This document shows positions 1 through 64,000 of a stretch of DNA of 64,000 nucleotides, piece after piece. Where the stretch lies: positions 1-64,000 of the forward strand of contig JACUUL010000002.1 in the NCBI GenBank assembly GCA_014859345.1, read 5' to 3'. Origin of the DNA: Thermoleophilia bacterium. GTDB lineage: Bacteria; Actinomycetota; Thermoleophilia; BMS3ABIN01. The stretch's first letter is position 1, and every line of letters starts with the position of its first letter. The notes under the pieces were generated by a model. The model did no database searches. It was not told the DNA's origin and was given only the letters and a program-made list of their open reading frames with translations. The translations under genes and the position numbers were made by a program.

Positions 1-216
1 ACGGCAGCCAGAAAAAAAGCTGCCCGCAAGCCGGGTATGAAGAAGGCCGCCCCGAGGAAGAAGGCCGCCCCGAAGAAGAAGGCCGCTCCGAAGAAGAAGG
101 CTGTTTCCAAAAAGACCGCGGCCAGAAAGACCGCAAAAAAGAAGCCCGCCAAGAAATCTGCTGCCAGGAAGACAGCAGCGAAGAAGCCGGCCGCCAGAAA
201 AAAAGCCGGAAAATGA
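1..216 (+). CDS. C-terminal tail of a lysine/alanine-rich histone H1-like DNA-binding protein (5' end outside window)
   Basis: The window opens inside a reading frame that ends at TGA 214-216. All 71 visible residues are Lys, Ala, Pro and Arg with a few Thr, Ser, Gly and others. Three exact-length 18-bp units (46-63, 64-81, 82-99) encode an Ala-Ala-Pro-basic hexapeptide, followed by looser KKxAARK-type repeats. Tails like this occur on bacterial histone H1-like proteins and on actinobacterial HU (HupB-type), where they bind DNA without sequence specificity and compact the nucleoid. The folded domain that would tell these apart lies upstream of the window, so the exact family is open. A strong intrinsic terminator follows 65 bases downstream. 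Confidence 0.75.
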   Translation, partial: TAARKKAARKPGMKKAAPRKKAAPKKKAAPKKKAVSKKTAARKTAKKKPAKKSAARKTAAKKPAARKKAGK

Positions 217-280
217 TCACACGAGACAGTTAGAAAAGCCGCTTCGCGGAAATAATCAATCTGGGCACACGAGTGTGGCG

Positions 281-320
281 TAGCAAGATCCAGAAAACCG
301 GATCTTGCTAACGCTTTTTC
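281..320 (+). terminator. Rho-independent terminator after the histone-like gene
   Basis: A perfect 11-bp stem (281-291 with 300-310, TAGCAAGATCC/GGATCTTGCTA) with an 8-base loop is followed by ACGCTTTTTC. It separates the histone-like gene from the flavoprotein pair, whose first start lies 10 bases after the T-run. Confidence 0.85.
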
Positions 321-330
321 AGGTAGTTAT

Positions 331-963
331 ATGGATGTTTTTGAGGCAATCAGAACCAGGCGGAGCCGCCGGGCTTTTGATTCGAGACCGGTGGAGCCTG
401 ACAAAATCAATAAGATTCTTGATGCCGCCTGCTGGGCTCCATCGCCATCGAACAGTCAACCATGGGAATTCGTCGTCATAACCAATGAAGCCTCGCGAAA
501 CCGGCTTTACGATCTCTCGGAAATCGCCCGCGAGAAAGGCACTGTCGAATTGCACGGGTACGCCTATGTCCGGCCAACGCCTATCGCCAGTGTCGATGAG
601 GAAAGCGAGGAGCGCGAGAAGTCCTTCCCTGACTATGCCTTCACATTCCTCAGGAAAGTTCCGGTGATTGTGGCCGTTGTCGGGCTTCCCCAGGCACAAG
701 TGAGGCTTAGAGGAGCCGGCAGGATCCAGGACGGTTACAAATACGCATGCGCCGCCGCTATTCAGAACATGCTGCTGGCAGCTCAGGCTCTGGAGCTGGG
801 AAGCCTCTGGTTTACTTTCTTCGATCAGAAACTTGTAGGCCAGTTCCTGAATATCGATCCCGGCAAGCACATTGTGGCGCTGGTCTGTCTCGGTTATCCG
901 GCGGGCGATGCGCGTTCTCCCGGGAGATATCCGTGTGAATCGAAAGTAAGGCGCCTGGACTAG
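331..963 (+). CDS. Nitroreductase family FMN protein
   Basis: The 210-residue protein starts with the family's N-terminal pattern: an early RTRRSRRAF stretch that contacts FMN phosphate, then APSPSNSQPWEF around residues 37-48. A C-terminal block has a helix rich in Ala and Leu (AAAIQNMLLAAQALELGS) that packs at the dimer interface. Members use FMN and NAD(P)H to reduce quinones, nitro compounds or flavins; the substrate cannot be read from sequence. ATG 331 follows AGGTAG closely. The next gene begins two bases after this stop, so the two flavoproteins almost certainly share a transcript and perhaps a redox pathway. Confidence 0.85.
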   Translation: MDVFEAIRTRRSRRAFDSRPVEPDKINKILDAACWAPSPSNSQPWEFVVITNEASRNRLYDLSEIAREKGTVELHGYAYVRPTPIASVDEESEEREKSFPDYAFTFLRKVPVIVAVVGLPQAQVRLRGAGRIQDGYKYACAAAIQNMLLAAQALELGSLWFTFFDQKLVGQFLNIDPGKHIVALVCLGYPAGDARSPGRYPCESKVRRLD

Positions 964-965
964 CC

Positions 966-1556
966 ATGCGTGTTCTGGGTATTCACGGAAGCCCCAGGGT
1001 GGGTGGAAATTCCGATACGTTGTTGTCCGCCGCGCTTGCCGGAGCCGAAGAAGCCGGCGCTGAGATTAAAAGGATCAATGTGTCCGGCTTGCGCATATCC
1101 GGATGCACAGAGTGCAATGACTGCTACGCGCTGGGCGAATGCAGCATTACTGACGATGACATGGGTCAGATTTATGACGCGCTGGAGTGGGCCGACAGGA
1201 TCATCTTCGCGTCTCCTATCTTCTTCATGGGGCTGCCGTCGCAGGCCAAGGCCCTTATCGACAGATGTCAGCGCTACTGGGCTCTCAAGCACGTTCTGGG
1301 AGAAGAGTTTCCCCGCCCCGAAGGAGCTCCCGCCCGTTTCGGGATATTCATCGGGGTAGGCGCCACCAGGGGGAAAAAACTGTTTGACGGAGTGATTCTG
1401 ACCATGAAATATTTCTTCGACGCGATCAGCATGAAGCCGGTGGAGGACCTTTATGTCCTGATTCGTGGAATCGACGAGAAGGGAGAAATAAGCACAAATG
1501 CAGAAGCTCTTCGATCCGCGCGCGAGTCCGGCGGAAAACTTGCCGCTATGGATTGA
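966..1556 (+). CDS. NADPH-dependent FMN reductase / iron-sulfur flavoprotein-like protein
   Basis: This 196-residue flavodoxin-fold protein begins with a beta strand and the phosphate-binding loop HGSPRVGGNSDTLL, as in the NADPH-dependent FMN reductase and iron-sulfur flavoprotein families. A CTECNDCY segment near residue 50, followed by another Cys eight residues on, resembles the compact cysteine motif that binds a [4Fe-4S] cluster in archaeal and clostridial Isf proteins; whether a cluster is bound is inference. The SPIFFMGLPSQAKALIDR block lines the flavin site. It is coupled to the upstream nitroreductase with a 2-base gap. Likely role: electron transfer or flavin/quinone reduction in the cytoplasm. 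Confidence 0.8.
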   Translation: MRVLGIHGSPRVGGNSDTLLSAALAGAEEAGAEIKRINVSGLRISGCTECNDCYALGECSITDDDMGQIYDALEWADRIIFASPIFFMGLPSQAKALIDRCQRYWALKHVLGEEFPRPEGAPARFGIFIGVGATRGKKLFDGVILTMKYFFDAISMKPVEDLYVLIRGIDEKGEISTNAEALRSARESGGKLAAMD

Positions 1557-1573
1557 CGCCGGTACCGGAAATC

Positions 1574-1900
1574 TCAGCGCGGGCTGGTCTCATCCGGCGA
1601 TTGCCGGCGGTCATGACCCTTGAGCGGATCCTGGGCAATCCGCCGGTCAACAATGACCGTAACCCCCGCAAGGCTGCTTGAAAGTTCCTGACAGCGACGC
1701 TTGAGAAAAGGCATCCGGCGGTCAACAATCAACAGCTCTCCGTTTTGCGTGGGCACCACAGATGATTTGAATCCACAGAAACGACAGCTGCTAAATTTGT
1801 TATAAGTGTGGCCGTTTTCGTTTTTTCGGTTGCCGCAATATGGACAAAAAAGTCCGCTTCTCATGTACCGAGTATAGACGCGGGCCAAGGGGTGAACCAT
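1574..1900 (-). CDS. Small zinc-ribbon protein with repeated IVDRR motifs
   Basis: A 108-residue protein with a clear N-terminal zinc ribbon: Cys19-x2-Cys22 and Cys39-x2-Cys42, written CPYCGN and CRFCGF. After the ribbon come two copies of a hydrophobic-hydrophobic-VDRR motif (LIVDRRM near residue 58, VIVDRRI near residue 83) and a third DRR further on. I do not recognise the family. ATG 1900 has AGGGGA about 8 bases upstream; an internal ATG at 1864, just before the ribbon, is an alternative start. It converges on the flavoprotein gene with only 17 bases between the stops. Zinc ribbons of this size often bind nucleic acid or proteins, but no function is claimed. Confidence 0.55.
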   Translation of the reverse strand: MVHPLARVYTRYMRSGLFCPYCGNRKNENGHTYNKFSSCRFCGFKSSVVPTQNGELLIVDRRMPFLKRRCQELSSSLAGVTVIVDRRIAQDPLKGHDRRQSPDETSPR

Positions 1901-1955
1901 CGGGGATTCCCCTGAAATACAGGCATTATTAATATCCTAATAAATGGAAGAACAC

Positions 1956-2234
1956 ATGAAAAAATTTACCCTTGAAGAGCTCAAGGAGCATAACGGCAGA
2001 CAGGGAACCATCTATGTTGCCTTCAAAGGCAAAGTCTACGACTTGACCGAAAGCTATCTCTGGGAGGATGGTTTGCATCAGGATCTGCACGAGGCCGGCA
2101 TGGACCTGAGCAAGGAAATGGCTGAAGCGCCCCATGATGAAGACCTTTTAAGAAACTTCCCGGTCATTGGCGAACTGGATGAAGGAGGAAGCCCGGGCGG
2201 CGGGGGACAGGCCAACGCATTCGGCTTACTCTAG
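1956..2234 (+). CDS. Cytochrome b5-like heme/steroid-binding domain protein
   Basis: The 92-residue protein is a single cytochrome b5-like domain of the short prokaryotic type. It has FTLEELKEHNG at the start, then YVAFKGKVYDLT, LWEDGLHQDLHEAGMDLS and EAPHDEDLLRNFPVIGEL. The spaced histidines after the LW and in APH are the positions expected to contact heme or a steroid-like ligand. ATG 1956 is preferred over the in-frame ATG at 1944 because GGAAG lies 5 bases in front of it. There is no signal peptide or membrane segment; the tail is Gly-rich. The partner is unknown. It stands alone, with the tRNA-Asn gene on the other strand immediately downstream. Confidence 0.8.
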   Translation: MKKFTLEELKEHNGRQGTIYVAFKGKVYDLTESYLWEDGLHQDLHEAGMDLSKEMAEAPHDEDLLRNFPVIGELDEGGSPGGGGQANAFGLL

Positions 2235-2241
2235 GAGTTAT

Positions 2242-2316
2242 TGGCTCCTCGGGCAGGACTCGAACCTGCAACAAACCGGTTAACAGCCGGTTGCTCTACC
2301 ATTGAGCTACCGAGGA
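2242..2316 (-). tRNA. tRNA-Asn (anticodon GTT)
   Basis: The minus strand folds as a complete 75-base tRNA including an encoded 3' CCA. The acceptor stem is TCCTCGG/CCGAGGA with G as discriminator. The D-arm contains AGCTCAATGGTAGAGC. The anticodon stem CCGGC/ACCGG encloses CTGTTAA, giving anticodon GTT. The T-arm is GCAGG TTCGAGT CCTGC. No terminator is evident beyond the CCA. Confidence 0.97.
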
Positions 2317-2450
2317 GCATTTGCTGGTGGGAAAAAGGATATCCGGCCCCGACTGAGAGCATTATAGAGGGGCGCGGGCGGGGTTTTCAAGAAAGTGCTT
2401 GCTGCTACGGCTTCAGGTTTGCGTCCGGTTTACCGGCCGAAAGGGTGTTT

Positions 2451-3575
2451 TTACTCCAGGAATTCCTTCAGTTTTTGAGACTCGCGGTAACTCTTGAGCT
2501 TCACCAGTGTTTTGGCCTCGATCTGACGGATGCGCTCGCGGGTGACTCCGAATTTCTGGCCCACTTCTTCCAGAGTGCGGGGATGTTCGCCCTTAAGTCC
2601 GAACCGCAGCTCTATCACTTTTCTCTCTCTGTGAGTCAGGCTGCACAGAACCCGGGTCAGGTCCTCCTTCTGCATGATGTCAGAAACCGCGTCGGCAGGT
2701 GCCACGGCGTCATTGTCCTCAATGAAGTCGCCCAGCTGGCTGTCCTCTTCTTCCCCGATCGGCGTTTCCAGGGACACGGGTTCCTGCGATATCTTGAGGA
2801 TTTCCCGCACCTTGTCGGGAGTTGTGTCCATTTCCTTCGCGATCTCGAAAGGCGTCGGCTCCCGGCCCTTGTCCTGCAGCAGCTGGCGCTGCACCCGGAT
2901 CAGCTTGTTTATGGTTTCCACCATGTGAACCGGGATGCGGATCGTCCGCGCCTGATCGGCGATCGCGCGGGTGATAGCCTGACGGATCCACCATGTCGCG
3001 TAAGTGGAGAATTTGTACCCCTTGCGGTAATCAAATTTCTCTACAGCTCTGATGAGCCCCAGGTTTCCCTCCTGGATGAGGTCGAGGAACAGCATACCCC
3101 GGCCAACGTAGCGCTTGGCGATGCTCACCACCAGCCGCAGATTGGCCTGGATAAGCCGGCGTTTGGCCTCCATGTCCTGCCGCTCGATGCGCTTGGCCAG
3201 GGCCACCTCCTCTTCAGCGGTTAGCAGCGGCACCCGGCCGATCTCCTTAAGATAAAGGCGCACCGGATCGCTGGTAGGGGTTTTGACTGACAAGTCGAGG
3301 CGGTTGAGTATCTCGTCCTCGTTGACCTTGCCATCCTGGACCCCCGGCTCCAGCAGCAGCTCGTTATCCTCTTCCATCACTTCGATGCCCATGTCCACGA
3401 ACATGGCATAGATGTTCTCGATCTGATCAGTGTTCAGATCCACGTCCTGCAGCACGTCCGCAACCCGGTCCGAGGAAAGATATCCTTGTTCTTTTCCTTC
3501 CATGACCAGCTCGCGCACTTCGTCCAGGACAAGCTCGTCGTGCGGATTGATGCCCGTGTCCTCAGTCTGGCTCAT
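2451..3575 (-). CDS. rpoD: Primary RNA polymerase sigma factor (sigma-70/SigA)
   Basis: The 374-residue protein is a group 1 sigma factor. It has an N-terminal region 1.1 (residues ~5-75), region 1.2 ([16 protein letters not shown]), region 2 with [19 protein letters not shown] and the -10 recognition helix [18 protein letters not shown], region 3, and region 4.2 ending in [20 protein letters not shown]. It directs core polymerase to housekeeping promoters. Its ATG overlaps the dnaG stop as ATGA, a translationally coupled junction. The reading frame stays open a further 49 codons upstream, but that stretch lies within dnaG and is not sigma-like. The dnaG-rpoD pair is the ancestral macromolecular-synthesis arrangement. 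Confidence 0.97.
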
Positions 3576-5359
3576 ACAGTTTCGAAAGTGCCGGATTGAA
3601 TTTTTCTGAGGATTCCGCGACGCCGGTCTTCCAGCCGGTATAGCTCTTTGAGATCCACCTCTTCCCCGCTTCCCAATCTTGACTTGAGCTTCTCGATCCG
3701 CCGGTATATCTCGCTTTCGCAAAGCCTCATGAAAAGTTCGGGAAGAGCAGCGGGAGAGTATTTCTCGGTTTGAGCACGGATGAAAAGTTCGGAGATTAAA
3801 TCGCTAAGCTCGCCGCCGGCCGGCAGCGCCGTTTCTTTGATCACAGACCCGGTTTCTTTAACGCTCGCGAGCCTGTTCTTGACCCAGTTAAATGCAGACC
3901 GGTTGAGATCGGTCGTAAAGTGGGCTTCGGTCATGAGCTGCAAGTACCTTCCCGCCTCTTCTTCCCGTGCCAGGCACAGGCTGAGGAAACTTCTCTCGGT
4001 TATCTCCCCCTGAGAGAGAACCCGCCGCTTAGTACTGCCGCCGGCATCACCATTTTCGGTAGACGGCGCCGACTGCATTAAGTATGCCATATTTTCAGGG
4101 CTAAGGCGGAGCCGGCCCGCCACGATTCTTATCTGCTCATCCCGTTCTATCGAATTCGGCGCCTGTGAAAGTATCGGTCCCAGCTTCTTGAAAGCCTGCA
4201 CCTTCCCTTCGGTGCTATCCAGATCCGACAGCGAAAGCGCAGTTTGAACTTGGTATTTTAACAATCCTGGCGCGCTGGCGGCAAGTTCGCCAAACTGTTC
4301 AAGCCCACCTGTTGCAAAGACCAGATCCGCTGGATCATTTCCCGTGGGCATCTCGATGACCCTGACGTTCAGGCCCAGTCTCCTGGCAGGCTCGAGCGCC
4401 CGCAGCATAGCCGACCGGCCGGCCCAATCGGCGTCAAAGGCCAAAAAAACGTTCTTGGTGAATCTCGATATCTCCCGCATCTGCTGCTCGGTAAGAGCCG
4501 TGCCCATCGAAGCCACGGCAGCCGGCATGCCGGCCTGATTAAGGGCCAAAACATCCGTATAGCCTTCGACCACGAATACCCTGTTCTCCCTGGTGATGGC
4601 CCTTCTGGCATTGCCCAGGCCGAAAACCAGCCTGCTCTTGTGGTATAACTCTGTTTCCGGAGAATTCATGTATTTTGGCTTGCTTTCATCGAGAACGCGG
4701 GCGCCAAAGCCCAGCACCCGGCCCCTATGGTCTGTAAATGGGAACATCAACCGTCCCCGGAAGCGATCCATCTTCCCCCCTCCGCGCCGGTCACTCAGAA
4801 GGCCGGCCCGGACCAGTTCTTCTATGGCATAACCCTTGGCGGTGGCTGCCTTGAGCAGCGCCTTGCCCTTCTCCGGTGAAAAACCAAGCCTGAAATCGCT
4901 TATTACCTCTTCCTTGAAACCCCTTCTGCTGAGGTAGTCGCGGGCCGCCGCGGCCGAAGATGATTCCTGGAGAACCCGCGAGTAATATCCGGCAGCCTGA
5001 TCCAGCAGCGAATAGATTCTCTCTTTGCCAACCCGGCGCTTCTCCTCTTCCGGGCTGCTACTCTCATAATCCAGGCTGACGCCGTATTTATCAGCCAGGC
5101 TTCTTACCGCATCCACGAACTGAAGCCCCTCCTTTTCCTGGATGAAGCGAAACGCGTTGCCGCCTTCGCCACAACCGAAGCAGTAATAAAGCTTGCGAAC
5201 GGGATCCACGGAAAATGAGGGAGTCTTCTCGCCATGGAAGGGACAGCGTCCCATATGGCTGGTTCCGCTTTTTTTCAGGGTTGTGTAGGGGGCGACGATT
5301 TCCAGCATGTCGCAGGCATCGAGCACCGCCTGGATGCTGGCCTGGGTTATGAGCGCCAT
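3572..5359 (-). CDS. dnaG: DNA primase
   Basis: This 595-residue primase lays RNA primers for Okazaki fragments. The N-terminal CHC2 zinc finger is seen as CPFH (residues ~39-42) and CFGC (~60-63). It is followed by the catalytic core with the TOPRIM motifs [11 protein letters not shown] and [11 protein letters not shown], where the acidic residues hold the metal ions. A DnaB-interacting C-terminal helical domain fills the last ~140 residues. The length is normal. The gene ends in an ATGA overlap with rpoD and begins 61 bases after dgt, so dgt-dnaG-rpoD probably form one transcript. Confidence 0.97.
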
Positions 5360-5420
5360 GAGCCGGACCTCTCCCTGACCTCAGACAAGCGCTTTGAAGG
5401 CTCCTCGAACCGGTCGTTTT

Positions 5421-6488
5421 TCAATGACGTCCCTGTCCTTTCTCTTGCCCATCGCCCGCCGCCTCCCCACCCCGGGGCGGCCACTCGCTGGGAATGAAAA
5501 GCCGCTTGAAGACACGGATGGCATAGCGGTCGGTCATGCCGGCGATATAATCGGACACGACGGTGTGAAGGTCGTCGCCACCGGTCAGGGACCATTCCGG
5601 CAACGTCTCCGGATTTTCACTGCAATATTCGAAAAGGCCTTCGATGACATTGCGCACACGCCCCATCTCCCGGCTGGCCACCGAGCCCAGATAGACTTTC
5701 TCAAAAAGGAAATTCCGCAAGCTGTCCATCGCCTCTCTCATGGGCGGGCTCATGACAATGTCATTGTTTTCGAAACTGCTTTCCACGAGGTCATGCACCA
5801 GGCCATCGATGCGAGCGCTGCAGGAATCTCCCAGAAAGCGAGCGCCGGCCGGCAGGTCGGCGGCCTTGATGATGCCGGCCCGCAGCGCATCGTCGACGTC
5901 GTGATTTACATACGCGATGCGGTCAGCAATACGTACGATGCGGCCCTCCAGGGTTTCAGGCAAATCGGGGCCGGTATGCCTGAGAATGCCGTCCTCCACC
6001 TCAGCGCACAGATTGAGCCCCCTGCCGGCATGCTCCAAGCGGCGCACGACCCGCAGACTCTGATGATTGTGCTCGAAGACCCGGCCCGTGCGGCTCTTAA
6101 GCGACGCGGAAAGGGCCTCTTCGCCGATATGACCGAATGGCGTATGGCCCAGATCGTGTCCCAGGCTGATGGCTTCGGCCAGGTCCTCATTCAGCCTGAG
6201 GGCGCGGGCCGCGGTGCGGGAGATGCCCGAAACCTCCAGTGTGTGGGTAAGCCGGGTACGGTAATGATCGCCTTCAGGGGCGATGAAGACCTGGGTCTTG
6301 TGCTTCAGGCGCCGGAAGCTCTTGCTGTGCACGATACGGTCGCGGTCGCGCTGGAAGCAGGTCCTGAGAGAACAGGGTTTTTCCGGCACCGCTCTGCCCC
6401 GGCTCTCTCCAGCCCTGGCCGCGAAAGGGGAAAGGTATTTACCCTCCCACTCCTCTGTGACGGACGCGGATGTCGGGTGGGCGCTCAT
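5421..6488 (-). CDS. dgt: Deoxyguanosinetriphosphate triphosphohydrolase-like HD hydrolase
   Basis: The 355-residue protein is a dGTPase-family HD-domain enzyme. Conserved landmarks are RDRDRIVHSKSFRRL near the start, THTLEV as the first metal histidine motif, and GHDLGHTPFGH as the HD signature with its following histidines. Family members hydrolyse dNTPs to the deoxynucleoside and tripolyphosphate, limiting dNTP pools. The shorter, non-enterobacterial form seen here often has broad dNTP specificity, so the substrate is uncertain. It lies directly upstream of dnaG, placing a dNTP-pool enzyme with the primase. ATG 6488 lacks a strong Shine-Dalgarno. Confidence 0.9.
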   Translation of the reverse strand: MSAHPTSASVTEEWEGKYLSPFAARAGESRGRAVPEKPCSLRTCFQRDRDRIVHSKSFRRLKHKTQVFIAPEGDHYRTRLTHTLEVSGISRTAARALRLNEDLAEAISLGHDLGHTPFGHIGEEALSASLKSRTGRVFEHNHQSLRVVRRLEHAGRGLNLCAEVEDGILRHTGPDLPETLEGRIVRIADRIAYVNHDVDDALRAGIIKAADLPAGARFLGDSCSARIDGLVHDLVESSFENNDIVMSPPMREAMDSLRNFLFEKVYLGSVASREMGRVRNVIEGLFEYCSENPETLPEWSLTGGDDLHTVVSDYIAGMTDRYAIRVFKRLFIPSEWPPRGGEAAGDGQEKGQGRH

Positions 6489-6603
6489 GTTAACCAGCTT
6501 ATAACTTATCCAGCGGACAGAAACGGCCGGAGTTACAGGTCCGGCCGGTACATTTGACGGTTATGTGAGTTTAGCTTAACGGACTTAATAATAGAACCGC
6601 ATG

Positions 6604-6626
6604 GGGCATAAGGCCAGCCTATGCCC
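6604..6626 (-). terminator. Possible terminator hairpin between ppdK and dgt
   Basis: On the minus strand, seven bases after the ppdK stop codon, GGGCATA pairs with TATGCCC around a 9-base loop. There is no clean U-run; the sequence that follows is mixed with scattered T's. This may be a weak or factor-dependent terminator, or an mRNA-processing hairpin. Confidence 0.35.
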
Positions 6627-6632
6627 TCTGAG

Positions 6633-9299
6633 TTACGCCGTCGTATACATCATCTTCTTCTCTTCCAGGACCGCCTGGGCCGCAGCCAGCCTGGCCAGGG
6701 GCACCCGGAAAGGTGAGCAGCTGACGTAATCGAGACCTACCCGGTGGCAGAACTTGACGCTGGCCGGCTCGCCGCCGTGCTCGCCGCAGACGCCCAGCTT
6801 GATTCCCGGTTTCTTCTGGCGGCTTTCTTTTACGGCCAACTCCACCAGGCGGCCCACGCCGTTGATATCGATCGTCTCGAATGGATTGTACTTGACGATC
6901 CCCTCTTCCAGATAGAACGTGAGAAACTTGCCTTCGGCGTCGTCCCGCGAAAAACCGAGCGTGGTTTGGGTGAGATCGTTGGTGCCGAAGCTGAAAAAGT
7001 CGGCGTAATCGGAGATGTGGCCCGCGGTCAGCGCCGCCCTCGGCAGCTCGATCATGGTGCCGACCAGATACTCGATCTTGACGCCCGCACGCACCAGCAC
7101 CTCATCACAGGTCTTAACGGCGAGCTCGCGCATCATGTGAAGCTCCTCGGCATATCCCACCAGCGGAATCATGATTTCCACCTGCGGATCGTCTCCGGAT
7201 TTCTTGCTGACCTCAACGGCCGCCCGCATGATTGCCCGCACCTGCATCTCGTAAATCTCCGGCCACTGGATGCCCAGACGGCAGCCGCGGGTTCCTAGCA
7301 TCGGATTCATCTCCTTCAGGGCCCGCACGCGGCCGGCCAGTTTCTCCTTTTCGGTGATCTCCACCGCGGGGGCTCCGGTCAGCCGGGCCCGCTCGAGGTC
7401 CACCATGACCTCGGTATAATCGGGGAGAAACTCGTGCAGAGGCGGGTCCAGCAGGCGAATCGTGACCGGCAGGCCGTGCATGGCCTCGAAAATGCCCTCG
7501 AAATCTGCCTGCTGCACGGGCAGGAGCTTGTCGAGGAAAGATTTGCGCTCTTCGGAGCTCTCGGACATGATCATCTGCCTGACGATTGGCAGGCGGTCTT
7601 CCTGCATGAACATGTGTTCGGTCCGGCACAGCCCTATGCCCTGGGCGCCGAACTCACGGGCCTTGATGGCGTCTTCGGGCGTGTCGGCATTGGTACGCAC
7701 GCTCAGCTTGCGGATCTCATCGGCCCAGGCCACAATGGCCTGGAAATTCTCGTTGATCTGCTGGGGCACCAGATCGACTGCTCCCTGTATGACCTTACCG
7801 GTGGTGCCATCGATGCTGATAATGTCCCCTTCCCTTACAACGGTGCCATTGACGCTGAACCGTTTCTCCTTGTCGTCGATATGAATCTGCTCTGCGCCGC
7901 ACACGGCAGGCTTGCCCATGCCGCGGGCGACCACGGCCGCGTGACTGGTCATGCCGCCATGCGACGTAAGCACGCCCTGGGCCATGATCAGGCCGTGGAT
8001 GTCATCGGGACTGGTCTCCCAACGCACCAGGATGACCGACTCTCCGGCTTTGCCCTTCTCCTCGGCGGTGTCGGCATCGAAAACTACCTTGCCCACGGCC
8101 GCGCCGGGGGAAGCATTCAAGCCGGTGGTGAGGACTTCGAACTCCGCGTCGGGATCGATCATCGGGTGCAGAAGCTGGTCGAGCTGGCCCGGGTCCACCT
8201 TGGCCACTGCCTCCTCCTTGGTGATCAGGCCCTCCTCGACCAGGTCGCTGGCGATCTTCACCGCTGCCGCGGCCGTGCGCTTGCCATCCCTGGTCTGCAG
8301 CATGTAGAACTTTCCCTTCTCGATGGTGAACTCGATATCCTCCATCTCGCGGTAATGCTGCTCCAGCTTGCGCATGGTATCCACTAGCTGCCGGAACACT
8401 TCCGGCATCTCCTGCTCCATGTCGGCCAGCTTCTTGGTCTTGCGGATGCCGGCCACCACGTCCTCCCCCTGGGCGTTTGTCAGGTAGTCTCCGAAGATCT
8501 CCTTCTCCCCGGTTGAAGGATTGCGGGTGAAGGCCACCCCGGTTCCGGAATTGTCACCCATATTGCCGAAGACCATCAGCTGCACGTTTACGGCCGTGCC
8601 CAGGTCATCAGAAATATTGTAGTGGCGGCGGTAGGTTACGGCGCGAGGGTTACCCCAACTGCGGAAGACTGCTTGGATAGCCAGGTCCAGCTGCTCCCTG
8701 GGATCGGCAGGAAAGGAACGGCCTGTTTCCTTCTCCAGGATCGACTTGAACTTCTCCTCCACTGCTTTCAGTTGCTCCGGAGTCAGTTCGCTGTCGAAGT
8801 TGACGCCGGCTTTTTCCCGGGCCTCGGTCAGGACGTCCTCGAAGAGGTGACCCTCAATCTCCATCACCACCTTGCCGAACATCTGGATGAACCGGCGGTA
8901 AGCATCGTAGGCGAAACGCTCATCGCCGGTCTTTTTGGCCAGCCCCTTGACTGAATCATCATTGAGCCCCAGATTTAGGACCGTGTCCATCATCCCAGGC
9001 ATGGAGAACTTGGCGCCGGAGCGGACGCTCACCAGAAGGGGATTCTCCGGGTCGCCCAGTTTTTTCCCCGTCTTTCCCTCCAGCCCCGCGAGATACCCGT
9101 CAACTTCCTCCTTGAGGCCCTCTGGAAATCTGTTGCCGAGCTGTCCGTATTCAATGCAGGCTTCCGTGGTGATTGTGAATCCGTCGGGAACCGGAATGCC
9201 CAGATTTGTCATCTCGGCCAGATTGGCTCCCTTGCCGCCCAGCAGATCCTTCATTTCCCGTGAGCCTTCAGAAAAATCGTAAACATATTTCTTGCTCAT
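6633..9299 (-). CDS. ppdK: Pyruvate, phosphate dikinase
   Basis: This 888-residue enzyme interconverts pyruvate, ATP and phosphate with phosphoenolpyruvate, AMP and pyrophosphate. The N-terminal ATP-grasp domain begins YVYDFSEGSREMKDLLGGKGANLAEM. The swivelling phosphohistidine domain carries GGMTSHAAVVARGMGKPAVCG around residue 450, with the His phosphorylated in the cycle. The C-terminal PEP/pyruvate barrel ends with GVCGEHGG and SCSPFRVPLARLAAAQA. ATG 9299 is chosen because GGGAGG sits 5 bases before it; the upstream TTG at 9311 overlaps that site. In Bacillus the gene between glyS and dnaG encodes a PPDK regulatory protein; here that position holds the dikinase itself. No regulator is seen nearby. 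Confidence 0.97.
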   Translation of the reverse strand: MSKKYVYDFSEGSREMKDLLGGKGANLAEMTNLGIPVPDGFTITTEACIEYGQLGNRFPEGLKEEVDGYLAGLEGKTGKKLGDPENPLLVSVRSGAKFSMPGMMDTVLNLGLNDDSVKGLAKKTGDERFAYDAYRRFIQMFGKVVMEIEGHLFEDVLTEAREKAGVNFDSELTPEQLKAVEEKFKSILEKETGRSFPADPREQLDLAIQAVFRSWGNPRAVTYRRHYNISDDLGTAVNVQLMVFGNMGDNSGTGVAFTRNPSTGEKEIFGDYLTNAQGEDVVAGIRKTKKLADMEQEMPEVFRQLVDTMRKLEQHYREMEDIEFTIEKGKFYMLQTRDGKRTAAAAVKIASDLVEEGLITKEEAVAKVDPGQLDQLLHPMIDPDAEFEVLTTGLNASPGAAVGKVVFDADTAEEKGKAGESVILVRWETSPDDIHGLIMAQGVLTSHGGMTSHAAVVARGMGKPAVCGAEQIHIDDKEKRFSVNGTVVREGDIISIDGTTGKVIQGAVDLVPQQINENFQAIVAWADEIRKLSVRTNADTPEDAIKAREFGAQGIGLCRTEHMFMQEDRLPIVRQMIMSESSEERKSFLDKLLPVQQADFEGIFEAMHGLPVTIRLLDPPLHEFLPDYTEVMVDLERARLTGAPAVEITEKEKLAGRVRALKEMNPMLGTRGCRLGIQWPEIYEMQVRAIMRAAVEVSKKSGDDPQVEIMIPLVGYAEELHMMRELAVKTCDEVLVRAGVKIEYLVGTMIELPRAALTAGHISDYADFFSFGTNDLTQTTLGFSRDDAEGKFLTFYLEEGIVKYNPFETIDINGVGRLVELAVKESRQKKPGIKLGVCGEHGGEPASVKFCHRVGLDYVSCSPFRVPLARLAAAQAVLEEKKMMYTTA

Positions 9300-9401
9300 C
9301 AATCCTCCCAAGACTAAAGAAAGATTCTTCCAGCCTCATGCGCAAGACCCCGGTTTCATGAGTTTTTACCGCTCAGTCCGCATTTATACTATGCACTATC
9401 C

Positions 9402-9416
9402 GTTTCGGCCCGAAAC
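9402..9416. promoter_or_regulatory. Perfect interrupted palindrome upstream of ppdK (candidate operator)
   Basis: GTTTCGG-C-CCGAAAC is a perfect 7-bp inverted repeat with a single central base, about 103 bases upstream of the ppdK start. A TATAAA-like -10 element (minus strand, near 9381-9386) lies just downstream, so the dyad would cover the -35 region. There is no U-run to suggest a terminator for glyS. Regulator unknown. Confidence 0.4.
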
Positions 9417-9480
9417 CGGAACTACACCGGCAGGCTTCCGTCAGCGGGTGCACAATTCTATCTTACGAAGGGTTTTTAGG

Positions 9481-11598
9481 CTACTCCGGAGCAGCGGCCA
9501 CCAGTATGGGATCTCCAAGCCGGAGCAGTATGCCGGCCACGCGGGACACCAGCGCCAGGCGGTTGGTTCGGACAGCTTCGTCTTCAGCCATGACCAGCAC
9601 GTCGTCGAAGAAGCGGTCCACCTGTGACCTGATGCCTGATGCCAGCTCAAGCGCTCTCCGGTAGTCACGGCGCGCGGCCAGCTCTGTGATCCGGGGCTCC
9701 AGATCGTCCAGAACGCGCATGAGTTCGCGCTCGGCATCGTGCTCGAAGAGGCCCGTGTCAATCTCCGCCCCGGCAAATGCCTCCCCCGCCTTGGCCGCTA
9801 TCTTGCTTGAGCGGAAATATGAGGTATGCAGGTCCTCAAACTCCCGCTGATGGCGGAACTCATCGAGGGCCTCAGCCAGATCGACAAGCCTGGCCGTGCT
9901 CTTCAGGCCGGCCCGGCGGGCAGCCTCGACGATTTCGACAGGCATTCCGCCTTCCACAAGCCGGTGCTGGATCCGGTCGTTTACGAACTCGAAAGCCGAG
10001 TCCACCACTCCCGGCTCCCTCTTTACATCGGCTTTCTGGCCTATATATTGCATGTGAGCCGCCAGCAGCAATTCAGTCAGATCGAAGTCGAAACCGTAAC
10101 GGCTGGAGATCTCAGCCAGGCCGAGAGCAGCCCGCCTCAGGCCGTAAGGGTCCCGTGAACCGGTGGGCATCTCATCAACGGCGAACGCTCCCATGATGTT
10201 GTCTATCTTGTCGGCGACGGCCAGAACCGCCCCGGCCACGGTGCCCGGGAGCTCACCCCCGGCTGAAGTTGGCAGGTAATGCTCCTCTATGGCGGTGCAG
10301 ATGCCTGCGGAATATCCCTCCAGCCCCGCGTAAACGGATCCCATGTAACCCTCCAGGTCCGGGAATTCCTGCACCATATTGCTCACCTGGTCGGCCTTTG
10401 CCAGCCGGGCGGCCGCCATCGCCGTATCCTGTTCGGGGCCGCATAGCGCCAGCAGGCCGCCAAAGACCTCGACCAGCGATTCCAGGCGGGAGGTCTTGTC
10501 AGCCAAAGATCCCAGCAGACGGTGAAAAACGACGTTTTCAAGCCGGGCCGCCATCGCCTCGATCCCGGTTTTCAGGTCCTGGTCGAAAGAGAACTCGGCG
10601 TCCCCGATGCGGCCCTCCAGCACCCTCTCGTTTCCCTCGGTGATATCCGGCGCGGCTATGGGGTCGCCGTTCATGACGTAGAGAAAACCGGCCATTAGCG
10701 AACCGCCATCCTCGTTGACCAGGGGAAAATACCGCTGGTGGGACTGCATCGCCGTCACCAGGATCCGGTCCGGCAGGCGCAGGTGATCCTCCCCAAACGA
10801 ACCAGCGTGCACACTGGGATTCTCGACCAGGTAAATGACCTCTTCCAATCGATCCGCGGGGTCGATGAAACGGCCGCCCATTTTCCCGGCCTCGGTGGCC
10901 AGGCCGGCCAATATGGCCTCGCGACGCTCTTCCTGATCGACGATGACCTTGTTTTCGGCCATCGCATTCCTGTAATCTTCCGCTCTGGCGATCTCGACGC
11001 GCGCCCTGCCCAGGAACCGGTGGCCGCGGCTGGCGCTCGTGCTGGTTATGCCCGCGGCCTCGAATACAATGGTGTCTCCTCCATACTTCGCCACCAGCCA
11101 TCGCACCGGGCGGGAGAAGCGCAGGCCTCCGCCGTTCCAGCGCATGGTCTTCGGAAACGCGATGGCCGAAAGGATCTCACGGCATACGACCGGAATCACT
11201 TCCGGGACCGCCAGCCCTTCCTGCCGGTGGACTGCAAAAACGAACTGCTGGCCGCCTTGCTCCCGGACTACCAGGTCTCCGGAGGCCACTCCCTTGGCGC
11301 GGGCGAAGCCCTCCGCCGCTTTGGTGGGACGCCCCTCCGCGTCGAAGGCCTTGACCGCCACAGGGCCGCGCTCGGCTACTTCCCGGGGCTGCTGCTTGGA
11401 CGGCATCTGCCGAACCAGGACCGCGATACGCCGGGGCGTTACCCAGCAAGAGACATTATCCGGCCCGACATCGATCTGATGCCGGGCCAGTGCCTCCCGC
11501 GTCAATGTGCCCGCTTGTTCGGCAGCAGCCCGGGCTGCTGCTGCGGGCAGCTCCTCGGTGCCGACCTCAAAAAGAAAATCGCGTGCCTCAGCGGTCAT
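9481..11598 (-). CDS. glyS: Glycyl-tRNA synthetase beta subunit
   Basis: The 705-residue beta subunit of the heterotetrameric (alpha2beta2) bacterial GlyRS. It opens with [12 protein letters not shown], contains the [11 protein letters not shown] block, and continues through an HD-like central domain to a C-terminal helical tRNA/anticodon-binding region. The beta subunit supplies tRNA recognition while GlyQ holds the catalytic site. ATG 11598 overlaps the glyQ stop as ATGA, which fixes the start; the frame stays open 47 codons upstream inside glyQ, but that part is not GlyS-like. Confidence 0.95.
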
Positions 11599-12464
11599 TT
11601 TCTCTCGCCCTCGCTGTGCCGCGCCATGTGCATCTCGGCGCAGCGACGGGCCAGGTTCCGTACCCTGGCTATATAACCGGTGCGGTCCGTGACACTGATG
11701 ACTCCGCGGGAATCCAACAGGTTGAACGCATGAGAGCATTTCAGCACATAATCATAGGCAGGCAGCGGCAGATCGTTAGCCAGGCAGCTCTCGCATTCCT
11801 GCTCAAAATCGGCGAAATGGGAAAAGAGCAGACCGGTATCGGCAGTTTCGAAGTTGTATTTGGAGAACTGGGCTTCGCTCTGGCGGTAGACATCTCCGTA
11901 AGTTACGCCATCGGACCACACCAGATCATAGACGCTGTTCTTTTTTTGCAGGTACATGGCGATGCGCTCCAGGCCATAGGTGATCTCAACCGGCACCGGG
12001 TGCAGGTCGAGGCCGCCCACCTGCTGAAAATAGGTAAACTGGGTGATCTCCATGCCGTCGATCCAGACCTCCCATCCCAGGCCCCAGGCTCCCAGCGTGG
12101 GACCCTCCCAGTCGTCCTCCACGAAACGCACATCGTGGGCAGCCAGGTCCACGCCCAGCTCTTTCAACGAGTCTAGGTAGATGTCCTGTATGTCTTCAGG
12201 CGCCGGCTTGATGATGACCTGGAACTGGTAATAGTGGGCGAGTCGGTATGGATTATCCCCATAGCGGCCGTCGGTGGGACGGATGGAAGGCTCGACATAG
12301 GCGGCATGCCAGGGCTCTTCATCCAGGCAGCGCAGGAAGGTGGCGGGATTAAAAGTGCCGGCTCCCACCTCTGTATGGTATGGCTGCATGACTATACAGC
12401 CCTGACTGGCCCAGTAAGCCTGCAGAGATAGAATTATCTGTTGAAAGGTAGGAAATCCGGTCAA
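11595..12464 (-). CDS. glyQ: Glycyl-tRNA synthetase alpha subunit
   Basis: The 289-residue catalytic subunit of alpha2beta2 GlyRS, which activates glycine and charges tRNA-Gly. Highly conserved segments include [38 protein letters not shown] and [13 protein letters not shown]. The start must be close to residue 1 of this frame because the family begins with FQxIILxLQxYWxxQGC. The only usual start codon there is TTG 12464, with no clear Shine-Dalgarno. The 151-base region upstream is shared with divergent recO; I looked for a T-box motif and did not find one. Co-translated with glyS. Confidence 0.95.
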
Positions 12465-12615
12465 CGCGGGGAGTAATTCTATAAAATGCAGAATGGATTA
12501 ACAAGATGGGGCCGCAGTATAATTCCGTGATTCCCTTAACCGGGGCCGTTCCGGACCGCCGGTAATTTGCCGTATCCGAGGGCCGTGATAACACCTATTC
12601 CTCAAAGGAAATCTT

Positions 12616-13440
12616 TTGGCCGAAAGCTACGCCACCGAAGCTATAGTCCTCGGTTCGCGCAGACTGGGTGAAGCGGACCGCATCGTCGACCTCTTCACCG
12701 ACTCTCGCGGCCGGGTCCCCACAGTGGTCAAAGGCATCCGCAAAGTCAAGTCGCGTTGGGGCGGAAGGCTGGAGCCCTTTACCCACCTCCGGGTCCAGGT
12801 CCATGAGGGAAGAAACCTGCATACGCTGACTTCCGCTGATACGATCGCTACCCATGCCGCTCTCCGGGACAATCCGGCCTGCCTGAAACCCGGGCTTTCG
12901 GTTATAGAGATGATCTCCCGGACAACGCCTGAGCATCATCGCAAGCCGAGGACCTATAACCTGATGCTCAGTTTTTTAAACGAGATGGACAGGATTTGCC
13001 TGGATGCGGGGTCAGGCCGCCTGACTTCTTTAGGCGCCGGCTCGAAAGGTGAGAGCGCGCCTTCTTCAAACGCCCCCCATGAAGCAGCCGCGCCGGACAG
13101 GCTCCGGAGCCACGCGGCCTCCCTGGCGCTCGGCGCCCAGCTGAAGATATTACTGCTGGCTGGATTTCTTCCCCATCTGCTCAGCTGCGCCATGTGCGGC
13201 GCGAAAGCCGATCTGACCAGCTTTTCGGCCCGGGCGGGAGGAGCGCTTTGCCCGGGGTGCCTTCAGGATGGCTTCCGGATCGACCCCGGATCGCTCGAGG
13301 CGATGATATTGCTGCTGGAGAGGCCGCTGTCGGCGGTGCCTGACTTAAAAATCGGGGAAGTTCAGAGGCGCCAGATCCGCAGAGCCGTGAGAGAGATATG
13401 TGAATACCATCTGGGCGTGCGGCTCAGGGTGGAATTGTAA
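12616..13440 (+). CDS. recO: DNA repair protein RecO
   Basis: The 274-residue protein has the RecO layout. An N-terminal OB-fold starts ATEAIVLGSRRLGEADRIV and contains KGIRKVKSRWGGRLEPF. A helical C-terminal domain follows, with a zinc site formed by CAMCG and CPGC. RecO loads RecA at single-stranded gaps together with RecR and anneals complementary strands. The TTG start at 12616 has AAAGGA at suitable spacing. A ~40-residue Ser/Gly/Ala-rich stretch (near residues 133-160) interrupts the helical domain. In Bacillus recO lies upstream of glyQ on the same strand; here it is inverted and divergent. Confidence 0.93.
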   Translation: MAESYATEAIVLGSRRLGEADRIVDLFTDSRGRVPTVVKGIRKVKSRWGGRLEPFTHLRVQVHEGRNLHTLTSADTIATHAALRDNPACLKPGLSVIEMISRTTPEHHRKPRTYNLMLSFLNEMDRICLDAGSGRLTSLGAGSKGESAPSSNAPHEAAAPDRLRSHAASLALGAQLKILLLAGFLPHLLSCAMCGAKADLTSFSARAGGALCPGCLQDGFRIDPGSLEAMILLLERPLSAVPDLKIGEVQRRQIRRAVREICEYHLGVRLRVEL

Positions 13441-13467
13441 CTCCCGCAGGTTGAAAAGCCACCGCGA

Positions 13468-14676
13468 TCAATAAGTTCCTTCCGCCGCCGCGAGGAACTC
13501 CTCATAGGAGGATGTGAAGAAGTGACGCCCCTCCTCGTCGCCGATGGCCACATAGAAAAGGTAATCCACCTCCGCCGGCTCCAGGGCTGCCTGGATAGAC
13601 GCGGCGCCGGGACTGCAGATCGGACCCGGAGGGAGGCCGGGATAAAGGCGTGTGTTATATTGCGAATCGGTCATGAGGTCATCCCAGGTGAGCTCTTCCT
13701 TCCAGTGGCCCAGGGCATACTGCACGGTGGCGTCTATATCCAGCCGCATGCCTCGAGCCAGGCGGTTATAGATGACGGCGGCCACAAGGGAGCGCTCTTC
13801 AGGCACTCGGGTTTCCCGCTCCACCATTGAGGCTACGGTCAGGATTTCGTACCGGGTCATGCCCAGGCTTTCCGCTTTCTCCCAGGGCAGGCCGGCAGTC
13901 CGCTCCCTGAAGGTTTCCAGCTGCCGGTCCACCATCGCGTCAGCGGTGACCTCCGGCTCCAGGTCGTAAGTGCTGGGAAAGATGTATCCTTCCAGAGTGG
14001 TGACTCCCGGTGGAGGGGCAAATGGCAGCGCCCGGCCTGCCGGAACCGCGGCCCGGCGGTATTCGTCCTCCGTTATCCCGGTTTTGGCAGCCAGCTCAGC
14101 TGCGATTTCATCCAGAGAATATCCCTCGGGTATTGTCATTACGCCCTCAGGCGTCTGCAGCCCCGCCGCCAGCCTCATCAGGATGTCCTCGATGGGCTCG
14201 CCGCGCTGGAAGCGGTATGTCCCAGGCTTGAGCTGACCGGCCACGCCTGCTGCCTCAGCTTCCTTCATAAATTTTTTCTCGCTGCTGATCACATCCGCAT
14301 CCTTTAAAAGACGCGCGATCTCGGCGGTGGCTGCTCCTGGCTCGATGCGAATGGTTGCTTCTCCTTCACGAGAATCTTCGCGTCCGTTGGCCGCCAGGAC
14401 GATGACAGCAGTAAACGCCGCCAGCAGGATGATAACCAGGATGGGCCGGGCCGAGCGGCGCCGGCGGCGCGGATAATAGCTTCGCGGCGGCGAATGGCGG
14501 CCCGTGCGGGGGTCGGAAGGGCTCTGTTCCTCCTCAACAAACAGGCTATCTTCCCGCGAAAGCGGACCCGCGGGCCAGCTTTCGCGGGGCTGGCCCGGCC
14601 GCTTGTGACGCGCCGGCCGCCCTGAGCCACGACGCCGCCGCCCGGAACCGGCGCTATCCCGTAATCCGCCGCTCAT
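13468..14676 (-). CDS. mltG: Endolytic murein transglycosylase
   Basis: The 402-residue protein has an unusually long cytoplasmic N-terminus, about 78 residues rich in Arg, Gly, Pro and Ser, then one membrane segment (residues ~79-96) and the extracytoplasmic YceG/MltG domain. The catalytic Glu lies in VASMVERET (Glu286), and TLEGYIFPSTYDL and YNTRLYPGLPPGPICSPG are family hallmarks. It cuts nascent glycan strands to set their length. The start overlaps the ruvX stop as ATGA. The basic tail could contact division or elongation proteins or nucleic acid, but that is inference. Confidence 0.95.
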   Translation of the reverse strand: MSGGLRDSAGSGRRRRGSGRPARHKRPGQPRESWPAGPLSREDSLFVEEEQSPSDPRTGRHSPPRSYYPRRRRRSARPILVIILLAAFTAVIVLAANGREDSREGEATIRIEPGAATAEIARLLKDADVISSEKKFMKEAEAAGVAGQLKPGTYRFQRGEPIEDILMRLAAGLQTPEGVMTIPEGYSLDEIAAELAAKTGITEDEYRRAAVPAGRALPFAPPPGVTTLEGYIFPSTYDLEPEVTADAMVDRQLETFRERTAGLPWEKAESLGMTRYEILTVASMVERETRVPEERSLVAAVIYNRLARGMRLDIDATVQYALGHWKEELTWDDLMTDSQYNTRLYPGLPPGPICSPGAASIQAALEPAEVDYLFYVAIGDEEGRHFFTSSYEEFLAAAEGTY

Positions 14677-15119
14677 CTATCCAAACCACGACTGCGGTAT
14701 TCTTCGGAGCCCAGGAAATCTTCGAGCAGCACGCAGGCGGCGATGCTATGCGGCGAAGCGCCGGATGTCCGCCCCCTGGCCCGGGCAATCTTGCTGGTGA
14801 ATCGTTCGTCAAAGGCGATCACGGGCACCGGCAGCGCCGCCGAAAGCTCGCGGATAAACTCATCAGTCTCTTGGGCCTGATCTCCCCTGGTTCCATTAAG
14901 AGAAACAGGCATGCCCACCACCACCAGCCCGGCTTCCTCCCGGATTGCCATGGCCGCGATCTTTTTAAGGCCTTCCGGCGTACGGGCTTCGTCGATTTCC
15001 TCCAGCGGCCTGACAATGGTGCCGGTGGGATCGCCCACAGCCGCGCCGGTGCGGGCCCGTCCATAGTCGATGGCCAGCACGCGGGCGTGTTTTTTCATGC
15101 TACTTCTGCGGGACGACAT
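14673..15119 (-). CDS. ruvX: Putative pre-16S rRNA nuclease / Holliday junction resolvase-like protein
   Basis: This 148-residue RNase H-fold protein of the YqgF family has the first catalytic Asp in LAIDYGRARTG, VVGMPVSLNG in the middle, and FDERFTSKIA before a C-terminal Asp/Glu helix. YqgF is implicated in 5' maturation of 16S rRNA and was once proposed as a resolvase. ATG 15119 has AGGAG ten bases upstream; an internal ATG at 15098 would match the shortest homologues. It sits 25 bases after alaS and overlaps mltG, the conserved alaS-ruvX-mltG order. Confidence 0.92.
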   Translation of the reverse strand: MSSRRSSMKKHARVLAIDYGRARTGAAVGDPTGTIVRPLEEIDEARTPEGLKKIAAMAIREEAGLVVVGMPVSLNGTRGDQAQETDEFIRELSAALPVPVIAFDERFTSKIARARGRTSGASPHSIAACVLLEDFLGSEEYRSRGLDR

Positions 15120-15144
15120 ATGATTCGCGCTCCTGATGGCCTGT

Positions 15145-17766
15145 TCAGGACAGACGCTCTTTCAGCCACTGCCGGGCTTTCGCAAGCGCATCGCCGGTGC
15201 CGTCCGGGTTGGCGCCGCCGCCCCGGGCCAGGTTAGGGCGGCCACCCCCCTTGCCGCCGACCACGGGAGCGATCTCCTTTATCAGATCGCCAGCCCGGGC
15301 TCCCTTCTCAACAGCCTGGTCGGAAAACTTGGCCACCAGGGCCACCTTGCCGCCGGCGACCGAAGCCAGCACCACCGCGGCTGGCTGGAGCTCTTCGGCG
15401 AGCCGGTCGGCCAGCTCCATGAGCTGCCCGCTGTCTACGCCGGCCTTGGCCACCAGGACCCTGATGCCGTTCTGCTCCTCGGCCTGGCCGGCCATTTCCC
15501 GGCTTAGATCCTCTATCCTGCCGGCCCCCGCCTCAAGAGCAGCGGACCTGAGTTGCTTCAGCTCTTCCTCCATCCCGGCCAAAGCCTGGGGGAGGCGGCC
15601 CACATCGGTCTTAAGACCGGCCGCCAACTCATCCACCAGCCGGTCACGGCTCCTCAGGTGGTCGATCGCGGCCTCCGAAGTGATGGCCTCGATGCGGCGC
15701 AGATTGGCTCCGACGCTGCCTTCGGAGATGATCTTGAATACTCCTATCTGCGAGGTGCTGGAGACGTGGGTGCCGCCGCAGAGCTCCCGGCTGAAATCCC
15801 CGACCTCGATCACCCGTACATACTCGCCGTATTTCTCATCGAACAGGGCCATGGCGCCCATATCCCGGGCGTAATCCATCGTTGTCCGGAAAGCCTTTAC
15901 CTGGTGGTTCTCGATGATCTTGCGGTTAACCTTATCCTCGATCTGCCTGAGCTCATCCGGCGTCAGCGCCCTGGAGTGTGAGAAATCGAAGCGGAGCTTC
16001 TCGTGGCCAACGGCAGAGCCGGCCTGCCTCACCTGCTCGCCCAGCAAGCTCCTGAGGGCGTGGTGCAGCAGGTGGGTGGCGGTGTGGTTGCAGGCAATGG
16101 CGTGGCGCCTGACCCGGTTGATCATGGCCTTGGCCCGCGCCCCGGCCTCCAGCCTGCCTTCTTCGACCTCGGCCAGGATCACCTGGTCGCCATCAAGGGA
16201 ATACACCTCCACAACGTTTGCCTTGCCGTCCTCGGTGTGGATCCAGCCCGTGTCCGATATCTGGCCGCCGGATTCGGCATAAAAAGGAGACTCGCGCAGC
16301 TTGAGCACCAGCCTGTCGTCTCCTACCTCTCTCAGGTCCCCGATGGAAGTATGAAGCTCGTTCTTGTGATAGCCCACGAACTCGGTCTTGACCTTGGCCA
16401 CCCGCCCCAGTTCCGCCAGGGCCTGGCGCTCTTTGTCATCCGCTGTTTTCGCCGAAGCCCGGGCCCGGGCGCGTTGGTCCTCCATGAGCCGGTCGAACTC
16501 TTCCTCGTCAACCTCCAGCCCCTCGTCCCGGATGATCTCGCGGGTGAGGTCGAACGGGAATCCATAGGTATCATGCAGCCGGAAGGCTACTTCGCCTTCC
16601 ACGGTATGGCCTCCGCCGCTCCTGGTGGACTCTATGGCCTGCATGAGAATTGCGTTCCCCTGTTCCAGTGTCAGGCCAAAGCGCCGCTCCTCCTCCCTGG
16701 CCATCTCCTCGATTAGATTCTGCTGGGATTTAAGCTCAGGATAAACATCGCCCATGGTGTCGATCACCCGGCGGCACAGGCCGTCAAGGAACGGCGGCGC
16801 AACCTCGAGCACCGAGGCCGACTGGATGGCCCGGCGCATGACGCGCCTGAGCACATAGCCCCGGCCCTCGTTGCCGGCGAAAACGCCGTCGGCGATCAGG
16901 AAGGCGATGGCGCGGCTATGATCCGCCAGCACCCGGATGGCCCGGTCGCTTTTTTTGTCCTTGCCAAGAGAGACGCGGGCAGTTTCGCAGATGAAGTCTA
17001 TGAGCGGAGCGAAAAGATCGGCGTCGAAAACGCTCAGCTTGCCCTGCATGACAGCGGCGATCCGCTCAAGCCCCATGCCTGTGTCCACGTTCTGCTGGGG
17101 AAGCGGCGCCAGGTTGCCTGCTTCGTCACGGTCAAACTGCATGAAAACCAGGTTCCAGAACTCAACAAAGCGGTCGCAATCGCAGCCAGGGCGGCATTCG
17201 GCGCCACCGCAACCGGCTTCCTCCCCGACGTCGAAATAAAGCTCGGTGCTGGGCCCGCAGGGGCCGGTGGGTCCTGCGGACCAGAAATTATCTCCGGCAG
17301 GCAGCGTGACGATCCGATCCTCTCTGAGGCCTTCGGCGGCCAGCCATGCCTGCCGGGCTTCGTCATCAGCCGGCACCTGGTCGTCTCCTTCGAAGATGCT
17401 GACCCAGAGCCTGTCCGTATCCAGCTCCAGCACCTGGGTGGAAAAACGCCACGCCAGATCGATCGCGCCTTTTTTGAAATAGTCCCCGAACGAAAAGTTC
17501 CCCAGCATCTCGAAGAACGTGAGGTGCCTGGCTGTTTTACCCACCCTGTCTATATCGGTGGTGCGGAAACATTTCTGGCAGGTGGTCAGCCGAGGATGCG
17601 GGGGAGGCTGTATCCCCAGGAAAAAAGGCTTGAACTGCTGCATGCCCGCAGTGGTAAGCAGCACTGTGGGGTCTTTTGACGGTACCAGTGACGAACTGGG
17701 CCGGCTTTCATGTCCATTCTGGATAAAAAAGTCACGGAAGGCGGTGCGGATCTCTTGGCTCTTCAA
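15145..17766 (-). CDS. alaS: Alanyl-tRNA synthetase
   Basis: The 873-residue synthetase has the class II catalytic core (TTAGMQQFKPFFLG, TCQKCFRTTDIDRVG, TGPCGPSTE, MGLERIAAVMQG). The editing domain's zinc-binding histidines are in HTATHLLHHAL and the Cys in CGGTHV. The C-terminal DHHA1-type segment contains GGKGGGRPNLARGGG. It charges tRNA-Ala and clears Ser/Gly mischarging. The TTG start at 17766 directly abuts the TAG of the upstream sigma factor gene and matches the family N-terminus (KSQEIRxAFxxFF), so the two genes are almost certainly cotranscribed. Confidence 0.96.
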   Translation of the reverse strand: MKSQEIRTAFRDFFIQNGHESRPSSSLVPSKDPTVLLTTAGMQQFKPFFLGIQPPPHPRLTTCQKCFRTTDIDRVGKTARHLTFFEMLGNFSFGDYFKKGAIDLAWRFSTQVLELDTDRLWVSIFEGDDQVPADDEARQAWLAAEGLREDRIVTLPAGDNFWSAGPTGPCGPSTELYFDVGEEAGCGGAECRPGCDCDRFVEFWNLVFMQFDRDEAGNLAPLPQQNVDTGMGLERIAAVMQGKLSVFDADLFAPLIDFICETARVSLGKDKKSDRAIRVLADHSRAIAFLIADGVFAGNEGRGYVLRRVMRRAIQSASVLEVAPPFLDGLCRRVIDTMGDVYPELKSQQNLIEEMAREEERRFGLTLEQGNAILMQAIESTRSGGGHTVEGEVAFRLHDTYGFPFDLTREIIRDEGLEVDEEEFDRLMEDQRARARASAKTADDKERQALAELGRVAKVKTEFVGYHKNELHTSIGDLREVGDDRLVLKLRESPFYAESGGQISDTGWIHTEDGKANVVEVYSLDGDQVILAEVEEGRLEAGARAKAMINRVRRHAIACNHTATHLLHHALRSLLGEQVRQAGSAVGHEKLRFDFSHSRALTPDELRQIEDKVNRKIIENHQVKAFRTTMDYARDMGAMALFDEKYGEYVRVIEVGDFSRELCGGTHVSSTSQIGVFKIISEGSVGANLRRIEAITSEAAIDHLRSRDRLVDELAAGLKTDVGRLPQALAGMEEELKQLRSAALEAGAGRIEDLSREMAGQAEEQNGIRVLVAKAGVDSGQLMELADRLAEELQPAAVVLASVAGGKVALVAKFSDQAVEKGARAGDLIKEIAPVVGGKGGGRPNLARGGGANPDGTGDALAKARQWLKERLS

Positions 17767-18576
17767 CTAGGCGGTTTTACGCTCCTTTCTCTCCCGCGAC
17801 TCGATCTCGGTTCTCACTTTGGCGAGCGCCCGGCGAATCAGGCGGGATACATGCATCTGTGATACGCCTATGTTCGCCGCTATCTGTGACTGAGTCAAGC
17901 CCTCGAAGAACCGCTGATGTAAAATCGTCCGCTCCCGATTGCTAAGGCGGGCAAAGCCAGGCTCCAGAATCAGGCGGTGCTCAGCGGTTTCAAAGCCATC
18001 CTCAAAGTTGCCGATCGTGTCCAGTGGCAGCCTGTCATCGTCATCGTCGCCCCTGGAGAGAGAATGGTCCAGGGACAGGGAATTACGGGAGCGGCCGGCC
18101 TCGATCGCCTCCATAACCTCTTCCGGCGTGGCGTCAACCGCGTCAGCCAGCTCTTCGATGCTTGGAGAACGGTGGACGCTTCCGGCCAGGGAACCGGAGA
18201 CCTGTTCCAGCCTCATGTTCAGCTCCAAAAGACCTCGGGGAACCTTGACAGCCCAACCCTTGTCACGGAAGTATCGTTTGATTTCACCGATGATATTAGG
18301 TGTGGCGTAAGTTGAAAGGGCCACTCCCCGGGAAAGATCAAACCGGTCGATGGCCTTGATCAGTCCGATGCAACCCACCTGTACCAGGTCTTCCAGCTGC
18401 TCCCCTCTCTGACTGTAACGGCGGGAGACGCCGTAAACAAGGGGAAGATAGCGGGTGATCAGCTCGTCCCTGGCCTTCGTGCTGCCGTGCTCACAGTAGG
18501 CATGCAACAAATCTTTTTCATTCTTCTGCGATTGCGGCGTAACTGATGGCTGGTCTCCCAGGCAGATCATATTCAT
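17767..18576 (-). CDS. Alternative sigma factor of the SigB/SigF/SigG type
   Basis: A 269-residue group 3 sigma-70 factor lacking region 1.1. Region 2 is seen in ELITRYLPLVYGVSRRY, EDLVQVGCIGLIKAIDRFD and the recognition segment LSTYATPNIIGEIKRYFRDKGW; region 3 as VKVPRGLLELN; region 4 as TQSQIAANIGVSQMHVSRLIRRAL. It resembles stress and sporulation-type sigma factors (SigB, SigF, SigG). No anti-sigma factor or RsbV-like gene is adjacent, which is unusual for the group. ATG 18576 has AAGGGGGA 5 bases upstream. It heads an apparent operon with alaS, ruvX and mltG and is preceded by a promoter resembling its own class. Confidence 0.93.
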   Translation of the reverse strand: MNMICLGDQPSVTPQSQKNEKDLLHAYCEHGSTKARDELITRYLPLVYGVSRRYSQRGEQLEDLVQVGCIGLIKAIDRFDLSRGVALSTYATPNIIGEIKRYFRDKGWAVKVPRGLLELNMRLEQVSGSLAGSVHRSPSIEELADAVDATPEEVMEAIEAGRSRNSLSLDHSLSRGDDDDDRLPLDTIGNFEDGFETAEHRLILEPGFARLSNRERTILHQRFFEGLTQSQIAANIGVSQMHVSRLIRRALAKVRTEIESRERKERKTA

Positions 18577-18671
18577 GGCTGTCCCCCTTGGCTCAGCACT
18601 AAAGGGTCTGCTCTACCTTGACGGTTTATACGTCCACAGCCACCCTGACATTCAGGTGGTGAAATTTTGAC

Positions 18672-18696
18672 CTACCCGCTACGCGCCAAGTTAAAC
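18672..18696 (-). promoter_or_regulatory. SigB-type promoter upstream of the alternative sigma factor gene
   Basis: On the minus strand GTTTAA (18691-18696) is followed after 13 bases by GGGTAG (18672-18677). The known SigB-class consensus is GTTTAA, 12-15 bases, GGGTAT/A. The match is complete at -35 and 5 of 6 at -10. It lies ~95 bases upstream of the sigma factor start and suggests autoregulation. Confidence 0.65.
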
Positions 18697-18727
18697 TTCC
18701 CGTCAGACAGCTCTCGAGATACTCTCT

Positions 18728-18744
18728 GGTCACAGTTAGTGACC
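18728..18744. promoter_or_regulatory. Inverted repeat GGTCAC-5-GTGACC upstream of the SigB-type promoter
   Basis: A perfect 6-bp dyad with a 5-base spacer lies 31 bases upstream of the -35 element of the sigma promoter and 46 bases past the YtxH-like stop. It may be an operator or a weak termination hairpin for the upstream gene pair. No U-run follows. A second palindrome, TTTCAC-GCC-GTGAAA, overlaps the YtxH-like stop at 18789-18803. Confidence 0.35.
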
Positions 18745-18790
18745 AATGCCCTGCTTCTGTTTTTCCAGTTCTGAGCCGAGCCTGGCCGTT

Positions 18791-19081
18791 TCACGCCGTG
18801 AAATCCCGGAAAGGCGCTGCAGAAGCCCGGTCCTCGTCATCCTCGGCCCGCAGCTGCCGATCGATTTCTGCCACCTTTTCAGCCGCAGCCTGCCTTCCGA
18901 TTTCCGTTGCCTTTCTTACCTGCTGCTCGACTTCACTCCTGGTTTCTTTCAGCTCCTGGGGCAGATTCGCGATGACGGCGCCCATATCCCTTCCCGTCTT
19001 TTCCGCGCGCCGCTTGGCATAATAAATCAGGGCGCCGCCGGCGACGCCGGCTGCCAACCCCAGCGCGGGTATCAGCCTCAT
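18791..19081 (-). CDS. YtxH-like small membrane protein
   Basis: The 96-residue protein has one short Gly/Ala-rich membrane segment at residues ~5-21, a basic patch (AKRRAEK), and then a long amphipathic, charge-rich helix typical of YtxH-type proteins. The start overlaps the stop of the DUF948-domain gene as ATGA. DUF948 and YtxH proteins are often paired next to each other and are linked to general stress in Firmicutes. Here the pair lies just upstream of a SigB-type sigma factor, which fits that theme. Exact function unknown. Confidence 0.7.
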   Translation of the reverse strand: MRLIPALGLAAGVAGGALIYYAKRRAEKTGRDMGAVIANLPQELKETRSEVEQQVRKATEIGRQAAAEKVAEIDRQLRAEDDEDRASAAPFRDFTA

Positions 19082-19452
19082 GCCTGTCCCCTCCCCTTGT
19101 GCTGGCCAATGAGAGAGGAGATCGCCTCCGATACTCCGGCCGACAGCCCAGCCGCTTTTTTTACGGGTGAGACCACCGCGGACTGCAGAGCCCTGGTGGT
19201 GGCATCAACCCTGTCGGTAACCCCAACGAGAGTTCCCATCATCTCGTCGACCTTCCCTAACTGGCTGTTGATCTCTTCCATTGTCACCTGAAGCTTGGCC
19301 AGCAAAGGTATAACCTCTTCATCCAGCCGCTTCAAAAAAATGTTCAGCCGGGAAAAAGTGCCGCCCATTCTAAATAACACATATGCCAGGCCCAGCGCCG
19401 TTACCACCAGAAAAAAACTCAGGGATGCTTTAAGAACATCTGTCCAGTCCAT
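19078..19452 (-). CDS. DUF948-domain membrane protein
   Basis: The 124-residue protein starts with one membrane helix (residues ~9-28) and continues as a heptad-like helix, FLKRLDEEVIPLLAKLQVTMEEINSQLGKVDEMMGTL, the usual DUF948 pattern. DUF948 proteins are thought to be membrane-anchored coiled coils at the cytoplasmic face, often with general stress annotations. GGAGG lies 10 bases before ATG 19452. It is translationally coupled to the YtxH-like gene. Confidence 0.75.
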   Translation of the reverse strand: MDWTDVLKASLSFFLVVTALGLAYVLFRMGGTFSRLNIFLKRLDEEVIPLLAKLQVTMEEINSQLGKVDEMMGTLVGVTDRVDATTRALQSAVVSPVKKAAGLSAGVSEAISSLIGQHKGRGQA

Positions 19453-19591
19453 GAGGGTTTTCCTCCCGTGTCGTGACGATCCGGTTGAATCTTATCACAG
19501 TTGGAAGCCCCGTTCCGTGACCTGCTCTCGTCCTGATGGCCGCCCTTTCAATCGGCAAGCGATCCGCCATGTCAGGCAGACGGCAAATTTC

Positions 19592-19616
19592 AAAACCGGT
19601 CCGCTTTACGAACCGG
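19592..19616 (-). terminator. Rho-independent terminator of the mnmA transcript
   Basis: On the minus strand an 8-bp stem (CCGGTTCG with CGGACCGG, one G-T pair) closes a 5-base loop and runs into TTTTGAAATTT. It begins 2 bases after the stop of the small ORF that follows mnmA, so the mRNA appears to end here. Confidence 0.7.
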
Positions 19617-19618
19617 GT

Positions 19619-19861
19619 CTATAATCTATCGTAATTTACGGCATTTTCGTAATCGGGGAATTCTCTTTTTTCCCGGGGCGCCATACCCTGATAAGCTGGA
19701 TTTTTTTCCCACTCCGGCAGGCGGCCGAGGATTAGCCGAAGAAGCAGGGCGCGGCAGCCCGTCCGGGTGTTCCGGAGGCCGCGGAAGCGCTTAAAAATGG
19801 CTTGACGCTTTTGCGGACGCCATGACCACACATCCCGTCCCCTGACCCGGGAACGGGTCAT
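19619..19861 (-). CDS. Hypothetical small basic protein downstream of mnmA
   Basis: An 80-residue, Arg/Lys-rich frame whose ATG overlaps the mnmA stop (ATGA) and whose stop lies 2 bases before a good terminator. It therefore fills the whole distal part of the transcript. No domain or known family is recognised; the N-terminal two thirds are very basic and the C-terminal third (PEWEKNPAYQ onward) is mixed. The coupled start and terminator position favour a real gene; the composition, which could be read from any GC-rich frame, argues against. Low confidence. Confidence 0.35.
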   Translation of the reverse strand: MTRSRVRGRDVWSWRPQKRQAIFKRFRGLRNTRTGCRALLLRLILGRLPEWEKNPAYQGMAPREKREFPDYENAVNYDRL

Positions 19862-21327
19862 TTTTCGGAGACGCGGATGACGCCTCCGGCCGCCACGGTG
19901 TCGCCGGCATAAATCACCGCCGACTGACCGGGAGCGACGCCGTAGACCGCTTCGCTGAGAATCAGCCTCAATCTGCCCTCGGCAGCTGGTGAAACCTGCC
20001 CTTTCACGGGAACAGAGTTGTAGCGCAGCTGCACGGAATAACTTTCTGCCTCATCCAGGGAAGAAAAAAAGTTGACCTCGTCGATCTCGATCATGCTCAC
20101 CGCCAGCCGGTCGCGGCCGCCGGCGATCACAGTATTGCTTTCCGGGTCGATATCCAGCACGTACAGAGGTTCGGGTGCGCTGATGCCCAGTCCCCGCCGC
20201 TGGCCGATTGTATAGCCGATGAAGCCGCTGTGGACTCCCAGGCGGTTTCCGGCTTCGTCCACTATGTCCCCCTCTCCCGGAAGCCCACCGACCCGGTCGC
20301 CCAGGAAGCGGCGGTGATCATTATCGGGGATGAAACAGACCTCCTGGCTCTCTTCCCGGGCTTGGGTAGGCAGGGACGCCTCGCGGGCCAGGCGCCGCGT
20401 TTCCTGCTTGGTCATGCCCCCGAGGGGAAACTCCAGGTTCTTAAGCAGCCGCTGCTCTATATCCCAGAGCACGTAAGACTGGTCCTTCGCGGAATCCACG
20501 CCTCTAAGCAGCAAAGGCGTGCTGCCGCGCCTTGCCAGCCTCGCATAATGTCCGGTTGCCACCCGGCTTGCGCCCAGGATTTCAGCCAGACGAGCCAGCT
20601 CAGGGAACCGGAAGCTGCCGTTGCAGCGGGTGCATGGATTTGGAGTGCGCCCGGCCTGGTATTCCCTGACAAAGTCATCGACCACTACATTCTCGAATTC
20701 TTCCCGCAGGTCGATGGTGAGATGCGGCAGGCCTTGAGAGTGGCAGACAGCGCGGGCATCCCGTATCGCCTGGGGGGAGCAGCAACCCGCCGAGTCCGGC
20801 GCTGCGCAGGCGGGATCGCTCCACAAGCGCATGGTCACGCCGATCACCCGCCGGCCGGACCGGTGCTCGAGCAGACAGGCTACCGAGCTGTCCACACCGC
20901 CGCTCATGGCCACCAGCACCGAGTCTTCATCTTTTTGGCCGGCATGAGGGAAGTTGCCGTTCCGGAGGGCATCTTCAAGGGCGGCATGCAACGCTTCGAT
21001 GGCGATTCCGGCAGCTGTGGAAAGCTTGTCCCGAACGTCCGGCAGCGTAGTTGACGCAAGTCCGGCCTCTACCCGGGACGGCGCTACCGCCGCGGCCTCC
21101 CGCCAACTGAGGCCCTCTATCATGCTGGAAAGATAACTGCCGGTTGCGACGGCAGCCCCTGAACCGGCCGCCTGAAACCGCGCTTTGCCGATTCTTTCCT
21201 CATCGAAGCGGACAAAGAGCCTGATTAAGGCGCCGCAGTCCATCGAGCCGGCCTCCCCGGTGGCATGAGCGCCGGAGAGTTCTTCAGCATTACGCGGATT
21301 GTTGAGATGTTCCAGAAAAGGGTCCAT
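19858..21327 (-). CDS. mnmA: tRNA-specific 2-thiouridylase MnmA with an N-terminal degenerate IscU/NifU-like domain
   Basis: The 489-residue protein joins two parts. Residues 1 to ~125 resemble the IscU/NifU iron-sulfur scaffold (FLEHLNNPRNAEEL, SMDCGALIRL, GKARFQAAGSGAAVATGS). Only the first of the three scaffold cysteines remains (Cys31); the positions of the other two are Ser56 and Ser103. From ~135 the protein is MnmA: PP-loop AMSGGVDSSVA, the CCSPQAIRDARAVC block, Cys232 and Cys235 in NPCTRC, and Cys331 in SQEVCFIPD. Cys235 and Cys331 match the catalytic pair of E. coli MnmA. The enzyme makes 2-thiouridine at position 34 of Lys/Glu/Gln tRNAs. ATG 21327 has GGGAG upstream; ATG 21348 is an alternative. 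No cysteine desulfurase gene is adjacent. Confidence 0.92.
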   Translation of the reverse strand: MDPFLEHLNNPRNAEELSGAHATGEAGSMDCGALIRLFVRFDEERIGKARFQAAGSGAAVATGSYLSSMIEGLSWREAAAVAPSRVEAGLASTTLPDVRDKLSTAAGIAIEALHAALEDALRNGNFPHAGQKDEDSVLVAMSGGVDSSVACLLEHRSGRRVIGVTMRLWSDPACAAPDSAGCCSPQAIRDARAVCHSQGLPHLTIDLREEFENVVVDDFVREYQAGRTPNPCTRCNGSFRFPELARLAEILGASRVATGHYARLARRGSTPLLLRGVDSAKDQSYVLWDIEQRLLKNLEFPLGGMTKQETRRLAREASLPTQAREESQEVCFIPDNDHRRFLGDRVGGLPGEGDIVDEAGNRLGVHSGFIGYTIGQRRGLGISAPEPLYVLDIDPESNTVIAGGRDRLAVSMIEIDEVNFFSSLDEAESYSVQLRYNSVPVKGQVSPAAEGRLRLILSEAVYGVAPGQSAVIYAGDTVAAGGVIRVSEK

Positions 21328-21437
21328 AAAAACTGCTCCCGGGCCCATGTCACTCAGTACCCGGAATGCTTTATTTCATCGCTTGGAGCGAAAGAAGCGG
21401 GAATGCGGCGGGTTACCAGAATCGCATACGAGGCGGA

Positions 21438-21944
21438 TCAGGCGGTCGCCTCGACAACACCCTGTTCTATGGAGTTTTCATCAACATAACCTGTCCAGGC
21501 GCGCACCACCTGCCCATCGCTGTTGATGCAAACAACCGTGGGGGTTGCATTCACTGAGAGCAGGTCGGCCAGATCACCGTAACTCTGCGTATCGGCGGCA
21601 AGGAAGGTATAAAAATCAACCTGCCCGTCGTACCTGTTCTCCACTGACCCGAAATATGAGCGAACCTGGGTGTCCGCGTAGGGAGACGCCATGTAAAAAA
21701 GAATCACCACCGGACGGTTTGATTCCAGTGACTGCCTGATATCGGCCGGTGTCTGTTCCGTAGGAGTAACCTTCTTGCCGATAAGCTCCTCTACCTGGCC
21801 GACTTCCCCGGCCGGCATCCTCGTGCGACTGGGAACAGTGCCTGTCCCGACCTCCGCCGCTTCCTCTTCACCGCATCCCGCAAATAAAAAAACCACCAGC
21901 ATCATAGCGAGCGTTGCGGCGGTCAGCTTAATGAATGTTCTCAT
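21438..21944 (-). CDS. Lipoprotein with a thioredoxin-like fold lacking the CXXC motif
   Basis: The 168-residue protein begins with a lipoprotein signal (MRTFIKLTAATL, hydrophobic core, then LFAGCG with the lipobox Cys at residue 24). A Thr/Pro/Glu linker leads to a thioredoxin-like domain: PVVILFYMASPYADTQ where thioredoxins have the CxxC helix, and SVNATPTVVCI with the cis-Pro loop. The active site reads Ala-Ser-Pro-Tyr, so no disulfide exchange chemistry is expected; the single Cys after the cis-Pro is the only other one. It is presumably anchored on the outer face of the membrane and may act as a binding or chaperone domain. ATG 21944 matches the signal peptide; the upstream GTG at 21974 does not. 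Confidence 0.7.
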   Translation of the reverse strand: MRTFIKLTAATLAMMLVVFLFAGCGEEEAAEVGTGTVPSRTRMPAGEVGQVEELIGKKVTPTEQTPADIRQSLESNRPVVILFYMASPYADTQVRSYFGSVENRYDGQVDFYTFLAADTQSYGDLADLLSVNATPTVVCINSDGQVVRAWTGYVDENSIEQGVVEATA

Positions 21945-22310
21945 CTTCCCATTCTCCGTCAAAGAAAGCCCCACCCTGCCGTGTCTGTCTGTTTATTGAA
22001 CCTGCTCCAGCAGGTGGGTGCCCGCTTCCCAGCTACCCTTGGACAGTTGGGAAAGTCCAGGCTCCCGAATACAATGTGTTGGCTCAATAAAGTCGCAGAT
22101 CACGCACAAAGTCGAGCTTTCACCGATATAGTAGCACTGCTATTTGTTTTCGGCAACATCTCCCAAAAACCTTTATCCGGATTGCAACCGTATTCTGTAC
22201 TACGAAACCTTATACCGCCTGCTTATGCAGTTATTTGAGTTTCCTGGAAACTTTTTTTCAAAAACCCTCCGGGGCCATCCATCCGGAAAAAAAGATTTTT
22301 AACCGCAGCC
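21945..22310. other. Intergenic region between the lipoprotein gene and aspS
   Basis: This 366-base stretch is clearly more AT-rich than its surroundings. It should hold the promoter of the lipoprotein gene and the 3' end of the aspS transcript. A plus-strand frame at 21981-22238 has no recognisable protein features and is not called. The only structure I can support is the inverted repeat at 22251-22294. Confidence 0.6.
22251..22294 (-). terminator. Inverted repeat, probable aspS terminator
   Basis: A 9-bp outer arm (CTTTTTTTC with GAAAAAAAG) encloses a second inner stem (TCCGG/CCGGA). Read on the minus strand, the inner stem is followed by GGGTTTTTG, as in an intrinsic terminator placed 17 bases after the aspS stop. 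The symmetry would allow it to act in both directions. Confidence 0.5.
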
Positions 22311-24062
22311 TTATTTCAGTCTGATTCTCAGTTCCCTGAGCTGACCCGGCTCGACCGGGGCAGGAGCGCCGGTCAGCGGGCAGCCGCCGCTTTGGGTCTT
22401 GGGAAAGGCGATCACGTCCCGGATTGTGCCCAGTCCGGCCATCAGCATGACCAGCCGGTCGAGGCCAAAGGCGAGACCGCCGTGAGGCGGGGCACCGTAT
22501 CTGAGTGCTTCCAGCAGGAAACCAAAGTCCTCCTCCATCTTGTGTTCTTCATGGCCCAGAATCCGCAGAATCTTGCGCTGCAGGCCGGGTTTGTGGATCC
22601 GCAGTCCCCCGCTGGCTATCTCGACCCCGTTTAGCACCAGGTCGTAGAGGCTGCCTCTTACCAGCAACGGATCGCTGTCGAGATGCTTGACGGTCGACTC
22701 CGTGGGCAGCGTGAAGGGATGATGCTCGGCCACGATGTCTCCGGTATCCTCGTCCAGCTTGAACATGGGAAAATCGGTTACCCAGAGGAAGCTCCATCCT
22801 TCGCGGATGAGCCCCAGGTCCTTTCCCAGCCGGTGCCTGAGCGCGCCCAGCACCGGCGCCGCGACCAGATCGGAATCCGCGACAAACAATATCAGATCCC
22901 CTTCCTGCGCGGCCGTGGCCTCGAGAACGGCACCGGTCTCCCCGGGCGACAGGAATTTCGCGACAGGGGATGAAACCAGCAGCTTCTCTCCCACTGACAG
23001 CCAGGCCAGCCCCTTGGCGCCTTCACTTATGGCGAAATCGGTGAGCTCGTCCACCTCCCTGCGGGTGTAGGAGCCGGCGCCCGGGGCCTTCAGGGCCCGG
23101 ATGACGCCGCCGCCCTCGAGAGCCCTGGCAAATACGCCGAATCCGGTTCCCTGGAAGATCTCAGAAACCTCGACGATAGGCATGCCAAACCGCAGATCCG
23201 GTTTGTCCGAGCCGTAATTGAGCATGGCGTCGTCATAGGTCATCAGCGGGAAGGGAAGATTCAGTTGAGTGTCCAGGACCTCGCCAAACAGCGCGAAGAG
23301 CATCTCCTCTACCATCGAAATGATCGCCGGCACCGTCATGAACGACATTTCCAGGTCCACCTGGGTGTGCTCGGGCTGGCGGTCGGCGCGCAGATCCTCG
23401 TCCCGGAAAGCGTGGGCGAACTGATAATAGCGGTCCAGGCCCGATACCATCAGCAGCTGCTTGAAAAGCTGCGGAGACTGGGGCAGGGCATAGAACTTCT
23501 CCGGCTGCAGGCGGCAGGGCACCAGGAAATCGCGAGCCCCTTCCGGGGTGCTCTTGGTGAGCACAGGGGTTTCCACCTCGGTGAAGCCATGTCTGTCAAG
23601 GAAGCGGCGCATCGATGAGGCCACGCGATGCCTGAGCAAGATATTTTCCCGCATCTGCTCGCGCCTCAGGTCGATATAACGGTATTTGAGACGCAGGTTC
23701 TCGTCCACGTCTGTCCGCTCTTCCACGCTGAAAGGAGGTGTCTCGGAGTGATTGAGAATCTCCACATCAGTCACATTGACCTCGATCTCTCCCGTGACCA
23801 GGTCAGGGTTGACGGTCTCGGCAGGACGGGCTGCCACGGAACCCTCTATTCTCACCACATCCTCGGGTCTCAGGGAGTGGCCAACGGAGTGAACCTCGCC
23901 GGAGTGCTCAGGATCGAACACGATCTGCACCAGTCCGGAGATGTCGCGCAAGTCGATGAATACAAGCCCGCCGTGGTCACGGCGCCGGTGCACCCAACCG
24001 CAGAGAGTAACCCGCGCACCCGTGTCTTCCTTTTTGAGCTTGCCGCAATAATGAGTCCGCAT
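22311..24062 (-). CDS. aspS: Aspartyl-tRNA synthetase
   Basis: The 583-residue bacterial-type class II synthetase has an N-terminal OB-fold anticodon domain (VTLCGWVHRRRDHGGLVFIDLRD), the catalytic motifs FTEVETPVLTKSTPEGARDFLVP and FRDEDLRADRQPEHTQVD, the GAD insertion domain in the middle (residues ~290-410), and motif 3 GLAFGLDRLVMLMAG. ATG 24062 matches the family start (MRTHYCGxL) and has AAGGA 8 bases upstream; the frame stays open another 34 codons upstream without homology. Whether it charges only tRNA-Asp or also tRNA-Asn cannot be decided here. It lies 131 bases downstream of hisS. Confidence 0.95.
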   Translation of the reverse strand: MRTHYCGKLKKEDTGARVTLCGWVHRRRDHGGLVFIDLRDISGLVQIVFDPEHSGEVHSVGHSLRPEDVVRIEGSVAARPAETVNPDLVTGEIEVNVTDVEILNHSETPPFSVEERTDVDENLRLKYRYIDLRREQMRENILLRHRVASSMRRFLDRHGFTEVETPVLTKSTPEGARDFLVPCRLQPEKFYALPQSPQLFKQLLMVSGLDRYYQFAHAFRDEDLRADRQPEHTQVDLEMSFMTVPAIISMVEEMLFALFGEVLDTQLNLPFPLMTYDDAMLNYGSDKPDLRFGMPIVEVSEIFQGTGFGVFARALEGGGVIRALKAPGAGSYTRREVDELTDFAISEGAKGLAWLSVGEKLLVSSPVAKFLSPGETGAVLEATAAQEGDLILFVADSDLVAAPVLGALRHRLGKDLGLIREGWSFLWVTDFPMFKLDEDTGDIVAEHHPFTLPTESTVKHLDSDPLLVRGSLYDLVLNGVEIASGGLRIHKPGLQRKILRILGHEEHKMEEDFGFLLEALRYGAPPHGGLAFGLDRLVMLMAGLGTIRDVIAFPKTQSGGCPLTGAPAPVEPGQLRELRIRLK

Positions 24063-24193
24063 ACGCTGTTCCTTCTGGCTGTCCTCGATTAAAAAGCACA
24101 TCCCTCGCGGCTTCTCGGGATCGCATGTTATTGCATTTTTGGTATCTTCCCGCTCCGTGACCACATGCTCAACCGGAAACGGAAACCCGAAGC

Positions 24194-25450
24194 CTATTCT
24201 CTCAGCTTACCCGCCAGGAATTCCACCACGGCGTCCAGGTCCACCTGCTCCTGCCCGCGGGTATGCATGTCCCTGACAGTGGCGACCCCTGCCGAAAGCT
24301 CCTCTTCCCCCAGGATTACGGCGTACCGGGCTCCCAGCCGCGCCGCCTGCTTCATCTGGCCCGTGGCCTTGCGCCCGGCGTACTCGATGTCGGCTGCTAT
24401 CCCCAGTCCCCTGACCTGATCGAGCGCCGCCATTCCCGCCGAACGAGCCCGTTCGTCCAGTATCATGAAATACACTTCGACCCCCGTCGGTTCGGGCCGG
24501 GCGCCTTCCGATTGCAGAGCCAGCACGATCCTTTCCATGCCGGTGCCGAACCCGGCCGCCGGGGCCGGCCTTCCACCCATCTCGGCGACCAGGTTGTCAT
24601 AGCGGCCGCCGCCGCCTATGCCCTTCTGGGCTCCCAGACGGGCGCATTCATACTCGAACGTGGTGCGGGTGTAATAATCAAAACCGCGCACCAGGGTTCC
24701 ATCGACGCGGTAGACGATCCCGAGGGCGTCCAGAAGGCTCCTGACATTCTGGAAATGTTGCTGACAGGCATCGCAGAGGTTGTCAACCAGTTGAGGCGCG
24801 GACCTGAGCAGGGCCAGACACTGTTCATCCTTGCAGTCGAAGACCCGCAGGGGATTGAGGCGGGCCCGCTCCCGGCATTCACGGCAGAGCCCTTCCGAGA
24901 TGCTCATCAGATAGTTCGAAAGTTTTTCGATATATGCCGGGCGGCATGTGTCATCGCCCATGCTGCTGAGCCTGAGCTTTACTTCCGGCACGCCCAGGGA
25001 CTGGTACAGACGAGACAGCATCACGATCAGCTCCGCGTCCAGGGCGGGCTCCGTCGAGCCGATCGCCTCACAACCGAGCTGGTAATGTTCACGGTACCGG
25101 CCGGCCTGGGGACGCTCGAACCTGTACATCCTCTCGTAGTACCACAACTTTACCGGCTGGGGAAGCCTGTGCATCCCGTGCTGCACGTAGGAGCGCACTA
25201 CCGGCGCCGTACCCTCAGGCTTGAGAGTGAGGCTGCGGCCGCCCTTGTCCTCAAAGGTGTACATCTCTTTGCGAACAATGTCGGATGACGTTCCCACGCC
25301 CCGCACAAAAAGGTCGGTATCCTCAAAAGCCGGTGTGTTGATGCGGCCATAACCCGCCGTTTCAAAAAGCTGCTCTGCCGCGGTGATGATCCTCCGCCTC
25401 AGGGGCTGCGCGTCCGGCAGCACGTCATATGTTCCCTTCGGTCCCTGCAT
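24194..25450 (-). CDS. hisS: Histidyl-tRNA synthetase
   Basis: The 418-residue class II enzyme starts MQGPKGTYDVLPD and has motif 1 around YGRINTPAFEDTDLF, motif 2 WYYERMYRFERPQAGRYREHYQ, the histidine-binding LVRGFDYYTRTTFEY, motif 3 GFGTGMERIVLAL, and a C-terminal anticodon domain. It charges tRNA-His. ATG 25450 shares its A with the stop of the upstream MBL hydrolase (TGATG), so translation is coupled; an in-frame TTG immediately before it is the alternative. A small Cys-rich insertion (CRECRERARLNPLRVFDCKD) is typical of the bacterial form. Confidence 0.96.
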   Translation of the reverse strand: MQGPKGTYDVLPDAQPLRRRIITAAEQLFETAGYGRINTPAFEDTDLFVRGVGTSSDIVRKEMYTFEDKGGRSLTLKPEGTAPVVRSYVQHGMHRLPQPVKLWYYERMYRFERPQAGRYREHYQLGCEAIGSTEPALDAELIVMLSRLYQSLGVPEVKLRLSSMGDDTCRPAYIEKLSNYLMSISEGLCRECRERARLNPLRVFDCKDEQCLALLRSAPQLVDNLCDACQQHFQNVRSLLDALGIVYRVDGTLVRGFDYYTRTTFEYECARLGAQKGIGGGGRYDNLVAEMGGRPAPAAGFGTGMERIVLALQSEGARPEPTGVEVYFMILDERARSAGMAALDQVRGLGIAADIEYAGRKATGQMKQAARLGARYAVILGEEELSAGVATVRDMHTRGQEQVDLDAVVEFLAGKLRE

Positions 25451-26085
25451 CAAGCCAGGCCGGTGAGGAACGGGTTTGTCTCCCGTTCCCGCCCGAGAGT
25501 GGTGGAGCTGCCGTGCCCGGGATAAACGGCCGTATCCGGAGGATACGCCTCGATGAGCTTGCGCACGGAAGCCTCAAGCTCCTCCAAAGAGCCGCCGGGG
25601 AGATCTGTGCGGCCGATGGAACCCCGGAATAGCAGGTCTCCACAAAAAAGACTGCCCATGACGTAGAAGGTGACCGACCCGGGAGTGTGGCCCGGAGTGG
25701 TGACGGCCGTTACTGACATGGCGCCGATATTAAGATCCTCATCCCCATGGATGACGTGATCCATCGCGGCCGGCTCGAAGCCGGGCATCCCGGGGAAAAG
25801 GACGTGCCTTTGCGGATCGGCAAGCGTTTCCCGGGCTTCGGAGGTGCCATAGATAGCCGCGCCGGTTGCCCGCGCCACTTCAGCGGCTCCTCCCAGATGA
25901 TCGGCATGGCCGTGGGTGAGCAATATTCCTGCCAGTTCGGCGCCTGAGGTTTTTACCACCTCCAGGATCTGCTCGTGATCGCCCCCGGGGTCGATGATGA
26001 TGCCCGAGCCTGGGCCCGGATCGTATACAAAGTGACAATTAGCCTGCAAAGGGCCTACAGGTATGGTTACCAGCCTGGCGCTTAT
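25450..26085 (-). CDS. MBL-fold metallo-hydrolase (glyoxalase II-like) with an apparent ATA start
   Basis: The protein carries the metallo-beta-lactamase HxHxDH motif as THGHADHLGG, then TPGHTPGSVTFYV, a metal-bridging Asp in FCGDLLFRGSIGRTDLPGG, and PGHGSSTTLGRERETNPFL. It resembles the glyoxalase II-like hydrolases found beside hisS in Gram-positives. The first ordinary start (TTG 26049) would cut off a conserved strand, since the frame continues upstream as RLVTIPVGPLQANCHFV. GGAGG (26091-26095) is placed 5 bases before ATA at 26083-26085. No ATG, GTG or TTG exists between that point and the upstream stop, so I annotate 211 residues from ATA. Confidence 0.8.
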   Translation of the reverse strand: MSARLVTIPVGPLQANCHFVYDPGPGSGIIIDPGGDHEQILEVVKTSGAELAGILLTHGHADHLGGAAEVARATGAAIYGTSEARETLADPQRHVLFPGMPGFEPAAMDHVIHGDEDLNIGAMSVTAVTTPGHTPGSVTFYVMGSLFCGDLLFRGSIGRTDLPGGSLEELEASVRKLIEAYPPDTAVYPGHGSSTTLGRERETNPFLTGLA

Positions 26086-26172
26086 TTGAGCCTCCGGGAG
26101 ATATGATTTTCAGAAACTGTTTAAAGCTAACACATGACGGCATGGGGCGGCTACCCCGGGACACGGCGCGGC

Positions 26173-27465
26173 TCAGGCAATAAACAGCGGCTTAACGGTA
26201 ACGGGTTCGGCGCCCACAACATATGCCGCCGTGATTCGCCTGACCGCTTCCCCGGCGGCTGCGCGGTCGCGTGCGTAGATCGTGGCCAGGACATGGCCGG
26301 CGGAGACGCCGTCTCCTGTCCGGGCACGAAATACGCCGCCTACGCCATGATCAACGCTTTCATCGCGCCGCAGGCGGCCGGCCCCCAGAAGCTGGACAGC
26401 CCGTCCTGCCGCCAGCGCATCCACAGACTGGACATATCCGGAAGATTCCGACTTTACATGCGCTGTCACCGGGGCCAGCTCCAGACTGCCGGGGTCGTCG
26501 ATGAAGCTGATGTCTCCACCCTGGGACGATATCCACTGGCTGAACTTCGCCAGCGCTGTTCCGTCTTCCAGGACACGCCGGGCCTCCGCAGCCGCGGCTG
26601 GTCCCTCCCACTCTTCTCCCGAGATGGTAAGCAGCCGCGCCGCCAGGGCAATGACCACCTCGGCCAGGTCCGCAGACCCCTGTCCTTTAAGCGTCTTTAC
26701 CGCCTCCAGGACCTCCAGGGCGTTGCCGGCCGCATTGCCAAGAGGCTGGTCCATGGATGTCATGACACACTCGACCCTGACTCCGCGGGCCCGGCCGATG
26801 CTCTCCATCAGGCGGGCTGCCGGAACGGCCTGCTCCCGGTTGCCGAAAAGGGCGCCACGTCCCACTTTCAGGTCAATGACGACAGCGCCGGCTCCGCCGG
26901 CAATCTTCTTGCTCATGATGCTGGCAGCCACCAGGGGATCCGACTCGACGGTGGCGGTCACGTCCCGGAGGGCGTAGAGCCCGTCGTCAGCCGGCGCCAT
27001 GGCGCCCTGTCCCGCTACGCATATGCCTGTCTTCCGTATCTGGCTGACGAACTCCTGGTGCGTCAGCCCGGTCCGGAAACCTGGAATAGATTCAAGCTTG
27101 TCCACCGTGCCGCCGGTATGACCCAGCCCGCGGCCGGATAGCTTGGCGAAGGCGACCCCGCAGGCCGCCACCACCGGCCCCAGAACAAGCGTCACCGTAT
27201 CGCCCACTCCCCCGGTGCTGTGCTTGTCCACTGCCGGCGTCTCCAGTTCGGAAAGGTCCATGCGCTCCCCTGAATCTACCAGGGCGTCGGTCAGCGCCAG
27301 TACCTCTTCGAAAGACATCCCCTTAAAAAACACGGCCATCAGCCAGGCGGTTACCTGATACTCAGGAACTTCCCCGTTCAAATATCCATTCACAAGATAT
27401 GCGATCTCATCCGCGGAGAGCTCATGGCCGTCCCGTTTTCGCCTGATTATGTCAACCATGTGCAT
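26173..27465 (-). CDS. pdp: Pyrimidine-nucleoside / thymidine phosphorylase
   Basis: A 430-residue enzyme of the nucleoside phosphorylase II family. It has VDIIRRKRDGHELS at the start, the phosphate-binding loop KHSTGGVGDTVTLVLGP, and KLSGRGLGHTGGTVDKLESIPGF. These residues hold phosphate and the pyrimidine base. A C-terminal domain (residues ~330-430) completes the typical length. It splits uridine, deoxyuridine or thymidine into base and (deoxy)ribose-1-phosphate, which phosphopentomutase, encoded nearby, then converts to the 5-phosphate. ATG 27465 fits the family start; GTG 27486 is possible. Confidence 0.93.
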   Translation of the reverse strand: MHMVDIIRRKRDGHELSADEIAYLVNGYLNGEVPEYQVTAWLMAVFFKGMSFEEVLALTDALVDSGERMDLSELETPAVDKHSTGGVGDTVTLVLGPVVAACGVAFAKLSGRGLGHTGGTVDKLESIPGFRTGLTHQEFVSQIRKTGICVAGQGAMAPADDGLYALRDVTATVESDPLVAASIMSKKIAGGAGAVVIDLKVGRGALFGNREQAVPAARLMESIGRARGVRVECVMTSMDQPLGNAAGNALEVLEAVKTLKGQGSADLAEVVIALAARLLTISGEEWEGPAAAAEARRVLEDGTALAKFSQWISSQGGDISFIDDPGSLELAPVTAHVKSESSGYVQSVDALAAGRAVQLLGAGRLRRDESVDHGVGGVFRARTGDGVSAGHVLATIYARDRAAAGEAVRRITAAYVVGAEPVTVKPLFIA

Positions 27466-27543
27466 TTTACGTCCAACCAAGCTCACCGGTTATCGCGAAA
27501 CATTTCATGTAATCATATTTTCTTTATCCGGGTAGAACAATTT

Positions 27544-28101
27544 ATGCTTCAGATACCCAAAGAGAGTAGCGTTCAACTGCCTCTGATCACGGGTGTGGCT
27601 TTCATCGCCCTGGGGTTTTTCTTTTTTGAAAGCCTGGGTGCGTTTCTCGGCCACTATGCTTCAGATATCAGGCAGTGGCAGATTGAGGAGATTCAGGCCC
27701 GTCCGGAATCGATCATGCAGGACGGGTATCCCATCTATACCGTCGAGCAGGCGGCCAACATCGGCGCCAGGCGGCTTACCTTTTTCCACGGACATGGCTA
27801 TCTCATGGTGCTGGCGACATCTGTCTTTTTGATACTGATCGCCCTGGCGCCGGGAGTTAAGCCAAGAATAAAGGGAATCCTCATGTGGGTGAGCCTGATC
27901 GCCATGCTCATGTACAACATAGGCTGGGGCGTGTCGGGTATGCTGTTGCCCTACCTGGGAGTTGAGGAATCTAAGACGTTATCCGAACGCCTGTTTTTCA
28001 TCCCGTTTGGCTTGACCATTGTCGTTGTGACCGGCATCATCGCTTTCGTTTACGGTGTTTACGCGATCAGGATTTTCAAAAACAGGAAAATTATCAAATG
28101 A
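27544..28101 (+). CDS. Integral membrane protein of unknown function
   Basis: The 185-residue protein has four predicted membrane helices: residues ~13-35, ~82-101, ~111-135 and ~152-177. A ~45-residue charged loop lies between helices 1 and 2. A conserved-looking FFHGHGYLMVL motif at the start of helix 2 holds two histidines that could bind heme or metal; that is inference. The frame extends 40 codons further upstream over the 5' end of pdp, but ATG 27544 begins the hydrophobic part. It is on the opposite strand to all its neighbours and converges on deoB with 7 bases between the stops. I do not recognise the family. Confidence 0.65.
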   Translation: MLQIPKESSVQLPLITGVAFIALGFFFFESLGAFLGHYASDIRQWQIEEIQARPESIMQDGYPIYTVEQAANIGARRLTFFHGHGYLMVLATSVFLILIALAPGVKPRIKGILMWVSLIAMLMYNIGWGVSGMLLPYLGVEESKTLSERLFFIPFGLTIVVVTGIIAFVYGVYAIRIFKNRKIIK

Positions 28102-28108
28102 TGACAGC

Positions 28109-29407
28109 CTAAGCCGCCTCACCCACCGCCAAAAACGGCCGGCCGGGCATCTTGATCGCTTCGGCGACTTCCAGACGTCGCCCGGTGAAGAACTCGAGGA
28201 CCGAAGCGCCTACATCGGCCATCTCCCCGTAATAGGGGCTCTCCGGAAGCACTGCTCTTTCCTTCCGCGGGAGTCCGGCGGACTCGGACCGGAAAAGCGG
28301 GCCTCCCGGCGAGAAGAAGTCGCCGCCCAGCCTCGCCAGCAGCGGCACGTACTCGCGGGTATGGTCGGTGCCTGCGTGCAGCGGATCGCAGCCGTGATCG
28401 GCAGTCACGATCAGCAGGTCCCCGGACCGGCAAGCGGCGATTATCCCGGGAATAGCCGCGTCGAACTCCTCCAGGCCCGCGGCAAAACCGGCCGCATCAT
28501 TTCGATGGCCCCAAAGCATGTCGAAATCAACCAGATTGGTAAAGATGAGTCCCTCTTCGAGCTCACTGAGAAGGGAAATGGATTTCTCGATCCCCTCGGC
28601 GTTTGTCCGGGTCGTGTGCTCAAACCCGACGCCTGATTCCGCATAGATCTGAAAGATCTTGCCCACGCCATGAACCGGCACGCCTATCTCGCTCAGGATG
28701 TTCAAATACGTCCTTGGCGGCGGCAGAGAAAAATCCCGCCGTTTCTTGGTGCGGACAAAGCTCCCCGGTCCGCCGGTAAACGGCCTGGCAATCACCCGCG
28801 CCACCGCGTGCTCGCCAGTAAGGATGTCCCTGGCAATCCGGCAATATCTGTAGAGTTGTTCTACCGGGACAGCATCCTCATGGGCCGCCACCTGGAAGAC
28901 ACTGTCGGCTGATGTGTAGACGATGAGATCCCCGGTCTTCAGATGCTCAACCCCGAGTTCACGGATGATCTCCGTCCCGGAAGCCGGTTTGTTGCCCAAT
29001 ACGCCGCGGCCGGTTTCATTTATGAACTTGTCGATGACCTCGGGAGGAAAACCCTGGGGATAGACGGGAAAAGGCCTGCTGCTGATGACACCCATCAGCT
29101 CCCAGTGGCCCACCGTGGTGTCTTTGCCGCGAGACCGCTCCTCGAGCCTGCCATACAGCGCCTGGGGCCGCGGCACCGGTGGCTGCCCTTTCAACGGTAT
29201 GATGTTTCCCAGCCCCAGCGCTCCCAGGTTCGGCAGATTGAGTCCACCCACCTCCTCCGCCACATGGGCCAGCGTGTTGGCCCCGGCATCCCCGAATTCC
29301 TCAGCGTCCGGAAGCGCGCCGGCTCCAACGCCATCCAGGGTGATGAGAAGGCAGCGGCCCCTGCGTCTGAGGCGGCGCCTGCTAAGGAGCCACAGGGGAT
29401 TGAGCAT
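28109..29407 (-). CDS. deoB: Phosphopentomutase
   Basis: The 432-residue alkaline phosphatase-superfamily enzyme converts (deoxy)ribose-1-phosphate to the 5-phosphate. It has [16 protein letters not shown] with the first metal Asp, [13 protein letters not shown] with the phosphorylated Thr, [34 protein letters not shown], and [26 protein letters not shown] 29407 lies 26 bases inside the xerD end and gives a short basic extension (about 17 residues) before the usual start of the fold. It works with the nearby nucleoside phosphorylase in salvage. The xerD-deoB order is conserved in Gram-positives. Confidence 0.95.
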
Positions 29408-30356
29408 CTTTTGCTTTCCGGGCGCGGGGGTGCGAGCGAAAATAGGTGTCGCGAAGGCGCTGCCTGCTTAAATGTGTGTAGATCTGGGTGGTGGATACGT
29501 CGGCATGGCCGAGCATCTCCTGCACGCTTCTCAAATCGGCGCCTCCCGCCAGCATGTGCGTGGCGAAGCTGTGCCTGAGAGTGTGGGGAGTGACGTTCTT
29601 TTCCAGGCCCGCCTTTTTCGCGTAATTTGCCAGCATCTTGTGCACGCTCTGCCGCGTGATCCCTTTTCCGAAACGGTTCAGGAACATATGGCCTGTCTTG
29701 ATCCCCTTGCCCAGGCGCGGCCGCCCCTGCCCCAGATACCTCTTAATGGCCGCCAGCGCGGGATCGCCCAGTGGCAGCATCCGTTCCTTCGAACCCTTGC
29801 CCATGCACCTGACAAACCCGGCCTCGAAGTCTACATCCGTGACCAGAAGCCCGGTGAGCTCGGATACCCTGAGGCCGGCCGAGTAAAGCAGCTCCATGAT
29901 GGCGGTGTCGCGAAGCGGCCCGGGCCTCAAACCTGCGGGCTGCGCCAGAAGCAGCTTCACCTCGCCGGCGTTGAGCACGGTGGGAAGGCGCTGCTCGCGG
30001 CGCGGCGAAATCAGCGTCGCCGTAGGATCATCGGTCGCCAGGCCCTCGCGGCACAAAAAGCGATGGAAATTCTTTAGCACGCTGGTCTTGCGGGCGATGG
30101 TGGCGCTGGCCGGCGCGCTCTCCTCAATCAGCCTGTCGAGGAATTGCCGCACCACCCGGATGCTCGCCTCAGTGGTCATCACATCCTGTTCCGCGAGAAA
30201 ATTGCTGTACTGGCTCAAATCGCGGCGATAGGAGGAAATGGTATTGTCAGACAGGCCGCGTTCGAACTGAAGATAGGCCAGGAACTCCTCGACAAGAGGA
30301 TCTCCTGCCTGTTGAGACAGGGCCATCCGCTGGGGATTTTTGATCTGGATGTCCAT
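29382..30356 (-). CDS. xerD: Site-specific tyrosine recombinase XerD-like
   Basis: The 324-residue recombinase has an N-terminal SAM-like core-binding domain (residues ~15-100; [23 protein letters not shown]) and a C-terminal catalytic domain. The catalytic residues are Arg in GLRVSEL, Lys after [16 protein letters not shown], His in LGHADV and the nucleophile Tyr in TTQIYTH. With a partner Xer protein or alone it resolves chromosome dimers at dif. No dif-like site was identified in this window. ATG 30356 suits the family length; the frame is open another 48 codons upstream. Confidence 0.92.
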
Positions 30357-30543
30357 AAATGTCCGCTTTAAGATTCCATGCGATGCCGAAACTTCCTTTA
30401 TTGAAGGCGATCCCCGTGCCTCCATCATGTATTTACGATGGCTGTCATCGAGCCGGCATCTGGCAGGCAGCCAGGGACAGATATAAAGGTTACTTCCCAA
30501 GCCGGGGACAACAGATGACGACAGGCTGGATTGCCCGCCCGGC

Positions 30544-31668
30544 TCAGAGGCTGAAGGGCACGATGCTGGAGATGGGATAATGAGGCACGCCCAGGGATTC
30601 GGCCACAGCCTGGTTGGGTATCTTGCCCTCCATCACATTGACGCCCTTGGCCAGCGCCGGGTTATCAACGATGGCGGCATTTACGCCTCTGGACGCGATG
30701 GCAATGACATAAGGCAAGGTGGCGTTGGTGAGCGCGTATGTGGACGTGATCGGCACGGCGCCGGGAATGTTGGCCACGCAGTAGTGGATAACGTCATGCA
30801 CCATGTATGTCGGCTCGCTGTGGGTGGTCACCCGTGAGGTCTCGGAGATGCCGCCCTGATCGATGGAGACATCGACGATGACCGAATGGGGCACCATCTG
30901 CTCCACCATCTTTTCCGTAATCAGTTTGGGCGTCCGGGCTCCGGGAACAAGCACCGCTGAGATCACCAGATCCGCGCTGAGTACATATTCCTCAACCGAA
31001 AGCGCAGTAGATGACACGGTTGTCAGCCGCCCCGAGACGTATGCCTGCAGGGTGCGAAGGTGGTCGAGGCTTTTGTCGAGCACGACCACATTGGCCAGCA
31101 TGCCGGCGGCAATCTTGGCGGCATTGGTGCCGACGATGCCGGCGCCCAGTATGACTACCTTGGCCGGCGGCACCCCCGCCACGCCGCCCAGGAGGATGCC
31201 TCGGCCGCCGATCATTTTTTCCAGAAAATACGCTCCCACCTGGGCTGACATGCGTCCGGCGATCTCGCTCATGGGGGCCAGCAGCGGCAGACCGCCGCCG
31301 GGCAGTTCCACCGTCTCGTAAGCGATGCACGTGGCGCCGGATTCCATGAGCTGGCGCGCCAGTTCCGGCTGGGGAGCCAGATGCATGAACGAGAACATCG
31401 TATGAGTGGACTTGAGTAGCGGGATCTCCCGCTGCGAAGGGTCCTTGACCTTGACGATCAGCTCCGCCCCTTCAAACAGTTCTTCAATAGTCTCCACCAG
31501 GGTGCCGCCCTGGTTTCTGTAGGAATCATCCGGAAGCTTGCTGCCCTCACCGGCGCCTTTCTGGATCAGAACCTTGTGTCCGGCGCCGGTCAGCTCTCGC
31601 ACCCCGGCGGGAGTGATCGCGACACGATATTCGTCCATCTCAACTTCTTTGGGGACGCCGATGATCAT
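30544..31668 (-). CDS. ald: Alanine dehydrogenase
   Basis: The 374-residue NAD-dependent enzyme interconverts L-alanine with pyruvate and ammonia. It has MIIGVPKEVEMDEYRVAITPAGV at the start, VKVKDPS with the substrate-binding Lys, FMHLAPQPELA with the catalytic His, the Rossmann loop VILGAGIVGTNAAKIA, and SIDQGGISETSRVTTHSEPTY near the C-terminus. The start overlaps the Nudix gene stop as ATGA. It could couple alanine breakdown or synthesis to redox and nitrogen balance. Confidence 0.96.
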   Translation of the reverse strand: MIIGVPKEVEMDEYRVAITPAGVRELTGAGHKVLIQKGAGEGSKLPDDSYRNQGGTLVETIEELFEGAELIVKVKDPSQREIPLLKSTHTMFSFMHLAPQPELARQLMESGATCIAYETVELPGGGLPLLAPMSEIAGRMSAQVGAYFLEKMIGGRGILLGGVAGVPPAKVVILGAGIVGTNAAKIAAGMLANVVVLDKSLDHLRTLQAYVSGRLTTVSSTALSVEEYVLSADLVISAVLVPGARTPKLITEKMVEQMVPHSVIVDVSIDQGGISETSRVTTHSEPTYMVHDVIHYCVANIPGAVPITSTYALTNATLPYVIAIASRGVNAAIVDNPALAKGVNVMEGKIPNQAVAESLGVPHYPISSIVPFSL

Positions 31669-32210
31669 TGATTTACGATATCACCTTCCCTCCGGTTGTT
31701 AACAACCCGATAGGCCATCATTATCCCAATCAGGGACTTGGCATCCTCTATCTCTTCAAGCAGCATGTCCACCGGTTCCAGGGGCCGGGATTCAGGAACC
31801 ACGAACTCCTCGCGATCCAGGCTGTTCTCCCCGGGACGCAATTCCTCCGCCAGATACATATACATAATCTCGTCGCAGAATCCAGGGCTGGAGTAAAAAG
31901 TCGCCATATGCGTCATTCTTCCCGCTGTGACTCCCAGTTCCTCTTCCAGTTCCCTCAGGGCGCATTCGCGGGGGATTTCTCCCGGTTTGAGTTTGCCGGC
32001 GGGGATTTCCAACAGCTGACGGTCGACCGCGTCCCGGTACTGGCTGACGAAACGCACGTTGCCACCGTCCAGCGGCACAATGGCGGCGGCACCGGGGTGT
32101 TCCACGATCTCGCGGCTTGTCCGGCGCCCGTCGGGGAGCTCTACCTCGTCGATCCTGAGGTTGATCACGCTGCCGGTGAATATTCTTTTTGATAAAAGTC
32201 TTTTATTCAT
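31665..32210 (-). CDS. nudF: Nudix hydrolase, ADP-ribose pyrophosphatase type
   Basis: A 181-residue Nudix protein with the full signature GKLKPGEIPRECALRELEEELGV at about residues 72-94. An upstream EHPGAAAIVPL and a downstream YSSPGFCDEIMYMYLAEEL are typical of ADP-ribose pyrophosphatases. It hydrolyses ADP-ribose to AMP and ribose-5-phosphate. It is translationally coupled to ald, and a nudF-xerD-deoB neighbourhood is known from Bacillus. ATG 32210 has no strong Shine-Dalgarno. Confidence 0.9.
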   Translation of the reverse strand: MNKRLLSKRIFTGSVINLRIDEVELPDGRRTSREIVEHPGAAAIVPLDGGNVRFVSQYRDAVDRQLLEIPAGKLKPGEIPRECALRELEEELGVTAGRMTHMATFYSSPGFCDEIMYMYLAEELRPGENSLDREEFVVPESRPLEPVDMLLEEIEDAKSLIGIMMAYRVVNNRREGDIVNQ

Positions 32211-32374
32211 GCGGATTGAGCAAGGCGTTCCCGCAATCAGCCATCCCGGTAACGTGCGCCAGGAACCCGTTATCGCTGCAATGATCCGGGGAAACGGTCC
32301 TCATGGCCTGCAATCTTTTTTAAACCGCACAGACAGGGAATTGAAGTCATATCCGCTGGTTGCCGGCCGGCAGG

Positions 32375-33514
32375 TCATGCCTCCAGCGCCTTTGCTGTCA
32401 GCGCCAGGATCAGCTTGTGCAGCTGCCAGAGCGCCTCCACGGTTATGTACTCTTCGGGAGTATGCACCTTCTCCATGCCTGTGGACATGTTTATGCAGGG
32501 CAGGCCCAGCAGGTTCAGGACATTAACGTCGCTGCCGCCGCCGGTGCTTCCCCGTAACGGCTCGAGTCCGATGTCCCGGACAGCCTGCTCGGCCATATCA
32601 AGCTGCGGGCCGCCAGCGGAGAAATCGAAAGCCCGGAATTCCTCGACAACGGCAAGCTCGACATCCACCTCTTCGCCAGCCGCCGCCATGTTTATGGAAT
32701 CTATCATAGCCTCCACCTGTTCCTCCAGTTTGTCCAGGTCGTGGCTACGGACCTCGCCGTTTATGCGGCACCGGTCCGGTACCACATTCGCCGCGGCGCC
32801 GCCCCTGATGAGCCCGATGTTTGCGGTGGTCTCCTCGTCCAGCCGTCCCAGTTTCATGCCGGCTATTGCGTTGCAGGCCGCCGCCACCGCGCTGCGTCCT
32901 TCCTCAGGCGCCACGCCGGCGTGGGCCGCCTTGCCTTTGAACAAGGCCTTGATGGTTTTTTGAGACGGGGAGCGGACGATGATATTGCCCACTGGACCGG
33001 TGCTGTCAAAACAGAAACCGTACCGGGAACCGACTCCGTCAAGCGACCAGGACTTGGCGCCCAGCAGGCCGCTCTCCTCACCCACGCTCAGCATGATCTC
33101 CACATCCGCGTGCGGGATATCGTCCTTCACTATCCTTTCGGCGCAGTAGACGATCGCCGCCACCGCGGACTTGTCGTCAGCTCCCAGCACCGCGCGGCTG
33201 CGGCTGCGGAGCACCCCGTCCTCCAGAACCGGATCCGGCAGGGCGTCCGGCTCGGAGGCCACGGTGTCGGTGTGGGCAGACAGCAGGATGGGGATGCCGG
33301 GGGCATTTCCGGGAATGCGGCAGAAGAGGTTGCCTGCTCCGGTCTTTCCTTCGCGGATGGGTTCTCCTTCTGTCACATCAAGGCCGAGCCCGCGCAGTCG
33401 GGTGATGAGAAAATCATTGACGTCACGCTCCTGCCCGGGAGGGCTGGGAATGTGCGCCAGTTCCAGAAAGAGCGACACGAGGGGGTCGGCGGAGCCGATG
33501 CTTTCCTGTCTCAT
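32375..33514 (-). CDS. M20-family metallopeptidase, peptidase T-like
   Basis: This 379-residue di-zinc peptidase has the M20 ligands in order: His in LLSAHTDTV, Asp in VLGADDKSAVAA, Glu-Glu in SVGEESGLLGAKS, Asp in FCFDSTGPVG and His in MEKVHTPEEYI. The lid domain sits between residues ~185 and 290. It is closest in pattern to the PepT-like aminopeptidases of Gram-positives, but the substrate (tripeptides or another amide) cannot be fixed from sequence. The start lies 3 bases after the pyrG stop, so it is probably cotranscribed with pyrG. Confidence 0.9.
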   Translation of the reverse strand: MRQESIGSADPLVSLFLELAHIPSPPGQERDVNDFLITRLRGLGLDVTEGEPIREGKTGAGNLFCRIPGNAPGIPILLSAHTDTVASEPDALPDPVLEDGVLRSRSRAVLGADDKSAVAAIVYCAERIVKDDIPHADVEIMLSVGEESGLLGAKSWSLDGVGSRYGFCFDSTGPVGNIIVRSPSQKTIKALFKGKAAHAGVAPEEGRSAVAAACNAIAGMKLGRLDEETTANIGLIRGGAAANVVPDRCRINGEVRSHDLDKLEEQVEAMIDSINMAAAGEEVDVELAVVEEFRAFDFSAGGPQLDMAEQAVRDIGLEPLRGSTGGGSDVNVLNLLGLPCINMSTGMEKVHTPEEYITVEALWQLHKLILALTAKALEA

Positions 33515-33517
33515 GGA

Positions 33518-35239
33518 TCAGTTATCCGTGGCGGAATCGGAGCCGGGATCTTCCAGGCCCGCCTCAGCGGCAGACACGGCCGGAACGTCAGCCGGCAATC
33601 CACCGGAACCATCCTCTCCGTATTCACTCTCCTGCTCCACCGCTCTGGCGACAGCGGCTCCCAGGAAATCCCTGAACAGCGGATGCGGCCGCGTGGGCCT
33701 GGATTTGAATTCAGGATGGAACTGTGTGCCTACGAACCACGGATGATCGGCGATCTCGATAATCTCCACCAGCCGCTTGTCAGGTGAGACGCCGCTGAAG
33801 ATCAGACCAGCCTCCTCCAGCTTCGGCCTGAGCGCGTTGTTAACCTCATAACGGTGGCGGTGACGTTCATGTATGTTGCGCAAGCCATAAGCCTTGGCCG
33901 CCTTGCTGCCGCGGGTGAGCTTGCAGGGATAGGACCCCAGGCGCATGGTGCCGCCCAGAGCTTCGACATCTTTCTGGTCCGGAAGCAGGTCGATAACCGG
34001 GTAGGGGGTGCCCTGGTCGAACTCGGAACTGTTGGCCCCGGGCATCCTGGCGACGTTGCGCGCGTACTCCACCACCGCGCACTGCATCCCCAGGCAGATG
34101 CCCAGGAAAGGTATTTTCTTCTCCCGGGCATAACTGACGGCCTGGATCTTTCCCTCGATGCCGCGCACGCCAAATCCGCCAGGGATAAGAACACCATCCA
34201 CGTCCCTGAGCTGCGACTCCACCAGCATCGGCGAAACACCCTCGGAATCGACCCAGACCACCTCCAGCTCACGGCCGTGATAAACCGCTGCATTCTTGAG
34301 AGCCTGGATGACGCTCATGTACGCATCCCACAGCTGGACATATTTTCCCACCAGGGCTATTTTTACCGGCAATTTGCAGGAATTTATCCGGTCGACCAGA
34401 TCCTGCCAGTCACTAAGGTCAGGGTCGTCCGCCTTCAGATCCAGTTTTCTAATCACCAGCTCATCGAGGCCCTCCTCCCTGAGGATGAGCGGAACCATAT
34501 AGATATCAGGCGCGTCAACCGCAGATATCACCGCCTCCAGCTCTATGTCGCAAAGCAGGGCTATTTTTTCCTTCAGGCTGTTGTTCATGTGCCTTGAGGC
34601 GCGGCAGACGATGATGTCAGGCTGGATACCGATTCCCCTGAGCTCCTTGACGCTGTGCTGGGTGGGCTTGGTCTTCTGCTCGCCTGCGGCCTCCAGGTAC
34701 GGAACCAGGGAAACGTGTATATAAAGGGCGTTTTCCCTGCCAACGTCGATGCGGAACTGGCGGATCGCCTCGAGAAACGGCAATGACTCGATGTCGCCGA
34801 CAGTGCCGCCGATCTCGGTTATGACCACGTCCACGCCGCCATCCATGTCGGCGACGCGATGAATACGCTGCTTGATCTCATTGGTCACATGCGGTATAAG
34901 CTGAACGGTTTTGCCAAGGTAGTCTCCACGCCTCTCCTTGTTGATGACGCTGAAGTACACGGTGCCCGATGTGACATTGCAGTCACTGGTCAGATTCTCA
35001 TCGACGTAACGCTCGTAATGGCCCAGGTCAAGATCGGTTTCGGCCCCATCTTCGGTCACGAACACCTCGCCGTGCTCGAACGGGCTCATGGTGCCGGGAT
35101 CGACATTGATATAGGGGTCGAGCTTCTGCATCTTCACCTTGACGCCGCGGCTCTTGAGCAGCCGGCCCAGCGATGCCGCCGTGATGCCTTTGCCCAGCGA
35201 AGAGACGACCCCGCCCGTTACGAAGATATGCTTAGCCAT
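33518..35239 (-). CDS. pyrG: CTP synthase
   Basis: The 573-residue enzyme makes CTP from UTP, ATP and glutamine. The N-terminal synthetase domain starts [17 protein letters not shown] (P-loop) and carries [15 protein letters not shown]. The C-terminal class I glutamine amidotransferase has the nucleophile Cys in [15 protein letters not shown] and the His/Glu pair in [13 protein letters not shown] ~45-residue acidic, Ser/Ala-rich tail extends beyond the normal end. The gene has a 5' leader with a terminator-like hairpin, and a peptidase gene follows after 3 bases. Confidence 0.97.
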
Positions 35240-35289
35240 CCGTTTTCCGCCTTTCCCAGGGATTTACTGGACCAGCCAGCGCTGGCATT

Positions 35290-35313
35290 AAAAAACCGGA
35301 GGCGCGGCTCCGG
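35290..35313 (-). terminator. Terminator-like hairpin in the pyrG leader (candidate attenuator)
   Basis: On the minus strand CCGGAG and CTCCGG form a 6-bp GC-rich stem with a 6-base loop, followed at once by TTTTTT (35290-35295). It lies ~50 bases upstream of the pyrG ATG, with no gene ending before it on this strand, so it would interrupt transcription before pyrG. In B. subtilis pyrG is controlled by leader termination that responds to CTP; the same logic is inferred here. Confidence 0.65.
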
Positions 35314-35392
35314 GAAAATTTTTATCTGTTTTAGTTGTGATCCGTTGATTACCAAACAATCGTCCTGAAACGTCCTTCTCATTACAATAGAG

Positions 35393-35402
35393 AGTATATC
35401 AC
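35393..35402 (-). promoter_or_regulatory. Candidate extended -10 promoter for pyrG
   Basis: On the minus strand TGATATACT contains an extended TGn motif in front of TATACT (35393-35398). The -35 region is poor. It lies ~80 bases upstream of the leader hairpin, giving a leader of roughly 150 bases before pyrG. Confidence 0.4.
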
Positions 35403-35545
35403 CCGTTGGCCGAAGGTGAAAAGCCGGATATTCACCGGTTCAACCGCCGCTTTCGCTAATGGACAAGCGCGAAACAACGGAATATGATGAGTGTGCGTTC
35501 ACTTTGAGCGAGAATGTCTTCGCTCCCTCGCATACGGAGTGACCC

Positions 35546-36292
35546 TTGGACGAGAAACGGACAGAGGAACTGCGCGGCGCTGTCCTTAAAGCGTATTCCG
35601 CGGCGGCGGAACATCCTGACGGGACCCATCCTTTTCCCGTGGGCCGCAAGTTTGCCCTGAGCATCGGATACAGCGAAGAGCTGCTGGCGAGCCTCCCCGG
35701 AATTGCAGTCGATTCTTTTGCCGGCGTTACCAACCTGTCGGTCTCAGCCGGGATTCCACCGAAAAGCAAGGTTCTGGACCTCGGCTGCGGCGCCGGTCTG
35801 GACTCGCTGATTGCGGCCAGGCGTGCGGGACCGGACGGGTGGGTGGCAGGCGTGGATTTCAGTGGGAGCATGCTGGATCGGGCCCGCCACGCGGCCAAGG
35901 AAGCCGGGCTTGACAACGTTGATTTTTATCTTGCCGATGCCGAGTCGCTGCCTTTTCCTGACGGGCTCTTCGACGTGGCGCTGGTTAACGGCATCTTCAA
36001 TTTGAATCCGCGGCGGGACAAGATCATTAGGGAACTATACCGGGTGATGAAGCCTGGGGGCACGGCTTTCATAGCCGAAATCATCCTCAAGCAGCCGCTG
36101 GCGCCTGCGCCTGGCGAGGAGGGCAGCAACGTGAACTGGTTTGCCTGAATCGCCGGAGCCAAGGAGGGAGGATCCTTCCTGGAGGAGTTTCACTCGGCAG
36201 GATTCAGCAGAGCCGAGATTCTCAGGAGATTTCGCAATGACCGCACCATAAACTGCAATGTGGAGGCGGTTGAGCTGAAGCTGACTCGCTAA
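35546..36292 (+). CDS. ArsM-related SAM-dependent methyltransferase, probable selenoprotein (TGA at codon 201)
   Basis: The class I methyltransferase has SAM motif I as VLDLGCGAGLDSL (residues ~77-89), motif II near VAGVDFSGSML, and LFDVALVNGIFNLNP then YRVMKPGGTAFIAE. The frame meets TGA at 36146-36148 but stays open and family-like to TAA 36290-36292: IAGAKEGGSFLEEFHSAGF. In ArsM-type methyltransferases this place reads GCIxGA with a conserved Cys; the TGA replaces exactly that Cys. A hairpin suited to a bacterial SECIS follows. I therefore annotate 248 residues with Sec201. The TTG start has CGGAG 6 bases upstream. Arsenite or another metalloid/thiol is a plausible substrate; no ars genes are adjacent. 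Confidence 0.75.
36146..36182 (+). promoter_or_regulatory. UGA codon and SECIS-like hairpin
   Basis: The stem pairs 36159-36168 with 36173-36182: ten positions, one A-C mismatch, two G-T wobbles. It closes an AGGA loop. The loop G at 36170 is 22 bases after the UGA, within the range for bacterial SECIS elements, which sit inside the coding region and present a G in the apical loop to SelB. Confidence 0.6.
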
Positions 36293-36371
36293 GGCTCTTG
36301 AATCGCCGTGCGCCCGGTGGCCACGGCCTGTCGTTTGCCACACAGAAAGGGCCGGGCCGGTGCCCGAGGCC

Positions 36372-36569
36372 TTATTCTTCCTCTTCAAAAGTGATGGCGT
36401 CCTCCGGGCAGTTCTCCACCGCCGCTTCGACGCAGGCTTCCAGGCCGGCCAGGTCGGTGGCTATTACGTATGAAAGTCCGTCCTCGCGCACCTCGAACAC
36501 CTCCGGACAGATAGCCTCGCAATTTCCGCAACCCTGGCAAAGGGACTGGTCGACCTTGGGGACACGCAT
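36372..36569 (-). CDS. [4Fe-4S] ferredoxin, single-cluster type
   Basis: The 65-residue ferredoxin has Cys11-x2-Cys14-x2-Cys17 followed by Cys21-Pro, and a second pair, Cys46 and Cys54-Pro. This pattern matches short ferredoxins with one [4Fe-4S] cluster, as in Desulfovibrio and Thermotoga, where the remaining two cysteines may form a disulfide. The C-terminus is strongly acidic. AAAGG lies 8 bases before ATG 36569. It is a soluble low-potential electron carrier; no dedicated oxidoreductase is adjacent, so its partner is unknown. It converges on the methyltransferase gene. Confidence 0.92.
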   Translation of the reverse strand: MRVPKVDQSLCQGCGNCEAICPEVFEVREDGLSYVIATDLAGLEACVEAAVENCPEDAITFEEEE

Positions 36570-36736
36570 GATACGCCTTTCCTTTCGTGACCGGCCGTCC
36601 GCATTCTACCATAGGCTGAAAGCCGTTCTTTTCCGCATCAGGATACAGTCCATGCAATGTTCATCCGGCCTCGCCGTCCAGAGTCTTTTGGGTTAAACTA
36701 GAGCTTCATGCTTCTGGTTGGCTTGGAGTGGCGCGA

Positions 36737-38665
36737 ATGCCCGGTTTTACTGAAAAAACGGCAACCTGCTCGGGATTTTCCGCCGCCGGACGACATCCGG
36801 TGATAATCTGGCTCGCTGCCGTTTTCGTTCTTTTCCTGGCGTCGGCTGTCACGCCGGATTCCGCCCGCGCCGTCTCCGCCGATGAGCCTATCGCCGGTTT
36901 CTCTCCGGTCATGGCCTCGCAGCTGGAGGCCGAGCTGGCTTCTGTGAATCCCGGTCACGGATTTCCAGGCCTGTCCCAGATGTATGTGGAGTGGGGATAC
37001 CGGTTTGGAATAAGAGCAGATGTGGCCTTCGCCCAGATGCTGCATGAGACCAATTACCTGAGATTTACGGGCGACGTCAAGGCGCATCAGAACAATTTCG
37101 CCGGCATAGGGGCTACTGGAGGCGGCAACCCGGGCAATTCTTTCGCGACCCCGGAGCTCGGCGTCATAGCCCATTACGCGCATCTGGCATGGTACGTTTT
37201 TCCGGACCATGTCAATGAATTTTGCACCCCGCTTTACGATCCGCGCCACTTCGGCGACACCCACCGCAACTCAGTCCGCACCATCAGAGACCTGGGCGGG
37301 CAGTGGGCGGTGCCCGGCACCGGATACGGCGACGCTATCGCCCGCATCGCTACCCGCATAAACAGCCGTCCGCCCAGCGGCTATGTTACGGGCAGTTTTA
37401 ACGAGGTTCCGGGTACGCCCGCTGACAGGCTTTCCACTTCCTATTATTTCACCTGGTATGATTCGCTGCCGGCTCATAGCATGCTCAACTGGATCCTGGT
37501 TGGCAACCAGGGTATCGGCACCGCGCGGGTCCGCATCACTGTCGGTTCCCAGGTCATACACGACCCGGCGGATCCATCCCGTGATTATTTCAGCATTCCT
37601 TCAGGCGGCCGGATCACGCCCATGATCCCCAATATGATTGGCGGACCAGTCAAGGTTTTATCGCTTGACGGCCATCCCCTGATCGCCAGCCAGCGGGTGC
37701 TTTACCGCGACTCGTTCAATGAGGTGCTGGGCATCCGGGCCGAGGACCTTACCGATTCCTGGGAGTTTACCTGGTACGACTCTCTTCCCCAAAACGGCAT
37801 GACCGGCAACTGGGTGCTGGTGGCAAACATGAGCGGGCAGCCTGCGGACGTTGAGATTCTGATCGGAGGAAGGAGAGTAGCGCTATATTCGGCCGCATCC
37901 GGCAATCCTTTGACGCCGGGGCAGATCGTAACGCCGGTATTTCCCGGAACCATGGCCGGACCGGTGCTGGTGCGCTCGACCAACCACCAACCGTTGATAG
38001 CCAGCCAGCGGGTGCTCTATAAAGACAGCTTTACCGAGCTGACCGGCATGCCAACGAACAGCCTGGACAGCCAGTATTTTTTCACTTGGTACGACAGCGT
38101 CTGGAGCAGCAACTGGGTGCTGGTCGCGAACCGGGGTTCTCAGCCCGCGGACGTGGACATACTCGTGGGAGGAGCGCTCAAGGCGCGTTACAGCAGCGCC
38201 GCCGGCAACCCGATCCAGCCCGGGGCGATGGTGACGCCCGTCTTCCCAAACCTCACTGACGGTCCGGTGCGGGTAATCTCGCACAACAACCAGCCGTTAA
38301 TGGCGTCTCAGCGGATCATCTACCGGAACAGCTTCGAGGAGGTTCAGGGCGCGCCGCCCTCCCTTGTTCACCCCGAGCATCTCTTCACCTGGTATGATTC
38401 CAAGCTTATCAACTACATGCGCGGCAACTGGATTCTGGTGGCCAATCACGGATCGGGAGACGCCCGCGTAGAGATCTACATCGGCGGCCAGAAGATGAAC
38501 GATCCCTCAAATCCGTCCAACAGCTATTTCACTATCCCGGAGGGCGGCCGCATAACGCCGCAATTTTATAATGTCATGGGCGGTCCGGTACGGGTGGTAT
38601 CGGTGACCGGCCAACCGCTGATGACCAGCCAGAGGGTGCTTTACAAGGATGGCCTGAGCCGGTAG
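36737..38665 (+). CDS. Secreted glucosaminidase-like protein with four C-terminal ~105-residue repeats
   Basis: The 642-residue protein starts with a signal peptide (hydrophobic core at residues ~25-42, Ala-rich cleavage region). A lysozyme/glucosaminidase-type domain follows at about residues 60-215: RADVAFAQMLHETNYLRFTGDV with the likely catalytic Glu, then NNFAGIGATGGGNPGNSFATPELGV. From residue ~220 to the end come four repeats of 101-107 residues, each with FTWYDS, NWxLVANxG, xxxVxIxIGG, GxxTPxF, GGPVxV and PLxASQRVLYxDSF. The repeats probably bind the cell wall or another surface polymer, but I do not know the family. ATG 36737 has GGAG 8 bases upstream. It is likely a wall hydrolase or an adhesin. 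Confidence 0.85.
   Translation: MPGFTEKTATCSGFSAAGRHPVIIWLAAVFVLFLASAVTPDSARAVSADEPIAGFSPVMASQLEAELASVNPGHGFPGLSQMYVEWGYRFGIRADVAFAQMLHETNYLRFTGDVKAHQNNFAGIGATGGGNPGNSFATPELGVIAHYAHLAWYVFPDHVNEFCTPLYDPRHFGDTHRNSVRTIRDLGGQWAVPGTGYGDAIARIATRINSRPPSGYVTGSFNEVPGTPADRLSTSYYFTWYDSLPAHSMLNWILVGNQGIGTARVRITVGSQVIHDPADPSRDYFSIPSGGRITPMIPNMIGGPVKVLSLDGHPLIASQRVLYRDSFNEVLGIRAEDLTDSWEFTWYDSLPQNGMTGNWVLVANMSGQPADVEILIGGRRVALYSAASGNPLTPGQIVTPVFPGTMAGPVLVRSTNHQPLIASQRVLYKDSFTELTGMPTNSLDSQYFFTWYDSVWSSNWVLVANRGSQPADVDILVGGALKARYSSAAGNPIQPGAMVTPVFPNLTDGPVRVISHNNQPLMASQRIIYRNSFEEVQGAPPSLVHPEHLFTWYDSKLINYMRGNWILVANHGSGDARVEIYIGGQKMNDPSNPSNSYFTIPEGGRITPQFYNVMGGPVRVVSVTGQPLMTSQRVLYKDGLSR
37394..38650 (+). repeat. 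Four in-frame coding repeats in the glucosaminidase gene
   Basis: Repeat units span 37394-37711, 37712-38026, 38027-38329 and 38330-38650 (106, 105, 101 and 107 codons). Each begins at a Ser-Phe-x-Glu codon group and ends at the LYxD/N codons. Units 1 and 4 share a DPxxPSxxYFxIPxGGRITP insert. Units 2 and 3 share YSxAxGNPxxPGxxVTPVFP. This suggests an outer and an inner pair. Confidence 0.85.
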
Positions 38666-38765
38666 TCACGGCTGCCGCAGGCAGCGCGGAACCGCTTAGT
38701 GAAAAAAGATCCTTCTCTGGCGCTCGGGAAGATCCGGATAAGGCTCCGGGTTCTTCCCTCGTTTA

Positions 38766-39680
38766 TTAGCGGCCGGGCTCTATGTGGATGACAGTGTCAG
38801 TCTCATCGCCGAAAGTGTTTTTCAGCCGCCGCTCCACCAGCGAAGCGATGCGGTGGGAATCCTTGGTGGTCATCTGGGGCTCCACCAGCAGATGCAGGTC
38901 GATCCAGTAGCCGGCCTCGCTTCCCCGGGTGCGAATCTTGTGGCAATCCAGGAGGCCTTCGGCTTTGACGCTCATGCAGACCTCCTTCACCCTCCCGGGG
39001 TCGATAATGGCCCTGTCCAGGAGCACACTCGAGGCTTCCTGCATGATCCTTACAGCCCAGTACGCGATTATAATTGCGATTATGCCGGCCACGATAGCGT
39101 CCATCAGGGGATAACCGAGGGCGGCGGCCACCAGGCTGACTATTACCGACATCGAGACCCACACATCGCTCATTGTATGCCGCGAATCGGCTACGAGGAA
39201 ATTGCTGTTTAACCGCCGTCCGGCGCGCCTCTCCGTCGAGCTGATGGCTATGTTAACGGCTATGGTCGCTATCATGACAGCGAAGGCGGCAACGCCGACG
39301 TCAGGTGCCTGCGGATGCATCAAACGGTCGATGACGCTGCGGCCGATCTCCAGAGCGGTGATAAGCAGAAGCAGTACGACGCCCAGACTGGCGAATGTCT
39401 CGAATTTGGTGTGGCCATAGGCATGAGACTCGTCCCGCGGCCGGGATGCCAGGGTGATGCCTATGATGCCGATGATATTTGACGAGCCATCCATCAGAGA
39501 GTGAAAAGCATCCGCTACCATGCTGATAGAGCCGATACTGAATCCCACGCCCCCTTTGCCCAGTGCTACTCCAAGATTGGCCACCAATACCCAGATGAGC
39601 ACGAATCGGATGCGTCGATAGCGGCGTGCCTGCTTGCCGGAAATCTGTGCCGGACGGGCTTTCGGGCGTCTCGTAAGCAT
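38766..39680 (-). CDS. Cation diffusion facilitator family transporter
   Basis: The 304-residue protein has the six-helix CDF membrane domain, with metal-site motifs MVADAFHSLMDGSSN in helix 2 and VADSRHTMSDVWVS in helix 5 (each HxxxD), and a ~90-residue cytoplasmic C-terminal domain (KIRTRGSEAGYWIDLHLLVE). It exports Zn, Fe, Mn or similar divalent ions by proton exchange; the HD/HD site leaves the metal open. The N-terminus is basic. ATG 39680 follows the TAG of the DUF362 gene without a gap, so the two are coupled. Confidence 0.92.
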   Translation of the reverse strand: MLTRRPKARPAQISGKQARRYRRIRFVLIWVLVANLGVALGKGGVGFSIGSISMVADAFHSLMDGSSNIIGIIGITLASRPRDESHAYGHTKFETFASLGVVLLLLITALEIGRSVIDRLMHPQAPDVGVAAFAVMIATIAVNIAISSTERRAGRRLNSNFLVADSRHTMSDVWVSMSVIVSLVAAALGYPLMDAIVAGIIAIIIAYWAVRIMQEASSVLLDRAIIDPGRVKEVCMSVKAEGLLDCHKIRTRGSEAGYWIDLHLLVEPQMTTKDSHRIASLVERRLKNTFGDETDTVIHIEPGR

Positions 39681-40811
39681 CTATACTGGCCAGGCGCCCC
39701 TGCGGGCCAGCCGTGCCATCCACCGGGCGGCGCTCAAGCCGAAAAGAGCACCGGCCCCCATCATGGCCATCAGAGGCCCTTTTCCCTTTCCCTGAACGTC
39801 CAGTCCGGCTCCCTCAGGCAGATACTCCTGGAGCAGCTGACCCCATCCGGTCTCGGCTATCCGGCCCACGTGCCGCCGGCCCCGAAACGGATACCAGTAG
39901 TACTCCCTCAACAAGGCGGGCATGGGCATCATGCGCCGCCTCCCTCCGCCGAAGCGGAAGTCGACGCCGGCGATGCCGTCCCCCGTCAGATCAATTTCGC
40001 TGATTTCCCCGTTTCCTACTCCCCGCTCGGTGGCCATGCGGATATAATCGATCTCCATGGGATTGAAACCCATCATGCGGGCGGCCACGGCGTCCACGGC
40101 CACCGGGTCGGCGCCGGCGATGATGTAATCCTTGACGTAGGGAACCAGCAGGCACGGTCCCGGCCCGTCGCCGGAGATGGTGCCGTCGCTGACTGTGAAC
40201 ACGCCGCCGCACAATTCCTTCTGCAACGCCAGCAGATCAACCAGAAGCCGGTGAATCCCGGTTTTGTGCCACTGGTCATCCAGTAGCGCGTTGAAGCAGC
40301 TCATGGCGGAACCGCCTATAACTGTCAGCGCGTGGGTCTTAAGCGTGGGTAAATGAACGATGTTGTTCCCCAGAAAAGCACCGGGGACCAGAATGTCGCC
40401 CTCGCCAGCCAGCCTGTCCAGGATCATCATTTCCGCCTCCGGAGCAAACTGAACCCAATCATCCAGCTTGGCTTTCCATCGGGTAAAACCGATGTCATGC
40501 CTGGCGGCTGCGGACGTGAGGCCGTTCTGCTCTTCGGCGGATTCGGGCCGCGGTCCCGGCGCGCGTCCGGAAGCCACGCTTATCGCCTGCGGCAGATATC
40601 CGTCCTCGATCATCGCGCGGATGACCCCATCGAGCTGCCATGGCTCGGTTGAGGCGGAAGGATACCATTCCTGCCATTCCAGATTAACCTTGAGGAAGGT
40701 CTGCTTGCCCGGCGGCAGAAATTCCTGATATCCGGCCAGGCGCATAAGCCGTCCGTAATCGGCCAGCACCGTCCGGGGAGTCGTCTTTAAAACTGCGACG
40801 GTCGATTTCAT
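39681..40811 (-). CDS. DUF362-domain protein
   Basis: The 376-residue protein is of the DUF362 family: KQTFLKVNLEW near the start, ILVPGAFLGNNIVHLPTLKTHALTVIGGSAMSCFNAL in the middle, and GADPVAVDAVAARMMGF after it. Many DUF362 proteins carry a ferredoxin domain; no clustered cysteines are present here. The C-terminus has a Gly/Ala/Met-rich hydrophobic segment (residues ~345-360) that might touch a membrane. GGAG lies 6 bases before ATG 40811, which overlaps the recN stop as ATGA. The molecular function of the family is not established. Confidence 0.8.
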   Translation of the reverse strand: MKSTVAVLKTTPRTVLADYGRLMRLAGYQEFLPPGKQTFLKVNLEWQEWYPSASTEPWQLDGVIRAMIEDGYLPQAISVASGRAPGPRPESAEEQNGLTSAAARHDIGFTRWKAKLDDWVQFAPEAEMMILDRLAGEGDILVPGAFLGNNIVHLPTLKTHALTVIGGSAMSCFNALLDDQWHKTGIHRLLVDLLALQKELCGGVFTVSDGTISGDGPGPCLLVPYVKDYIIAGADPVAVDAVAARMMGFNPMEIDYIRMATERGVGNGEISEIDLTGDGIAGVDFRFGGGRRRMMPMPALLREYYWYPFRGRRHVGRIAETGWGQLLQEYLPEGAGLDVQGKGKGPLMAMMGAGALFGLSAARWMARLARRGAWPV

Positions 40812-42550
40812 GAGATACTCCAGGATGGGGCACTGGCGGCATTCTCGAGCAGGCTGGCAGCGTGGGCCCGGGCCTTTTTGTCCGCGGGTTTCGAGCCCAT
40901 CATGCGGCAAAGCTCATCGATGATTTCCTCACCTTCGAGCCGGTTCACCCTGGTGGCTGTTTCTTCCAGTCCGCTTTCCTTGACAACTGAAAGGTGCGCG
41001 TCCGCGAAACACGCTATCTGGGGCAGGTGGGTGATGCATACTACCTGCGACCCCGCCGCCAGGCTCTTGAGCTTCGCACCCACCGCCAGGCCCGTCTCGC
41101 CGCCGATCCCCGCGTCAATCTCGTCAAAAACCAGAGTGGCCGCATCGCTTTCAGATGATGCCGAACTCTTGATGGCCAGCATAATACGAGAGAGTTCGCC
41201 GCCGGAAGCGGATTCCCTTACGGGCGAGGCTGGCATTCCGGGATTTGGGCTGACCAGGAACTCGACGGCGTCGGCTCCTGTGCTGACGGGGATATCCACC
41301 GGAGACAGGCGAACCCGGAAGTCGCACCGGTTGAAAGCGAGGTCGGCAAGATGTTTCATTGTTTCTCTCTCCAGATGGCCGCTTGCTTCGTTCCGCATCC
41401 CCCGGAGCTTTTGCGCCAGCGCCGCCATCTCCTGCTCAATTCCCGACAAATCCGCTTCCATCAGGGACTTGGCCCGGCCGTCATCAGTCAAACGCGCGAG
41501 CCGCTCGCTGGCTTTTTTCGCGAATTCGTTTATCTCCTCGATGCTGGCGCCGAACTTGCGCTTTAGCCGGCTGATCAGGTCCAGCCTCTCCTCCGTTTCC
41601 TGAAGGCGACCGGGGTCTCTGTGGACCGTCTCGCTGTACGAGCGGGCAAAACGGCCTATTTCTTCAAGTTCATAGAACCCTGCCGTCAGCCTCTCGGCCA
41701 TACTGTCAAGCTCCGTGTCGATGCCCCTTGACTTGTCGAGGCGGGACATTGCCGCCGCCAGCGCATCCAGGAAACCATCGCCGCTTTCATCCCGTCCCAG
41801 CAAGACGGCCAATCCGGCGGCGGCTTCTCCGAGCTCCTCCGCGGCCAGCAGCTTCTGACGCCGGGCCTCGAGCTCGGCATCCTCCCCGGGAACAAGGGCA
41901 GCCGATTCTATCTCAGCCACCTGAAAAGACAGCAGTTCGGCCTCCCGTTCCCCGGCTTCTGCGCTTCTGGCAAGCTCCTCGAGCCGGGCTGCCAATTCAT
42001 GGCGCCGTTTGTATAGAGTCTCATGCCGCTCCCGTGTCCCAAGCAGCTGCGGGCCGGCAAAAGCATCCAGGATATCCAGCTGCCTGGATGCCATCATCAA
42101 ACGCCTGTGTTCGTGCTGGGCGGAAAAAGCCAGCAGGCGGCCGGTGACCTGCTCCAGGACGGCAAGCGTAGTTGCCCGACCGCCGATATAAGCCCGGCTA
42201 TGTCCTTCCCGGCTGAGCCGGCGCCTCACGATCAGCTCTTCATCATCGGGGATGTCGAACACGCCCCCGATGTCGCTGAAAAAATCCGGCGGCACTTTGA
42301 AGATAGCTTCCACGGAGGCCTCGTCTGCGCCCGGCCTGATCAGGCTGCCGCCGGCGCGCGTGCCCAGAATAAGGGAGATGGCATGGGCCAGAATGGTCTT
42401 GCCGGCGCCGGTCTCGCCCGTGATCACATTAAGACCCCTTGACAGGACAAGGTCTGCCCGGGAAATCACAGCCAGGTTTTCGATTCTCAACTCCGACAGC
42501 ATGGAAAACCAGTTTCCAGTCTCCGGGTTCCAGATCCATGAACCGGGCAT
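40808..42550 (-). CDS. recN: DNA repair protein RecN
   Basis: This SMC-like ATPase for double-strand break repair has Walker A in VITGETGAGKTILAHAISL, a short coiled-coil region, the ABC signature SGGELSRIMLAIK and Walker B TLVFDEIDAGIGG. Two starts compete. ATG 42502 gives the standard N-terminus (LSELRIENLAVI) but has no Shine-Dalgarno. ATG 42550 has GGGAGG 4 bases upstream and adds 16 residues containing several Trp. I annotate the one with the ribosome site; 580 residues. Position next to nadK and tlyA follows the Gram-positive order, without an intervening argR. Confidence 0.93.
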   Translation of the reverse strand: MPGSWIWNPETGNWFSMLSELRIENLAVISRADLVLSRGLNVITGETGAGKTILAHAISLILGTRAGGSLIRPGADEASVEAIFKVPPDFFSDIGGVFDIPDDEELIVRRRLSREGHSRAYIGGRATTLAVLEQVTGRLLAFSAQHEHRRLMMASRQLDILDAFAGPQLLGTRERHETLYKRRHELAARLEELARSAEAGEREAELLSFQVAEIESAALVPGEDAELEARRQKLLAAEELGEAAAGLAVLLGRDESGDGFLDALAAAMSRLDKSRGIDTELDSMAERLTAGFYELEEIGRFARSYSETVHRDPGRLQETEERLDLISRLKRKFGASIEEINEFAKKASERLARLTDDGRAKSLMEADLSGIEQEMAALAQKLRGMRNEASGHLERETMKHLADLAFNRCDFRVRLSPVDIPVSTGADAVEFLVSPNPGMPASPVRESASGGELSRIMLAIKSSASSESDAATLVFDEIDAGIGGETGLAVGAKLKSLAAGSQVVCITHLPQIACFADAHLSVVKESGLEETATRVNRLEGEEIIDELCRMMGSKPADKKARAHAASLLENAASAPSWSIS

Positions 42551-42585
42551 CAACCCTCCCATACCGGAACATGAAAACCCGCAAA

Positions 42586-43437
42586 CTATTGTTTTATGAA
42601 CCTGTCCCGCAATTTCTTGAAGAAATCAGCGCCGGTCACCTGCACCAGCCGGGCCTTGTCTTCGGCTAAAACCACGGTGATGCTTCCTTCGGGCTCGAGC
42701 CCTGATTCCTCCCGTCCGTCGACATAGATATCTGCCTGGGATCCGATCGACCGGTTTGTGATGGTGACACTCTCCCCCGGCCCCAGCACGAGAGCCCTTA
42801 CCCTTAGCGTATGCGGCGCGATGGCGGTAAGGATAAAGGCATCCAGACCCAGAGACACCAGAGGGCCGCCCGTTGATAAATTATAGGCGGTGGAGCCCGC
42901 CGGCGTGGAGATCACTATACCGTCGCATCTTAGCGTATCCATCTCCACCCCATCCACCCCATAACCCAGATTGACCACGGAGCCCCCGGCGGGCTTGTGC
43001 ACTACTACATCATTGATCGCCAGGTGACGGTGCCCGGCGTGGGAAAATTCCAGCAGGCTCAGATCCACCTTCTCGTAGTGCCCTTCCATTATTCTTCTGA
43101 GGATGGTGGGGATTTCTTCCGGGTTTATGCCGGACAGGAAACCGATGCGGCCGAAGTTGACGCCCAGAATCGGCATCTTCATATCGCGGAAGCGGTTAAA
43201 AGCCCTGAGGATGGTGCCATCCCCGCCCAGCGCCAGGCACATCTCCACGTCTGTGCCTTCGAGGTCGGGGACCACCGAGGCCAATCCGTCCCGGCCGGCC
43301 TGAGGAAACTTGGCTACTTCGCTTTCGGGAAGGACTACCTCGATCCCCATCTCCCGGCTCAGATTGAGAACTTCCATCAGCGCCGGGCTGGTGGCGTCCG
43401 AACGCCGGTGAGTGATGACTGCGATTTTTCTGACCAG
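42586..43437 (-). CDS. nadK: NAD kinase, apparent CTG start
   Basis: The 283-residue enzyme phosphorylates NAD to NADP. The NAD kinase motifs are LALGGDGTILRAF, GVNFGRIGFLSGI, HLAINDVVVHK and STPAGSTAYNLSTGGPLV. The first ATG, 43377, would drop the conserved first strand RKIAVITHRRSDATSPAL, which is encoded upstream in frame. AAGGAG (43444-43449) lies exactly 6 bases before CTG 43435-43437, and no ATG, GTG or TTG is available there. CTG is therefore the best start. It lies between tlyA and recN, 36 bases after tlyA. Confidence 0.93.
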   Translation of the reverse strand: MVRKIAVITHRRSDATSPALMEVLNLSREMGIEVVLPESEVAKFPQAGRDGLASVVPDLEGTDVEMCLALGGDGTILRAFNRFRDMKMPILGVNFGRIGFLSGINPEEIPTILRRIMEGHYEKVDLSLLEFSHAGHRHLAINDVVVHKPAGGSVVNLGYGVDGVEMDTLRCDGIVISTPAGSTAYNLSTGGPLVSLGLDAFILTAIAPHTLRVRALVLGPGESVTITNRSIGSQADIYVDGREESGLEPEGSITVVLAEDKARLVQVTGADFFKKLRDRFIKQ

Positions 43438-43473
43438 CTGTGGCTCCTTGAAATTTCGCTACTACTACGCCGC

Positions 43474-44376
43474 CTACGAAACCAGGCGGCCTCCCAGCGC
43501 TTCCATTGCCCGGCTGATCACCTCATCGACAACCTGCTCCTTGTCCACCCCCGGCACAGACCTCGCCTCAGCCTGCGCCACAGCGCTCCGCCCGTCGATC
43601 ATGTACATCAGGTACTCGATGTTCCCCTTGGGCCCGCGAACCGGGGACTCGACCAGGCCTCGGATCGTGATTTCCATATCGCTGAAATGGTCCCAAAGGC
43701 TAAGAAGCACCTGCCGGTGCACCCGCGGATCGCGCACCACGCCGCCCTTGCCAACCTTTTCCCGGCCGGCTTCGAACTGAGGTTTCACCAGGGCAACCAT
43801 CTCAAATCCGTGACGGAGACATTTTATCACAGCCGGCAAAGCTTTCTTCAAGGAGATGAAGGAAAGGTCCAGGCTGGCCACTTCGGGAAGCTCTGACAGG
43901 TCTTCGCACTCGAGGTATCTTATGTTCGTGCGTTCCAGGACCTGCACGCGGGGATCCTGTCTCAGGCGCCAGTCCAGCTGGCCATATCCGACATCGATGG
44001 CAATAACCCTGGACACGCCGTTCTGAAGCAGGCAGTCGGTAAATCCGCCGGTGGAGGCACCCGCGTCCAGCGCCACCCGGCCGGCCCAGTTGAGATCGAA
44101 GGCGTCAAAAGCCCGCTCCAGTTTGTAGCCGCCCCGGGATACGTACACCGGATCTTCCACCACCTCGACGTTGACGTCAGGCGGCACCTGCCGGCCGGCT
44201 TTATGCTCCACGTTCCCGTCCACGAGCACCAGGCCCGCCAGGACCGCGGCGGCTGCCCGAGAACGGTTGTCGAAGTAACCCCTCTGTACCAGGATCGTGT
44301 CAAGCCGGTGCCTGGATTTGCGGACGGGGTGCCTGGGTGGAGTTATCCTTCCCGGCTTCTGAGGCTTTTTTTTCAA
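43474..44376 (-). CDS. tlyA: TlyA-family rRNA 2'-O-methyltransferase / hemolysin homologue
   Basis: A 300-residue protein with an S4 RNA-binding domain (RLDTILVQRGYFDNRSRAAAAVLAG, residues ~24-80) joined to an FtsJ-like methyltransferase (ALDAGASTGGFTDCLLQNG with the SAM loop; LDLSFISLKKALP; VALVKPQFEAGREKVGKGG). In mycobacteria TlyA 2'-O-methylates cytidines in 16S and 23S rRNA. The TTG start at 44376 has AGGAG 5 bases upstream. The dxs-tlyA-nadK-recN order is conserved in Gram-positives. Confidence 0.93.
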   Translation of the reverse strand: MKKKPQKPGRITPPRHPVRKSRHRLDTILVQRGYFDNRSRAAAAVLAGLVLVDGNVEHKAGRQVPPDVNVEVVEDPVYVSRGGYKLERAFDAFDLNWAGRVALDAGASTGGFTDCLLQNGVSRVIAIDVGYGQLDWRLRQDPRVQVLERTNIRYLECEDLSELPEVASLDLSFISLKKALPAVIKCLRHGFEMVALVKPQFEAGREKVGKGGVVRDPRVHRQVLLSLWDHFSDMEITIRGLVESPVRGPKGNIEYLMYMIDGRSAVAQAEARSVPGVDKEQVVDEVISRAMEALGGRLVS

Positions 44377-44442
44377 GTCATCTCCTGCGGGATGGTCAGA
44401 CCTGCGGATCCGTTTTGGCTCCCTGGAGAGACAGTTACCCTT

Positions 44443-46386
44443 TTATTCCTCTCCTGACACCAGCTTTCTGCCGGCGGGTATGACCTTTTCTATCAGCAGG
44501 CGATCACGAACGTATCCGGCTACGCCTTCGGGTGTAAGGCCAATGCCGCGCAACAGTTTGGCTCGGTTGCCGTGCGGGACGAAGGCGTCGGGGATGGCAA
44601 AGCTCCTTACGGGAATTCCAGGGTGCCGGGCCGAAAGCAGCTCTCGCACAGCCACGCCGAAGCCGCCCATGGCGGTCCCTTCTTCCACAGTCACTATAAG
44701 TTCATGCTCTGCAGCCAGGTCGAGAATCAGGCTGTCATCCAGTGGTTTTAGGAAGCGGGCGTTGACCACAGTGGGCCTTAGACCATGCCGCTCCGCCAGC
44801 AGCCGCGCCGCCCGCATGCATATCCCCACGCCCGTTCCGATCCCCAGAAGAAGCGCTCCTTCCCCCTGGTCCAGAATCTCCCCCTTGCCGGTGGGCAATA
44901 TCTCATAACGCTCCGGCATCGCCACGCCCCGTCCCGCCATCCGGGGATAACGCACCGCGGCCGGACGGCCCAGATCGATGGCCGTGTAAATCATGTGCTG
45001 CAGTTCCGCCTCGTCCCGGGGAGCCATCACGGTCAGGCCGGGAACCAGACGCAGATAGGCCAGGTCGAAGACCCCGTGATGTGTGGGGCCGTCATCCCCG
45101 ACCAGTCCGGCCCGGTCCAGCGCCAACACGACCGGCAGCTCCTGAAGGGCGATGTCCTGGATGAGCATGTCAAAGGCGCGCTGCAGGAAAGTCGAGTAAA
45201 TGGCCACCACGGGCTTGTAACCGCCGATTGCCAGGCCGGCGGCGAAGGTGACGGCATGCTCTTCGGCGATGCCCACGTCAAAAAACCTTTCCGGGTGCTG
45301 CTTCTCGAAGTGATAAAGTCCGGTGCCGCTTGACATGGCGGCGGTGATGGCGACAATTTTTTCGTCATCGGCCGCCATCCGGGCCAGACCCTGGCCGAAT
45401 GCCTCCGTATATGTGATCGGCCCCGGTTTCCGGATTGCCTTTCCGGTGCTGATCTGAAACGGAGCGATGCCGTGAAAAGTGTCGGGACGGGCTTCGGCCG
45501 GCTCATATCCCTTTCCCTTGGTTGTCTTGATGTGGATGAGCACCGGCCGCTCTATCTCCATGGCAGCCCGGATGCTTTTGCGCAGTGACTTGATATCGTG
45601 GCCATCGACGATGCCGATGTAGGCGAAACCCATCTCTTCGAACAGCATGCCGGGCACCAGGAAAGCCTTCATGCTCTCCTTGAGCGAGCGGCCGGCCCTG
45701 CTCAGGCCCGGGATCTTCTCGAGGCCGTGCTCAAATTCTTCCCTGAGCCTGTAGAGAGTGGGATCGAGCCGAAGCCGGTTAAGATACTGGGAGATGGCGC
45801 CCACATTTGGCTTGATGGACATCTGGTTGTCGTTGAGGATAACCATAAGCGGCGTCTTGAGATGGCCCGCCTGGTTCATGGCTTCGTACGCGATGCCGCC
45901 GGTAAGCGCCCCGTCGCCGATCACGACCGCCACATGCCGCCTCTCGCCGTCTTCGGCTTCACCGCCTGCCGCGGTATCGTCCGCGGACGACAGCCGGATC
46001 GCTTCCTTGATGCCCACCCCATAACTTATCGATGTGGAGCTATGGCCGGTTCCGACAATATCATGGGGAGATTCGCCCGGGTGGGGAAATCCTGAGAGCC
46101 CGCCATGCTGGCGGATGGTGTGGAACTCATGGGCGCGCCCGGTAATTATCTTGTGAGCGTAACACTGATGCCCAACATCCCAGATTATTCTGTCGCGGGG
46201 ACTGTCCAGCACGCTGTGCAGCGCCAGGGTCAGCTCCACGACCCCCAGGCTGGGAGCCAGATGGCCTCCCACCTTGGAGACGGCATTCACCATAAAAGCG
46301 CGGATCTCGTCCGCGAGCAGGCCCAGCTCATGATCGTTGAGGCGTTTCAGGCCGGCGGGAGATTTGACTTGTTCCAGAAGTGACAC
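44443..46386 (-). CDS. dxs: 1-deoxy-D-xylulose-5-phosphate synthase
   Basis: The 647-residue thiamine diphosphate enzyme condenses pyruvate and glyceraldehyde-3-phosphate, the first step of the MEP isoprenoid pathway. It has GGHLAPSLGVVELTLALH at the start, the TPP motif GDGALTGGIAYEAMNQAG, and in the second half FFDVGIAEEHAVTFAAG and DRAGLVGDDGPTHHGVFDL. GTG 46386 lies one base after the ispA stop, so start and coupling agree; the frame is open further upstream within ispA. It feeds the prenyl synthase encoded just before it. Confidence 0.96.
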   Translation of the reverse strand: MSLLEQVKSPAGLKRLNDHELGLLADEIRAFMVNAVSKVGGHLAPSLGVVELTLALHSVLDSPRDRIIWDVGHQCYAHKIITGRAHEFHTIRQHGGLSGFPHPGESPHDIVGTGHSSTSISYGVGIKEAIRLSSADDTAAGGEAEDGERRHVAVVIGDGALTGGIAYEAMNQAGHLKTPLMVILNDNQMSIKPNVGAISQYLNRLRLDPTLYRLREEFEHGLEKIPGLSRAGRSLKESMKAFLVPGMLFEEMGFAYIGIVDGHDIKSLRKSIRAAMEIERPVLIHIKTTKGKGYEPAEARPDTFHGIAPFQISTGKAIRKPGPITYTEAFGQGLARMAADDEKIVAITAAMSSGTGLYHFEKQHPERFFDVGIAEEHAVTFAAGLAIGGYKPVVAIYSTFLQRAFDMLIQDIALQELPVVLALDRAGLVGDDGPTHHGVFDLAYLRLVPGLTVMAPRDEAELQHMIYTAIDLGRPAAVRYPRMAGRGVAMPERYEILPTGKGEILDQGEGALLLGIGTGVGICMRAARLLAERHGLRPTVVNARFLKPLDDSLILDLAAEHELIVTVEEGTAMGGFGVAVRELLSARHPGIPVRSFAIPDAFVPHGNRAKLLRGIGLTPEGVAGYVRDRLLIEKVIPAGRKLVSGEE

Positions 46387-46387
46387 T

Positions 46388-47281
46388 TTATCTATGCCGT
46401 TCGTATATGTATCTGGTGATTCCGGCGAGGACCTCGGTGTTGCCTTCGTCATCCTCAAGGGCGGCAATCGCCCTGTCCCTGGCGTCCCGGGCCAGACGCT
46501 CCGATTGATCGAGTCCGTAGACGCTCACGCAGGTCCGCCTCATGAGACGCTCATCGGTCCCTGCTTTCTTTCCGAGCACAGCGGTTTCTCCGACGACGTC
46601 CAAAATATCGTCTTTAATCTGGAATAGCAAACCGATCTCCGCAGAGAAACGGCGAAGTTTTTTTAACTGAGGCGCGGATGCTCCGGCCAGCAGGCCGCCA
46701 CATTGGACACATGCCATAATCAGCCTGCCCGTTTTGAGAAAATGCAGGCGGCTAAGAGACTCCGCCTCCGGGCCGTTCGCCGCTTCCGCTTCTGTGCCGG
46801 TGATGCCGGCCACGTCCAGGTACTGGCCGCCGACCATGCCCTTGACGCCGGTGGCTGTGGCTATCTCGCCAATGACTTCCAGAAGAACCGCTGGCTCGGC
46901 CTCCTGCTTCCGGCTGATCAGCCTCAGAGCCTCCGCGAACAAGGCGTCGCCGGCGAGAATGGCCACGTTCTCCGCGTATCTCACGTGGCAGCTGGGCTGG
47001 CCGCGCCTGAGATCATCGTCATCGAAAGCCGGCAGGTCGTCATGGATGAGTGAATAAGTATGGATCATCTCTATCGCTGCTGCGGTGGGCAGCAGCCGCG
47101 AGGGATCGGCTCCGAATACCTGCCCGGTAGCAATCAAAAGCACCGGACGGATGCGCTTGCCGCCTGCCAGCAGCGAATAACTCATGGCCTCGGTAAGCAG
47201 GGAGACCGAAGCGTCCTCGCCATAACCGAGGCCGGCGAGGTATTCGTCGAGAAGAACGGTGAGATGTTCAGGATAGGTCAA
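46388..47281 (-). CDS. ispA: Polyprenyl synthetase (farnesyl/geranylgeranyl diphosphate synthase)
   Basis: The 297-residue all-helical enzyme has the first Asp-rich motif in IHDDLPAFDDDDLRRG and the second in FQIKDDILDVVG, plus GGKRIRPVLL near the N-terminus. It builds C15 or C20 prenyl diphosphates from IPP and DMAPP. TTG 47281 lies 14 bases inside the end of xseB and matches the usual start, although its Shine-Dalgarno is weak. It is followed at once by dxs, pairing an early and a later isoprenoid step. Confidence 0.92.
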   Translation of the reverse strand: MTYPEHLTVLLDEYLAGLGYGEDASVSLLTEAMSYSLLAGGKRIRPVLLIATGQVFGADPSRLLPTAAAIEMIHTYSLIHDDLPAFDDDDLRRGQPSCHVRYAENVAILAGDALFAEALRLISRKQEAEPAVLLEVIGEIATATGVKGMVGGQYLDVAGITGTEAEAANGPEAESLSRLHFLKTGRLIMACVQCGGLLAGASAPQLKKLRRFSAEIGLLFQIKDDILDVVGETAVLGKKAGTDERLMRRTCVSVYGLDQSERLARDARDRAIAALEDDEGNTEVLAGITRYIYERHR

Positions 47282-47669
47282 GAGTTCTTTGCCCGCTCTC
47301 CCCTTCGCCCTCTTCCTCGTCTTCGCGGCCCGGTGAGCCGTAAACCACATCCTGGACCGCCCGGTCAAGCTTCCGGGAGCAGGCTATGGCCAGCTCGTTG
47401 GCTTCGGATATGAGCCTGACCGACTCTTTCCAATCGGTGTCGCCGGCTTCAAGCCGGCTGACGATGGCTTCCATGTGTCCGATCGACTGGTTCAGATCTT
47501 CGAGGGTGGATTTAAGGACGTCGCCCAGGGGGACTTCGGCGTGCTTTCCGGCAGAAGATCCGGCTTTTTCCTTTTCTAAAGGGCTTTCCACAAAGGTTCC
47601 CTCTTCTGAAGCAGTTTCTTCGAGGTTTGAATTTTCGGGCAATTTATCGGCGATGATTTCTCGATTCAA
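47268..47669 (-). CDS. xseB: Exodeoxyribonuclease VII small subunit-like protein
   Basis: Residues ~50-112 form the two-helix XseB core (LEDLNQSIGHMEAIVSRLEAG, then SVRLISEANELAIACSRKLDRA). A ~48-residue acidic N-terminal extension and an acidic tail flank it. XseB partners with XseA to degrade single-stranded DNA. No xseA (nor folD) lies next to it here, although both do in Bacillus; XseA must be encoded elsewhere or be missing. The TTG start overlaps the nusB stop. Position between nusB and ispA supports the call. Confidence 0.75.
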   Translation of the reverse strand: MNREIIADKLPENSNLEETASEEGTFVESPLEKEKAGSSAGKHAEVPLGDVLKSTLEDLNQSIGHMEAIVSRLEAGDTDWKESVRLISEANELAIACSRKLDRAVQDVVYGSPGREDEEEGEGESGQRTLDLS

Positions 47670-48100
47670 TTGTCGTCTTCAGGGGCGCCCCGTTCTTCCT
47701 CGGCCACTTTCCCCAGGATTCCGTTGATCAGCGCCGCCGCCTCGCGCGAGCAGAAACGCTTGGACAGCCGCACGGCCTCGTCGATACTCACTTCCACCGG
47801 GATATCCCCGCGCTTTCTGATCTCGTAAAGCCCGATCCGGAGGATGTTTCTCTCCAGGGCCGCCATCCGATGGGCCGGCCAGCCGATCGCATGAACGTCG
47901 ATCTCGGCATCCAGTTCACCCACATCCGCCAGCACCCCTTCGACCACATCCCGGGTAAAAGCGGAGGCCTCATGGCCGCGTTCCTTCCTGAGGCTATTAT
48001 ACAACTCTTCCGGCGCCGCGCCGGTGATGTCATGTTGATACAAAACCACCATCGCGTCGCGCCTGGCCTGCCGGCGGGATATGGTATGAGCCTCGTCCAT
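47666..48100 (-). CDS. nusB: Transcription antitermination factor NusB
   Basis: The 144-residue all-helical protein has RRQARRDAMVVLYQHDITG at the start, DAEIDVHAIGWPAHRMAALERNILRIGLYEI in the middle and EAVRLSKRFCSREAAALINGILGKV at the end. NusB binds boxA RNA with NusE (S10) to support rRNA transcription antitermination. It lies 10 bases after accC and overlaps xseB. ATG 48100 is the natural start. Confidence 0.95.
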   Translation of the reverse strand: MDEAHTISRRQARRDAMVVLYQHDITGAAPEELYNSLRKERGHEASAFTRDVVEGVLADVGELDAEIDVHAIGWPAHRMAALERNILRIGLYEIRKRGDIPVEVSIDEAVRLSKRFCSREAAALINGILGKVAEEERGAPEDDN

Positions 48101-48110
48101 GGTTGCGCGT

Positions 48111-49460
48111 TTAAATATTCAGCCTCTCCGCGTTCTCCTCAATAAACGCCGTGGTGTACCTGCCTTCAAGGAAGTCCGGGATGCCAAGAATATCCTTGTG
48201 AAGATCCTTGTTCGTGATCAGGCCCTCGATGACGTATTCATCCAGAGCCCTGGCAGCCCGCCGGATCGCCGCGGGCCGGTCAATGTCCCAGACGATTAGC
48301 TTCGTCAGCAGCGAGTCGTAAAATACAGGCACCGTGTAACCTTCATAGAGATGTGAATCTATCCGGATGCCTGGCCCGCCGGGCGGCACGTAACGCGTGA
48401 CGGTGCCTGTATTGGGGCGGAAATCGTTGGCCGGGTCCTCGGCGTTAATCCGCAGTTCGATAGCATGCCCCCGCGGCTGGATGGGTCCGGTAATCGGCAG
48501 GAGGTCGCCTCGTGCCACCTTGATCTGCTCGCGAACTATGTCAACGCCCGTGACCATCTCCGAGACCGGATGCTCCACCTGCACCCGGGTATTCATCTCC
48601 ATAAAATAAAAATTTCTATCTTCATCGACCAGGAACTCGATGGTGCCGGCGTTCTCGTAACCGCTGGCGCGACAGGCGGCGATGGCTGCTTCGGCCATCT
48701 TCTGCCGGGTATCCCAGTCGAGATGCGGAGAGGGTGATTCCTCGATCAGCTTCTGGTGGCGGCGCTGAACCGAACAGTCGCGTTCTCCCAGGGTCAGCAC
48801 GGACCCTGCCTTGTCCACGATCACCTGAATTTCTATGTGATGCGGGCCCTTGATGGCTTTCTCGAGATAGAGAGCGCCATTGCCGAAGGCGCTTTCCGCC
48901 TCGCTTCTGGCCATCTGGAACATGCTGTCGATATCTGCCTCCGATTCTGCCAGGCGCATTCCGCGCCCGCCGCCGCCAGCCGCAGCCTTTATCATCACCG
49001 GATACCCGAACTCATCGGCCATTTTACGGGCGTCAGAAACGGATACCACCTCGCCGTTGGAACCTGGAATAACCGGGATCATTCCTTTATGCATTATCTG
49101 CTTTGCCAGTGACTTGTTGCCCATGCGGCGCATGATATCGGCTCCGGGCCCGATGAAAACCATGTCGCTGTCCTCACAGGCCGTTACGAAATCAGGGTTC
49201 TCAGCCAGAAAACCGTAGCCGGGATGGATGGCGTCGCAGCCGGTTATCTCGGCGGCGCCGATGATGGCGGGAATCCGCAGATAGCTGTCGATCACCGGCC
49301 CGGGTCCGATACAGACGGTTTCATCGGCTTCGCGCACGTGCAACGACGAGGAGTCGGCCTCTGAGTAGACGGAAACGCAGGGGATATCCAGCTCACGGCA
49401 GGCGCGAATCACGCGCAGCGCCACCTCTCCCCTGTTTGCTATGAGAATCTTGGCGAACAA
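48111..49460 (-). CDS. accC: Biotin carboxylase (acetyl-CoA/pyruvate carboxylase subunit)
   Basis: The 449-residue ATP-grasp enzyme carboxylates biotin on a carrier protein. It has AKILIANRGEVALRVIRACRE, IHPGYGFLAENP, the glycine loop KAAAGGGGRGMR, ERDCSVQRRHQKLIEESPSP and EMNTRVQVEHPVSEMVTG. TTG 49460 follows the upstream stop by 4 bases and places the start at the family N-terminus. It is immediately downstream of a carboxyltransferase-AccB fusion, so it could serve a pyruvate carboxylase, an acetyl-CoA carboxylase, or both. AccA and AccD are not in this window. Confidence 0.95.
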   Translation of the reverse strand: MFAKILIANRGEVALRVIRACRELDIPCVSVYSEADSSSLHVREADETVCIGPGPVIDSYLRIPAIIGAAEITGCDAIHPGYGFLAENPDFVTACEDSDMVFIGPGADIMRRMGNKSLAKQIMHKGMIPVIPGSNGEVVSVSDARKMADEFGYPVMIKAAAGGGGRGMRLAESEADIDSMFQMARSEAESAFGNGALYLEKAIKGPHHIEIQVIVDKAGSVLTLGERDCSVQRRHQKLIEESPSPHLDWDTRQKMAEAAIAACRASGYENAGTIEFLVDEDRNFYFMEMNTRVQVEHPVSEMVTGVDIVREQIKVARGDLLPITGPIQPRGHAIELRINAEDPANDFRPNTGTVTRYVPPGGPGIRIDSHLYEGYTVPVFYDSLLTKLIVWDIDRPAAIRRAARALDEYVIEGLITNKDLHKDILGIPDFLEGRYTTAFIEENAERLNI

Positions 49461-49464
49461 GGTT

Positions 49465-51348
49465 TTATTCGACGTCGCCAACCCGTTCAAAATCCACTTG
49501 CTGCTCTGCCTCGGCGGCCGGTTCGATGTATATCAGGCTCTGCCCGTATTCCACGGGCTTGGCATTGTCCACCAGGATGCGCCGCACCACGCCTTCCACT
49601 TCGCTGGTGACTTCATTCATCAGTTTCATAGCTTCCAGGATGCAGAGCGTTTGCCCCAGCTTAACCTCATCTCCTTCTTCCACGAAGGGATCACTGGTGG
49701 GGGAAGGGGCGCGGTAGAAGGTGCCGACCATGGGCGACTTCACCACAAAATAACCTTCTTCCTCGATATCGGCAGGCGCGGCGGCTGCAGGCTCCGCGGC
49801 CGCGCCCGCTTCCAGCGCCGGCGCCTCGCCTACCGCCGCTTCCCCGCTCTTGCGCAGGGTAATTCTTGTATCGCCCTCTTCGATGGTAACTTCCGCGATC
49901 GCAGATCTCTCAACCGCCGCGATCAACTGCTTTATCTTGTCAACATCCATTGCAGCTCCTGTAGCGCTTTCCTCGGTTTCGCCCGTCATGAACACGTCTT
50001 CCTCGACGCCGTGCAGCTGGCGCTTGAGGAAAGTCCTCGCCGTTGCGGGAAACAGGGCATAGGTCAATACATCTTCTTCGCTCTTGGCCAGGTCACCGAT
50101 TTCCTCGGCGTACTGCGCCAGGGTTTCGTCTATCAGATCAGCAGGCCTCGTGGAGATGGGCTCCTCGCCGGCCAGAACCTTCTCGATTACATCCCTGGCA
50201 ACCGGACCAGGCGCCTGGCCGTACTTACCCCTCAGATAGGACTTCATCTCGTCGGGAACAACCTGCCAGCGCTTTCCCGACAGTACATTGAGCACCGCCT
50301 GGGTGCCCACAATCTGGCTCATGGGCGTCACCAGCGGCGGATAACCAACCTCAGCCCTCACTGTCGGTATCTCCTCCAGCACTTCGGGCAGCCGGTCCAG
50401 GGCATTCTGTTCTGAAAGCTGGCTCTCTAGGTTGGAGATCATGCCGCCCGGCACCTGGTGGGAATATACCTGCATATGCGTAAGCGAAGTAACTCCGCGC
50501 TCATGACCTCCCTTAAGCCGCACGCCTTCCCAGTACTTGGCAATCTCGAACAGGCCATCCAGCTCCAGGCCGGTATCGTAAGGCGTCCCCGAGAGGGCGC
50601 TCACCACCATCTCGGTGGCCGGATTGGAAGCGCCAAATGCCAGCGGCACCGTAGCCGTATCGACCACGTCCACTCCGGCTTCTATGGCTTTGAGATATGT
50701 CATGGGCGCCAGACCGCCGATATAGTGGCAGTGCAGTTCCAGCGGCAGGTCGAATTCCGCCTTGATGCGACCGACCAGCTGCTCGCCGTGATATGGCGAC
50801 AACAGCGCCGCCATGTCCTTTATGCAGAGCGAATCGGCTCCCATATCGGCATAGATCTGCGCTACCTCGAGATAATGATCCAGAGTGTGGACCGGACTGA
50901 TCGTGTAGGAAATGGCGCCCTGGAAATGTTTGCCAGCCTCCTTGATCGCCTCGGCCGCCACCTCTACGTTGCGGGTGTCGTTAAGAGCATCGAACACGCG
51001 GAATATATCCACTCCGTTTTCGGCCGCGCGGGCCACGAATCTCCTGACGATGTCATCTCCGTAATGACGGTAGCCAACCAGGTTCTGTCCCCTCAGCAGC
51101 ATCTGCAGGGGGGTATTGGGACAGTGATGCTTGATGGTCCTGAGGCGTTTCCAGGGATCCTCGTTGAGAAACCTGATGCAGCTGTCGAAAGTGGCGCCAC
51201 CCCAGACCTCCAGCGAGTAAAATCCCATCTCGTCCATACGGCCGAGGACGGGCAGCATCTCGCCGGTGCGCATGCGCGTGGCCCAAAGCGACTGGTGGGC
51301 ATCGCGCAAAGTAGTGTCGGTGATCAGGATGCGTCTGGCCTTGGTCAC
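49465..51348 (-). CDS. Pyruvate carboxylase subunit B / oxaloacetate decarboxylase alpha-type carboxyltransferase fused to AccB
   Basis: The 627-residue protein has a TIM-barrel carboxyltransferase domain: TDTTLRDAHQSLWATRM at the start, the probable carboxylated Lys177 in CIKDMAALLSPY, and metal ligands in ELHCHYIGG where many relatives have HCHxTTG. A PYC/OADA conserved domain follows to ~455. Residues 467-627 are a complete AccB-type biotin carrier: MDVDKIKQLIAAVERS, an Ala/Pro linker, and the biotin site EAMKLMN with Lys575. The gene sits where accB normally stands, between efp and accC. GTG 51348. With AccC it would carboxylate pyruvate to oxaloacetate, or run the reverse reaction. Confidence 0.92.
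   Translation of the reverse strand: MTKARRILITDTTLRDAHQSLWATRMRTGEMLPVLGRMDEMGFYSLEVWGGATFDSCIRFLNEDPWKRLRTIKHHCPNTPLQMLLRGQNLVGYRHYGDDIVRRFVARAAENGVDIFRVFDALNDTRNVEVAAEAIKEAGKHFQGAISYTISPVHTLDHYLEVAQIYADMGADSLCIKDMAALLSPYHGEQLVGRIKAEFDLPLELHCHYIGGLAPMTYLKAIEAGVDVVDTATVPLAFGASNPATEMVVSALSGTPYDTGLELDGLFEIAKYWEGVRLKGGHERGVTSLTHMQVYSHQVPGGMISNLESQLSEQNALDRLPEVLEEIPTVRAEVGYPPLVTPMSQIVGTQAVLNVLSGKRWQVVPDEMKSYLRGKYGQAPGPVARDVIEKVLAGEEPISTRPADLIDETLAQYAEEIGDLAKSEEDVLTYALFPATARTFLKRQLHGVEEDVFMTGETEESATGAAMDVDKIKQLIAAVERSAIAEVTIEEGDTRITLRKSGEAAVGEAPALEAGAAAEPAAAAPADIEEEGYFVVKSPMVGTFYRAPSPTSDPFVEEGDEVKLGQTLCILEAMKLMNEVTSEVEGVVRRILVDNAKPVEYGQSLIYIEPAAEAEQQVDFERVGDVE
49948..49960 (-). promoter_or_regulatory. 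accB: Internal Shine-Dalgarno and ATG at the AccB boundary
   Basis: Inside the fusion gene the minus strand reads AGGAG (49956-49960), five bases, then ATG (49948-49950). That ATG is Met467, the exact start expected for AccB. Translation from it would give a free 161-residue biotin carrier protein ending at 49465. Confidence 0.6.
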
Positions 51349-51357
51349 TTTTGCGCC

Positions 51358-51918
51358 CTAAACCCTTTCCACATACTCGCCGGTACGGGTGTCGATCTTA
51401 ACCCGTTCTCCGTTTTTCAGGAAAAGGGGGACGTTGACAACCGCTCCCGTCTCGAGCGTGGCCGGTTTTGATCCGCCGCCGCCCACCGAATCCCCTTTGA
51501 TGCCCGGCTGGGTCTCGGTGACCTCGAGTTCCACGAATATGGGCGGGACCAGCTCCGTGGGCCTGCCGTCCACCATTAAAACTTCCACGTCCATGTTTTC
51601 CTTGACAAACCGGAGCGAATCACCAACCAGGGCCGGAGTCAGGGAAAGCTGCTCATAAGTTTCATTATCCATCAGCACTACCTCCTCCGGCGTCGCGTAA
51701 AGAAACAGCATCTTCTTGCCTTCGACCCGCACCCGCCGGAATTTCTCGCCTGCGCGGAATGTCCTGTCCAGCACCGCTCCGGTGCTGATGTTCTTGAGTT
51801 TGGTGCGCACGAAGGCGCCGCCCTTGCCCGGCTTCACATGCTGGAACTCGACTATGGTGAAAACCTGACCATCCACCTCGATGGCCATGCCGTTCCGAAA
51901 ATCATTGGTTGAAACCAC
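51358..51918 (-). CDS. efp: Elongation factor P
   Basis: The 186-residue tRNA-mimic protein promotes peptide bonds at polyproline stalls. The N-terminal domain has QHVKPGKGGAFVRTK with Lys32 at the loop tip, the residue modified in several bacteria. Two OB domains follow, ending GERVKIDTRTGEYVERV. GTG 51918 has GGAGGA 4 bases upstream. No lysine-modifying enzyme (EpmA/B) is nearby. It lies 9 bases before the carboxyltransferase-AccB gene. Several proteins here are Pro-rich (the PilM insert, the PilP-like protein). Confidence 0.97.
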   Translation of the reverse strand: MVSTNDFRNGMAIEVDGQVFTIVEFQHVKPGKGGAFVRTKLKNISTGAVLDRTFRAGEKFRRVRVEGKKMLFLYATPEEVVLMDNETYEQLSLTPALVGDSLRFVKENMDVEVLMVDGRPTELVPPIFVELEVTETQPGIKGDSVGGGGSKPATLETGAVVNVPLFLKNGERVKIDTRTGEYVERV

Positions 51919-52019
51919 TCTTCCTCCACCGAATCAATAAGCAAACGTAATGGCGGCGAAAGAGAATTCTACACTAAAAATGATTGGCGATAAAAGCCGG
52001 GCGGACCCGCGCCTGTTTT

Positions 52020-53066
52020 TCAGCGCAAGCGGCGCAGCTCTCGGGGATACCTGGTCAGCAGCACCGGCCCGTTCTTTCCGACCAGCACGGTATCCTCTAT
52101 CCGCACGCCGCCTGTGCGAGCCAGATAGATTCCCGGTTCAACGGTCACTGTCATGCCGGCCTTCAGGATTTCCCGGGAGCGGATTGACAGCACCGGCTGT
52201 TCATGTGCTTCCAGGCCTACTCCATGTCCCAGCGAGTGCAGAAAAGCCTCGCCATATCCGGCTGCCGTGATATGGTCCCGGGCGAGCCTGTCCAGCTCGG
52301 AGCAGGCCGCTCCCGGTTTGATCGCGTTCACGGCCATTTCTTGAGCTGTTCTGACAGTCTCATATATCTGAAGCTGTTTCTTCGCGAGCTTCCCCGTGGT
52401 AAAAGTCCTGGTCATGTCGCAACAGTAACCGTCCACGGAAGCTCCCAGATCCACAACCAGCAGCTCGCTGCTGCGAATGATCCGCTTGCCGGCCACACCA
52501 TGCGGCATCGCTGAGCGCGGGCCGGATGCGACGATGATCTCAAACGGCACTGGTTCCGATCCTTCTTCACGCATGGCTGCTTCCAGCATCCACGCAACCT
52601 CCCGCTCGGTCCGGCCCACAACCCGTGAACGGTAAAGCCGTTCAAACGCGAGATCCGCCAGCCTGGCCGCCCGGCGAAGCCGGGACTGCTCCTTGCGGTC
52701 CTTGCACAACCGCTGTTCCTCGACGAAGCCGCTGGCGTCCCTTAAACGGACGCCCTTGAGGGCTCTCCTGACGGCGGCCAGTTCGCGGCAGCTTACGCGC
52801 GCGCCTTCGTAACCAAGCACTCCGGGCCGGAGCCGTTTTGCCCTGATGTAGGCGCAGGCCGCCAGAAGCGGCGGACCCGCGGCGATCACGATTTCGAATT
52901 CCTTGACCTGGCGGGCGGCCTGCAGCCGGTAACGTGAATCTGTGAAGAATGCCTTGCGTCGCCGGGTTATCAGAGCGCATCCCGATGAACCGGTAAATCC
53001 GGTAAGGTAACGCACATTGGGAAGATGAGAGACGAGGAGCGAATCAAAAACGGATTTTGCCGCCAT
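52020..53066 (-). CDS. pepP: Xaa-Pro aminopeptidase (M24 family)
   Basis: The 348-residue enzyme has an N-terminal creatinase-like domain (residues ~1-120; NVRYLTGFTGSSGCAL, FFTDSRYRLQA) and a C-terminal pita-bread domain. Its metal ligands are Asp in VVDLGASVDGYCCDMTRTF (two Asp), His in LGHGVGLEAHEQP, Glu in VTVEPGIYL and Glu in GGVRIEDTVLV. It removes N-terminal residues preceding proline. ATG 53066 has GGAGG 5 bases upstream; the frame continues 17 codons further without support. The aroQ-pepP-efp order is conserved in Bacillus. Confidence 0.94.
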   Translation of the reverse strand: MAAKSVFDSLLVSHLPNVRYLTGFTGSSGCALITRRRKAFFTDSRYRLQAARQVKEFEIVIAAGPPLLAACAYIRAKRLRPGVLGYEGARVSCRELAAVRRALKGVRLRDASGFVEEQRLCKDRKEQSRLRRAARLADLAFERLYRSRVVGRTEREVAWMLEAAMREEGSEPVPFEIIVASGPRSAMPHGVAGKRIIRSSELLVVDLGASVDGYCCDMTRTFTTGKLAKKQLQIYETVRTAQEMAVNAIKPGAACSELDRLARDHITAAGYGEAFLHSLGHGVGLEAHEQPVLSIRSREILKAGMTVTVEPGIYLARTGGVRIEDTVLVGKNGPVLLTRYPRELRRLR

Positions 53067-53083
53067 GTCCGCCTCCCGATGGC

Positions 53084-53524
53084 CTAACCGGTTGAGCCGA
53101 TCTCGGCCGCTAGCCACTCCAGCGCTTCGACGTAGCCCTGGAGGCCTTTACCGGCGATGGTAACCGCGCAGACATCGCTGATCACCGACCGGCGGCGCCA
53201 TTCCTCGCGGGCGTAGATGTCAGAGAGATGGACCTCCGCAACCGGCGCGTCCAATATTTCCAGCGCGTCACGGATAGCATAGCTGTAGTGCGTCCACGCG
53301 CCGGGATTGATGACGATGCCGTCGGCCCGATCGACCAGTTCGTGTATTTTTTCAACCAGATCGCCTTCATGATTGGTTTGAAAAGAACGCACTTTCATGC
53401 CCAGCTCGCGTCCCTTCCTGACGACTTCGTTCTCCAGCATCTGAAGGGTGATGCCGCCGTAATGCTCCTGTCTGCGTCTTCCCAGCATGTCGAGATTGCA
53501 GCCGTGAAGGAGGTAAATTGTCAT
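53084..53524 (-). CDS. aroQ: 3-dehydroquinate dehydratase, type II
   Basis: The 146-residue enzyme catalyses the third step of the shikimate pathway. It has LLHGCNLDMLGRRRQEHYGG, where the usual GPN is GCN and the catalytic Arg and Tyr are kept; INPGAWTHYSYAIRDAL; and EVHLSDIYAREEWRRRSVIS with the catalytic His of EVH. The Asn that usually follows this strand is Asp. ATG 53524 shares its A with the aroB stop (TAATG), fixing the start; the frame is open 27 codons further upstream. Last gene of aroC-aroK-aroB-aroQ. Confidence 0.92.
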   Translation of the reverse strand: MTIYLLHGCNLDMLGRRRQEHYGGITLQMLENEVVRKGRELGMKVRSFQTNHEGDLVEKIHELVDRADGIVINPGAWTHYSYAIRDALEILDAPVAEVHLSDIYAREEWRRRSVISDVCAVTIAGKGLQGYVEALEWLAAEIGSTG

Positions 53525-54636
53525 TAAATCGTCCATGAACCGGCTGACGCCCCCGATGCCAGACGCTCCACCTCGCTCGCGAGCAGGCCTGCGTCTACAT
53601 CGCAATTGATGACCGGATCGCCGATCTTTCTGAGCAGCACCATGTTGGCGGAGATGCCGTCCGCTTTCTTGTCGGCGGCCATGGACTCCATTACCGCCCG
53701 GGGTTCGACTCCCTTCAGGACGGTCGGCAAGCCCAGCAGCTTATGCAGCGACGCCAGGCTTTCTCCATATTCCGGAGGCAGCGAAAATATTTTTTCCGAA
53801 AGCCTGACCGCCGCCAGCAGCCCGAGGGCCACAGCCTGCCCGTGGCTGTATAGACGGTAATTGCCGGCGGCCTCTATGCCGTGTCCTACCGAATGACCCA
53901 GGTTGAGCACCGCCCGGCGGCCATAATCGCGCTCATCCTCGGCGACTACCGCCAGCTTGTATTCGATGCAGCGTCGCACCACTGTTTCCAGGAAAGCCAT
54001 GTCCAGGTCCAGCAGGCTCTGGTAACTGGTCTCCAAAGCGTCAAAAAAGTCCTCTCCGGAAAGCAGTGCATATTTGATGACCTCGGCGAGGCCTTCCGCC
54101 ATCTGCTCAGGAGGAAGCGTTTTCAGGAAAACAGGGTCGGTAAGGACCATGTCGGGCTGATAAAATGATCCGACATAGTTCTTGGCCTCTGGAATGTTCA
54201 CCCCTGTCTTGCCGCCGATACTGCTGTCCACCTGGGCCAGCAATGTGGTCGGGACCTGAATCAGCCTGACGCCGCGCATGTACGTGCTGGCGACAAACCC
54301 GGCAAGGTCACCTATCACTCCTCCACCCAGAGCGCAAACGGCGTCGCCACGGCGGATCTTGAGCTCAAAAAGACGGGAATACAGCTTCGCTGCCTGAGCC
54401 AGGGTCTTCGTTCCTTCGCCGGCATCCACCTCTGTCGCGGTAAATGTGAATCCGGCCTCCTCGAACGAACGTTCGATCTGGGGAAGATACAGGCCACCCA
54501 CGTTGGTATCAGTGATGGCTGCCACCTTGCCGGTATCGCCCTGAGACGCCCACAGGCTGCCGATCCGGTCAATAGAATCCACGCTGAGGTATATTGGGTA
54601 TTCCTTGCTCCGGGTGCTGGCCAGTAGTTGTATCAA
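53524..54636 (-). CDS. aroB: 3-dehydroquinate synthase
   Basis: The 370-residue NAD- and metal-dependent enzyme makes 3-dehydroquinate from DAHP. The nucleotide fold holds ALGGGVIGDLAGFVASTYMRGV and QVPTTLLAQVDSSIGGKTGVN. The metal site uses Glu in EGLAEVIKYALL, His in LNLGHSVGHGIE and His in YSHGQAVALGLL. The TTG start at 54636 overlaps the aroK stop. The length is normal. Confidence 0.95.
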   Translation of the reverse strand: MIQLLASTRSKEYPIYLSVDSIDRIGSLWASQGDTGKVAAITDTNVGGLYLPQIERSFEEAGFTFTATEVDAGEGTKTLAQAAKLYSRLFELKIRRGDAVCALGGGVIGDLAGFVASTYMRGVRLIQVPTTLLAQVDSSIGGKTGVNIPEAKNYVGSFYQPDMVLTDPVFLKTLPPEQMAEGLAEVIKYALLSGEDFFDALETSYQSLLDLDMAFLETVVRRCIEYKLAVVAEDERDYGRRAVLNLGHSVGHGIEAAGNYRLYSHGQAVALGLLAAVRLSEKIFSLPPEYGESLASLHKLLGLPTVLKGVEPRAVMESMAADKKADGISANMVLLRKIGDPVINCDVDAGLLASEVERLASGASAGSWTI

Positions 54637-55160
54637 AGGCCGGTCTTCCTTTCCCTTATAATGCCGGCAATCTCTCGGGCGATCTCAGCTACGGTCCTGC
54701 CGCGGACATCAACCGCATATCCGGAAGCGGTGCGGTAAAAGTTCTCCCTTTCCGCATATAATTCCCCGAATCTTTCCCGGTTTAATGCCAGGGGTCGCCT
54801 GCCGTCCTGAGACCGGGCAAAAGCTTCCTCCACATCCTGGTCCAGAAAAACCACCAGTGGCTCGTCACGCAGCCGTTTTAGAACCTCTGGGATGGTGACC
54901 GCTCCCCCGCCCAGGGAGATGACCTCTCCTCCGCAGGCTGTCGCCGCTTCTTCCAGAAGGCTGAGCACTGCCGCCGCTTCTGCGCGGCGAAAGCCGGTTT
55001 CCCCCTCCGCGGCAAAGATCTCACTGATGGATTTGCCCTTTTTCTGCTCCACCACGGCGTCGGTGTCAATGAATTTCCAGCCAAGTTCCCGGGCCACGCG
55101 CTTGCCCACGGCAGTCTTGCCGCTGCCCATAAAGCCTATCAGAATCAGGCTGGGGGCCAA
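54633..55160 (-). CDS. aroK: Shikimate kinase
   Basis: The 175-residue P-loop kinase phosphorylates shikimate. Walker A is IGFMGSGKTAVGKRVA; DTDAVVEQKKGKSISEIF and GETGFRRAE bind shikimate; SLGGGAVT and RRPLALN form the rest of the site. The start is uncertain: TTG 55160 lies directly behind AAGGAG, closer than ideal, and overlaps the aroC end by 16 bases. No better codon precedes the first strand, apart from a CTG 12 bases on. Confidence 0.93.
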   Translation of the reverse strand: MAPSLILIGFMGSGKTAVGKRVARELGWKFIDTDAVVEQKKGKSISEIFAAEGETGFRRAEAAAVLSLLEEAATACGGEVISLGGGAVTIPEVLKRLRDEPLVVFLDQDVEEAFARSQDGRRPLALNRERFGELYAERENFYRTASGYAVDVRGRTVAEIAREIAGIIRERKTGL

Positions 55161-56365
55161 CTCCTTTTCAGCCTCCTCAGGTACATCAAAAAAGATTCCT
55201 TAGTGTCGCCGATGCAGTCTCCCGCGAATTTTTTCAGCAGGGCGCGCGCAAGCTCGATGGCTACCATGGCCTCCCCCACCACCGCTGCTGCCGGCACGGC
55301 GCAGATATCACTGCGTTCCTTGTGAGCGGGCACTCTCCGGCCGGTCAGGACATCAACCGAGTCCAGAGGCCTGGTCATCGTCGGTATCGGCTTCATCACA
55401 GCCCTGGCAACCAGAGTCTCTCCCGTGGTCATGCCGCCCTCGAGGCCTCCAGCCCGGTTCGTTTTGCGGATAAAGCCTCTATCGCTGTCGAATAATATCT
55501 CGTCCTGGGCCCTTGACCCGGGTCTGCCCGCCAGGGCAAAGCCATCACCAATCTCGGCTCCCTTTATGGCGGGAATGCTCATAAGCGCGCCGCCGATCCG
55601 GCCGGTCAGCCGCTCCGGACCAGAAGTGTGCGATCCCAGGCCGGGCACCAGACCAAAAGCCACGACTTCAAAGACGCCGCCCAGCGATTCGCCCTTGTCG
55701 CGAGCCTCGTCGATTGCCCCGGTCATCTCCTTGTCAGCCGCGGGATCCAGGCACCTGACCGGCGATTGATCGACGCTTGTAAAATCTTCAGGCCCCAGCC
55801 GGCGGCGGCCGCGGGCTTTCACCCGGCCTATGCGCACCACATGGCTGAACACGCTGACATCGAATTCATTCAGCAGGCGGCGGGCGATGGCGCCGACCGC
55901 TACCCTGGCCGCGGTTTCACGGGCGCTGGCCCTCTCCAGCACATCACGGATATCGGCAAGCCCGAATTTCTGGATGCCCACCAGATCGGCGTGACCGGGA
56001 CGGGGCACTCTTACAGGCATTTCCTTGGATGACCGCCGCTTTTTCTTTCTCAGATCCGGTGAGGAGACCCTGCCTGCCGGGGGGGGCTCAACATCCATGA
56101 TACTGGCCCAGTGACGGAAATCGGCGTTAATTATCCTGATCGCAATCGGACTTCCCAGAGTTCGGCCGTGACGAACGCCTGAGGTAATCTGCGCCTCATC
56201 GGATTCGATCTTCATACGGCCGCCCCGCCCGTACCCCAATTGGCGGCGTTTTAGGTCTCGATCAATGTCCGCCTTTTCCAGATGCAGCCCGGCTGGAATG
56301 CCCTCCACGATAGCAGAAAGCTCCGGGCCGTGCGATTCGCCAGAGGTTGTGTATAGAAAGGTCAT
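55145..56365 (-). CDS. aroC: Chorismate synthase
   Basis: The 406-residue enzyme uses reduced FMN to convert EPSP to chorismate. Signatures are TSGESHGPELSAIVEGIPAG, QLGYGRGGRMKIESDEAQITSGVRHGRTLGSPI, RPGHADLVGIQKF, RASARETAARVAVGAIA and GGMTTGETLVARAVMKPIPTM, which includes FMN-binding and catalytic His/Asp residues. It shows the longer, actinobacterial/Firmicute type with an insert after residue 85 (SIMDVEPPPAG). First gene of the aro cluster, and it feeds the nearby trp genes. Confidence 0.96.
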   Translation of the reverse strand: MTFLYTTSGESHGPELSAIVEGIPAGLHLEKADIDRDLKRRQLGYGRGGRMKIESDEAQITSGVRHGRTLGSPIAIRIINADFRHWASIMDVEPPPAGRVSSPDLRKKKRRSSKEMPVRVPRPGHADLVGIQKFGLADIRDVLERASARETAARVAVGAIARRLLNEFDVSVFSHVVRIGRVKARGRRRLGPEDFTSVDQSPVRCLDPAADKEMTGAIDEARDKGESLGGVFEVVAFGLVPGLGSHTSGPERLTGRIGGALMSIPAIKGAEIGDGFALAGRPGSRAQDEILFDSDRGFIRKTNRAGGLEGGMTTGETLVARAVMKPIPTMTRPLDSVDVLTGRRVPAHKERSDICAVPAAAVVGEAMVAIELARALLKKFAGDCIGDTKESFLMYLRRLKRSWPPA

Positions 56366-56433
56366 TTTCCAAAGATCCGATCTTTGTCGCTTTAAATCTG
56401 CCGCCAGGAAATACCACCGGCTTGCAGCAGATC

Positions 56434-56949
56434 CTATTTGGTCGGCAAGGGAGCCGGCGCCGGGGCCGGCGCAGGAGCGCGGGGTGACGTTCTGTCAGCC
56501 GGAGGCGAGACTGGCTGGGCCTGGCTCGGCGTGAACGGTGAAGTTGGCTGAACCGTGACCGGTGACGGCACTATTGCTGTCTGGGTGGTTCCCGTCGGCG
56601 TGACCGCCGAGTTTTCCGCGACTCCGGCACTGAACAACTGCACGAAAGGATCCTTTCTGGAGAAAATCCTGCTCCAGATAGTAGCTTCGCTGGGAGACAC
56701 TATTTGATCGGCTCTCTCCGGCGAAGCAGGACTTACCGGCGCTTGCGCGGTTGTGGCCGCCGTCGATGTTCTCGACGTTCTGGCCGTGCCCACTGTGGGC
56801 CTTGTTTCGGCCGTTTCCCGCGGCGACTCTGCCGCAGGTTCCTCTCCACACGAGATTGCCAGTCCCACCGCCATTATGATCAGCAAGATGGCGCCTAGCG
56901 CCGCTATCAACGGCGATGCATTCAAAATCCTGTTTTCTGATTCATTCAT
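56434..56949 (-). CDS. PilP-like periplasmic/lipoprotein component of the pilus cluster (tentative)
   Basis: The 171-residue protein has one hydrophobic segment (residues ~12-33) ending AISCGEEP, which could be a lipobox or simply a membrane anchor. Low-complexity Thr/Ala/Ser/Pro sequence follows. A short core SRKDPFVQLFSAG resembles the RDPF motif of PilP/GspC-type proteins, and the tail is a run of Ala-Pro repeats. It is the last gene after pilM-pilN-pilO, where pilP stands in many bacteria, with AGGA 8 bases before ATG. Homology to PilP is only suggested by position and the DPF motif. Confidence 0.55.
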   Translation of the reverse strand: MNESENRILNASPLIAALGAILLIIMAVGLAISCGEEPAAESPRETAETRPTVGTARTSRTSTAATTAQAPVSPASPERADQIVSPSEATIWSRIFSRKDPFVQLFSAGVAENSAVTPTGTTQTAIVPSPVTVQPTSPFTPSQAQPVSPPADRTSPRAPAPAPAPAPLPTK

Positions 56950-56961
56950 GAGTTCCTCATC

Positions 56962-57627
56962 CTAAGGCGCTGCGGCCCGGTTGGCCTCGCCTTCACCGTT
57001 TCCGGTTTCCCCGGTGTCTGCAGGCGGCGTGGCCGGACCGGCGACCGCGGCCTGGGGAGACCCGGTCATGAAGGCATTCAGTCCCAATTTTACCAGAACA
57101 TCGGGGAACCCGGCCTCAACCGAAGCCTCGCTGATTTCGATGGTCACCACACTAACCAGGCGGCCGCTGACGTTGATGTCATTTCCTTCCAGTCTGGCGA
57201 AATTCTCAATCCGGAACAGAAAATCGTTAACATCGAAGAAATTTCCCTGAAACTCCATATCAAAAGGAATGACGGTGTTTCCATTGGGTCCGGGGAACGC
57301 ATCCGTGGGCTCTATCTTCATAAATTCGATGCCGGCCTCGTTTGCGCTCTGCTGCAGCTCCACGATGAGCGACGGCACCTGTTCATCCGCGGGCACCAGT
57401 TTGTACAGTTTGAGCAATTCTCCGGTAGCCAGAGAGGCGGCCTGACGCTCCTCGCCTATACGCCTGATTCTTTCCCGGTTCGTTTCAAACGACTCGCGTT
57501 CAGTCTTCAGTTGGCCGTCGACGTCGGCAACTTCATCCCGTTTGGGGCCTATGATCAGAAAGTACCAAGCCACCAGCAGCACCACTATGCCGAGGCCTAC
57601 CAAAATGCCTATGTCACGTCTCTTCAC
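56962..57627 (-). CDS. pilO: Type IV pilus inner-membrane protein PilO
   Basis: The 221-residue protein has one N-terminal membrane helix (residues ~8-27), a coiled-coil segment (~32-62) and a PilO ferredoxin-like domain: VPADEQVPSLIVELQQSANEAGIEFMKIEP, then FDMEFQGNFFDVNDFLFRIENFARL. PilO dimerises with PilN in the alignment complex that links the PilM ring to the outer parts. The last ~35 residues are Ala/Gly/Pro-rich. GTG 57627 has GGAGG 5 bases upstream and overlaps the pilN end by 14 bases. Confidence 0.88.
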   Translation of the reverse strand: MKRRDIGILVGLGIVVLLVAWYFLIIGPKRDEVADVDGQLKTERESFETNRERIRRIGEERQAASLATGELLKLYKLVPADEQVPSLIVELQQSANEAGIEFMKIEPTDAFPGPNGNTVIPFDMEFQGNFFDVNDFLFRIENFARLEGNDINVSGRLVSVVTIEISEASVEAGFPDVLVKLGLNAFMTGSPQAAVAGPATPPADTGETGNGEGEANRAAAP

Positions 57628-58354
57628 GTGATCCTCCCTCGACGGCGGCGCTCTCCTCCGGCACAGTGCCGTTGGTTACCGGCCCGCGATCGGTGCCGGT
57701 GGCTCCGGTGGGCGTTACCCGCGACGGCCCGGTTTCCCCAGTAGTCGGCGCCGCCACAGGTCGCTGCGCTTCTTCCATAGTAAGAGAAGCTGTAATGATG
57801 AAGTGGATAGCTCTTTCGTTGCCGATAATTTCTACTTCAGCCAGGCTCAGAGTAACATCGGTCACCGATGGTATCAGCCCCAGCCTCACCATGAATATGG
57901 CTACATCCGGCATGCTGCGGGTATGACCTTCGAACTCGAGCTCATCCTGCATGGTCTGCCTGGTGGGGGTCGCGCCGGCCACAGTTTCTGGCACCTGCCC
58001 CCTGATCCTGGTCAGGGAGAGTTCTTCCGGAACTACAAAGGACAAGTCATCGAGCATTCGCGACCAGCGGAAACGGAGCTGATAGACGCCGGTAACGGAA
58101 CTCAGGCGCTCCTGCCTCTGGCTCTTGAGCACTTCGATCCGGTCAAGCTCGGCCACCTGGCTGGCCTGCTCGTCATTGAGGCGCCTGAAGCTTTCCAGCT
58201 CCTCCTGTGTGTTGTCCATCTTGTTGACATAATAGAAATAGCTGCCTACAAGAACCAAGGCGAGCAGCACAATGGCCACCAGCGGGAACAGAAGGCCCTG
58301 ACGCCTGAGCTCCCTGCGTTTCACATCAGCCGGTACAAGATTCACGCGCGGCAT
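57614..58354 (-). CDS. pilN: Type IV pilus inner-membrane protein PilN
   Basis: The 246-residue protein starts MPRVNLVPADVKRRELRRQ, the conserved cytoplasmic motif (xxNLLP-type) that docks into PilM. One membrane helix (residues ~24-43), a coiled coil (~48-85) and a PilN periplasmic domain follow. The C-terminus is Thr/Gly/Pro-rich. ATG 58354 lies 1 base after the pilM stop with GAGG 6 bases upstream; the ATG at 58366 is too close to its own GGAGG. It works with PilM and PilO. Confidence 0.9.
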   Translation of the reverse strand: MPRVNLVPADVKRRELRRQGLLFPLVAIVLLALVLVGSYFYYVNKMDNTQEELESFRRLNDEQASQVAELDRIEVLKSQRQERLSSVTGVYQLRFRWSRMLDDLSFVVPEELSLTRIRGQVPETVAGATPTRQTMQDELEFEGHTRSMPDVAIFMVRLGLIPSVTDVTLSLAEVEIIGNERAIHFIITASLTMEEAQRPVAAPTTGETGPSRVTPTGATGTDRGPVTNGTVPEESAAVEGGSREET

Positions 58355-58355
58355 G

Positions 58356-59729
58356 TTATTCCTCATCCTCCAGGGCTAAGCCGATTGCGATGGCCAACCG
58401 TGGCCCCAGAGACCTCAGGTCTTCATCGCTAAACCCGGTCCGGTTCTGGGTAATCCGTTTAAGCGGATCGCCAATTTCCACCGCGAATTGAAATGCCTGC
58501 GAAAGATGCCGGTCAAGGTTGGGCAGTTGCGCCCCCACGCCGCTGATTAACAGCCTGGTGACGGGTGCCGACGCTTCCTGGGTTTGATAATAGTCCAGCG
58601 ATCGCCGGATCTCGTCTGCCAGCGCTTCGGCCGCAAGCTCCAGGACCCGCTGAACCTCTGCGGCGCCTCCTGCTTCCGTACCGGTAATATCTGGCCCCTC
58701 CGGTTTCGCCGGACCGGGAGGCTCCCCACCCGGCCTTTCTTCTCCGGCAGCCTTAACCTCTCCCGGTTCTTCCGAGGGCGCTGAGGGCCCGGGCTCACCG
58801 GCCGGGAATTCCTGTGGGCCTTCCGTGGGCGGAATTATTGCGGTGTCCGCCTCCCCTTCCCCGGGGGCACGCTCTCCCGGCGTCCCCAGGCCGGTTCTGG
58901 TTTTCAGAACCTCGGCTTCCTTGAAGGTTATTCCCTTGAGATCCTGTACCGCCCTCGTGAAATAATCAGCCCCGAACGAGATAATGCGGGTAAACTGCGG
59001 TTCCCCTCCCGCCTCCACAACCAGGTTGGTAACGTCAGATCCAATGTTGGCAAGAGCGATGGCCCCACTTGCCGGCTCAAGTTCGAGAACGTTCTTGGAG
59101 GCCAGCGATCTGAGCATGGCAAACGCTTGAAGATCGATGCCCGAAACAGCGAGCTTGGCCTTCTTGATCGCGTTGACGAAATCCATCACCATGATTTTCT
59201 GGGCCGCGACCACCAGGATTTTCAGTTTTTCGATGCTGTTCTCGTCCTTGAAACGGCCCAGGACATGGTAATCCAGAATCGCCTCCTCGATGGGGATAGG
59301 GATATAATCCTGCGCCTGAAACTCTATAGCAGAACGCAGTTCTTTCTCGTCAAGAACAGGAAATTCCAGGGTACGAACGACCACCTTCTGATTAGCCAGC
59401 CCCAGGGCCACTTTTTTACCTTTTATTTTATTGGTCTTCCAAAAATCCCTGATTGCGAACGAAAGAGCGTCGACGTCGAGGACCTCGCCTTCCTGAATGA
59501 GTCCGTCAGGAAGGTCATCGACCGCCGCCGACAGCATGGCCGCCCCACCGACAAGATACTTTAGCTGTACCGCGTTGATGTAATTTCGTCCCAGATCCAA
59601 ACCCACAGGACTGGCCTTGCCGGCGCCGCCACGCCTCTTCGCCTTCTTTTCTCTGGGCCTTTTTTCCTTGGCGGGCCGAGGTTGCTTCTGCCTGGCCTTC
59701 CGGGGAGGCTTTTCCTTTTTTTTCACCAT
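58356..59729 (-). CDS. pilM: Type IV pilus assembly ATPase-fold protein PilM with a Lys-rich N-terminus and Pro/Glu/Gly insert
   Basis: The 457-residue actin-like protein has VGLDLGRNYINAVQL (phosphate 1 loop) at residues ~42-56, QAQDYIPIPIEEAILDYHVLG, VSGIDLQAFAMLRSL, ANIGSDVTNLVVEAGGEPQFTR, and LLISGVGAQLPNLDRHLSQ near the end, as in PilM. Two additions stand out: 34 residues at the N-terminus made of Lys/Arg/Pro, and an insert at residues ~281-355 of Pro, Glu and Gly between subdomains. PilM forms a cytoplasmic ring bound by PilN. A short upstream frame overlaps its start. Confidence 0.9.
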   Translation of the reverse strand: MVKKKEKPPRKARQKQPRPAKEKRPREKKAKRRGGAGKASPVGLDLGRNYINAVQLKYLVGGAAMLSAAVDDLPDGLIQEGEVLDVDALSFAIRDFWKTNKIKGKKVALGLANQKVVVRTLEFPVLDEKELRSAIEFQAQDYIPIPIEEAILDYHVLGRFKDENSIEKLKILVVAAQKIMVMDFVNAIKKAKLAVSGIDLQAFAMLRSLASKNVLELEPASGAIALANIGSDVTNLVVEAGGEPQFTRIISFGADYFTRAVQDLKGITFKEAEVLKTRTGLGTPGERAPGEGEADTAIIPPTEGPQEFPAGEPGPSAPSEEPGEVKAAGEERPGGEPPGPAKPEGPDITGTEAGGAAEVQRVLELAAEALADEIRRSLDYYQTQEASAPVTRLLISGVGAQLPNLDRHLSQAFQFAVEIGDPLKRITQNRTGFSDEDLRSLGPRLAIAIGLALEDEE

Positions 59730-59881
59730 TGCTTCTCTATCTTTTTCTTCGGTGCGGACTTCCGTCTCAATAACGATTTCTCTTTTGGAGGTTCCGGGGA
59801 GAGACCGCGAGAATGGTGTGGTCCACTCTCAGGCCGGGCTTTGGCTGCCACTTTATTTAGCTTTTCGGTCATATCGGTCAT
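59723..59881 (-). CDS. Possible small basic protein upstream of and overlapping pilM
   Basis: A 52-codon frame starts at ATG 59881 (or ATG 59872) and ends at TGA 59723-59725, overlapping the pilM ATG by 7 bases. The product is Lys/Arg/Pro-rich with no recognisable domain. pilM itself has only a weak ribosome site (AGAAG), so coupled translation from this frame is plausible. No clear Shine-Dalgarno precedes the small frame, and it may simply be leader sequence. Confidence 0.3.
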   Translation of the reverse strand: MTDMTEKLNKVAAKARPESGPHHSRGLSPEPPKEKSLLRRKSAPKKKIEKQW

Positions 59882-60147
59882 GGATTTTTCGGGATAACCG
59901 CTTCTCCCTCTGAGGGGTTGATGGTAACTTTCGACAATTCATATATTTTTCCCTTTTACGCAAGCAAAAAAGATTTCAAGAGGATTCCCTTTTTTAACGG
60001 CCGCCATTGCCGGATACTTTAATTCGATGGATCCGCCAGCTTCTAAGTCGCCAGGGATTTCATGCCTCCGCCTTGCGCACCAGCCCATTCAGCAATTTCA
60101 AAACTTACGGATTTGCCGGGAATTTGAGCTTTCTCGCGGAGAATGGA
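59882..60147. other. Intergenic region between trpC and the pilus cluster
   Basis: 266 AT-richer bases (418 to pilM if the small frame is not counted) hold the presumed promoter of the pil genes and the end of the trp transcript. I found no intrinsic terminator with a good U-run after trpC. I compared the leader with the c-di-GMP riboswitch pattern and saw no match. Confidence 0.55.
59940..59967 (-). promoter_or_regulatory. Candidate promoter of the pil cluster
   Basis: On the minus strand TTGCTT (59962-59967) is followed after 16 bases by TATATG (59940-59945). Both are fair matches to the sigma-A consensus in an AT-rich stretch. Transcription would start ~50 bases upstream of the small frame that overlaps pilM. 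Confidence 0.35.
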
Positions 60148-60954
60148 TCATTTAACGAGCAGATCTCTCAGCCGATCCCCAGGCTTGGAGCTTCTCATCA
60201 GGGACTCGCCGATAAGCGCGGCCCCAACGCCGGCTGCAGCCAACATCTGCATATCACCGCGGTTTTTGATGCCACTTTCGCTGACGACAGGCACCGAGTC
60301 GGGTACAGATTTAATCAAATCGCGGGTCGCCTGCAGGTTGACCTCAAACGTGATCAGGTCCCGGTTGTTGATGCCGATGATGGGGGCGCCGGCTGACAGC
60401 GCTGTCTCTAGTTCGCCGCGCGTGTGCACTTCCACGAGGGAATCCAGGCCGGCCACATTCGCCTCGTCAATCAGCAGTTTCAGATCGCGCGGACTGAGCG
60501 CCGCGACTATCAGCAGGCAAGCGTCAGCGCCTGCTGCCGCGGCTTCCCAGACCTGATAGGGATCGATAATGAAATCTTTGCGAAGAACAGGCAGCGTCGT
60601 GGAGCGCCTCGCCTCCCTGAGATCTTCAAGGCTGCCTTTGAAATAATGCTCTTCGGTGAGAACGGATATCGCCCTGGCGCCGCCGGACTCGTACTGCCTG
60701 ACAACGTCGGCCACATCAAGGCCCGGCCTGATGTCGCCTTTTGACGGTGAAGCCCTCTTCACCTCTGCTATGACAGAGATGCCGGGAGCCTCGACGGCAG
60801 CCTTGAATAATCCGGCGCCCCTCCTCGCTGGCGCGTCATCTCCAGCCGGGATTTCTTCCAGGACCCTTTTAATTTTGGCAAGCGGTTTCGTCCGGCGCCG
60901 CTCCTCGAGATCCCTCCGGGTGGAGATGAGGATTTTGGTGAGGAAATCGGACAT
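60148..60954 (-). CDS. trpC: Indole-3-glycerol phosphate synthase
   Basis: The 268-residue TIM-barrel enzyme closes the indole ring of CdRP. Motifs are ISVIAEVKRASPSKGDI (catalytic Glu and Lys), ISVLTEEHYFKGSLEDL, LPVLRKDFIIDPYQVWEA, IIGINNRDLITFEVNL and VSESGIKNRGDM. ATG 60954 is the family start; the frame is open 93 codons upstream into trpD. It is the last trp gene here; trpF, trpB and trpA do not follow. Confidence 0.95.
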   Translation of the reverse strand: MSDFLTKILISTRRDLEERRRTKPLAKIKRVLEEIPAGDDAPARRGAGLFKAAVEAPGISVIAEVKRASPSKGDIRPGLDVADVVRQYESGGARAISVLTEEHYFKGSLEDLREARRSTTLPVLRKDFIIDPYQVWEAAAAGADACLLIVAALSPRDLKLLIDEANVAGLDSLVEVHTRGELETALSAGAPIIGINNRDLITFEVNLQATRDLIKSVPDSVPVVSESGIKNRGDMQMLAAAGVGAALIGESLMRSSKPGDRLRDLLVK

Positions 60955-60982
60955 GACAACACTCTGTTCAGTTCCGGGAAGC

Positions 60983-62017
60983 CTAGATTTTCCTGGTTGA
61001 CTTGATAAATGCCTCCAGGCTGGCATGGGCGGCGCCGCTGTCAATGCTGCGGGCAGCAAGTTCGACCGCGTCTCCGATGCTGCCGGCAATGCCGGCCGAA
61101 TAAAGCGCCGCGGCTGCGTTGAGCAGGACGACATCCCGGCGCGCGCCGGCCTCTCCCTCCAGGATGCTTCTAAGGATGGCAGCGTTGGCGTGGGCGTCGC
61201 CTCCCTTAAGAATCCCTGACCCGGCAGTTTCATTCAGGCCGAAATCACACGGCCTGATTTTATACGTCTTTATCCCGTCCTCGCCCATTTTGACCTCGGC
61301 TACCAGAGTCGGCCCGCTGATGGTAATTTCGTCCAGTCCATCGTCGCCATGGACGACGAGCCCGTGCCTGCAGCCGAGTTCCTTTAGTGCCCTGGCCATC
61401 AACTCGACGTAACTCCCGTCGAAAACGCCGACGACCTGACAGGCGGCGCCCGCGGGGTTGGTAAGCGGACCGAGGATATTGAAGACAGTGCGCACGCCCA
61501 GCTTTGTCCTCACCGGCACTACATGCTTCATGGCCTGATGATGAAGAGGCGCGAACATGAAGCCGATGCCTGCCTCCCGGATGCAGCGGGCCACGCCGGC
61601 AGCCGGGAGATCAAGGTTTGCTCCCAGCGCCTCCAGGACGTCGGCGCTGCCGGATTGGCTGGTGGCGCCACGGTTGCCGTGTTTGGCCACCTTTGCTCCA
61701 GCACCGGCAGCCACGAAAGCGGCCGTGGTCGAGATGTTGAAGCTGTTGGACTTGTCGCCACCAGTGCCGCAGGTATCCACCAGCTCCACGCCGGGAAGTA
61801 CAACCCGCGTGGAGAAATTACGCATTGTGCGCGCCAGTCCGGCTACTTCAGTGACAGTTTCTCCTTTGGTGCGCAAGGCCAGAAGGAATGCGGCCGTCTC
61901 GACTTCACTGGCGTTTCCGGTCATGATTTGCTGCAGCACAGAACCGGCCTCTGCGGCCTCAAGGTCTTTTCCGGAAGCAAGGCGGTCTATCGCCTTCATG
62001 AGTATCTCGTTCGGCAT
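60983..62017 (-). CDS. trpD: Anthranilate phosphoribosyltransferase
   Basis: The 344-residue enzyme transfers phosphoribose from PRPP to anthranilate. It has an N-terminal helical domain (residues ~1-70), the PRPP/Mg site VDTCGTGGDKSNSFNIST, AKHGNRGATSQSGSADVLEALG, FMFAPLHHQAMKHVVPVRTKLGVRTVFNILGPLTNP and HGDDGLDEI. GGGGA lies 8 bases before ATG 62017. It sits between trpG and trpC. Confidence 0.96.
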   Translation of the reverse strand: MPNEILMKAIDRLASGKDLEAAEAGSVLQQIMTGNASEVETAAFLLALRTKGETVTEVAGLARTMRNFSTRVVLPGVELVDTCGTGGDKSNSFNISTTAAFVAAGAGAKVAKHGNRGATSQSGSADVLEALGANLDLPAAGVARCIREAGIGFMFAPLHHQAMKHVVPVRTKLGVRTVFNILGPLTNPAGAACQVVGVFDGSYVELMARALKELGCRHGLVVHGDDGLDEITISGPTLVAEVKMGEDGIKTYKIRPCDFGLNETAGSGILKGGDAHANAAILRSILEGEAGARRDVVLLNAAAALYSAGIAGSIGDAVELAARSIDSGAAHASLEAFIKSTRKI

Positions 62018-62040
62018 GATTATTTCCCCATATCGTTATT

Positions 62041-62622
62041 TCAACTGATGCTCATTTTCAAAAAATTTCCCAGGATCTGCTTTCCCGGCGCGGTGAGAAT
62101 ACTCTCGGGGTGGAACTGCACTCCCTCCAGGGCCGGCAGCGAACTGTGGCGGAAGCCCATGACAACGCCGTCTTCAGCCCAGGCGGTTCGTTCCAGCACG
62201 CCGGGAATCGGTTCGCCGATAATCAGCGAGTGATAGCGCGTGGCCGTGAAGGGGTTCGTGACTCCCTGGAATAATGTCTTGCCATCGTGGTATATCTCGG
62301 ACGTCTTGCCATGCACCGGCGCTTCACCGCGGATGACCTCTCCCCCGAATACCTGCCCGATCGATTGATGCCCCAGGCATACTCCCAGCAGCGGTACGCG
62401 GCCGCCGAAATATTGCACCGCCTCCATCGATATCCCCGCTTCGTTCGGAGTACAGGGGCCCGGCGAGATAACGATGTGGCTGGGCCCTCGCTCCTCCATC
62501 TCGGGACAGGTGATGCGGTCGTTGCGAAAAACCTCTATCTCGGCTCCCAGTTCTCCCAGAAACTGCACCAGATTGTAGGCGAAGGAATCATAGTTGTCTA
62601 TTACTAATACTTGTGGTATCAT
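62041..62622 (-). CDS. trpG: Anthranilate synthase component II (glutamine amidotransferase)
   Basis: The 193-residue class I amidotransferase supplies ammonia to TrpE. It has VIDNYDSFAYNLVQFLGELG, ISPGPCTPNEAG, the nucleophile in LLGVCLGHQSIGQVFGG, RYHSL and the His/Glu pair in GVQFHPESI. The same protein may also serve aminodeoxychorismate synthase (PabA), as in Bacillus. ATG 62622 is taken as start; the TTG 9 bases upstream is possible. Confidence 0.95.
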   Translation of the reverse strand: MIPQVLVIDNYDSFAYNLVQFLGELGAEIEVFRNDRITCPEMEERGPSHIVISPGPCTPNEAGISMEAVQYFGGRVPLLGVCLGHQSIGQVFGGEVIRGEAPVHGKTSEIYHDGKTLFQGVTNPFTATRYHSLIIGEPIPGVLERTAWAEDGVVMGFRHSSLPALEGVQFHPESILTAPGKQILGNFLKMSIS

Positions 62623-62758
62623 GACTGGCAATTGGTTGTGATTTCCTGGTTACCGGCTTTTGACCTCGGCATGATTGCCATTCCCCTGATAAAGCAGATC
62701 CCTGGCTCCGCACAGTGTGAAAAATATTCTATCCGGCGGAACCGGGAAGCGCTTTCCG

Positions 62759-64000
62759 CTACTCCCATTCCCTTTGCTCCTGGGCCAGCCTGATTGCAGA
62801 AAACATGGCCCGGGCCTTGTTTCTGGTCTCCTCGTATTCGTTGGCGGGAACCGAATCGGCAACCACGCCGCCGCCGGCCTGTACGTACGCCCTGCCGTCC
62901 TTTAAGAGGATGGTCCTGATGCAGATGCATGTATCCAGTTCGCCCCGCTGGAAACTGAGGTAACCGATGGCGCCCGCGTAAGGCCCGCGCTTGGTGGGTT
63001 CCAGCTCGTCGATGATCTCCATGGACCGGATCTTGGGGGCACCGGAAACAGTGCCTGCCGGGAATGCTGCCTTGAGAGCGTCGGCGGCCTCCAGGCCGTC
63101 CTTCAGCCTGCCCACGACAACGGAGACGATATGCATCACATGAGAATAATACTCAATGCGCATCAGGTCCACTACCTCCACGGTGCCGGGCTCGCAGACC
63201 CGGCCCAGATCGTTGCGTCCCAGGTCCACCAGCATGATGTGCTCGGCGAGCTCCTTGCCGTCGGAAAGCAGATCTTCTGCCAGGCGTTTGTCCTCCTCCG
63301 GAGTGGCGCCGCGTGGACGGGTGCCGGCTATGGGCCGGGTCTCAACCCAGCCCCGGTTGACCTTGATAAGCGGTTCCGGCGAGGAACCGACCAGGGAGAA
63401 ATCATCAAAAGCTATGTAATACATATATGGCGAAGGGTTAACAACCCTCAGTCCCCGGTAAATACCGAACGGCGATACCTCGACGTCCAGGCTGAAGCGC
63501 TGCGAAGGCACAGTCTGGAAGCTGTCACCGGCGAAGATATATTCCTTGACCCTTTCCACGGCGGCTTCGAAATCCTCGCGCCGGAAATTCGAGACCGGCT
63601 CGCCCAGGGGCGCCCGGTCATGGACTTCGGCGTGCGGCAGCGGCTCATCCAGCAATTCCTTGAGCAGCAGCACCCGCTCGCGCGCCTCCTCATAGGACTG
63701 GCCGATATCCTTGCCTTCCTCCACAAACGCGTTTGCCAGCAGCATGGTAGTGTGCTTGAGATGATCAAAAATCACGATGGAATCTGATACCAGAAACGCC
63801 ATCTCCGGCACGCCCAGATCGTCCGGGTTTGGCGGCGGCAGCTCCTCCACCCAGCGCACCAGGTCGTAGCCGAACATACCCACCGCTCCGCCGATAAAAG
63901 GCGGCAGCTCATCGATATGCGGAGCGCGATACCGGGAAAGATAGCGACTCACGGAGCCAAAGGGATCATCGCAAGGGCTCACTGTCAGGTCGTCTCCTTC
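62759..64000 (-). CDS. trpE: Anthranilate synthase component I (5' end outside window)
   Basis: 413 residues of the chorismate-utilising enzyme are visible and the frame is still open at the window edge. Family members are ~490-510 residues, so ~90 are missing. Landmarks are PPFIGGAVGMFGYDLVRWVE, GDSFQTVPSQRFS, SPEPLIKV, TRPIAGTRPRGATPEEDKRLAEDLLSDGKELAEHIMLVDLGRNDLGRV, KAAFPAGTVSGAPKIRSMEII and YAGAIGYLSF. With TrpG it makes anthranilate from chorismate. The Trp-binding N-terminal motif lies outside. A PabB identity is less likely given trpG-trpD-trpC downstream. Confidence 0.95.
   Translation of the reverse strand, partial: EGDDLTVSPCDDPFGSVSRYLSRYRAPHIDELPPFIGGAVGMFGYDLVRWVEELPPPNPDDLGVPEMAFLVSDSIVIFDHLKHTTMLLANAFVEEGKDIGQSYEEARERVLLLKELLDEPLPHAEVHDRAPLGEPVSNFRREDFEAAVERVKEYIFAGDSFQTVPSQRFSLDVEVSPFGIYRGLRVVNPSPYMYYIAFDDFSLVGSSPEPLIKVNRGWVETRPIAGTRPRGATPEEDKRLAEDLLSDGKELAEHIMLVDLGRNDLGRVCEPGTVEVVDLMRIEYYSHVMHIVSVVVGRLKDGLEAADALKAAFPAGTVSGAPKIRSMEIIDELEPTKRGPYAGAIGYLSFQRGELDTCICIRTILLKDGRAYVQAGGGVVADSVPANEYEETRNKARAMFSAIRLAQEQREWE

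Follow-up and report, generated by a model that had tools for sequence, protein, structure and literature searches.

The folds, the operon and the SufU-type sulfur transfer that bear on the locus described here are already known. Sulfur transfer by SufU needs zinc. The metal site of human ISCU2 is made up of five ligands (Cys69, Asp71, Cys95, His137, and Cys138), of which Cys138 is the acceptor of sulfur (PMC11021402). Cys41 of B. subtilis SufU corresponds to Cys69 of ISCU2 (PMC11021402), and Cys40 of M. tuberculosis SufU takes sulfur from SufS (PMC10216065). A CC-CxxC-C pattern has been described for MnmA (PMC11784392), and enzymes of the CxxC-C type have been reported with a [4Fe-4S] cluster (PMC8584467, PMC11784392), but the cluster dependence of E. 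coli MnmA is disputed (PMC11784392). In B. subtilis, the desulfurase YrvO transfers sulfur directly to MnmA (PMC11784392). Clostridium perfringens possesses an iscR-iscS-iscU-trmU operon (cpe1786-1783) with the same gene order as the nifS-nifU-mnmA clusters discussed below (PMC2940859). In open-access full texts, we found no published description of an IscU/NifU-MnmA fusion, of a stepwise loss of its ligands, or of one-cysteine clades. Such proteins bear on the question of how sulfur is supplied to MnmA in bacteria that lack a Tus relay, and whether an Fe-S cluster takes part.

The window, a stretch of 64,000 nucleotides from a Thermoleophilia bacterium, contains on its minus strand a gene (positions 19858-21327; ATG at 21327, stop codon at 19858-19860) that encodes a single protein of 489 residues in which an IscU/NifU-N fold is followed by a complete MnmA. 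Since a GGGAG motif is present about 9 nt upstream of the ATG at 21327, this start is to be preferred over the longer reading from the ATG at 21348. The AlphaFold2 model of the protein was built from 76 aligned sequences and reached a mean pLDDT of 95.2 and a pTM of 0.93; a second family member gave a pTM of 0.92. These two pTM values, which come from alignments with few fused sequences, point to a fixed packing of both domains in the predicted structures. Our analysis confirms that the IscU/NifU-N-MnmA fusion is genuine and well above chance. Just upstream of the fused gene (21438-21974, minus strand) lies a gene for a thioredoxin-fold protein with a lipoprotein-like N-terminal signal; it carries MASPY at the site where a CxxC motif is expected.

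The MnmA part comprises residues 134-489 (19861-20928, minus strand, as are all features described in the following). Residues 137-484 score 369.7 bits with the curated MnmA model NF001138 (cut-off 284), and residues 133-489 of the structural model match MnmA structures with a Z of up to 42.1 (2hma). The hallmarks of the enzyme are all present: the translation contains the PP-loop SGGVDS at residues 142-147 (20887-20904), and the alignment places the CxxC motif at Cys232-x-x-Cys235 (NPCTRC; 20623-20634) and the catalytic Cys, the equivalent of E. coli Cys199, at Cys331 (20335-20337). An initial sequence-only reading of this DNA had listed these three cysteines; they are indeed in place, and Cys182-Cys183 (20779-20784) have to be added as the CC of the CC-CxxC-C pattern (PMC11784392), to which the MnmA part would thus belong as judged by its motif.

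The same reading had assigned the first approximately 125 residues to the IscU/NifU N-terminal fold, and profile searches and structural comparison agree with this assignment. Residues 1-125 (20953-21327) contain a Pfam NifU_N match (residues 4-112; E-value 5.7e-18; score 65.7 bits, cut-off 22), and this part of the model superimposes onto A. fulgidus IscU (4eb5_C) with a VIA-align Z of 20.4 and an rmsd of 2.0; matches to SufU structures are weaker (Z about 14). Scores with the iscU/NifU equivalog models (43.1 of the required 192.4, 63.1 of 187.9, and 55.1 of 273.3 bits) and with the SufU model TIGR01994 (31.9 of 92.5 bits) stay below the cut-offs. The domain and its fold are those of a scaffold, but the set of three ligand cysteines, Asp, and His is reduced to its first member, Cys31, which is also the sole Cys within the N-domain. 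Cys31 (codon TGC; 21235-21237) aligns with SufU Cys41 and ISCU2 Cys69 (PMC10216065, PMC11021402). Ala33 (21229-21231) replaces the Asp ligand (IscU Asp39), Ser56 (21160-21162) the second ligand Cys, and Thr104-Ala105 (21013-21018; aligned by the flanking conserved helix) the His-Cys pair that provides the fourth and fifth ligands. The sequence-only reading had seen one remaining ligand Cys and serines in place of the other two. This holds for Cys31 and for Ser56 but not for Ser103, which is neither conserved nor located at the position of the third ligand Cys; the latter aligns with Ala105, and the His position is taken by Thr104. A SufU-type zinc site is absent from the N-domain, the Asp and the other ligands being gone. 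Since SufU Cys41 equals ISCU2 Cys69, the SufU acceptor aligns with Cys31, which by position would therefore represent the sulfur-accepting Cys of the B. subtilis protein.

To survey the fusion, 60 related genomes were searched. In all 19 genomes of the family to which the window belongs (f1), the fusion forms one open frame; G007 aligns as two segments separated by a long insertion, and the G008 copy is truncated by the end of its contig. Throughout the 19 f1 proteins Cys31 is invariant (codon mostly TGC, TGT in three), the Asp ligand has become Ala or Val, and the His-Cys pair is gone; the second Cys is replaced by Ser in 18 relatives, as in Ser56 of the window protein, and by Ala in one. The invariant residues of the N-domain surround the old active site (G24, A26, G27, C31, G32, A53, and G55). 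For the four closest f1 pairs, dN/dS values amount to 0.14-0.32 in the N-domain and 0.15-0.21 in MnmA; the N-domain of f1 is under purifying selection. In a phylogeny calculated from the MnmA portion only, f1 comes out as one clade (SH-aLRT 99), and all 19 f1 genomes possess the one-cysteine version. The identical state in each of these genomes, with an invariant Cys31, dismisses the idea of one damaged copy. Separate translation of the N-domain was rejected as well, given the single uninterrupted frame in 19/19 f1 genomes and no start at the junction that is backed by a ribosome-binding site; the candidate starts GTG137, GTG139, and ATG141 lie within the first MnmA strand, and no ribosome-binding motif was seen for them.

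The fusion is of ancient origin and wide distribution, occurring in many Actinomycetota. An early idea that it is confined to the class Thermoleophilia was overturned by the fused genes of the families f16, f23, and f55, which belong to other parts of the same phylum. nifS, nifU, and mnmA occur as separate neighbours in f3, a family of the same class, and in f29; separate adjacent nifS-nifU-mnmA genes are also found in Bacillota, Dehalococcoidia, Deltaproteobacteria, Elusimicrobia, and other named genomes. In f8 and f23, the desulfurase gene nifS directly precedes the fused gene. The fusion is derived from such a nifS-nifU-mnmA operon. In two f23 genomes (G423 and G459), the nifU-like gene and mnmA are still unfused, and the last Cys is already missing from the nifU-like product; hence, in f23 this loss is seen without fusion.

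How far the scaffold has been reduced differs between the fused families. For reference, 25 of 29 stand-alone NifU-type genes carry all five ligands by a simple motif test, the remaining four differing at one element or escaping the motif. In the counts that follow, sequences and not independent events are given. Fused proteins of f2, f6, f7, f9, and f10 (83 sequences) possess Cys-Asp-Cys-His without the last Cys, and those of f8, f11, and part of f5 (17 sequences) possess Cys-Asp-Cys-Cys without the His, which is the SufU set. Each of the 100 fused Thermoleophilia domains that keep Cys-Asp-Cys thus retains either the His or the last Cys, but not both. Four f5 proteins contain two Cys and no Asp, and f1 (19) and f12 (4) have the first Cys only. 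Judged from these sequences, the ligands appear to have been lost stepwise. Since f12 stands apart from f1 on the MnmA tree, where it groups with f4, f8, and f11, reduction to Cys31 alone occurred in two separate lineages. With the exception of f4, the first Cys is present in 127/127 fused domains of Thermoleophilia. In f4, a shortened domain free of ligand Cys is fused to MnmA in the 7/7 genomes read (L031, L033-L035, L039, L044, L047), and dN/dS of this remnant was 0.15-0.49 in the pairs computed. The fused domain of f16, outside the class (L312-L317, L320), is highly diverged: G620 has lost the first Cys and kept the second, G533 has no ligand Cys, and both are still fused. Universal retention of Cys31 is consequently true within the class and false in f16.

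We also inspected the genomes for other sulfur carriers and desulfurases. The window genome and f1 keep a five-ligand NifU beside NifS, and general cluster assembly is thus independent of the fusion. In the window genome, a TusA-family domain is located directly ahead of nifS and nifU (G000:C30:11829-13761; L062, L073), and this neighbourhood recurs in several f1 relatives. Genomes of f1 encode 4-6 proteins of the TusA family and, in most cases, two of the DsrC family (e.g., G000:C86:9067-9384 and G000:C88:24259-24543), numbers that are unusual among the actinobacterial relatives tested and suggest a dissimilatory sulfur metabolism. With both families at hand, f1 could supply MnmA by a route like that of E. 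coli. No match to the TusA and DsrC families was found in the f7, f8, f11, and f12 genomes tested, which fits a relay in cis better, but several of these genomes are incomplete. The window genome encodes three desulfurases. One of them, L074, was considered as a dedicated partner of MnmA and dropped, because most f1 relatives that possess it carry it as the terminal portion of a molybdopterin oxidoreductase. In these relatives (L280-L283, L286, L289, L295), an IscS/NifS-type desulfurase forms the C-terminal part of frames of 1150-1310 residues whose N-terminal part is the molybdopterin oxidoreductase (Pfam Molybdopterin, Molydop_binding, Aminotran_5); in the window genome (C88, L074/L278), the desulfurase is a separate frame of 398 residues at a contig start. 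Possibly, the long frames serve the sulfuration of the molybdenum cofactor in cis.

What, then, might the fused domain do? As the sequence-only reading had proposed, it is probably no cluster builder, because four of the five ligands are lost. The alternative offered there, docking or a sulfur relay, is supported by the evolutionary record of the family; it is in keeping with descent from a nifS-nifU-mnmA operon and with the alignment of Cys31 to the acceptor Cys of SufU. The best explanation in our analysis, to which we would give an even chance, is that the domain acts in cis both as a dock for the desulfurase and as a persulfide relay through Cys31. A former NifU/IscU scaffold from the operon would now serve MnmA only: its N-domain would dock a type I cysteine desulfurase, Cys31 would receive the persulfide as the aligned SufU Cys does, and MnmA, to which the domain is fused, would take the sulfur over at its CxxC-C active site and use it for the synthesis of s2U34. 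Once tied to MnmA, the domain would have stopped building clusters and kept docking together with the SufU-type acceptor step. Since the metal site is gone in f1, the transfer would be metal-free there. The ligand equivalent to the acceptor Cys138 of ISCU2 is absent from f1, f12, and all Cys-Asp-Cys-His families. The following speaks against the relay: f16 G620 and G533 and the f4 half-domain stay fused without Cys31; TusA and DsrC offer another possible route to MnmA in f1; and SufU needs zinc for its transfer, yet the window domain has no metal site. More tentative, and in our view somewhat doubtful, is the wider proposal that a metal-free one-cysteine persulfide relay within MnmA replaced Tus-type carriers in at least two independent lineages through stepwise ligand loss.

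The persistence of f16 G533 and of the f4 half-domain without any ligand Cys would be accounted for if the domain only held the desulfurase by MnmA, the persulfide passing directly to the MnmA cysteines, as B. subtilis YrvO does (PMC11784392), and Cys31 serving structure or the interface; Cys31 is, however, invariant in 127/127 fused domains of the class while the other ligands vary, and we consider docking alone unlikely. The CC-CxxC-C composition of the MnmA part, a type reported as [4Fe-4S] (PMC8584467, PMC11784392), together with the position of nifU beside mnmA, which could mean cluster supply, might instead be taken to indicate that the N-domain builds or delivers this cluster in cis with Cys31 as a transient ligand. 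We regard such loading as improbable, since one of five ligands is left, 0/100 of the fused Cys-Asp-Cys domains of the class have all five, and a separate NifU with all five ligands is encoded next to NifS in the window genome. Finally, the domain could be a structural or tRNA-binding leftover, with sulfur reaching MnmA of f1 via TusA and a DsrC/TusE-like protein. In favour of this, f1 has 4-6 TusA-family genes and in most cases two DsrC-family genes, while most other fused families have few or none, and f1 combines these carriers with the most severe loss of ligands; yet f12 has one Cys and no TusA/DsrC match in 4/4 genomes (52-88% complete), and the invariant residues cluster around the old active site. 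We consider a leftover the least probable of these explanations.

The graded states found in nature, from a complete scaffold down to a module with one cysteine, fused to the enzyme that it would serve, provide ready-made constructs of one protein with five, four, two, one, and no ligands. This series would show which of the IscU cysteines suffices for sulfur transfer once cluster building is irrelevant.

Set beside the known systems, the N-domain shares with IscU/NifU (A. fulgidus IscU 4eb5, E. coli IscU, and human ISCU2) the fold over its whole length (Z 18-20), the order of elements, the first ligand Cys, and the GxxG-C-G surroundings, but it lacks the Asp, the second Cys, the His, and the third Cys, is fused to MnmA, and has a linker ahead of the last helix that is variable in length among relatives. 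The acceptor Cys41/Cys40 of SufU from B. subtilis and M. tuberculosis aligns with Cys31, and the SufU ligand set Cys-Asp-Cys-Cys is that of f8, f11, f55, and part of f5; the window protein has no metal ligands left, and SufU is a separate protein serving SufS. MnmA of the CC-CxxC-C type, as in T. thermophilus, is alike in all catalytic motifs and in its three domains, and the IscU-like domain is an N-terminal addition here. The iscR-iscS-iscU-trmU operon of C. perfringens likely reflects the ancestral arrangement, with separate genes that are fused and degenerate in the protein described here. The E. coli TusA-TusBCD-TusE chain carries sulfur from IscS to MnmA, the same function that we propose for the fused domain, but does so with separate proteins of unrelated folds.
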